DNA of 26,527 nt from positions 1-26,527 of IMG/VR virus record IMGVR_UViG_3300018082_000027. One strand, given 5' to 3'. The notes beneath the pieces were generated by a model that saw nothing but the letters and a program-made list of their open reading frames with translations, made no database searches and was not told where the DNA came from. A program made the translations under genes and the position numbers. Source of the DNA: a virus. This document shows, in pieces, positions 1 to 26,527 of the stretch; positions within the stretch are counted from its first letter, which is position 1, and each line of letters begins with the position of its first letter.

Positions 1-1307
1 ACCGCCGCTTGCATGGCCGGCGAGACGGAACCCCGCAGATGGGCCAGCGTGCTCGTCGTCCACTCCGCGACCGCCACCTCGCCGCGCGCCTGGAAGTCGC
101 GCCACATGATCTCGACGAGCGCAGGATCAATCTCGGTCGCCTCGGTGATCTCGGCCTTGAGCTGCTCCTGCTGCTCCGGGGTCATACCCTCGATGTCGGC
201 CTGGACCAGCATGGAGAGCGCTTCGCCCCGCCCCAGGATCATGTCCCGCAGCACCGGATCCACCAGCCCCCAATCGACCTCGGGCAGGAGCTGAGCGACC
301 AGGGCCAGCTCGCCGGCGCCGCGCTCGAGCATCCTGAGCTGCTCCGCCACCTGGTCGAAGACGTTCGCGGTCTCGAGTTTCATCTTGACCGCCAGGGTCG
401 GCGAGATCTCGCTCATCTCCGCCAGCTTCACCGTCAGCTCGGCGACGTTTGCGTCCCACGCCGCGGTCACCGCGGCGGAGGCCTCCTGGCGAGCGGTCGT
501 GACCTTGAGGGCCGCATTGAGCTCCAGTTGGGCCAGCATCCAATTCCTGGTCTTCTCCGGGACGATCGACAGGCCCGCCAACCACTCGACCTCCCGCACG
601 CCGATCTCGTTCAGCAGCGCGCGCATTCCCTCTGCCACGTCAAACCACGGCAGCAACCCCTCAACCAGGAACGAACCGATCGCGATCTTGCCCGCCTCGA
701 GGCGGTCCTGCCACTGATCGAGAGCGATCTCCCATTCCCGGGTCTTGGCGACCGCTTCCTCGGTGAGGATCAGGCTCTCGGGGATCGCTGCCGCATTGTC
801 CCGGATCGCATCCCCACCCGCCGACAGCATTGGAAGAAGCACAGCCCAGTTGCGTCCGAAGATCTCGGCAAGCTTCGCGGCCCGCTCGGTGGGTGACCCG
901 ATGCCTTCTAGCTCGTCCGCCAATTGGGCCAGCTTCTCCACCGAGGGGACGAAGCCCTTCTTCGTCGCCATCTCCAAAGCGAGGCCAATCTCGTCGGCGG
1001 AGATCTTGAAATCGTCCCCCACCTGGATGAGGCGCGAGGTTTCCTCCGCAGAGAGGCCGAGTGCTCCACCGAGTTCCCGCACCCTCCTGCCGTAATTCAG
1101 AAGGGGCCCGATGGCCGAGTCGACGATTTTTGCGGTGCCGGCGATCACAGCGATGACCGCGCCGCCGGCGATCCCAAGGCCCTTTGCGGCGGTTGCGGCG
1201 GATTTCACGGCGCGCTCGAATCCCCGCAGCTCCGCCTCGGCCTCCTTGCCGCCGGATCCGGTCTTCTTCGTGCGCAGCGTGAGATCGAGAACCGAACGCT
1301 CAGCCAT
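1..1307 (-). CDS. Tail tape measure protein, N-terminal part (runs off left edge)
   Basis: The minus-strand frame is open without a stop from the ATG at 1307 to the window edge, giving about 435 residues of a longer protein. The sequence is Ala/Glu/Lys-rich and mostly helical. It has a Gly/Ala/Val hydrophobic stretch near residues 43-60 (GLGIAGGAVIAVIAGTA), then long amphipathic helices, as in tape measure proteins, which set tail length and sit in the tail tube. The position supports this: it starts 2 bases after the stop of the frameshifted tail chaperone gene and follows the major tail protein, the usual siphovirus order. Family assignment rests on position and composition, not on a sharp motif. 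The C-terminus, where peptidase or lysozyme domains often sit, is not visible. Confidence 0.8.
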   Translation of the reverse strand, partial: MAERSVLDLTLRTKKTGSGGKEAEAELRGFERAVKSAATAAKGLGIAGGAVIAVIAGTAKIVDSAIGPLLNYGRRVRELGGALGLSAEETSRLIQVGDDFKISADEIGLALEMATKKGFVPSVEKLAQLADELEGIGSPTERAAKLAEIFGRNWAVLLPMLSAGGDAIRDNAAAIPESLILTEEAVAKTREWEIALDQWQDRLEAGKIAIGSFLVEGLLPWFDVAEGMRALLNEIGVREVEWLAGLSIVPEKTRNWMLAQLELNAALKVTTARQEASAAVTAAWDANVAELTVKLAEMSEISPTLAVKMKLETANVFDQVAEQLRMLERGAGELALVAQLLPEVDWGLVDPVLRDMILGRGEALSMLVQADIEGMTPEQQEQLKAEITEATEIDPALVEIMWRDFQARGEVAVAEWTTSTLAHLRGSVSPAMQAA

Positions 1308-1308
1308 C

Positions 1309-1590
1309 CTAGTGCCTCAGGCTCCTGCGATGCTTTCCGTAGCTCGGATGATCCGCCCGCCAACGGGCGAGGGCACTCTCGATCTTTTCGCGGCCTGCGG
1401 CCAGCCCGGGAAGTTCATCCACGTAGGCGGCGATGACTTCGAGGGTGGCCTCATCGAGGCTCCCGATGTCCCAGGGTCCGACGAGCGCACCGCCCAGCGC
1501 GGTGTTGACCTTGCGGGCCAGGAGCAAGTCCTGCAGGGGTGTCCAGGCCGTCCCCTGGCCGCGGGAGAGGGCCAGCAGCTCATCGCTCAT
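1309..1590 (-). CDS. Tail assembly chaperone, -1 frame extension (T-like)
   Basis: This short frame ends 2 bases before the tape measure start and lies in the -1 frame relative to the preceding tail gene. It could start alone at the ATG at 1590, which overlaps the upstream TGA as ATGA. However, the frame is open upstream through an A7 slippery run, so it is more likely made as a fusion: 140 residues of the upstream gene followed by 94 from this frame (about 234 residues). In lambda-like phages the G and GT proteins chaperone the tape measure during tail assembly. The protein is small, soluble and helical with no catalytic motif. The assignment rests on position, frame relationship and the slippery site. 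Confidence 0.75.
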   Translation of the reverse strand: MSDELLALSRGQGTAWTPLQDLLLARKVNTALGGALVGPWDIGSLDEATLEVIAAYVDELPGLAAGREKIESALARWRADHPSYGKHRRSLRH

Positions 1591-2012
1591 CCTTTTTTTG
1601 TGGTCGACAGGTGTTCGTTGATCAGCCGCCAGGTGCCAGAAATCAGGAAGAACCACAGCGCGGGGTCCTCCCGCTCGGCCCGCTCGGCGAGCTCCCGCAC
1701 CTGGTCACCGGTCACGTGCTTGGCCGCATCCGGAGACTGGCTCCAGATCTCGGCGTACCAGGCGTAGAGCAGATCATTGACCTGGGTCAGCTCCGTGCCG
1801 ATCGCCTGGGCTTCGCCCTTGTCCGGATTCTTCTGCTCGCTCAGAGCAATGAGACGGTTCTTAAGCTCCTCCGCCTTCTTGCGGACCAGCTCGTAGCGGG
1901 TCAGGGACTCCCGGTGGGGATTGACCCAGATGGAGACGGTGTCCTCCCCGTACTCCGGCGCGAACTCGGACAGCGGGAGCGGCCGGACGACCTTCCGGAT
2001 CTCGATGATCAT
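1587..2012 (-). CDS. Tail assembly chaperone, zero frame (G-like)
   Basis: A 141-residue soluble protein between the major tail protein and the tape measure gene. The N-terminal half looks like a small beta domain (MIIEIRKVVRPLPL, EDTVSIWVNP) and the rest is helical and charged. It ends HLSTTKKG, with the two Lys codons forming part of an A7 slippery run that lets some ribosomes continue in the -1 frame. By analogy with lambda gpG and equivalents it should bind the tape measure and recruit tail tube protein; it is not part of the virion in known cases. I recognise it by genomic position and the frameshift rather than by sequence identity. Confidence 0.75.
   Translation of the reverse strand: MIIEIRKVVRPLPLSEFAPEYGEDTVSIWVNPHRESLTRYELVRKKAEELKNRLIALSEQKNPDKGEAQAIGTELTQVNDLLYAWYAEIWSQSPDAAKHVTGDQVRELAERAEREDPALWFFLISGTWRLINEHLSTTKKG
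1593..1599 (-). promoter_or_regulatory. -1 programmed ribosomal frameshift slippery site
   Basis: The minus strand reads ACC ACA AAA AAA GGA TGA at the end of the upstream chaperone gene. The heptamer A AAA AAA is in the correct phase (X XXY YYZ) for tandem -1 slippage, two codons before the zero-frame stop. After slippage the ribosome reads AAA AAA AGG ATG AGC and stays open to 1309. Position between the major tail and tape measure genes is exactly where such sites occur in long-tailed phages. Confidence 0.8.
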
Positions 2013-2020
2013 GGCCGGGC

Positions 2021-3034
2021 CTAGAGCGCCGCCAAGTTGGTGCTCACCCGCACATCAAAGATCTGCGCCCCGGTCGGATCGTATAGACCGTGGAAGAGCG
2101 CAGTGTCGACATTGTTGCCCCGGTCGTTCTCGGCCAGCGGAATCACGTTCTCGTAGGCGCCCCAGACATCGATCGTCAGGCTGTGGGTCAGCCCGGTCCC
2201 GATCTGCACGCCCGAATCAAGCTTGATGCGGACGACCCGCTTCGTGCCGGCCCGGTAGGCATCCCACTCGGCATCGGCCGCTGCATTGCGCTCCCAGGTC
2301 AGGGTCAGCATCGCCGCCAGGATGTCCTGGCCATGGGTCGTGAAATACTTGTCGGCCGATCCCAGGAACTTGGGATGAAGCCCGGTCAGGATCTCCAGCT
2401 CCCAGGCCCGCAGCATGGAGGTCTTCTCGGTCGTGCCTCGCCCGGCCCAGGTGGTGTCGATGTAGATCCGGCTGAGCTTGGCGTTGAGATCGGTCATGGC
2501 GGGGATTGACAGCGCTCCGGTGAAGGTCGATGGGGCGCCCTGCCGGGCAAACCAATCCGCCTCGAGGATCACCGGCGCTGCCTCGCCCGCCTGGGCGTTC
2601 ACCCCGGAGAGCTTGATCCGCTCGAACATCAGGTAGTCGAATTCGACCTCCTGGATGTCGTCACCGGCCTCCAGGGTCATCGACTTCGGAGTGTTGTCCC
2701 CGGTCATGCTCGGCGTGAAGGCCCAGAGCCAATCGCCCTGGGCGGGAGTCTGCTCGGTGGGGGTCACCCCGCCCTTGATCGCGCAGGACAGGATGGCCGG
2801 CAGGGGCTGGAAGTACAGATCCGGGATGCGCAGCGTGTTGGTGGCCAGCAGCTGGTCGATCCGGACCCGGCTTCCGGCCGCCCGCACGCCCAGGCTGTCC
2901 ATCGGGAAGGACGGCGACCGGTCCGGGTTGACCGGCGGGATTTCCGCCCCGGCCAGGATCTTCGTCGCGGCCACGGATGTGCCGGGTGTGGCCTCGATGC
3001 CGTACTGCAGCTTGCTGAATGCGCGTTCGCCCAT
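2021..3034 (-). CDS. Major tail (tube) protein
   Basis: A 337-residue protein with the typical opening of phage tail tube subunits: a short N-terminus (MGERAFSKLQYGIEATPGT) that treats the first segment as a 'built' tube element, then beta-rich repeats and a Gly/Thr-rich middle. It should polymerise into the hexameric-ring tail tube around the tape measure protein. It begins within the stop of the small gene upstream (TGATG overlap) and lies 8 bases ahead of the tail chaperone pair, the standard order tail completion - tail tube - chaperones - tape measure. No membrane segment or signal peptide. The long central region suggests one extra insertion domain compared with tube proteins of about 200 residues. 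Confidence 0.8.
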   Translation of the reverse strand: MGERAFSKLQYGIEATPGTSVAATKILAGAEIPPVNPDRSPSFPMDSLGVRAAGSRVRIDQLLATNTLRIPDLYFQPLPAILSCAIKGGVTPTEQTPAQGDWLWAFTPSMTGDNTPKSMTLEAGDDIQEVEFDYLMFERIKLSGVNAQAGEAAPVILEADWFARQGAPSTFTGALSIPAMTDLNAKLSRIYIDTTWAGRGTTEKTSMLRAWELEILTGLHPKFLGSADKYFTTHGQDILAAMLTLTWERNAAADAEWDAYRAGTKRVVRIKLDSGVQIGTGLTHSLTIDVWGAYENVIPLAENDRGNNVDTALFHGLYDPTGAQIFDVRVSTNLAAL

Positions 3035-3219
3035 CAGTCACTCTCCTCGCCCGGGGTCTTCCCCTTGGCCTTCTCGGATACGGTCTCGTAGACCTTGGCG
3101 CCCAGCGCCTGCTGCAGCAGCTCGTGCACGCCCAGGCGGCGGGCCTCCTCGTCGTCCAGCTCGTGCGGCAGCCCGGGCACGCCCTGGTCCTGCCCGACGT
3201 AGCGGTAGCGTTTGCTCAT
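3034..3219 (-). CDS. Small phage protein between tail completion and tail tube genes
   Basis: A 61-residue protein. Its N-terminal part (YRYVGQDQGVPGLPHELDDEEARRLGV) resembles the short 'Y-x-G...PGLP...EEA..LG' proteins that many phages encode beside head and tail genes; the C-terminal third is charged and Lys/Glu-rich. The function of that group is not known to me. The gene is real on several grounds: the start fits the operon spacing, its stop overlaps the ATG of the tail tube gene (TGATG), and nothing else codes here. It has no cysteine pair and no membrane segment. Confidence 0.7.
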   Translation of the reverse strand: MSKRYRYVGQDQGVPGLPHELDDEEARRLGVHELLQQALGAKVYETVSEKAKGKTPGEESD

Positions 3220-3234
3220 GTCCCTGCTCTCCTC

Positions 3235-3678
3235 TCAGGCGGCCACCGGGTAGGCGCCCGCCTCCCGTTCCTTGACGTGGTAGCGAAAGATGATTCCGAC
3301 GTGCACGTGGTCCCCATAGCGAACCCCGCCCGGGCCGTCGTAGTGCGGCGCCGCTTCCGAAGGCAGGATAGTCACGACCGTCCCGCCCAGGCTCATGTTG
3401 GCCGCCAACTTGTTCCGCACCAGCTCGATCAGCGGCACGGCCTGGCCGAAGGCCTCGGGCAGCAATTGCCCGGCGGTGTAGAGCGTGAGCTGCACCTCGT
3501 GGTGGGCGATCTGCGGACCGCCCAGGCTGTATTCGTACCGGCCTTCGACCGGCAGAATGATCAGCATGGGGAAAATCCCGATGGTTGCCGGCATCTGGAG
3601 ATACGTGCGCACCTCTCGGATCTCGGTGATCTCCGCCAGCTTACTCTTGAGGGTCGGCATCCAGTCATCAAGCGGCAT
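3235..3678 (-). CDS. Tail completion/terminator-like protein
   Basis: A 147-residue protein with mixed alpha/beta composition: an N-terminal helix, a hydrophobic strand (IGIFPMLIILPVEG), the segment HHEVQLTLYTAG, and a C-terminal strand (HVHVGIIFRYHVKE). This pattern and the place between the HK97 gp10-like neck protein and the tail tube gene match tail completion proteins, which cap the tail and join it to the head. The ATG lies inside the end of the upstream gene (11-base overlap). The call is mostly from gene order, with moderate support from the strand-helix pattern. Confidence 0.65.
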   Translation of the reverse strand: MPLDDWMPTLKSKLAEITEIREVRTYLQMPATIGIFPMLIILPVEGRYEYSLGGPQIAHHEVQLTLYTAGQLLPEAFGQAVPLIELVRNKLAANMSLGGTVVTILPSEAAPHYDGPGGVRYGDHVHVGIIFRYHVKEREAGAYPVAA

Positions 3679-4156
3679 GGTGGCCCCCGAGTTCGCGGGC
3701 GATCCGCTCCAGGGCGTCCCCGAAGTAGGTCAGGACCAGGCGCTTGGAGGCGCGGTAGGCCCGGTACATGAAGTGCCGGCCGCGGGTACCCCGCTGCCCG
3801 ATCGAGCGGGCGATCAGGAAACCCTGCTCCCGGGTCACGCCCAGGTTCTCGGCAATCCGCTCCGCCGGCGGCGTGTGGGCCCGGGTCCCGAACTCCACCC
3901 ACAGGCCGGTGAAGGCGCGGTCCACAACCCGGCCGACCAGGTCGCCGACGACCTGACCTCCGGTGACCTCGTGGTCGACGCCCGCCCGGACCTGCCCGCT
4001 TTGCCCCACCGGCGCCAGGTTGCGGGTCACCCGGGCGATGCCCTTCACCGAGTCGCTCATGGCCCGCCTCAGATGCTTTTGGGCGATCGCGTCGTGGCGC
4101 TCCAACCGCTCAATCTGCTCCTCGAGTCCCTTCACCACCACCTCGTAGCGGATCAT
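3668..4156 (-). CDS. HK97 gp10-like neck / head-tail joining protein
   Basis: A 162-residue protein. It starts with a helix carrying a 'G-L-E-x-x-I-x-R-L' pattern and continues with APVGQSGQVRAGV, then GLWVEFGTRAH, which is the 'vEfGT..h.p' signature of HK97 gp10-type proteins. It ends in a helix. These proteins sit in the neck between connector and tail terminator. The ATG overlaps the stop region of the connector gene. The N-terminal 'KGLEEQIERLERHD' helix is slightly charged, typical for the family. Confidence 0.75.
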   Translation of the reverse strand: MIRYEVVVKGLEEQIERLERHDAIAQKHLRRAMSDSVKGIARVTRNLAPVGQSGQVRAGVDHEVTGGQVVGDLVGRVVDRAFTGLWVEFGTRAHTPPAERIAENLGVTREQGFLIARSIGQRGTRGRHFMYRAYRASKRLVLTYFGDALERIARELGGHHAA

Positions 4157-5031
4157 CCGTAATGCATCAGGCGGTAGGGGGCCAGCAGCTCCGCGGCCTC
4201 CGGGTCAATCTTCTTCAGAAAAAAGAGCTGCCCGATGTCGGGCTGGGCCCGGCTGTCGGCGTAACCCTGGGTGGCCCGCATGTGGTGCCGGACCACCGTG
4301 ATCTGCGCCGCGGCCCGCACCGGCTCCGGCGGCCGCCAGACGTCGATCTGGGTATTCTGCACGTGCATGGCGGCGGTCGTGCCATTGCGGGCCCGCACGA
4401 CGGTGAGCTTGTTCGTGGTCGTGTTGACCGCTGAAACCTCCCAATACTCACTCCCGGCCCGGACCAGCTGCCCGGCCATGAAACGCGGCGCGGTGCCCAT
4501 CGAGGAGGCCCCGTCGGCGTCGTTCACCGTGACCTCGGTGGCGGCAGACGACAGCGGGTTGTCCTCCACCTCGTCGAGCGAATCTTCCCACGCGTCGACC
4601 CGATCGTCGGCATAGCCCCAGATTCCGGTGAGCTCCAGGGCCAGGATCCCGACCGGCCAGGCACCGAGCGTCCCGCCGTTCGGATCGATCACCAGCTGGT
4701 CGTAGGAGCCCGGATGGGCGAAGTCACCGGAGCGGGCCAGGTGCCAGTTGCCCGATTGGGCCAGAGCGGTGTAGCTCGCCCCGTAGTCTTCGCTGTAACG
4801 CAGCTGCGAGACCGAGAGCACATCCCGGCTCCATAGGACGCTCAGGCCGTTGCCGGTCAGCTGCTTGACCGCCGAGGTCGGATAGAAGACCCGCTGGCAG
4901 TGCTGGTCGACGAAGCGGCTCAGCATGTGCGCATAGCGCAGCAGCGCATCGTCGTAGGTCGTGGTGGCGGCTTGAATGAGATCCGGGATCGAGTCCTTGA
5001 TCTCCGCCGGCGTGATGTACAGGTTGGGCAT
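4153..5031 (-). CDS. Head-tail connector (gp6-like) protein, enlarged
   Basis: A 292-residue protein. Residues 1-60 (LYITPAEIKDSIPDLI ... RYAHMLSRFVDQHCQRVFYP) match the helical N-terminus of phage gp6-like connectors, in which a short acidic helix is followed by 'ls..a...id..~gr.F'. The middle is beta-rich. A Thr/Ala-rich insert near residues 165-225 (including WEVSAVNTTTNKLTVVRARNG) looks like a small beta domain common in phage structural proteins. The C-terminal helix (AAQITVVRHHMRATQGYADS) closes the fold. Most gp6-like connectors are 90-200 residues, so the insert is notable. Genomic position between capsid-accessory genes and the neck protein agrees. Confidence 0.7.
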   Translation of the reverse strand: MPNLYITPAEIKDSIPDLIQAATTTYDDALLRYAHMLSRFVDQHCQRVFYPTSAVKQLTGNGLSVLWSRDVLSVSQLRYSEDYGASYTALAQSGNWHLARSGDFAHPGSYDQLVIDPNGGTLGAWPVGILALELTGIWGYADDRVDAWEDSLDEVEDNPLSSAATEVTVNDADGASSMGTAPRFMAGQLVRAGSEYWEVSAVNTTTNKLTVVRARNGTTAAMHVQNTQIDVWRPPEPVRAAAQITVVRHHMRATQGYADSRAQPDIGQLFFLKKIDPEAAELLAPYRLMHYG

Positions 5032-5040
5032 GCGCTAACG

Positions 5041-5301
5041 CTACTGTTTCGGTCTCCTGCCTCTCCTGCCTCTCCTGCGCGGTTTGGCTTCCGGCTGGGC
5101 AGCCGGGGATTCGGCCGTCTCGGCCGGACCCGCTCCCGCGGGAGCCTGGGCCGTCTCGACCGGGGCTTCGCCGGCGCGTACGGCGACAGCGGCGCCCGCC
5201 GCGAGCAGGCCCTCCGCCTCAGCGCTCGGGACGTCGGCTACCTCGCCCGGCCCCCAGCTCCCCAGGGGCCCGGCGTAGCGCGTGATCATGCGGATCTTCA
5301 T
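5041..5301 (-). CDS. Small head-region protein with Pro/Ala linker and Arg-rich tail
   Basis: An 86-residue protein. Residues 1-40 (MKIRMITRYAGPLGSWGPGE then a 'V-A-D-V-P..EA..LLAAG' segment) match a widespread short phage protein found next to head genes, whose role I do not know. The second half is a low-complexity Pro/Ala/Glu linker ending in RRRGRRGRRPKQ. The Arg-rich tail is encoded by three copies of a 9-base unit (GGCAGGAGA and close variants) just before the TAG at 5041. A basic tail suggests DNA or acidic capsid-surface contact; this is inference. Confidence 0.7.
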   Translation of the reverse strand: MKIRMITRYAGPLGSWGPGEVADVPSAEAEGLLAAGAAVAVRAGEAPVETAQAPAGAGPAETAESPAAQPEAKPRRRGRRGRRPKQ

Positions 5302-5314
5302 GGCATTGCCTCCT

Positions 5315-5334
5315 GCCCGCGTCGAAGCGCGGGC
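5315..5334 (-). other. Perfect 7-bp hairpin just upstream of a ribosome binding site
   Basis: GCCCGCG and CGCGGGC flank a 6-base loop, in the gap between two head-region genes. On the minus-strand mRNA the hairpin is followed directly by AGGAGG and the ATG at 5301. There is no T run after it, so it is more likely an mRNA processing or translation-setting element than a terminator. Confidence 0.5.
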
Positions 5335-5358
5335 CCTGCCGCTCCTAGCCCGGATGGC

Positions 5359-5712
5359 TCAGAGCAGCTCGATGTGCAGGCTGATCTGCGACGTGATCGC
5401 CGCACCGCCGGCCGGCGCGGTCACCTTGATGGCGTCGGTCGCATCGATGCGGACCTCTCCGTCCGGCAGATAGGCCGTGTTCTGGGCATTGGCCGCCCCG
5501 GTGAAGAGGACGGTATCGTAGGCCGCGGCCACCCCGGAATCGAGATCCACCGTCATGCCCGTCTGGGTAGGGGCCGCCGAGTAGCGCACGGTTGCAAAGA
5601 GCAGCCGCACCGGCACGTCCGCCGGCGTCGAGACCGACAGCGCCGTGTTGGCGGCGCTGGCCTCCGTCAGCCGGCGGTACTTCCCGCCGAAGTCACGGAC
5701 CGCGGGGGCCAT
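5359..5712 (-). CDS. Small head-region protein, beta-rich (possible decoration/fibre)
   Basis: A 117-residue protein with alternating strands (VPVRLLFATVRYSA, GMTVDLDSGV, YDTVLFTG, DAIKVTAPAGG, ISLHIELL) and no cysteine, signal or membrane segment. This composition fits a virion surface beta-sandwich. It sits among the small genes between the major capsid and connector genes and starts 3 bases after the stop of the preceding gene. I do not recognise the family; decoration or head-fibre protein is an inference from composition and place. Confidence 0.65.
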   Translation of the reverse strand: MAPAVRDFGGKYRRLTEASAANTALSVSTPADVPVRLLFATVRYSAAPTQTGMTVDLDSGVAAAYDTVLFTGAANAQNTAYLPDGEVRIDATDAIKVTAPAGGAAITSQISLHIELL

Positions 5713-5715
5713 GGG

Positions 5716-6153
5716 TTATGCCTCCGCAGCCCAGGTGCCGATCTTGCCGATCGTGAACCAGCCTTTGTCCCCGTCGCCGACGACCGTCACCGAATCGCCC
5801 AGCACATCGGTGGCGCCGCTGTTGATCAGGTCCTTATTGTCCACGCCCTCGTTGATGTTGTCGGCGGCCGCCGGGCTCACGCTCAGTCCCGTGCCCGCGG
5901 ACACGGCCGCGTTCTCAAACGTGAAGCGCAGCCCCGCCGCCGTCGCTGGCAGCGTAAACACCAGGTCGGCGGCATCGGCGATGAAGACGGTGCCGCTCTC
6001 GCTCGCGAGGACCGGGTAGTTGGCCGTCTTCACAACGACGGGGCCCACCATCGACCCCCCCGCCTCCTGGGTGATCTTCCCGCCGCTGGCGATGACCTGC
6101 TCGTCGGCGCCTTGCTTCATGTACACCTTGGGCTCGTAGCTTGAATCAGGCAT
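5716..6153 (-). CDS. Head-region structural protein, beta-rich (possible decoration/fibre)
   Basis: A 145-residue protein. It opens with MPDSSYEPKVYMKQGADEQV and IASGGKITQEAGG, then a beta-rich stretch with a repeated 'aaDlvfTLPaTaaGlrftf' type pattern (residues about 60-82) that occurs in phage head-fibre and tail-spike base proteins. Near the end it has VTVVGDGDKGWFTIGKIGTW, another feature of that group, where a strand ends in 'g.W.~....gtw'. It is likely a capsid decoration or fibre subunit. The gene follows a hairpin-containing gap downstream of 6221. Confidence 0.65.
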   Translation of the reverse strand: MPDSSYEPKVYMKQGADEQVIASGGKITQEAGGSMVGPVVVKTANYPVLASESGTVFIADAADLVFTLPATAAGLRFTFENAAVSAGTGLSVSPAAADNINEGVDNKDLINSGATDVLGDSVTVVGDGDKGWFTIGKIGTWAAEA

Positions 6154-6178
6154 GTCCTTTTCCTCTCAGTTCAGGGAC

Positions 6179-6210
6179 CCTGGGGGCAGGCCCGAAGACC
6201 TGCTCCCAGG
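6179..6210 (-). other. 12-bp imperfect hairpin between two head-region genes
   Basis: CCTGGGGGCAGG at 6179-6190 and CCTGCTCCCAGG at 6199-6210 form a stem with one non-Watson-Crick pair and an 8-base loop. It lies in the 67-base gap between the genes ending at 6221 and starting at 6153. No T run follows in either direction, so a classical terminator is unlikely. It may stabilise or attenuate the capsid-region mRNA. Confidence 0.5.
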
Positions 6211-6220
6211 ATCAAAGGTC

Positions 6221-6661
6221 TCAGGCCGTCCCTTCGGCCGGGCTGACGTGCGTCTCGCCCGAAACGCCGGTGGCATGAGTGATCGGAGCCTCGCGCGGTC
6301 CATACTGCAGGTACTCCGCGGAGGCCACGACCGCGTTCGCAGTGCCCCGATCGACCACCACCCGGACGTAGCGCTCTGCCGGACGGAACAGGTCGATGTA
6401 GAACACCTTGTCGTCGTCGCTGTCGGCGATCGTCTGGGCGGTGCCGGCCAGGTCGGCGGCATCCGAGAGACCGGAGTCCGCGCCCTGCTGGGCCTTGATG
6501 CTGGTCACGGCGGTCGCCGTGATGGCGCCCATCGTGACGACGATCAGCACACCCTCGAAGCCGGACATGTCCAGCGTGGCGCCATTGATGTCGGTGGTGC
6601 CCGCCACACCGTTGGTCGGCGTGATCGCCTGCGTGATCTTGGCGTTCTTGCTCAGGTTCAT
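6221..6661 (-). CDS. Conserved-type phage protein next to major capsid
   Basis: A 146-residue protein with the pattern 'M-N-L-S-K-N-A-K-I-T...G-A-T-L-D-M-S-G-F-E-G-V-L-I-V-V', then DDDKVFYIDLFRPAERYVRV and a closing strand with EYLQYGP. Many phages carry a protein of this build immediately after the major capsid gene. Its exact role is not known to me; a beta-barrel virion accessory is likely. No signal or membrane segment. It starts 57 bases after the capsid stop, a gap without obvious regulatory structure. Confidence 0.65.
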   Translation of the reverse strand: MNLSKNAKITQAITPTNGVAGTTDINGATLDMSGFEGVLIVVTMGAITATAVTSIKAQQGADSGLSDAADLAGTAQTIADSDDDKVFYIDLFRPAERYVRVVVDRGTANAVVASAEYLQYGPREAPITHATGVSGETHVSPAEGTA

Positions 6662-6718
6662 GGTCCTTACCTACTCTTTCCCCGGCGGCCGCTCTCGCAG
6701 CTCCCCGGTTGAGGCGCG

Positions 6719-7957
6719 CTAGGCTAGCTTGACGCGCGCGAAGGCCTCCTCCAGCACCGGCATGCCGTCCGACTCCAGGCGGCCGATGAAGCCGACCTGG
6801 GAGGTCGCGGCATACAGCTCCTCCAGACGCTGCACCTCCATGTCGAGGCTATCGGCGATCCAATAGAACCGGAAGTCGCCGACGATCCCGACGTAGAGGC
6901 CGGTCGTGAAGGTGTTCGGTGCATATTCGCTCATGTGCACCGGCAGGCCCAGCAACCGATCGGGCTCGCCCACCCGGACGCTCTCGCGCCAGATGTATTG
7001 CCCCTCGCCGTCCTTCAGCTTGGCGGTCTGCTTGGCCCCGTCGCGGTGCAAGAACCAGCGGGCGTTCGGCCAGTACTGCCCCTTCAGGGCGTACTTGGCA
7101 TTGATCAGCCCGTCGAACTGGATGCTGGTGGTGGTGTTGCCGTCCGAGATGTCCCGGGCCGTCGAGATGCCCTGGGCCGAGGCGGTGAAGACGCCCAGCG
7201 GCCGTCCGGCGCCTGAGCCGGTCATGCCGGCTTGCTCCCAGGTCACCCCGAATTTGTAGGCCAGGCGCGCGAGCACCAGGGCCTCCGCGTCGGGGGAGAG
7301 CCGCAGCAGCTTGCGGCTGACCTTGATGAGCTTCGACAGCGGGTGAGGGTGCAGCTCCCGACGGCCGATGGCCATCGTGCTGTCCTCGCTCACGGCACTG
7401 ATCTCGCCGGTCCAGTCCCCATCCGCCGGGTCGGCGTCCAGCGACGGCACGCCCAGCGACTGCGCCCCGGTCACCTGGTTCACGGTGGCGAACTGGCGGA
7501 TGAAGACCTCGTTGTCCACCGCCTGGATCAGGTCCCGCACAAACTGCATCGGGGCCAGCAGGTAGCCGCCGGAGATGTCCACGTCCGCCTGCAGGGCACG
7601 GATCTCCGCCACCATCTCGGCGCTGAGGGCTCGCTCGCCGTTCGCCACGAAGGCACGGAAGGCGCTGCGGTACTCTTCCCGCTCGCGTGGATCGGTCGAT
7701 CCGCCGGACCGGCCTTCCGGATCCGGCCGGATCGGCTCGCCAGGCGTATGACGGCCTTCGAGCTCCGTCTCCAGCGCCTGCTGGCGCTCCTCCCGATCGA
7801 TCTGGGTGCGCATGGTGGCGGCCTCGTTCATCGCGCTGTCCCAGCGCGTCTGCTCCTCGGCGGTCAGGTCGCGCTTTTCGGCCTCCGCCGCCTTCAGGAG
7901 TTCGCGGGCCTGGGCAATCACGCCGGCCCGTTTCTCCAACAGTTCACGAATGTTCAC
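6719..7957 (-). CDS. Major capsid protein, HK97 fold
   Basis: A 412-residue protein. Residues 1-75 form a charged coiled coil (RELLEKRAGVIAQAREL ... LTAEEQTRWDSAMNEAATM) that acts as the scaffolding delta domain. A linker rich in Pro/Gly/Arg follows, and then the mature domain opens with SGGYLLAPMQFVRDLI near residue 134. Other family features are WEQAGMTGSGAGRPLGVF, LLGLPVHMSE and the C-terminal FIGRLESDGMPVLEEAFARV. The start is GTG at 7957, preceded by GAGGAGG seven bases upstream. The prohead protease gene directly upstream should remove the N-terminal coiled coil during maturation. Length and order fit HK97-type capsid proteins well. Confidence 0.93.
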   Translation of the reverse strand: MNIRELLEKRAGVIAQARELLKAAEAEKRDLTAEEQTRWDSAMNEAATMRTQIDREERQQALETELEGRHTPGEPIRPDPEGRSGGSTDPREREEYRSAFRAFVANGERALSAEMVAEIRALQADVDISGGYLLAPMQFVRDLIQAVDNEVFIRQFATVNQVTGAQSLGVPSLDADPADGDWTGEISAVSEDSTMAIGRRELHPHPLSKLIKVSRKLLRLSPDAEALVLARLAYKFGVTWEQAGMTGSGAGRPLGVFTASAQGISTARDISDGNTTTSIQFDGLINAKYALKGQYWPNARWFLHRDGAKQTAKLKDGEGQYIWRESVRVGEPDRLLGLPVHMSEYAPNTFTTGLYVGIVGDFRFYWIADSLDMEVQRLEELYAATSQVGFIGRLESDGMPVLEEAFARVKLA

Positions 7958-7997
7958 TGCACTACCTCCTCTTGTTTGCGATCACGGTTTGATCCAC

Positions 7998-9086
7998 TCA
8001 GCTGTGCTCGGCCAGCTCCTGCATTACCTGCCGCTCCCGGAACGCCAGGCGCGCCCGCCAGGCCTCCGGCTCGGCCTCACCGTCCCGCCCGCGCCCGGGC
8101 GGTCCGGTTTCAAGCCTGCCGTGCACCGCTGCCATCAGGTCCTGGAGCATCCGGCGGTCGGCGTCCGTCGACGTCCCGACATCCAGACGGGCCAGGGCCA
8201 GCTCAATGTCCCGGACTTCCATGCCCAGGACCGCGCGCACCTGCACGCTCGTCTGGGGGTAGGCCGGGAAGGTGACGGGCGACACCTCGTACAGCTGCGC
8301 ATTGTGCAGCTCGCGCAGGAGGCGCCCGTTCTCAGTCGTCCATCGGTCATCGCGGGCCTGGAAGCGGAAGGACATCTGGTCCACGTCCCCCCGCTCGATC
8401 GAGACCAGGAAATCGTTTGCCCACTGGGCCTGCGGCGGGTCGATGCGGAAACGTAGCCCGATCGCATCCTCTTCCAGCTTGAGCGTGCCGGCCCGGTTGC
8501 GGCCCAGCACGAAGGAATCCTCGTGATTCCAGAGCGCCCGGATGTCGTCTTCCTCGAGGGTCTGGGTGAAGGCGCCCGGGCGGATGATTTCGGTGAAGTC
8601 CCAGAAGGGCACCGAGGGAACGTTGAACACCGCCGCGTATCCCTCGATCCGCCGCTCTCCCCCCGTCCCGTTCACCCGCAGTTCCCGCAGTGGAAAGGAC
8701 CGCCGCTCCACGCCCATCAGGGGTAAAGGGTGAGAGCGCAGCTCGGGAGGCTCGATGTCGGCGTCCCGAAGGTGGCGGGCCAGGTGTTCCCAGACGCCTT
8801 GGCGATCCACTTCGGGGATCGTCGTCCCGCCGCGGGCGCCGTTCAGCACGGCGATGCCGGTAACCGCCGCCCGGGTGGAGGCGGCGCCAATCTCTCCGTC
8901 CTCGCCGACGAAATGGTGGATGAATGTGAAGGCGGCCTTGGTGGCCGGATCTCCATCGGGATCCTGCCAGGCAAAGGCTTTCTGGTAGTAGGACTCGTTC
9001 TCCTCCTCCCGGAGCCGGGCCTCGTTGTCGGGTCCCGACCAGGCATCCTCGGAGGTGGGGGTGGAATGCGATCGAATCGGGGGCAT
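7998..9086 (-). CDS. Prohead protease (HK97 family, S78) with N-terminal extra domain
   Basis: A 362-residue protein with two parts. Residues 32-117 (YYQKAFAWQDPDGDPATKAA ... AVLNGARGGTTIPEVDRQGV ... HLARHLRDADIEPPEL) are an accessory domain seen in many phage proteases and neighbouring virion proteins. Residues 129-290 are the protease: IEGYAAVFN, WNHEDSFVLGRNRAGTL with probable catalytic His188, and DVDQMSFRF with probable catalytic Ser239, followed by YEVSPVTFPAYPQT. It cleaves the delta domain of the capsid protein and itself. It lies between the portal and capsid genes as expected. A good GGAGAGGAG site precedes the ATG. Confidence 0.9.
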   Translation of the reverse strand: MPPIRSHSTPTSEDAWSGPDNEARLREEENESYYQKAFAWQDPDGDPATKAAFTFIHHFVGEDGEIGAASTRAAVTGIAVLNGARGGTTIPEVDRQGVWEHLARHLRDADIEPPELRSHPLPLMGVERRSFPLRELRVNGTGGERRIEGYAAVFNVPSVPFWDFTEIIRPGAFTQTLEEDDIRALWNHEDSFVLGRNRAGTLKLEEDAIGLRFRIDPPQAQWANDFLVSIERGDVDQMSFRFQARDDRWTTENGRLLRELHNAQLYEVSPVTFPAYPQTSVQVRAVLGMEVRDIELALARLDVGTSTDADRRMLQDLMAAVHGRLETGPPGRGRDGEAEPEAWRARLAFRERQVMQELAEHS

Positions 9087-9101
9087 CGTGCGCTCCTCTC
9101 C

Positions 9102-11102
9102 TTAGAACTCGGGTGTCAGAACGCAATCACATCCGGCGTGACCGGGCGGATGGAAGACATTAACACTCGGTCGCAGCGCTTCGGAGGCGCCTTCCGGTTG
9201 GAAATCAATTCCTGCCGCCAAAAACGGCGTCTCCCTGCCGACGATCCTGCCGTCCAGCTTGCTGCAGTACGGACAGCTCTTGCCCAGGGCGTTCCAGCGC
9301 AGCTTGATCACTCCGGCTGCCAGAAATACAAAACGGGCGACCGCGTTGCCGGCCTGCACGCTCTCCCAGTCAGCGACCTTATCGGGGCGGGTCTCCTGCC
9401 ATTCGCCGAAGCGTTCCTCGAGCGCCAACAGCGGATCCAGCCCGGCCTCGAGGGCTTCCTGGACGACGGTCCGCATCTGGCCGACCGTGGACGAGGCATG
9501 CCGCACGGCGAAGGATCCAACGTATTCGGCAATGAAACGATCCAGCTCGGAGGCGTTGGGATCCGAGCCGCCCACTTCTTCCACGGCGGCCGCACGGATT
9601 GCCTCCCCGTAGACGCTAATCGGACCGTGCATCTCCTCTTGCGCTTCCACCAGGTCCTGGCGGTAATAGCGGTCCAGCCAGCCGTTCCAATCCTCCAGGT
9701 TGCGCTCGGCGAGCGCTTGCTGGGCGCCGCGCCGCAGGTCCTCGATCTCCCGCTCGATGATCCGCTCGCCGGCGTCTCTCAGCATCGGCCGGTGGGCGTG
9801 CATGACCCGCTGGCGGAGATGCGCACTGCGCCGCTCCGTGCCCGCAGGGTACTCCGGAGCCGGCACGGCCGCGGTCCGCGCGCCGCCTCGGTCTCCCGCG
9901 GAGGAGCCGACCGGGATCATGTTGAGCGGCAGGAGGTAGGACGTGCCCTTGCCGTTCGGCAGCGGGTTGCGGTTCTCGAGCTCCAGCACGTCGTCGGCCG
10001 ACAGCCAGCCCCACATCCGGCCGACCGCGTAGGCTGCGTAACGGCTCGTTTGATCGCCGCGCAGCAAGCCGTCGATCAGGAACTCGGCAAAGAACTCCTT
10101 CCGCTCGCCCGGTAGGAAGATGTCCCGCCGCAGGCCCTGCTCCCAGCGCACCGCCCAGGGCCGGAGGCTGTCCACGACAAACTCAATGGCCTGGTGCTCA
10201 ATGTTGCTGAACGTGGCTTGTTCCAGCGAGGAGATCTTATGCGGCGGCACCCGGAAAAGCCGGGCGATCTCGACCACCTGGAACTGGCGGGTAGCCAGGA
10301 ACTGCGCATCCTCGGGCGGGATGCCGATCTTTTCCGGCTTCATCCCCTCTTCCAAAATGGCGATCCGATGCGACTTTTCAAGCCCCTGATGGCGGTCCTC
10401 GATGTCGGCCTTCAGCCGCGCGTACGCCTCCGGAGAGAGCTTCTGCGGATGGGTAAATACGGTGCCGAGCGAGGCGCCCGACCCGAAGAAGCGCGCCCCG
10501 AACTCTTCGGTCGCCATGGACAGGCCGATGGCCTGGCGGGCCAGCTGGATCGGCGAATAGCCGACGATGCCGTCGAACGACAGCCCGCGCAGGTGGAGCA
10601 CCCGTTGCTTCGGCAGGGTGACTTCCAGCCCCCCGACCCGGTTGGGCAGTCGGTAGACGTACTCCAGCTGGCGGCTCTGATCGTTGCGCCGCACCTTCAT
10701 CCGGTCCGGCCGCAGCGGCCACAGCTCCCGGGCCCGCCCCGCGCCGTCGAAGTCAATCTCGGCGAAGGCATTGCCCCAGGTGACCAGATGGGCCTGGAGG
10801 GCCTCCCGAAACTCGAAGGAAGTCATCTCCTCGTTCGGCCGGTCATGCAGCAGCTCATACAAATGGTGGTCGGTGGCCCGTTCCTTGCCGCGCGGCAGCC
10901 GCCGATAGACAATGAGCGGCAGGGAGGCCAGGCTCTCGGCCAGCACCCGCACGCAGGCCAGCACCGCGACCACCTGCAGCGATCGCTGCGGGTCGACCCG
11001 GGCGCCGGCGGCCGTGTCCCAGCCCGACAGACTGGACACCCAGTCCGGCGGATCCTGGGAGGGGTGAAACCGTTCCTCGAATATCCGCTGCAGCACGCCC
11101 AT
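9102..11102 (-). CDS. Portal protein fused to a MuF-like minor head domain
   Basis: The ATG at 11102 overlaps the stop of the membrane-protein gene upstream as ATGA and gives 666 residues; an ATG further upstream would add 34 Arg-rich residues in the shadow of other genes. Residues 1-400 are an HK97-type portal: SLQVVAVLACVRVLAESLASL, HLYELLHDRPNEEMTSFEF, WGNAFAEIDFDG, a 'LHLRGLSFDGIVGYSPI' loop and FRVPPHKISSLEQATFSNIE. From about residue 425 to the end it changes to a minor-head (Mu gpF-like) region: helices, then NALGKSCPYCSKLDGRIVG near 610 and HPPGHAGCDC near 652-661, probably a metal-binding site. The two functions are usually separate adjacent genes; here they are one frame. Confidence 0.88.
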   Translation of the reverse strand: MGVLQRIFEERFHPSQDPPDWVSSLSGWDTAAGARVDPQRSLQVVAVLACVRVLAESLASLPLIVYRRLPRGKERATDHHLYELLHDRPNEEMTSFEFREALQAHLVTWGNAFAEIDFDGAGRARELWPLRPDRMKVRRNDQSRQLEYVYRLPNRVGGLEVTLPKQRVLHLRGLSFDGIVGYSPIQLARQAIGLSMATEEFGARFFGSGASLGTVFTHPQKLSPEAYARLKADIEDRHQGLEKSHRIAILEEGMKPEKIGIPPEDAQFLATRQFQVVEIARLFRVPPHKISSLEQATFSNIEHQAIEFVVDSLRPWAVRWEQGLRRDIFLPGERKEFFAEFLIDGLLRGDQTSRYAAYAVGRMWGWLSADDVLELENRNPLPNGKGTSYLLPLNMIPVGSSAGDRGGARTAAVPAPEYPAGTERRSAHLRQRVMHAHRPMLRDAGERIIEREIEDLRRGAQQALAERNLEDWNGWLDRYYRQDLVEAQEEMHGPISVYGEAIRAAAVEEVGGSDPNASELDRFIAEYVGSFAVRHASSTVGQMRTVVQEALEAGLDPLLALEERFGEWQETRPDKVADWESVQAGNAVARFVFLAAGVIKLRWNALGKSCPYCSKLDGRIVGRETPFLAAGIDFQPEGASEALRPSVNVFHPPGHAGCDCVLTPEF

Positions 11103-11260
11103 CAGCCTCGCTTCCTCCGCGCCCGCCACATCGACCCGAGGATGCCGGCGGCCAGGAGCAGCCCGCCGGCGACGCTCAGCGACAGCGCCGGCGAGACCAG
11201 CCACAGCCCCATCCCGAGCATCCCCAACCCCAACAGCGCGAGCGCATCGTAGCCATCCAT
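11102..11260 (-). CDS. Tiny double-membrane-span protein between terminase and portal
   Basis: A 52-residue protein starting at the ATG at 11260 and ending in an ATGA overlap with the portal gene. Residues 7-25 and 28-44 are hydrophobic (LALLGLGMLGMGLWLV and LSLSVAGGLLLAAGILGSMW), followed by a basic end (RARRKRG) that would stay cytoplasmic. Small two-span proteins at this place between large terminase and portal occur in many siphoviruses; a holin-like or membrane-anchoring role is possible but not shown. Longer upstream readings of this frame overlap the terminase and lack a start with ribosome binding site. Confidence 0.7.
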   Translation of the reverse strand: MDGYDALALLGLGMLGMGLWLVSPALSLSVAGGLLLAAGILGSMWRARRKRG

Positions 11261-11268
11261 CCCCGATC

Positions 11269-12921
11269 TCAGAGATCCAGTAAGCCGCGCTGCTCGTACA
11301 CCGACGCGGCCTGGCCGTGGCGCAGGGCGCGGTCCAGCGCCATGATCCCGGCGACGATCCCGTCGATCTTCTCCCGGCTCTTCTGCCGGTTGGGCTTCAC
11401 GTTGCCGGCCGCATCCTGGCTGACCATCAGATTGTCGGCCATCCAGCGCAGGACGGGGTTTCCCCCATGGGCAAGCTTGCCGGCCAGCACGAGCCGCAGC
11501 AGCTCCTTGGTGGGGGCGCTCATGGAGACGAAGCCCTGCCCGAAGGCCACCATCACGAACCCGGCATCGGCCAGCTGCTGGGAGACCTGGAAGGCGCCCC
11601 ACCGATCGAAGCTGATCTCCCGGATGTTGAAGCGTTCCCCCAGTGCGATGATGTCGGCGATCACTCGCTGGAAATCAATCACGTTGCCCTCGGTCACCCG
11701 GACCAGGCCCTGCCGGGCCCAGGCGTCGTAGGGCACCCGGTCCTTCCGCACCCGTTCGATCAGGTTCTCCTGCGGGATCCAGAAGGTGGGCAGCCACTGG
11801 TGCTCGCCGCCTTCCTCCTCCGGAGGGAAGTCCAGAACGAACGCGGCCAGGTCCGAGGAGGAGGCCAGGTCCAGGCCTCCGTAGCAGACCGGCGGCCGGG
11901 CCGGCGGCGCGTCCGCGGACACGGTGCGATCCGCCGGCGGTTCCGCCGCCGTCACCTTCCCGACGCAGGCGCCCCAGGCCTCCATGGGGAGGTACCGGCT
12001 TTCCTGGCTGGTCCACTGACAGAGATGCAGCCGCCGGAAGGTGTTCTCGTAGGCCGGACTGAGCTGGGCCCGCCGGCATTCCGCCGCCAGATAGTCCTCC
12101 CGCATGGTCACGCCGAGACTAGGATTGGCCTTGCGCCAGACCGCGGGATCCGTCCAATCATCCTTCTCTCCGGCAGCCCGAATGAACGCGAAAAATTCCT
12201 CATCCTCCAGCATGCCCTCGAGCACCTGCCGGGCGTGCTCGTGGACCTCAAAACAGATGCTCTCCCGATCGTAGCCGGCCGTAGTGATGGCGACGATGAG
12301 CGGCTGCCGGCGGGCGCCGGTCGCCGTGGTCAGCACATCCCAGAGATCCCGATTGGGCTGCGCGTGCAGCTCGTCGAAGATGACTCCGTGGGCGTTCAAG
12401 CCGTGATGCTTCTGCACGTCCGCGCTCAGCACGCGGTACGCGCTGCCCGTGGACGGGACGGTGATCGAACGACGGTAGGTCTCCGACCGGGGCCGAAGTA
12501 CAGGCGAGGCCTCGACCATGCGCCGGGCCAGGTCGAAGACTACCGCCGCCTGGTCCCGATCCGCCGCCGCCCCGAGCACCTGCGCCCCAGGCTCCTCATC
12601 CATATAGAGCAGATAGAGTGCAATGCCGGCCGCCAGGGTGGACTTTCCCTGTTTGCGGGGCACCTCGATGTAGGCGCGCCGGTACTTCCGCGTCCCATCG
12701 GCGCGCTTCCATCCGAAAAGAGGCCGGATGATTCCGTCTCGCTCCCACTCCTGCAGCACGAAGGCCTGCCCGGCCCACTCTCCTTGGACGTGAACCAGGA
12801 ACCGCTCGAAGAAGCGGACGGCCAACTCGGCCGCCGGCTCGTCGAAGTAGAACGGCGGTTGTCGCCGCTGCGCTGGTGCACGTCGTCTCCTCGGACGTTC
12901 CGCCGTAGCCAGGGCCGTCAT
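11269..12921 (-). CDS. terL: Terminase large subunit (packaging ATPase-nuclease)
   Basis: A 550-residue protein of the Terminase_1 type. The adenine-binding region QAFVLQEWE is at 52-60, Walker A PRKQGKST at 88-95, Walker B GVIFDEL at 179-185 with a following His, and coupling motif ITTAGYD at 212-218. The C-terminal RNase H-like nuclease has its first acidic residue in GGLDLASSSDLAAF (Asp351), a second in EISFDRWGA, and a third in KSREKIDGIVA. It pumps DNA through the portal and cuts the concatemer. The ATG at 12921 overlaps the TGA of the HNH-AP2 gene (ATGA). It lacks a frameshift or internal stop. Confidence 0.95.
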   Translation of the reverse strand: MTALATAERPRRRRAPAQRRQPPFYFDEPAAELAVRFFERFLVHVQGEWAGQAFVLQEWERDGIIRPLFGWKRADGTRKYRRAYIEVPRKQGKSTLAAGIALYLLYMDEEPGAQVLGAAADRDQAAVVFDLARRMVEASPVLRPRSETYRRSITVPSTGSAYRVLSADVQKHHGLNAHGVIFDELHAQPNRDLWDVLTTATGARRQPLIVAITTAGYDRESICFEVHEHARQVLEGMLEDEEFFAFIRAAGEKDDWTDPAVWRKANPSLGVTMREDYLAAECRRAQLSPAYENTFRRLHLCQWTSQESRYLPMEAWGACVGKVTAAEPPADRTVSADAPPARPPVCYGGLDLASSSDLAAFVLDFPPEEEGGEHQWLPTFWIPQENLIERVRKDRVPYDAWARQGLVRVTEGNVIDFQRVIADIIALGERFNIREISFDRWGAFQVSQQLADAGFVMVAFGQGFVSMSAPTKELLRLVLAGKLAHGGNPVLRWMADNLMVSQDAAGNVKPNRQKSREKIDGIVAGIMALDRALRHGQAASVYEQRGLLDL

Positions 12922-13424
12922 CCCAGTAGACCCATGCTCAGGTTGGTCCGGGCGAACTCGCCAAAGTGCGTCACGGCCGCCTCGTCATAGGCGCGGGCGG
13001 CCTCCGTAGCCTCGTGGAACGATCCGCAGAGCAAGGAACGTCCACCAACTCTTAGTTGGGCCCGCCATTCTTTTCGCCTGCCGCGTCCATCCCGTGACAC
13101 ACCCTTGAATCCACTGGTGTTGCTACTGGAGAGCATGCTGTTGGCTTTCTGCTGGCTGTAATTCGCATAGCGCAGATTCGAACGCCGATTATCGAGGCCG
13201 TTCCCGTTGGCATGGTCAACTTGACTTCCGGGCCTCGCTCCGAGAACCTCTCGATGCATGTAGAGCCGCCGATTGGTTTTGCTCTCCGCAAGATAGATCT
13301 GTCGAACCGCATAGGTCTGCCGCCGCTTCCGCCCGGCGAACCACCGGTTTCGGATCAGCCGCTTGAAATCCTCGTCGTCCACGATTGCGACCAGACCTTG
13401 GGTTAAGGGGATCTCTCGGCTCAT
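12918..13424 (-). CDS. HNH endonuclease with AP2 DNA-binding domain (homing type)
   Basis: A 168-residue protein lying between the small and large terminase genes. Residues about 57-90 form the HNH nuclease (HREV ... QVDHANGNGLDNRRSNLRYAN). Residues about 105-155 form an AP2 domain (GFKGVSRDGRGRRKEWRAQL ... YDEAAVTHFGEFA). This combination is typical of free-standing phage homing endonucleases. The gene overlaps both neighbours by 4 bases, so it is well integrated into the operon or has been captured long ago. An alternative role in packaging, as for the HNH protein next to HK97 terminase, is less likely because another HNH gene sits on the other side of the small terminase gene. Confidence 0.88.
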   Translation of the reverse strand: MSREIPLTQGLVAIVDDEDFKRLIRNRWFAGRKRRQTYAVRQIYLAESKTNRRLYMHREVLGARPGSQVDHANGNGLDNRRSNLRYANYSQQKANSMLSSSNTSGFKGVSRDGRGRRKEWRAQLRVGGRSLLCGSFHEATEAARAYDEAAVTHFGEFARTNLSMGLLG

Positions 13425-14014
13425 GGCTTCGGCTTCCCCCCCGGGGCTGGGGCGAATAGCAGGTCCGCGAGGGACATCTGCTCCATGTCGGCCGCGTGTA
13501 CCCGGGATCGGCTGGAAGGCGTCATGCCGAACTCGATCAGGAACTTGCGCATCTCCTCTTTCGCCTGCTTGGCGATCATCATCCAGGGCGAAATCTTCAT
13601 TGTGCCGTTCACTCCCCAGACGGTCTCGCCTTTCTTCGTAATCGTGCGCTCCGCCTTAACCCAGCGGGCCCAGCTCTGGCAGTAAGCAGCCAACGCGGCG
13701 CGATCCACATGCGTTAGCAGCCCCGCGTCGTAAAGCAGCTGCGACATCCGCCGCCATTCCCGCCGGGCCTCCGCAAGCAAGTGCGATGGCGCCGCCGGGA
13801 TACCGGTTGCCAGGCGCGCCTCGGCCTTGGGCAGCGGTCTTTTCCCTGGATTTCCGGCGAGCTGTTTGAGCCGAGTCGGCTTCGGCTTTCTGCCCCTCAT
13901 CGCGCGATGCTCCGCGGGATGCTTGGCGCGAAGGTGGAGATCGAACGGACCGCGTCCGCGGATCTCCCGACCACAAGCGGGGCACTGGAATACTCGATGT
14001 TGACCATCCTTCAT
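13421..14014 (-). CDS. terS: Terminase small subunit, P27 family, with N-terminal C2H2 zinc finger
   Basis: A 197-residue protein. From residue 39 it reads like a standard P27-family small terminase: RGRKPKPTRLKQLAGNPGKR, then EWRRMSQLLYDAGLLTHVDR, AALAAYCQSWARWVKAE, and VNGTMKISPWMMIAKQAKEE. The first 38 residues are extra and contain CPAC ... HLRAKH (Cys11, Cys14, His27, His32), a C2H2 zinc-finger arrangement. The small subunit selects the packaging start site and regulates the large subunit, so the finger may add DNA recognition. The next possible ATG (MRGRKPKP) would remove the finger, but the zinc ligands are complete, which favours the long form. Confidence 0.88.
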   Translation of the reverse strand: MKDGQHRVFQCPACGREIRGRGPFDLHLRAKHPAEHRAMRGRKPKPTRLKQLAGNPGKRPLPKAEARLATGIPAAPSHLLAEARREWRRMSQLLYDAGLLTHVDRAALAAYCQSWARWVKAERTITKKGETVWGVNGTMKISPWMMIAKQAKEEMRKFLIEFGMTPSSRSRVHAADMEQMSLADLLFAPAPGGKPKP

Positions 14015-14129
14015 TTCATCGCAATCAATTCACAATTACGCGGCCGTGAGCGTGGGGCCACGCGCCCGGTACAGGATCAAAGGCGGCAGAGATTAGATGC
14101 CCCTATCCCCAGCGCCCATCGCGCACCGC

Positions 14130-14492
14130 CTATCCACCCCAACGCTCTTTCCGTTGAGCATGGATCCGTCCATGGCACGATGCGCACAACGACCTGAGGT
14201 TTTCTTCAGCATCTGTCCCGCCTTGCCGCTTGGGCAGGACGTGGTCGGCTGTCGTAGCCCACACCAGCGTCTCGTGCACATCGAAGGGGTCGACGCAGTT
14301 CGGATGACGCCGCAAGTGATCGGCCCTGAGCCTTCGCCATCGGCCGCCATATCCCCGCGCAGCCGGCGATCCCCGAGCCCGGTCATATTGCAGATCCTGC
14401 TGGGCCTGGTGGCTGGGACAGTAACTGCTGCCGGACGGCGCGAGCTCCGGGCATCCTGGCTGCAGACATCCTCGGCTCGCCTTCCTTGGCAT
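14130..14492 (-). CDS. HNH endonuclease (packaging-associated type)
   Basis: A 120-residue protein. The N-terminal third has a zinc ribbon-like set (C9, C14, C25, H28); the core has ADHVLPKRQGGTD at 82-94 and CASCH at 103-107, the paired ligands and His of phage HNH nucleases of the HK97 gp74 kind. Such proteins, encoded beside terminase, assist DNA cleavage during packaging in several phages. It lies 115 bases before the small terminase start. Compared with the HNH-AP2 gene on the other side of the small terminase gene it lacks an AP2 domain and is compact. Confidence 0.88.
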   Translation of the reverse strand: MPRKASRGCLQPGCPELAPSGSSYCPSHQAQQDLQYDRARGSPAARGYGGRWRRLRADHLRRHPNCVDPFDVHETLVWATTADHVLPKRQGGTDAEENLRSLCASCHGRIHAQRKERWGG

Positions 14493-14516
14493 CAGCGGGT
14501 GATCCGACGAGATGTT

Positions 14517-15488
14517 TCAATTCTTCGTTCGCACAAAGTGAGCCACGGTGTACACCATCACCGCGAGGACCGAGAAGCCGGTCAGGACCAGGATCGTTCC
14601 CGCCGAGACGCCCGGTCTCGGAGCCTCCACCGGAGCGGGTTGCGTCGGTACCACAGAGGCACGGGGTGCCAGGGGTGTCCAGGTCGCCGTGGCGGGTGGG
14701 AAGGTCGGGACCGGGGTCGCCGTGGCCGACGGCTCGGCCGTCGCGGTCAAGCTGAGCTGCAGCCCGAGCATGTCGACCTCGTCCCAAAATACGTTGTCCT
14801 GGGGGAACTCGTCCCGCCAGATGTTCCCGTTGGGAAAGAAGCGGATGCTGCGCTGCCCGCCGGGCCGATTGATCTGACTGATCCAGCTCACACTCGGGGA
14901 GCGGAAGCTCTCGAAGCCCCGCAAGTCGGTCGGGAACTGATCCAGGTTGGCGAAGGCGATCTCCGTCGCGAAGGTCCAGGTCAGGTAAAAGTCCCCGAGC
15001 TGATCGTCGGTGGGGCAGAGCATCGAGCGCAGCGCGTGCCGCTCGTCGAGCTCCTCGCAGGGGAAGTAGATGCCCTCGGCCGCCCGAACCGGGCTGTACT
15101 GGCAGCCCCCGTTGCAGAGCGCCTCGACCGCGATCGAGGTCTCCGGTCCCCAGCGATCGGGGACCGCGAGATACCCCGGCAGCGCCTCCTTGAATCCGAG
15201 CGCGGCCCGCAGCCGGATCGACCACATGACAAACACCCGGTCGCTCAGGCTGTGCGGGGCCTCTCCCATCGCCACGCGAGTGAGGATGAGCGGGTCGCTC
15301 TCGGCGTGCAGGCAGCGGGTCATGGATCCGCCGCAACTCCAAACGCTCTCGATGCGGAATTGATCGACCAGCTCCGGGCCAATCTCCTCGTAGATCGGGG
15401 GGACGGCGGTCGGAGTCGGAGTGGGGGGGGTGCTGGCGGTTGTGAGCGGACCGACCTGCAGCACGCTGTGGATTGCCAGCACCAGCAC
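14517..15488 (-). CDS. Secreted/anchored SleB-like cell-wall hydrolase candidate
   Basis: A 323-residue protein. The N-terminus is hydrophobic (VLAIHSVLQVG); the frame is also open upstream for 15 codons with more hydrophobic residues but only CTG codons, so the GTG at 15488 is a cautious start and the signal segment may be longer. Residues 65-140 carry LILTRVAMGEAP with a possible catalytic Glu76 and CNGGCQYSPV at 125-134, resembling the 'E-A-R/P' and 'Q-F-S-P-V' motifs of SleB/CwlJ-type wall hydrolases. Six cysteines suggest disulfides outside the cell. A Thr/Pro-rich linker (about 248-290) leads to a membrane span at 295-317 and a basic end. A lysis or wall-access role is possible; the family call is moderate. 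Confidence 0.6.
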   Translation of the reverse strand: MLVLAIHSVLQVGPLTTASTPPTPTPTAVPPIYEEIGPELVDQFRIESVWSCGGSMTRCLHAESDPLILTRVAMGEAPHSLSDRVFVMWSIRLRAALGFKEALPGYLAVPDRWGPETSIAVEALCNGGCQYSPVRAAEGIYFPCEELDERHALRSMLCPTDDQLGDFYLTWTFATEIAFANLDQFPTDLRGFESFRSPSVSWISQINRPGGQRSIRFFPNGNIWRDEFPQDNVFWDEVDMLGLQLSLTATAEPSATATPVPTFPPATATWTPLAPRASVVPTQPAPVEAPRPGVSAGTILVLTGFSVLAVMVYTVAHFVRTKN

Positions 15489-15542
15489 AGCGAGCGCCCT
15501 GACCAGCAGGGCTAGCAGACCCCTTGCGAGCTAGGACCATGC

Positions 15543-15603
15543 AAAACCACCGAAGCGACCAGCGCAGATCCTTTCGGTCTGGGCCTGTCGCCCCGGTGGT
15601 TTT
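15543..15603 (-). other. Long hairpin RNA with GAAA tetraloop (terminator or antiterminator-like)
   Basis: AAAACCACCG at 15543-15552 pairs perfectly with CGGTGGTTTT at 15594-15603. Inside, GTCGC pairs with GCGAC, and the core reads CAGACC-GAAA-GGATCTG on the minus strand, a stem with one bulged A and a GAAA loop. The two bases joining the outer stems are G.U wobbles on the minus-strand RNA but A.C mismatches on the plus strand, and GAAA exists only on the minus strand, so the RNA is probably read leftwards. It lies between the early operon and the SleB-like gene. Confidence 0.65.
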
Positions 15604-15636
15604 ACACTCTGTCGGGCGTCGGCAAGGTAGAGTTGG

Positions 15637-15849
15637 TTAGTTCGGGTCGATGCTACCCTCTTCCGGGGCAGGGCGCAAGCCCATATCCAGCAGCTCGTGC
15701 GACAAGGCAGCCACCACGAATCGGACATGCCCCCGGTGGACGGTGATCGTCACATTGCCGAAGCCGTGCTCGAGGACCCGCTGCAGCTCCGCTCCGAGCA
15801 AGCTGAGCTGCTCGGCCGAGAGGAGCTCATGCAACGTCGGGCCGTTCAA
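15637..15849 (-). CDS. Small protein of unknown function, last gene of early operon
   Basis: A 70-residue protein using TTG at 15849, which overlaps the upstream TGA as TTGA, the coupling pattern seen elsewhere in this operon; an ATG far upstream would force a long overlap with the preceding gene. It reads as an N-terminal helix (LHELLSAEQLSLLGAELQRV), a strand (GNVTITVHRGHVRFVVAA), then a helix and an acidic end. I do not recognise the family. The helix-strand-helix pattern with no cysteine or membrane segment suggests a small soluble regulator. It stops 33 bases before a strong hairpin. Confidence 0.65.
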   Translation of the reverse strand: MNGPTLHELLSAEQLSLLGAELQRVLEHGFGNVTITVHRGHVRFVVAALSHELLDMGLRPAPEEGSIDPN

Positions 15850-16064
15850 GCCGGCGCCTTCAGCTCGAATAGCCACATGCCCGCCGGCAAGGATGGCTCC
15901 AGCCGCACTTCCGCGAGCCCCGAGTTCCGAGCAAAGACTTTCCCGGTCAGTGCTCCCGCCCCATGTTTCGCTCGGGCGTGCTCCCAGGCCTGGATCAGCT
16001 CCTCGCCATCGTCTCGACGGATCTGCCACAGCATCCCATAGAGTGCCCTGCGTGCGTAGATCAC
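15846..16064 (-). CDS. Small protein of unknown function in early operon
   Basis: A 72-residue protein with an ATGA overlap to the DUF1064 gene and a TTGA overlap to the next gene. It contains RRALYGMLWQIRRDDGEELI and a C-terminal strand (GMWLFELKAP). Composition is soluble, mildly basic. The family is not recognised. The operon-wide 4-base overlaps show it is translated together with its neighbours. Confidence 0.65.
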   Translation of the reverse strand: MIYARRALYGMLWQIRRDDGEELIQAWEHARAKHGAGALTGKVFARNSGLAEVRLEPSLPAGMWLFELKAPA

Positions 16065-16390
16065 GGCTCCTCGATCTCGATCCCATGCACGGCCTTCATG
16101 AGCCGATTCTTGATGACGTAGAGTTGTGTCCGAATGCCCTTCACGTCCTCGATCACTTCCTGGCCGCGCTCGTTGTCGAAGTAGCGGAAATCGGCCACGT
16201 AGTCACAGATCTTCGTCCCATTCACGTCCAGCCGGAACCGCGGCTGCGTTTGCAGATCACGGATGACTCCCGCCTGCTGCATGGACTTGAGCTCAGTGTA
16301 GCGCCGGGCCTCCTTCGTGCTCTGGAAGAGAATGCCGTCGACGCGCTTCGGGACGTTGCGGTACTTGTAGCTGGCCCGGCCCATCATCAT
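16061..16390 (-). CDS. DUF1064 family nuclease (PD-(D/E)XK-like)
   Basis: A 109-residue protein starting at the ATG at 16390 in an ATGA overlap; readings further upstream are shadows of the preceding gene. It has YKYRNVPKRVDGILFQSTKE then EARRYTEL (Glu27), LQTQPRFRL, CDYVADFRY (Asp67) and EVIEDVKG (Asp82, Lys84), then LMKAVHGIEIEE. This is the pattern of the phage DUF1064 family, which has the D...(D/E)xK layout of PD-(D/E)XK nucleases and is thought to act on DNA junctions or ends during replication or recombination. All key residues are present. Confidence 0.85.
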   Translation of the reverse strand: MMMGRASYKYRNVPKRVDGILFQSTKEARRYTELKSMQQAGVIRDLQTQPRFRLDVNGTKICDYVADFRYFDNERGQEVIEDVKGIRTQLYVIKNRLMKAVHGIEIEEP

Positions 16391-16734
16391 GCCGGAACCC
16401 GGGATCGCCGCAGGAGTCCATCGACGCTCGCCGGATCGATCCGCTCCAGCTTCTGCGGGGGCAGCCAATCGTCCGGTGCATTCCATGGCGGCTCGACCTG
16501 CGGCCCACGACAGACGACCCATACGTGGCCTGAGATCGAATGCTGCACAATCAACCCGAGCGGCCAGATCCCGTCGCCCAGCCCCTCCCGCATGTCGCCG
16601 GCGACGAACTGGGCCACGCCTCCCCGGAAGGACGGATCCGGCGACCAGCGCACCGTGTAGTACACCCTGCCGGCGTTCATCCTCTTGGGCTGTCCGCCGA
16701 TCCGTAGCTTGACTCTAGGCTCACTTGTCTTCAT
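16387..16734 (-). CDS. Small protein of unknown function in early operon
   Basis: A 115-residue protein from the ATG at 16734; its stop overlaps the DUF1064 start as ATGA. It contains RRIGGQPKRMN-like basic N-terminus, then VYYTVRWSPDPSFRGGVAQF and a Trp/Pro-rich C-terminal half (VWVVCRGPQVEPPWNAPDDW). No known domain recognised. The frame is open further upstream, but those residues (Arg-rich) are the shadow of the zinc-finger gene. Function unknown; the conserved-looking Trp and Pro residues suggest a folded protein. Confidence 0.65.
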   Translation of the reverse strand: MKTSEPRVKLRIGGQPKRMNAGRVYYTVRWSPDPSFRGGVAQFVAGDMREGLGDGIWPLGLIVQHSISGHVWVVCRGPQVEPPWNAPDDWLPPQKLERIDPASVDGLLRRSRVPA

Positions 16735-17066
16735 CGGCCGGCCTCTTCGGACAATGCTTCCGATGCTGCCTGAGCCAGCCCGGACGGATGAACTCCTTGC
16801 CGCACAAGCTGCACTCCAGCCGTTCCGGGGCCGGCTTCGGCAAAGCCCGCTCGATCCGCTCCGCGCCGAGTACCCGCCGGCGCAGGACACCGACCGTGGC
16901 CATGCCCTCCGGCGCCGGCCGGTGTCCGTCCAGATGCACCGCCAGGATCGTGGCGATCTCTTCCTGGATCCGGTTCCCCCCCCCCAGTCTCGACAATCCG
17001 CCGGGCCTCCTCCACATCCAGCTCGATCCGCACGCCCTCGAACTTCAAGATCGGTTGCACTTTCAT
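16721..17066 (-). pseudogene. Zinc-finger protein gene interrupted by a G10 tract (frameshift)
   Basis: The gene starts at the ATG at 17066 (MKVQPILKFEGVRIELDVEE), coupled to the upstream gene by ATGA, and its reading frame is lost at ten consecutive G on the minus strand. Skipping one G restores a continuous frame: ...VETGGGNRIQEEIATIL and on to a C-terminal C2H2 zinc finger, CSLCGKEFIRPGWLRQHRKH plus a further Cys, ending at 16721. The second part cannot easily be translated alone, as it lacks a good start. The options are a sequencing indel in a homopolymer, slippage that makes some full-length protein, or a phase-switch. The restored protein would be about 114 residues. Confidence 0.75.
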
Positions 17067-17392
17067 TGGGCCTCCTGAGCCTTGAAGAAGATCCATCCGT
17101 GCCAGTTCTCACCGGTCCGGTATCGCTCGATGGCCACCAGGCCGCCTTCCGCGAGCTGCTCGGCGACCGGCGTCAGATCCCGGACCAGGTGCTCCCGTCC
17201 CCGCTCGTCGTAGGCCACCAGGTGCAAACGCTCGAGGCCGCTCCAGGAGCGGTCCCGGAAGAGCAGCGCCCCACCGGCCCAGCCCAGGTGCGCAGTCCAA
17301 TTGGGGAAGGCCATGGCCACAGGCAGCCACGCCGCCACCTCGTCCTGGGCCCTGACCTCGTAATTAGCGATGGCCTCCGCGGACACGGTCAT
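17063..17392 (-). CDS. Small soluble protein of unknown function in early operon
   Basis: A 109-residue protein from the ATG at 17392 with ATGA overlaps on both sides. It is Trp-rich (AAWLPVAMAFPNWTAHLGWAG, FRDRSWSGLERLH, NWHGWIFFKAQ) with an alternating strand pattern. The region resembles small phage proteins that bind single-stranded DNA or replication proteins only in general composition; I do not recognise the family. It lies between the helicase-loader-like gene and the interrupted zinc-finger gene. Confidence 0.65.
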   Translation of the reverse strand: MTVSAEAIANYEVRAQDEVAAWLPVAMAFPNWTAHLGWAGGALLFRDRSWSGLERLHLVAYDERGREHLVRDLTPVAEQLAEGGLVAIERYRTGENWHGWIFFKAQEAQ

Positions 17393-17883
17393 GGTGGTTT
17401 GGGTCCCTCCGCCGCCTCCACCCAGCCCGCCTGGATCCATGACCCCCACAGCGCCTGACGGTGCGCCCCCTCCGCCTCCGGATCCTCGAGGAGGTCGATC
17501 CGCCGCAGCAGCTCCCGAGCGTAGGCCCCCGCCGCCGGGCGGTGCATCGCCTCCAGCCACTCCGCGGCCTCCAGGAATGCTTGCCGGTTAATCGGCGTGC
17601 CGGCCGGGCTGGCCAGGCACTCCTCGTACCATAGCCTCACCAGCTGTCCTGGATCGGAGGACGTCGCCGGCGAGAGCGCACGGGCCGCCTTCAGGATGTC
17701 ACTCACCGCCGGGAACCATCGGCGCTCGACCGCCACGGCTCGGATCGCCGCCTGCAAGATCTCGTCCGGTAACGGCTGCAGCAGCTCGGCATAGACCTGG
17801 ATACTCTTCGTCGACAGCGGCGCCTGAGGATAGGCGGCCTCGAGGAAGCGCAAGGCTTCGGTCAGGGCCTGTTCACTGGCCAT
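17389..17883 (-). CDS. Probable replicative helicase loader (G39P-like)
   Basis: A 164-residue protein from the ATG at 17883. Residues 5-80 have the helical pattern of the SPP1 G39P-type loader/inhibitor domain: 'L..A.RFLEAAYPQAPLS.KSI.VYAELLQPLPDEILQAAI', then RRWFPAVSDILKAAR, where 'FP....I' is a typical mark. The rest is helical. It sits next to the HTH replication protein, as is usual for a loader plus initiator pair that recruits the host DnaB helicase to the phage origin. No phage DnaB or primase gene is visible in the window. The family call is moderate. Confidence 0.65.
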   Translation of the reverse strand: MASEQALTEALRFLEAAYPQAPLSTKSIQVYAELLQPLPDEILQAAIRAVAVERRWFPAVSDILKAARALSPATSSDPGQLVRLWYEECLASPAGTPINRQAFLEAAEWLEAMHRPAAGAYARELLRRIDLLEDPEAEGAHRQALWGSWIQAGWVEAAEGPKPP

Positions 17884-18709
17884 GCTGTTTCTCCTCCAGC
17901 CAGGCATCCACGGCGGATGGACGTTCCGGGCGCGCAGGTCGCGACAGCGGCCGCGGCGCCTGAAAACCATCCACCCGCCAGCGGTCCAGGATGCTCTGGA
18001 CAAATCGCACGTTGGGCCGGCGTCCGTCGGAGGATCGACGCGCCTCACCAATAGCAGCGATCACCCAGGCTTCACCCGGTAGGTCCTCGCCGGCGGCGCC
18101 GGATGGCAGGGCGCTCGCATGCCGCCCGGCCTCTTCCGCCAGGTCCGCCAGGTCCTCGGCGATGCCAGCCGTGATTGGCCCGCAGCTGTCTTCCCAGGCC
18201 TTGACCAGCGAGGCGAACAGATGTTCACCCTCGCGAACGAAGGGGGCCGTCGTCGGCGACGTCCCTCCTGACGGTTCTGTGACGCTTCCTTTGATGGTTA
18301 ATGACGGTTTGGGTGACATTTGAGGACTCTGAATGTCACCCCCCCCTGCCAGGATGTCACCCTCTGATGCCTCAGAGGTCACTCCAGGTGACAGGATGTC
18401 GCCCCTTTCGACAGTTGTGGCGTCTAGGGGGCGCCGTGGGGCTACAGGTAGGGTGATTCGATAGAGATGGACACCATTCGGGCCCGCATTCTCCCGGATC
18501 TCAACCTCTTTACCCTCGCCATGGCTTATGTCCTTCAGCAGCCGCTGGACGTGACGCCTTGAGCAGCGCGCCTTGTGCGCAAGCGTGTCGATGGAGGGCC
18601 AGCAGTAGCCGTCGTCATTGGTGAAATCGGCCAAGGCCAGCAGGATGAGCAGGGCGGTGCCGGTCTGTTTCGATCGGTCCCAGACCGCGGTCATGACTCG
18701 GATGCTCAA
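17873..18709 (-). CDS. Phage replication initiation protein (HTH_36-type)
   Basis: The best start is TTG at 18709: it gives MSIRVMTAVWDRSKQTGTAL, the usual opening of this family; GGGAGG lies five bases upstream; and it overlaps the previous stop as TTGA. It gives 278 residues. Residues 14-90 are a winged helix (LILLALADFTNDDGYCWPSI, LAHKARCSRRHVQRLLKD). The linker is Ser/Thr/Pro-rich with repeated 'GDI.SP' elements, and the C-terminal 120 residues are helical. Such proteins bind the phage origin and recruit the loader. The low-complexity linker (about 95-170) has three closely spaced GDIL/GDIQ motifs. Confidence 0.85.
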   Translation of the reverse strand: MSIRVMTAVWDRSKQTGTALLILLALADFTNDDGYCWPSIDTLAHKARCSRRHVQRLLKDISHGEGKEVEIRENAGPNGVHLYRITLPVAPRRPLDATTVERGDILSPGVTSEASEGDILAGGGDIQSPQMSPKPSLTIKGSVTEPSGGTSPTTAPFVREGEHLFASLVKAWEDSCGPITAGIAEDLADLAEEAGRHASALPSGAAGEDLPGEAWVIAAIGEARRSSDGRRPNVRFVQSILDRWRVDGFQAPRPLSRPARPERPSAVDAWLEEKQHGQ

Positions 18710-19122
18710 ACTTCCCTCCCATGAAATAACCCATGGCAGGGGCGGCATAAAACGATCAGGTCGCTGGCCTCTTCGTCCAGATCGCCGAGGTGTTCGTACG
18801 TCCTGTGGTGAACGTCAAGGACGCCCGAGCCATTGCAAATCTGGCAACGGTAACCGGCTCTTTGGAGAGCCTCGCGACGTTGCCGGCTCCAATGCTCGGT
18901 AGCGAGGTAGTCTACATAGGGTATGGATCTGAAATACCTCCTTGCCGCGGCGACAAAGAGCGCCTCCAACTTGCCAATCACCCTAAGCCGAAGGTCTTGC
19001 CCATCGGCCGACAGCGCGAACTGAGGATGGTGAGTCTCGAAGTCCCTAATCATGGCGAGCAGCTGCCCCATCGTCTCGGGCACGCTCACGAAGGAACCGA
19101 CGAGGTCATCTTTCAGGGTCAT
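18706..19122 (-). CDS. HNH endonuclease
   Basis: A 138-residue protein from the ATG at 19122 (AAAGG seven bases upstream); an upstream ATG would overlap the previous gene more. The C-terminal part has a complete HNH site: HWSRQRREALQRAGYRCQIC (Cys93, Cys96), then VHHRTYEHLGD (His105-106) and LIVLCRPCHGLFH (Cys126, Cys129, His130). The N-terminal 70 residues are helical and may bind DNA. Placed beside the replication protein, it could be a homing nuclease or act in recombination; the zinc ligands and catalytic His are intact. Confidence 0.85.
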   Translation of the reverse strand: MTLKDDLVGSFVSVPETMGQLLAMIRDFETHHPQFALSADGQDLRLRVIGKLEALFVAAARRYFRSIPYVDYLATEHWSRQRREALQRAGYRCQICNGSGVLDVHHRTYEHLGDLDEEASDLIVLCRPCHGLFHGREV

Positions 19123-19348
19123 CGGTGGCCTTTGCTTCGGAACATGAGGCGCAGTAGTCGGATCGGCCCTGGGCGTCATTCACGCAGAGCTTCCCATCCG
19201 GCAGGACCCCCAGGCAGAGCGGCTTCAAGGTCTTGCCTGACCCGGCGTAGCGTTTGAGCTCCACCAGGTGGGGGTCCATCCAGGATGGGGCGGTTTGCTT
19301 CCCGGCATCGGGAAGGCTAGAGGGGCCGATCGTTATCTGTTTCGGCAT
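19106..19348 (-). CDS. Small Cys-containing protein of unknown function
   Basis: An 80-residue protein with four cysteines in its C-terminal half (C45, then LCVND..., DYCASC), a likely zinc site. The N-terminus (MPKQITIGPSSLPDAGKQ) has no clear domain. The start at 19348 lies within the end of a tiny upstream gene, and its stop overlaps the HNH gene by 17 bases. Function unknown. Confidence 0.6.
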   Translation of the reverse strand: MPKQITIGPSSLPDAGKQTAPSWMDPHLVELKRYAGSGKTLKPLCLGVLPDGKLCVNDAQGRSDYCASCSEAKATDDPER

Positions 19349-19412
19349 GGGCGCACACCGGCAGCTTGCAGATCAGCCACAGCATCAGCAGGATCGTGAA
19401 GCCGAAGATCAT
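19317..19412 (-). CDS. Tiny membrane or secreted peptide
   Basis: A 31-residue frame from the ATG at 19412: MIFGFTILLMLWLICKLPVC followed by AHAETDNDRPL. The first 17 residues are strongly hydrophobic. A signal-peptide-like AHA is at residues 21-23, so it could be a single membrane span or a very small secreted peptide. GGAGG ending the previous gene lies about ten bases upstream. It overlaps the start of the next gene by 32 bases. It is supported by composition and by lying exactly in the gap between two genes. Confidence 0.45.
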   Translation of the reverse strand: MIFGFTILLMLWLICKLPVCAHAETDNDRPL

Positions 19413-19418
19413 CCCTGG

Positions 19419-19934
19419 TCAACCTCCATGCGGGAGACGGATTTGTCCTCCCAGAGTGACCTGTTTCCGCCATCGTTCCCACCGCCTGTGGCTGGCGGCC
19501 CGGAGCCGGCTGAGCCGGCGCCGCTCGACAGCGGGAGCAAGCCGCTGCCGGCGAAAGTTCTCGGCCCGGGAGATCGCATCCAGATTCGACGGGTCGTCGT
19601 TGGCCATGTCTCCATCCTGGCGGCGGATCACCCAGCCCGAGGGCAGTGGCCGGCGATGCGCCCTTTCCCAGGCCAGATGGCCGCGCCGGCGCCAGACATT
19701 GGGCTCGGCCACCTTAATCTCGACGTAACCTTTGCGCACACGCTCCGTGCCGACCGGCACCCAGCTCTGCAGCCTATTTCCCGGCCGGAATTCCGTCGCC
19801 GGCAAGCGCCGCTGTCCCTTCCAGGCGCGGCGGGCGCAGGCCTTGCTGCAGTACCGCTTGCGCCGGAGCAGGCTGGGCCTCACGACCATCACGCGGTGAC
19901 ACCCCGGCCCTTCGCAGGATTTCAGGACACCCAT
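19419..19934 (-). CDS. HNH_3-like protein with N-terminal zinc knuckle, degenerate active site
   Basis: A 171-residue protein. The N-terminus has a zinc set (C7, C12, C29, C33: CEGPGC ... YCSKAC). Residues 75-130 follow the layout of HNH_3 nucleases: RGHLAWERAHRRPLPSGWVI, then RQDGDMANDDPSNLDAISRAEN. In active relatives the metal-binding segment before DGD reads His-His; here it is Arg-Arg-Gln, so cleavage is doubtful. It may be a DNA-binding remnant or use another ligand. The C-terminus is very basic (RRWERWRKQ). It starts one base after the stop of the upstream basic protein. Confidence 0.7.
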   Translation of the reverse strand: MGVLKSCEGPGCHRVMVVRPSLLRRKRYCSKACARRAWKGQRRLPATEFRPGNRLQSWVPVGTERVRKGYVEIKVAEPNVWRRRGHLAWERAHRRPLPSGWVIRRQDGDMANDDPSNLDAISRAENFRRQRLAPAVERRRLSRLRAASHRRWERWRKQVTLGGQIRLPHGG

Positions 19935-20213
19935 CTAGACATGGCCTTTGGTCCGAAACATGCGGCGCAGCACCCGGGTCGTTCCATGGCGAATTTGCCG
20001 GAAGCGGGCTCTGGGCCGCTGGTGTGGCTTCAACCCAGATCCTGGAGGTCGGGGCGCCGGCGGACGGCGGCAGAAGATGGCCGTGAGTAGACTCAAGATC
20101 CCGGGCCGACTTCGGTCGGATGGACGGTTCTGGATGGCCCGCGGTTCCTGGGGCCGGATCACTCCTCGGGCGATCAATCCTCGGATCCTGCGCTTCTTGC
20201 GAGCGTTGCTCAC
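19935..20213 (-). CDS. Very basic small protein of unknown function
   Basis: A 92-residue protein, Arg/Lys-rich from the start (MSNARKKRRIRGLIARGVI) and Pro/Arg-rich in the middle (RRPPAPRPPGSG). The start overlaps the previous stop as ATGA and its stop is adjacent to the next start. The composition suggests nucleic-acid binding or disorder. No domain recognised. Frame bias in a GC-rich genome could mimic such composition, but the operon spacing supports it. Confidence 0.6.
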   Translation of the reverse strand: MSNARKKRRIRGLIARGVIRPQEPRAIQNRPSDRSRPGILSLLTAIFCRRPPAPRPPGSGLKPHQRPRARFRQIRHGTTRVLRRMFRTKGHV

Positions 20214-20425
20214 ACTGGTTTTCCCCTGTGCTCATCGGCATTGGGGCAGGTGGCGAAGTGGCTGATGTAGGTGTCTAAGACCTCGGCGAACGGCTCCCCT
20301 CGCGGGAGACCGTAACCCGTAACCACAACCCGCTTTTCGGGAGGCTTGTTGAGCGGCATCGCCTTGCCACTCCCCTTCATACTCACCCACATGATCTCCG
20401 CGCCGCACGATCGGCAGTTGCTCAC
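20210..20425 (-). CDS. Zinc-ribbon small protein of phage type
   Basis: A 71-residue protein beginning MSNCRSCGAEIMWVSMKGSG, then a Lys/Pro loop (KAMPLNKPPE) and ending SHFATCPNADEHR. The CxxC and the H...C pair form one zinc site, and this layout is common in short phage proteins of early operons, role unknown. Well placed: four bases after the winged-helix gene. Confidence 0.75.
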   Translation of the reverse strand: MSNCRSCGAEIMWVSMKGSGKAMPLNKPPEKRVVVTGYGLPRGEPFAEVLDTYISHFATCPNADEHRGKPV

Positions 20426-20429
20426 TGGA

Positions 20430-20774
20430 TCACGACTCGGTCCTCGCCAGCTCCGGCATGAAACTGATCTGCCTCATCTTCGGCTGGGGCCAGATCGGTT
20501 CCAGATACTCCCGACTGGCGTTTGTCGCCGGATGCTTCCGCTCGTAGGCCACCTTGACCACCGCCTGCCGATTCGCCGCCTTGCCCCGGCCGAGCAGGTC
20601 ATTGGCCCGCCCGCAGACCGCATTCAGCGGGATCCCGGTCAGCTTGGCGATCTGCTGGCGAGAGAGCGGCACCGCCGACTCGAACAGGCAGGCCAGGATC
20701 CGGTTGCGCTGGCTCGAGGCGCTGCCAGAGATCACGCTCTCCCGATACCCGGTGAGCGACGTATAGCTCGGCAT
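20430..20774 (-). CDS. Winged-helix DNA-binding protein (early regulator or replication accessory)
   Basis: A 114-residue protein. Residues 24-65 form a HTH of the MarR/winged type: RILACLFESAVPLSRQQIAK, LTGIPLNAVCGRANDLLGRG. Such proteins in phage early operons often regulate or assist replication. The ATG shares one base with the upstream stop (TGATG). The C-terminal tail (EPIWPQPKMRQISFM) is Pro/Trp-rich, typical for this type. Confidence 0.75.
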   Translation of the reverse strand: MPSYTSLTGYRESVISGSASSQRNRILACLFESAVPLSRQQIAKLTGIPLNAVCGRANDLLGRGKAANRQAVVKVAYERKHPATNASREYLEPIWPQPKMRQISFMPELARTES

Positions 20775-20989
20775 CAGGGCAACCTCGGCGCGGCCGGTTG
20801 ATCCGGGTCATAGGACCCATTGCGGATCTGTCCCAAGAGCTCCGCCTGGGCCTCGGACGCCCGCAGCGCCGCCTGGGCGATGGTGATCGTCTCGGCCAGC
20901 ATCAGCCGCATGCGCGCATTCACCGCCAGAACATCCTCCAATCCGTTACGCAGGGAGTAGGGCACGCCTCGGGGCCGGCCGGCTGCCAT
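20774..20989 (-). CDS. Small helical protein, first gene of the leftward early operon
   Basis: A 71-residue protein: basic N-terminus with RPRGVPYSLRNGLEDVLAVN, a long helix (ARMRLMLAETITIAQAALRA and on), then a Pro-rich end. GAGGT lies 7 bases before the ATG. Not recognised. Being first after the divergent gap with the integrase, it should be the first product of this operon. Confidence 0.6.
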   Translation of the reverse strand: MAAGRPRGVPYSLRNGLEDVLAVNARMRLMLAETITIAQAALRASEAQAELLGQIRNGSYDPDQPAAPRLP

Positions 20990-21006
20990 GGCACACCTCG
21001 TGCAGG

Positions 21007-21017
21007 TCTGTGACAGA
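21007..21017. promoter_or_regulatory. 11-base palindrome in the integrase / early operon divergent gap
   Basis: TCTGT-G-ACAGA is a perfect palindrome around a central base, in the 104-base gap between two divergent genes. Size and place fit a regulator half-site pair. No second copy was noticed nearby, and no convincing -35/-10 pair could be fixed for either gene, although GTGACA (21010-21015) lies 17 bases before TACCTT. Confidence 0.35.
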
Positions 21018-21045
21018 ACGCCAAAGGCACGCTACCTTGTAGTGT

Positions 21046-21074
21046 GAGGGCGCCGGTCAGTGGCCGGCGCCCTC
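21046..21074 (+). other. 11-bp perfect hairpin in the integrase leader
   Basis: GAGGGCGCCGG and CCGGCGCCCTC with a 7-base loop, ending 4 bases before the AAGGAGG that serves the first integrase ATG at 21094. There is no T run, so it is probably not a terminator; it may protect the mRNA or tune initiation. Confidence 0.6.
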
Positions 21075-21093
21075 TTCCAAGGAGGAAGGGACA

Positions 21094-22113
21094 ATGAGCC
21101 CTGTCTCATCGCCCCTCGAGAGAGCGCGAGCGCCCGCAGGGAACCGTTCGAGTGGAGGGATTAACTCGATGGTTGCCCCAGGCTCCCGCAGGGCGGTTCA
21201 CGCCCTCTCGAGGGAGGACAAGCACATGCTCAGCAGGAGGCTTCAGGAATTTCTGGAGGAGAAACGGGCGATCTGGTCGCCGGAGACGGAGGAGAAGTAC
21301 CGCCGCAATCTGACCGAGGCGGCCCGATGGCTTGGCGCCCGGGGGATCCGGGACCCGGCGGACGTCACCGCGGCGGATCTACGGCAGTGGCTGGAGGGTC
21401 ACCCGAGCTGGGGCCCTTCAACTCGCCACGTCGCCCTGACCGCGCTGCGGTCTTTCTTCGGCTGGGCCGTGGGTCCGGCCCGCTCGCCGGCGCACCAGGT
21501 TCCGCTGCCCCGCCGGCCGCTGCGCCCTGGCCGGACACTCTCGATTCGCCAGGCCGCGGCGCTGCTCGAGTCGATCGACAGCTCGAGGCTGAAGGGCATC
21601 CGGGATCTGGCGCTGGTCTCATTGCTCCTGGACACCGGTCTGCGGTCGTCGGAGATCTGCCGGCTGGAGCTCGAGCATGTGGAGATCGAGCGAAGGAGCT
21701 TTCAGGCACTGACCAAGGGCAGGCGGTGGGAGCGGGGCGTGTTCAGTCACTACACCCAGGCGATCCTGGAGCGCTGGCTGGCGGTCCGGCCGCAGGTTGC
21801 CGCGTCCGGCGAGGGAGCTTTTTTCGTTTCCGTGGGAGGGCTCACGCCCGGGAAGCACCTCACCCGCCACGGGCTGCAGCTCATCCTGCGGACCCTGGGG
21901 AGGGAGGCCGGCATCGGCCCGATCTCACCCCATGACTTCCGGAGGACCTTCGCCACGCTCGCACTGCGGTCCGGTGCACCGACCCGCATCGTGCAGGTGG
22001 CCGGCCGCTGGCGCTCACTCGCGATGGTCGAGCGCTACACCCAGGCGATCCAGCCCGAAGACCTGGACGGCCACTTCCCGGTGGCAGTCCTCATGGGGCT
22101 TGGTCCCGGATGA
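21094..22113 (+). CDS. int: Tyrosine integrase (site-specific recombinase)
   Basis: Two in-frame starts are equally good: ATG at 21094 (AAGGAGG eight bases upstream, 339 residues) and ATG at 21226 (AGGGAGG eight bases upstream, 295 residues). The core-binding domain starts at residue 46 (LSRRLQEFLEEKRAIWSPET), so the first 44 residues are an extra disordered leader (Ser/Pro/Arg-rich). The catalytic domain has LLLDTGLRSSEIC (Arg184), TKGRR (Lys208), SPHDFRRTFAT (His280, Arg283), and AGRWRSLAMVERYTQ, where the usual second His is Trp306 and the nucleophile is Tyr315. It recombines attP with the host attachment site; a tRNA 3' end lies 8 bases past the stop. Confidence 0.93.
   Translation: MSPVSSPLERARAPAGNRSSGGINSMVAPGSRRAVHALSREDKHMLSRRLQEFLEEKRAIWSPETEEKYRRNLTEAARWLGARGIRDPADVTAADLRQWLEGHPSWGPSTRHVALTALRSFFGWAVGPARSPAHQVPLPRRPLRPGRTLSIRQAAALLESIDSSRLKGIRDLALVSLLLDTGLRSSEICRLELEHVEIERRSFQALTKGRRWERGVFSHYTQAILERWLAVRPQVAASGEGAFFVSVGGLTPGKHLTRHGLQLILRTLGREAGIGPISPHDFRRTFATLALRSGAPTRIVQVAGRWRSLAMVERYTQAIQPEDLDGHFPVAVLMGLGPG
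21113..21214 (+). other. Nested inverted repeats within the integrase leader coding region
   Basis: CCCTCGAGAG at 21113-21122 pairs with CTCTCGAGGG at 21205-21214, GAACCG at 21141-21146 with CGGTTC at 21194-21199, and TCGAGT at 21148-21153 with ACTCGA at 21164-21169. The pairs are properly nested. The last arm overlaps the ribosome binding site of the inner start (21211-21217), so folding would hide it while translation from 21094 would open it. Confidence 0.55.
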
Positions 22114-22120
22114 GGAGGCT

Positions 22121-22147
22121 GGGGGTTCGAAGCCCCTCAGGCACCCC
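22121..22147 (+). other. Putative attP core: tRNA 3' end (T-arm plus acceptor strand)
   Basis: GGGGG-TTCGAAG-CCCCT is a T-arm with the conserved TTCGA loop and a G53-C61 closing pair. It is followed by seven acceptor bases CAGGCAC, then CCC where C73-CC(A) would be. The remainder of a tRNA is absent, which is the usual form of an attP that restores the 3' end of the host tRNA gene after integration. It starts 7 bases after the integrase stop. A C at position 73 is typical of bacterial tRNA-His; the exact tRNA is uncertain because the crossover may end earlier. Confidence 0.7.
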
Positions 22148-22180
22148 TTATTGCGATACTACTGATTGTTAAGGTTCTGG

Positions 22181-22408
22181 CTACAGCAAGAACGTCCAGA
22201 CCAGTAGCGCCAGGAACGCGATGGCGCTGAACGCCAGCAGTAGCAGCACGAAGCCGATCGGGAGCATTAAGACGGCGACGAGCGTGCGGAGATCGACCGC
22301 GATGCGACGCAGCAGCAGCTCCTGGACCAGCTGCGCGGCGAATGTTCGGGTGGCCGGATCGGCCGACTGATCGCTCACGATGCGCAGGAGTTCTTTCTCG
22401 GATGACAT
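22181..22408 (-). CDS. Small membrane protein of the lysogeny region
   Basis: A 75-residue protein from the ATG at 22408 with GGGAGG upstream. The first 40 residues are charged and helical (MSSEKELLRIVSDQSADPAT and on), and residues 42-75 are one long or two short membrane spans (VAVLMLPIGFVLLLLAFSAI and more). It is convergent with the integrase and downstream of the repressor. Membrane proteins expressed from prophages at such places often block superinfection, but nothing in the sequence proves that here. Confidence 0.7.
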   Translation of the reverse strand: MSSEKELLRIVSDQSADPATRTFAAQLVQELLLRRIAVDLRTLVAVLMLPIGFVLLLLAFSAIAFLALLVWTFLL

Positions 22409-22518
22409 AGCTTTCCTCCCCGGTTGATTTGGCATCTCCAGCCCCCGGGGCTGTGGTGCACCCGCCAGGACTCTCAATCCGAGTGCGGGCAGCGGCCGTG
22501 ATCGTGGAGCGGCCCGGG

Positions 22519-22550
22519 AAATCCCTCGCCGGCACAAGGCGGGGGATTTT
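22519..22550 (+). terminator. 12-bp hairpin with T run, probable rightward terminator
   Basis: AAATCCC-T-CGCC pairs with GGCG-G-GGGATTT around a 7-base loop (GGCACAA); the single T.G is a wobble on plus-strand RNA but a mismatch on the minus strand. TTTT ends the plus-strand side. It lies between the membrane-protein gene and the repressor stop, so it could stop integrase transcripts before they read into the repressor. Confidence 0.55.
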
Positions 22551-22558
22551 CTCGTCCC

Positions 22559-22798
22559 CTAGCTGCTCTCGGCTCCATCCGGCGAGGTGACGACCAGGTC
22601 GCTGACCTCCACCTGGAAGACATCCACCAGGCGATTCAGCGTATCCAGCGTCACATTCATCGGCTTGCCGCGCGCCAGACCCTGAGCCGTAGGCCAGGAC
22701 AGGCCCGACTTCCGCATCAGATCGGAAGCGGTCCAGCCTCGCTCTTCGAGCAGCTCTGGGACCCGCAAACGCAGGATCCCGGGTGGCATGCTGATCAC
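22559..22798 (-). CDS. HTH repressor (Xre/Cro-C1 type)
   Basis: A 79-residue protein with one HTH domain: LRLRVPELLEERGWTASDLM, RKSGLSWPTAQGLARGKPMN, then 'VTLDTLNRLVDVFQVEVSDLV', the normal Cro/C1 helix pattern. No protease or RecA-responsive domain is present, so induction must work differently from lambda CI. I chose GTG at 22798: AGGAGG at 22808-22803 precedes it by 4 bases, and the predicted transcript start is near 22813, which would leave the ATG at 22813 without a leader. The ATG at 22813 gives five more residues (leaderless) and remains possible. Confidence 0.85.
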   Translation of the reverse strand: MISMPPGILRLRVPELLEERGWTASDLMRKSGLSWPTAQGLARGKPMNVTLDTLNRLVDVFQVEVSDLVVTSPDGAESS

Positions 22799-22819
22799 TG
22801 GGCCTCCTCTCATGGCGCC

Positions 22820-22848
22820 ATCCTACAGGCTTCCTGGGGAATTGTCAA
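22820..22848 (-). promoter_or_regulatory. Leftward repressor promoter (minus strand)
   Basis: On the minus strand TTGACA (22848-22843) is followed after 17 bases by TAGGAT (22825-22820), matching the sigma-70 -35 perfectly and four of six -10 positions. The start point would be near 22813, giving a leader of about 15 bases for the GTG start. This is the analogue of a maintenance promoter. Confidence 0.65.
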
Positions 22849-22857
22849 GCGCAGTAT

Positions 22858-22898
22858 ATACCGTGTAAGTTGACACGGTATCAAATCGATTGTATAGT
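22858..22898 (+). promoter_or_regulatory. Rightward early promoter with overlapping inverted-repeat operator
   Basis: TTGACA at 22870-22875, 17 bases, then TATAGT at 22893-22898 is a near-consensus sigma-70 promoter. ATACCGTGT (22858-22866) and ACACGGTAT (22873-22881) form a perfect 9-bp inverted repeat with 6-base spacer that covers the -35 box, so a bound repressor dimer would block the rightward operon. The site is 10 bases from the leftward -35, so it could also affect repressor transcription. Confidence 0.75.
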
Positions 22899-22916
22899 GT
22901 GCGCATGGAGACGCCT

Positions 22917-23180
22917 ATGAATGAGTCCCGCAGCCCTCGCCTGCCGGCCGATCCGGAAGGCCACCATCTGATCACCCGGATGAACGCCCTGGTGCTGCTG
23001 GGCAGGTTGGATGTCGTCGAGGTGGACCGCGTGGTCCGCGACGAGGACTGGAAGCGGGCCCGACGCCTCATCCGGTCGGTGCGCGACATCCGGCCGCTGC
23101 CTGCGTGGGGGCAGTGTCTTCCCAGCGATCGCGGGCCGGGACGATGCCGGATCATCCCGATCGATCCGATGGTCGAGTAA
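22917..23180 (+). CDS. First gene of the rightward operon, small unknown protein
   Basis: An 87-residue protein from the ATG at 22917, preceded by GGAG five bases upstream within a 12-base leader; a leaderless ATG at 22905 would add four residues. It reads RLPADPEGHHLITRMNALVL, then RLDVVEVDRVVRDEDWKRAR, a helical middle with charged pairs, and a Pro/Cys end. The position of a cro or antirepressor gene, but no HTH is clear, so the function is open. Confidence 0.65.
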   Translation: MNESRSPRLPADPEGHHLITRMNALVLLGRLDVVEVDRVVRDEDWKRARRLIRSVRDIRPLPAWGQCLPSDRGPGRCRIIPIDPMVE

Positions 23181-23184
23181 GCCC

Positions 23185-23550
23185 TTGCCCCTCTACCGAA
23201 TTCGCCACCGCCCCACGGATGCCTTCCGTTATCTGGAGGCGCCTTCGGCCCAGGATGCGTGCACCCTGGCCGGCTGGAGGATCGGCGACTGCCACGTGAG
23301 TCTGCTCCGGGAAGGGCCGCTGACGTATCCAGATCGGCCAGAGCGCCTGATCCTCCACTCGCAGGATCTCACCGAATTGCAGCAGCGCCTGGACGCCTCG
23401 CGGGGCGGCCTGTTCCGGATCCAGAGCTATGCCACCAGTGCGCTCGGTTGGGCCGGCGAGCACCCGACCGAAGAGCAGTATCGGAACATCATCCGCCTCA
23501 TCCAGGACGTGGCCATTGCCACACTCGAGCAGCCCCCGGAGGACCCATGA
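23185..23550 (+). CDS. Unknown protein between operon leader gene and ParB-like gene
   Basis: A 121-residue protein from the TTG at 23185, 4 bases after the previous stop. The frame is open further upstream but those residues are the shadow of the first gene. It contains LYRIRHRPTDAFRYLEAPSA, RIGDCHVSLLREGPLTYPDR, a strand-loop-helix build and ends PPEDP. Its stop overlaps the ParB-like start as ATGA. I do not recognise the family; tight coupling suggests joint action with the ParB-like protein. Confidence 0.65.
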   Translation: MPLYRIRHRPTDAFRYLEAPSAQDACTLAGWRIGDCHVSLLREGPLTYPDRPERLILHSQDLTELQQRLDASRGGLFRIQSYATSALGWAGEHPTEEQYRNIIRLIQDVAIATLEQPPEDP

Positions 23551-25241
23551 CCCTTCAGAACGTCCCGCTCTCGAAGATCCACCCCAATCCCTGGCAGACC
23601 CGCACCGAGGAAGAGCCCGAGACCGTCCAGCGGGTGGGCAACTCCATCTCCAGCGAAGGCCTGCTGCAGATCCCGATCGGGAGGCCTTCCCCGGGCCTCC
23701 CCGGCCACGTGCAGCTCGCCTTCGGCCATACCCGCCTGGCGGCGCATGAGTGGCTGGGCCGGGAGAGCATGCCGGTCGAGGTCCGCGAGCTCACCGATCG
23801 CCAGATGGCGGAGCTCGCCATCCGGGAGAACCGGGACCGCTCGGACTTATCCCCGATCGAGGAGGCCCGGGCCATGTTCGCCTACCAGCGGGATTTCGGG
23901 GCCACGACGGACGAGGTCGCCGCGCTGTGGGGCCTGGAGGCCTCGACCATCCGCTCCAAGCTGCGTCTCCTGAGATTGCCCGAGGCGGTGCAGGCCCATG
24001 TCCATGCCGGCCGGCTTCCGGAGCGCACTGCCCGGCAGATCGCGCCTGTCGCCCGGATCGACGCAGGCAAGGCTGCGGAGCTCGCCGATGTCCTGGCCGC
24101 CTCAGACGATCTGGATCCGGAGAAGATCACTGGGGAGATCCGCTCCCGCATGGACCAGCTCTCCCGCAAGATCGCCGATCCCTGGGACGACGGCCGAGCC
24201 GGCCGGGGCTGGTGGAAGCTGGATCAGCCCTTCCCTGGCCTGTCGGCCAGGACAGGCGAGCCCGGCGCCGAGGTCCGGAAGGAGGAGCTGGCGGAGGCGC
24301 TGGCGGATCTCTTCGAGGGCGATCGGAAGCGGGCCGGCGTGGCCGGCGTGGGCGTGCTCGCCTGGCTGGAGGCGCCGGAGGGCATGGCGCTGGCCAGCCA
24401 CATCCCGGAGGAGGCTGTCGAGCGGGTGCGCCATCTGCTGAGTCCGCCGGCCTGCACCGCCTGCCCCTTCCACGCCGAGGTGGGCGGCATGCACTACTGC
24501 AGCTTCGACCCCTGCTGGACGGTGAAGAAACGGGCCTGGATCGCCCAGGACCTGGCCCGGGTGCAGCGGAAGAAGGCGCTCAAGGGCATCGCCCGTTACG
24601 ACCGGAAGGCCGACGGGCCCAAGGCCGCTAGCGACTATTCCAGTGACCCTGTCGGCACGAAGATTCGCAAGGCGCTCGGGGTCCACCAGCTCACGGACCT
24701 GCGCCTGGCCGTCTCGAGCAGCCCCGGCTACACCGAACACGATCACACGGGCTCACCGTTCGTCCAGGTGGTGCTCGTCGGCAAGCAGGCGGTCCAGGCC
24801 AAGAAGCGCCGGGAGGCGCCGGTCGATTGGAAGAAGGAGGATGAGGAACAACGCCGGCGGGAGGCCGAGATCGAACGGGTGCAGCAGGCAGCGGCCCCGC
24901 ACTTCGCCGCGCTCTTCGCCGGCTTCAAGGACTGGACCCTGGTCGAGCGCCTCCTGCGGCTGCTCGCCCGCGACGAAGGGCCGCCCGGACGGCGGACGGA
25001 GCTCTTCCCGGACGACAATCCTCGCGCCCGGAAAGCCACCCGCCTGGCCGCCGCCCGGCGCTACCTGGGCCGGGCGTGGGTGGAGCTGTACAGCCAGTGG
25101 GCTCTGAGGGACCAGGGCGGCAAGGCCCTGGTCAAGCACCTGCAGGGCGTGGCGAGGACCTCCGGGGTCAAGCTGCCCAAGGGATGGGCCGATCCGGCCC
25201 TGAGTGTGGCCGCGGACACGGTGGAGGAGGTGACCCAATGA
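23547..25241 (+). CDS. ParB/Spo0J-like protein with Cys-rich middle domain
   Basis: A 564-residue protein from the ATG at 23547 (GGAGG five bases upstream). Residues 1-110 are a ParB N-domain: 'L.KIHPNPWQTR', GHTRLAAHEWLG at 60-71 (the GERR-type box) and ENRDRSDLSPIEEA at 94-107. A HTH follows at about 118-142 (TTDEVAALWGLEASTIRSKL). Around 302-335 is CTACPFH ... HYCSFDPCW, a probable zinc site, and the C-terminal 230 residues are charged and helical. ParB-family proteins are CTP-dependent DNA clamps; others are nucleases. The boxes are complete. The usual short dimerisation tail is replaced by a long C-terminus, and no ParA is seen. Confidence 0.85.
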   Translation: MTLQNVPLSKIHPNPWQTRTEEEPETVQRVGNSISSEGLLQIPIGRPSPGLPGHVQLAFGHTRLAAHEWLGRESMPVEVRELTDRQMAELAIRENRDRSDLSPIEEARAMFAYQRDFGATTDEVAALWGLEASTIRSKLRLLRLPEAVQAHVHAGRLPERTARQIAPVARIDAGKAAELADVLAASDDLDPEKITGEIRSRMDQLSRKIADPWDDGRAGRGWWKLDQPFPGLSARTGEPGAEVRKEELAEALADLFEGDRKRAGVAGVGVLAWLEAPEGMALASHIPEEAVERVRHLLSPPACTACPFHAEVGGMHYCSFDPCWTVKKRAWIAQDLARVQRKKALKGIARYDRKADGPKAASDYSSDPVGTKIRKALGVHQLTDLRLAVSSSPGYTEHDHTGSPFVQVVLVGKQAVQAKKRREAPVDWKKEDEEQRRREAEIERVQQAAAPHFAALFAGFKDWTLVERLLRLLARDEGPPGRRTELFPDDNPRARKATRLAAARRYLGRAWVELYSQWALRDQGGKALVKHLQGVARTSGVKLPKGWADPALSVAADTVEEVTQ

Positions 25242-25591
25242 GCGAAAACCGGGAGCTGAGTGATGTGATGATCGAATTTGTCTCGCGGTTGGAAGCCGAT
25301 GGAGTTGATGAGGTATCACTAGAATTAGTCAAGCTACGTTGGATTCCAGAGGTCGCCGCCCTCGAAGCCAAGGCTGAGTGGAAGGACGCCTTCGATGAGG
25401 GCCAGGTCATTGGCATGCATACAACCTCAACCGATGCCGAGAACCCCTATCCCAAGGGGAGCAATCCCTATGCAGGATGGTCTTTTGGTTTCTGGCGAAG
25501 TCGTGACCGGTCTAGGAGATTCGCCCTCGAAGCCAGGCTCGAGGCGATAGACCAATTCGAGGATCTGAAGCAGTTCTGCTACTGGGGCTGA
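25238..25591 (+). CDS. RMF-like (ribosome modulation factor type) protein candidate
   Basis: A 117-residue protein from the ATG at 25238 (GGAGGAGG upstream; ATGA overlap with the ParB-like stop). Residues 48-90 read 'WKDAFDEGQVIGMHTTS', then 'ENPYPKGSNPYAGWSFGFWR', close to the RMF layout 'A..EGy.aG...~~nPYp.gs....W..Gw'. RMF dimerises ribosomes. RMF itself is about 55 residues, so the N-terminal 45 residues (helix, acidic) and the tail are extra. AT content is higher than in neighbours, hinting at a different origin. Family call is moderate. Confidence 0.65.
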   Translation: MSENRELSDVMIEFVSRLEADGVDEVSLELVKLRWIPEVAALEAKAEWKDAFDEGQVIGMHTTSTDAENPYPKGSNPYAGWSFGFWRSRDRSRRFALEARLEAIDQFEDLKQFCYWG

Positions 25592-25602
25592 TCGCCAACG
25601 AC

Positions 25603-25710
25603 TTGGATAACCCACGCGATGCAACCCACGAAGAGGTCATGCGGGCACGAGCCGGATGGCTTCGGAAATTTGCAAAGAGGATCCACACCGACCAAGAGGG
25701 GACAAAATGA
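25603..25710 (+). CDS. Tiny charged peptide downstream of RMF-like gene
   Basis: A 35-residue frame from a TTG at 25603 (an ATG lies at residue 13): helical, charged (EEVMRARAGWLRKFAKRIHT). No strong ribosome binding site precedes the TTG. Its stop overlaps the next ATG as ATGA, the coupling pattern used through this genome, which is the main reason to take it as real. Confidence 0.4.
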   Translation: MDNPRDATHEEVMRARAGWLRKFAKRIHTDQEGTK

Positions 25711-25796
25711 CCGCCCTCCCCTTTTCCCTCCGCCTCAAGTGGATCCGCTTCAAGTCCTGGCTGCGGGCGCGGCGGAGCTCGACCCCCTCCCCCTAA
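25707..25796 (+). CDS. Tiny basic amphipathic peptide, last gene of rightward operon
   Basis: A 29-residue frame MTALPFSLRLKWIRFKSWLR then ARRSSTPSP, preceded by GAGGGG six bases upstream and coupled to the previous frame by ATGA. Basic, Trp/Phe-rich and amphipathic, it might bind membrane or nucleic acid. The stop overlaps the stop of the convergent virion-type gene by 4 bases. Confidence 0.4.
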   Translation: MTALPFSLRLKWIRFKSWLRARRSSTPSP

Positions 25797-26080
25797 TCCG
25801 GCTCTACCCGCACGATCCCCCCGTGCGCCCCGGCGCCGGTCCCGGTCGAGACCCACTTCCACTTCCACTCCCCCGCCCCCTCCTTCACGATGTGGTCGGC
25901 GTGGTAAGTGCCCACCGAGTCCTTGATCAACTGCGGACTGGTCGGGTAGGTGTAGACGATCTCCGGACCCACCGGCGGCCGCAGACGCAGAACCAGACCC
26001 GTGGGATCGATCAGGATGCCGCCGAAGTCCTTGATGGTCACCGAAAAGCGGATGCTGCTCTCGAGTACGAAATGGCTCAT
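25793..26080 (-). CDS. Small beta-sandwich virion protein (tail/fibre associated)
   Basis: A 95-residue protein with a known phage pattern: 'IRFSVTIKDFGGILIDPTGLVLRLRPP', then 'SVGTYHAD', 'EGAGEWKWKWVSTGTG' and 'GGIVRVEP'. Small proteins with the strand order 'vtvtD..g.l.DPt.v.l.v..p.g...Y......v..d..G.Y......~.G.w.yrw..tg' occur in the tail or neck of many phages. It is transcribed leftwards and ends in convergence with the rightward operon, consistent with the end of a late operon. Confidence 0.7.
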   Translation of the reverse strand: MSHFVLESSIRFSVTIKDFGGILIDPTGLVLRLRPPVGPEIVYTYPTSPQLIKDSVGTYHADHIVKEGAGEWKWKWVSTGTGAGAHGGIVRVEPD

Positions 26081-26092
26081 GATCCTCTCCTC

Positions 26093-26527
26093 TCAGCTCT
26101 CCCCGGATTGGGGCTCTCCATCCAACGTCACGGCGGGCGCCTCGGATCCGTCGATCTGAACCGCCCGGGCGGCTGAATCATCCAGCACCACGGCCCGAGC
26201 CGCGACGCCTGGCAGCGAAACGGCATGGGCAACTGAATCATCCAGCACGATAGCCGGCGCGATCGTGCTCTCCAGATGTGCGGGCAGGACGGGTTGGACC
26301 AGGATAAAGGTGACCTGACCGAAATCCGGGACAGGGATGCGCACCAGGATCCGGTCTGGGTAGGAGGGCAGGAAGGACAGGATCGGTACGGAGGGCGGGG
26401 CCGTGACGAAGGGGATGAAGAAGGCAGATTCTGCCGGAGACCGCCGGGCAGGCTGCAGAGCAGATGGAACTTCCGGCTCCCAGGAGAGCGGCGGTATGGG
26501 GAAGTTCGGCAGCCCCCACGCGCCAAA
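26093..26527 (-). CDS. Repeat-containing virion protein, C-terminal part (runs off right edge)
   Basis: The frame is open from the edge to the TGA at 26093, giving about 144 residues. The first part is Pro-rich (LPNFPIPPLSWEPEVPSALQ). The last 60 residues contain repeats of the type 'APAIVLDDSVAHAVSLPG', 'ARAVVLDDSAARAVQIDG', 'APAVTLDG', each an 8-9-residue beta strand plus turn. The DNA repeats TGAATCATCCAGCAC occur twice. Such stacked short repeats are typical of fibre or adhesin shafts. An ATG at 26344 exists but the upstream residues continue the same composition, so the real start is beyond the window. Confidence 0.65.
   Translation of the reverse strand, partial: FGAWGLPNFPIPPLSWEPEVPSALQPARRSPAESAFFIPFVTAPPSVPILSFLPSYPDRILVRIPVPDFGQVTFILVQPVLPAHLESTIAPAIVLDDSVAHAVSLPGVAARAVVLDDSAARAVQIDGSEAPAVTLDGEPQSGES

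Follow-up and report, generated by a model that had tools for sequence, protein, structure and literature searches.

Orphan ParBs, that is, proteins with clear similarity to ParB that are encoded outside any parAB operon, form a published class, and the parts of the survey available to us report their enrichment on prophages and plasmids (Kaljevic et al. 2025, PMC12704722). Among the ParB-fold proteins tested in that work, 17 of 28 bound no NTP, and some bind CTP, ATP or GTP; the same parts present SerK and Srx as enzymatic uses of the ParB/Srx fold and give the authors' suggestion of an anti-defence role for some prophage ParB fusions (PMC12704722). ParB clamps on mobile elements are also known to regulate the elements' own promoters, as exemplified by the CTPase clamp KorB, which acts over a distance to silence promoters (PMC11790492), and, according to the available portion of its description, by the ParB-like clamp BisD of ICEclc (PMC13393423).

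The protein described here is a long ParB from a temperate phage, which carries a four-cysteine (Cys4) motif in its C-terminal half. Like the surveyed orphan ParBs, it has the ParB fold, is TIGR00180-positive, sits on a prophage-type element outside any parAB operon and lacks the ParA-binding motif, whereas its Cys4 domain and the GHxR form of its box II are not described in the available parts of the survey (PMC12704722). BisD likewise belongs to an integrating element and a regulatory cascade, with no ParA role described for it in the accessible portion of the report, but it acts with BisC from bisS sites, neither of which was identified in our sequence, and the likeness is one of description (PMC13393423). 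KorB of plasmid RK2 is of the ParB type as well and its structure (PDB 8qa9) matches the modelled fold strongly, although the two proteins share only about 19% sequence identity and no KorA homologue was identified alongside our ParB. To our knowledge, no KorB has a long Cys4 half. Bacillus Noc, which is ParA-independent, provides both the best fold match and the highest-scoring NCBIfam model, but the score of 102.7 bits falls well below the cut-off of that model (315). Finally, the cultured temperate phages VarioGold (Variovorax) and Aval (Acidovorax) also encode a long Cys4 ParB in an early or integration arm, and the annotation shown around it includes no ParA; these proteins differ in having a GERR box II, a longer cysteine spacing (CxxCxKRTG...CTDxxC) and a position on another branch of the tree.

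The phage record and its rightward operon

The window, meaning the whole stretch of DNA that was analysed, is an entire virus record of 26,527 bases, classed linear and probably a fragment. Judged by gene content, the phage is an integrating temperate siphovirus-like one: HK97-type head genes, identified by eye, run leftward, a tape-measure-like gene is truncated at the left end of the record, and an integrase is encoded (Phage_integrase, 6.6e-29 in a Pfam search). The minus strand carries the replication module, which comprises an HTH_36 initiator (17873-18748, a profile match) and an adjacent, weakly matched G39P-like loader (17389-18051; E=0.0064, below the curated cut-off). Scans of genome contigs for the bacterial host returned no match.

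An earlier sequence-only reading of this DNA had proposed a rightward operon at 22917-25796 under the control of a repressor-type promoter, and both proposals are borne out. The six frames, A to F, are tightly packed in the same direction, with spacings of +4 (A-B), -4 (B-C), -4 (C-D), +11 (D-E) and -4 (E-F) bases, so the claimed coupling by 0-4 bases is right for every junction except D-E. Divergent from the operon is the gene for a Cro/C1-type HTH repressor of 84 aa (22559..22813, minus strand; Pfam HTH_26, 2.8e-14), with a promoter-like site of its own, TTGACA-17-TAGGAT (22820..22848, minus strand, read 22848-22820), which is a consensus match only. The rightward P_R-like promoter, TTGACA-17-TATAGT (22870..22898, plus strand), agrees with the sigma-70 consensus at 11 of 12 positions; two promoter-like sites were observed against 0.3 expected. 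An operator-like dyad with 9-bp arms, ATACCGTGT-N6-ACACGGTAT (22858..22881), covers the -35 element of the rightward promoter, which is the customary arrangement of a repressor operator and suggests that the dyad may serve as one. By consensus spacing, transcription would start around position 22905, just a few bases ahead of the start codon at 22917. Given the near-consensus promoter, the operator-like repeat and the divergent repressor, it is reasonable to expect the operon proteins to be among the earliest made upon derepression.

Comparison with two close relatives, the IMG/VR contigs L002 and L003 (the latter terminates within ParB), separates what is constant in this region from what is exchanged. 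All three have in common an integrase, a tRNA T-arm segment that looks like an att site, a small membrane ORF running leftward, a repressor that is equal in position and different in sequence, a similar sigma-70-like promoter upstream of ORF A (read directly), ORF A itself and ParB, the last with 87% (L002) and 81% (L003) identity to the window protein. ORF A (22917..23180, plus strand), which takes the cro position, shares 77% protein identity with its counterpart in L002 and 39% with that in L003, and its core is 94% identical to L002 in nucleotides. It is predicted to form a three-helix core; it has no Pfam family, its best fold match is no better than E=3.4, and no relatives were found apart from those in L002 and L003. 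An alternative in-frame ATG for ORF A lies upstream at 22905. At the other end, ORF F (25707..25796, plus strand), a basic peptide of 29 aa, is kept in L002, where 21 codons match it at 92% nucleotide identity.

The genes on either side of ParB are exchangeable. ORF B (23185..23550, plus strand; 121 aa from a TTG start) is coding-like, has no relatives found by our searches, and is replaced by two different genes in L002 and by one in L003. ORF D (25238..25591, plus strand; 117 aa) and the doubtful ORF E (25603..25710, plus strand; 35 aa from TTG) occupy the second slot, in which L002 has a weak MazG-like gene and others, followed after ORF F by a HIRAN gene. The G+C contents by codon position of ORF A (0.73/0.48/0.83), ORF B (0.70/0.48/0.80) and ParB (0.73/0.49/0.89) agree with those of the phage's own integrase and terminase, which makes it plausible that ORFs A and B are real genes; the G+C of ORFs D and E is below that of their neighbours. 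At the level of sequence comparison, the operon is thus built of a constant framework and two cassette slots, one on each side of ParB. Because the slot contents vary among relatives, it is not conserved as a gene set: ORF A and ParB are kept together, and the close relatives lack B, D and E. The sequence-only reading had named a gene set that is not conserved together as grounds for refutation, which applies to B, D and E but not to ORF A with ParB.

ORF D had earlier been called RMF-like, an identity that is not supported. It gave no Pfam match to PF04957 at E<=1, a six-frame search with the RMF profile returned no match at E<=10, and BLASTP to E. coli RMF produced no alignment at E<=100, so the identification was rejected at the level of sequence; the likeness consists of a loose G..NPY..W..GFW pattern only. 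No relatives of ORF D were found in viral contigs, tblastn against phages yielded one chance match (E=3), and E. coli RMF, when searched in phages, matched only at E of 1 or more.

The ParB protein and its Cys4 domain

Gene C (23547..25241, plus strand) encodes a protein of 564 aa whose ParB character, suspected from the start, is confirmed by matches above the cut-offs to ParB_N (1.9e-10; 41.1 bits, cut-off 26.3) and HTH_ParB (3.7e-15; 56.4 bits, cut-off 22.6) in Pfam and to TIGR00180 (94 bits, cut-off 58.45). The ParB_N and HTH_ParB unit spans residues 1-170. In alignment with solved ParBs, the nucleotide-pocket residues PxQxR, GxxR and ENxxR are retained, the pairs with B. subtilis ParB (6sdk) being NPWQTR/NPYQPR, GHTR/GERR and ENRDR/ENLQR. 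Since box II is GHxR (GHTR) in place of GERR, the bound nucleotide may not be CTP. An AlphaFold2 model built with 15 sequences is confident to about residue 205, with pLDDT of about 85-95 over residues 1-200, and its top PDB fold matches are Noc, ParB-CDP, ParB-CTPgammaS and KorB; the match to sulfiredoxin is weak. From these likenesses, the protein may bind a nucleotide, close into a clamp and have a target site on DNA.

The C-terminal half was modelled poorly. Searched on its own, the C-terminal region matched nothing in phages, plasmids or Pfam, and the PDB returned nothing beyond a chance hit. This half contains the Cys-rich domain that the sequence-only reading had rightly pointed out, namely the zinc-site-like Cys4 motif CTACPFHAEVGGMHYCSFDPCWTVK (residues 303-327; 24453..24527, plus strand), with cysteines C303, C306, C318 and C323, which the model renders as a hairpin with a helix after it (block pLDDT about 70-79). 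By its motif, the Cys4 looks like a zinc site that could dock a partner. A PRTRC ParB (TIGR03734), which was considered for its length, was rejected, as it scored 56.7 bits over residues 19-151 only, against a cut-off of 278.6.

The absence of a ParA, also claimed earlier, holds for the window record, in which profile searches gave no AAA_31 or CbiA match; it should be noted that this absence is not final because the record is probably a fragment. The ParA-binding motif, [LFI]G[KR]G[LFI] as defined in the available parts of the orphan ParB survey, is absent from all 15 ParBs examined, that of the window among them, and P1 ParB is likewise reported there to be without the consensus (PMC12704722). 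A search for a parS-type loading site found no palindrome that recurs within the window, and the only conserved palindrome, CAGCCCCCGGGGCTG, is present in a single copy and repeats no more than expected by chance. A conserved block lies at 22408-22460. With clear similarity to ParB and a location outside any parAB operon, the protein is an orphan ParB.

A wider group of phage ParBs

A scan with a ParB alignment gave 34 viral loci. Fourteen full or near-full phage ParBs, window included, combine a GHxR box II with an invariant C-x2-C-x8-16-C-x4-C-x3-K/R motif and retain the nucleotide-pocket boxes. Gene context was counted over 15 phage records of this set, which may be incomplete: a ParA-type ATPase is absent from 14 of these (the window and 13 of the 14 others), and a tyrosine integrase is present in 12. 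The sole ParA-carrying record is that of L033 (G014), where the ATPase lies about 4 kb past ParB.

Five members (L016, L023, L033, L025 and L037) have a replication initiator directly ahead of ParB or with one gene in between, of the DnaA_N type in L016, L023 and L033, Phage_rep_O, just under the cut-off, in L025, and HTH_36 in L037; SSB-like genes, recognized by sequence and not by HMM, lie downstream of ParB in L016 and L023. This proximity is only suggestive, and the link is not local in the window, where the initiator is ~4.8 kb off on the opposite strand. The earlier statement that the operon is not a known replication set is therefore half right, as related phages place the same kind of ParB beside a replication initiator, and VarioGold and Aval carry their Cys4 ParB in an early or integration arm.

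In a tree of the N-terminal parts, the GHxR/Cys4 proteins are split from ParA-partnered ParBs by a branch with support 98/86. Phage GHxR proteins without the motif share that side of the tree, so that the Cys4 is lacking from some members of the branch, and a second Cys4 set (VarioGold, Aval, L045 and L046) falls on the ParA-partnered side. Given the long branches and the many open forks, the origin of the Cys4 may be single or multiple. Other candidates were set aside: canonical plasmid and phage ParBs from Sphingopyxis, Planctomyces, Deinococcus and an Aphanizomenon phage are alike only over about residues 1-170 and have an adjoining ParA, and the long ParBs of a Microcystis phage and of Gordonia phage Eyes proved to be without the Cys4 motif. 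In the libraries used, no curated family covers the C-terminal half of the GHxR/Cys4 ParBs. PHROG ParB-like models match chiefly the N-terminal part, but two reach the Cys region in L016 and L023, so members may sit unnamed in phrog_4715 and phrog_18726. Within the limited literature searched, the GHxR/Cys4 subfamily looks unannotated, while the class of orphan phage ParBs to which it belongs is already known.

A possible clamp on phage DNA and its alternatives

The explanation to which we give about an even chance is that an early-made, CTP- or NTP-gated ParB clamp acts in cis on phage transcription or replication. Once the repressor is lost, ParB would be among the earliest proteins produced from the P_R-type operon; its HTH domain would load it at a specific site on the phage DNA, binding of CTP or another NTP would close it into a clamp that then slides, and the Cys4 domain with the rest of the C-terminal half would recruit or block a partner, such that phage transcription or replication is regulated in cis. 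NTP binding, clamp closure, zinc binding, a target site and a role in regulation or replication are all inferences. This clamp-regulator model fits the early, repressor-controlled expression, the retained pocket and the lost link to ParA, and a regulator or organiser of phage DNA is likelier than a partition protein because the Cys4 relatives sit in phage control and replication regions. Several observations weigh against the model: the search for a loading site gave none, box II is GHxR and 17 of 28 surveyed ParB-fold proteins bound no NTP (PMC12704722), the window's own initiator is distant and on the other strand, some members of the branch lack the Cys4, and the C-terminal half is poorly modelled.

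An unlikely alternative is host takeover, also put forward in the sequence-only reading, or counter-defence, in which an early ParB would clamp host DNA or disable a protein of the host or of a defence system, with the slot genes as accessory counter-defence cassettes. Early expression suits it, as do the two hypervariable slots, whose small genes are unrelated (weak MazG-like and HIRAN in L002) and resemble accessory modules, and the anti-defence role suggested for some prophage ParB fusions in the accessible sections of the survey (PMC12704722). However, ParB belongs to the constant part of the operon and not to the slots, and its relatives adjoin replication genes. That ParB is mainly an autoregulator, repressing or tuning its own promoter in a lambda-like early operon, is rather improbable; its position in the early operon and the precedent of KorB-type repression (PMC11790492) speak for this, but the cro position is held by ORF A, and a protein of 564 aa with a Cys4 domain would seem to be more than autoregulation requires.

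It is more doubtful still that the protein is a nuclease or a metabolic enzyme with the ParB/Srx fold, not a clamp, even though 'ParB-like nuclease' is the annotation of many phage genes with this fold and SerK and Srx are precedents in the available parts of the survey (PMC12704722), given the presence of HTH_ParB, an alignment and fold nearest to clamp-type ParB, Noc and KorB, and the weakness of the sulfiredoxin match. Partition of a plasmid-like prophage through a ParA supplied by the host or an unseen one from the phage, close to the partition-like system proposed earlier, is very improbable and is best dropped, since the complete ParB domains, the ATPase in the L033 record and the probably fragmentary window record stand against an integrase encoded by the window and by 12 of the 15 records, the want of a ParA-binding motif in 15 of 15 ParBs and a ParA in only one of 15 records.

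Returning to the clamp acting in cis, it may be speculated, with little confidence, that the GHxR/Cys4 ParBs constitute a distinct NTP-gated clamp family, a ParA-free licensing device near the origin or early promoter, whose zinc domain would dock the initiator or RNA polymerase and in which the NTP level or clamp loading would set when lysogeny gives way to replication.

Mobile elements carry abundant orphan ParB-fold proteins, most of which have no known function. The GHxR/Cys4 group offers a bounded and testable set, defined by a pocket variant, an invariant Cys4, no ParA, temperate phages and frequent initiator neighbours. Should any of them turn out to act on phage DNA as an NTP-gated clamp, phage development would join the processes that use ParB clamps; if not, the group would provide a further case of a lost or altered ParB switch. 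Either way, the labels 'partition protein' and 'ParB-like nuclease' would need correcting for these proteins.

Putative immunity region and adjacent non-coding block

Between the stop codon of the repressor gene and a small leftward membrane ORF lies a non-coding stretch of about 50 bp (22408-22460). In the alignment of the window with its close relatives L002 and L003, this block is nearly invariant across the three phages, the mean column identity of the surrounding region being 74%, and it contains the palindrome CAGCCCCCGGGGCTG (22439-22453). With its palindrome, the block might serve as a ParB site or as an operator, or it might form a hairpin in a 5' leader. The repressor and operator-like sequences (22559-22881) vary among the three phages on a backbone that is kept, the pattern expected of heteroimmune variants. 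The leftward ORF (22181-22408, minus strand), which carries a hydrophobic segment at its C-terminus, matches only one family, DUF6183, and weakly; located downstream of the repressor, it is possibly expressed in lysogeny.

ParB neighborhoods and the end of the cassette

In three other viral loci, ParB adjoins initiator-like phage proteins that carry DnaA_N, the DnaA N-terminal domain, at their own C-terminal end (L016, 5080-5973; L023, 4540-5424; L033, 4876-5973). L023 also has a tandem pair of overlapping ParB-type genes (6001-8395), the second encoding a 298-aa protein whose C-terminus is likewise cysteine-rich. In the window, the variable cassette following ParB closes with a basic 29-aa peptide rich in aromatics, MTALPFSLRLKWIRFKSWLRARRSSTPSP (25707-25796), which is kept in L002, where the remainder of the cassette is replaced.

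A T-arm-like segment next to the integrase gene

Immediately 3' of the integrase stop codon, the segment GGAGGCTGGGGGTTCGAAGCCCCTCAGGCACCCC (22114-22147) resembles the T-arm and 3' end of a tRNA. The segment, also kept in L002 and L003, is a likely attP core and could provide a means of identifying the host.
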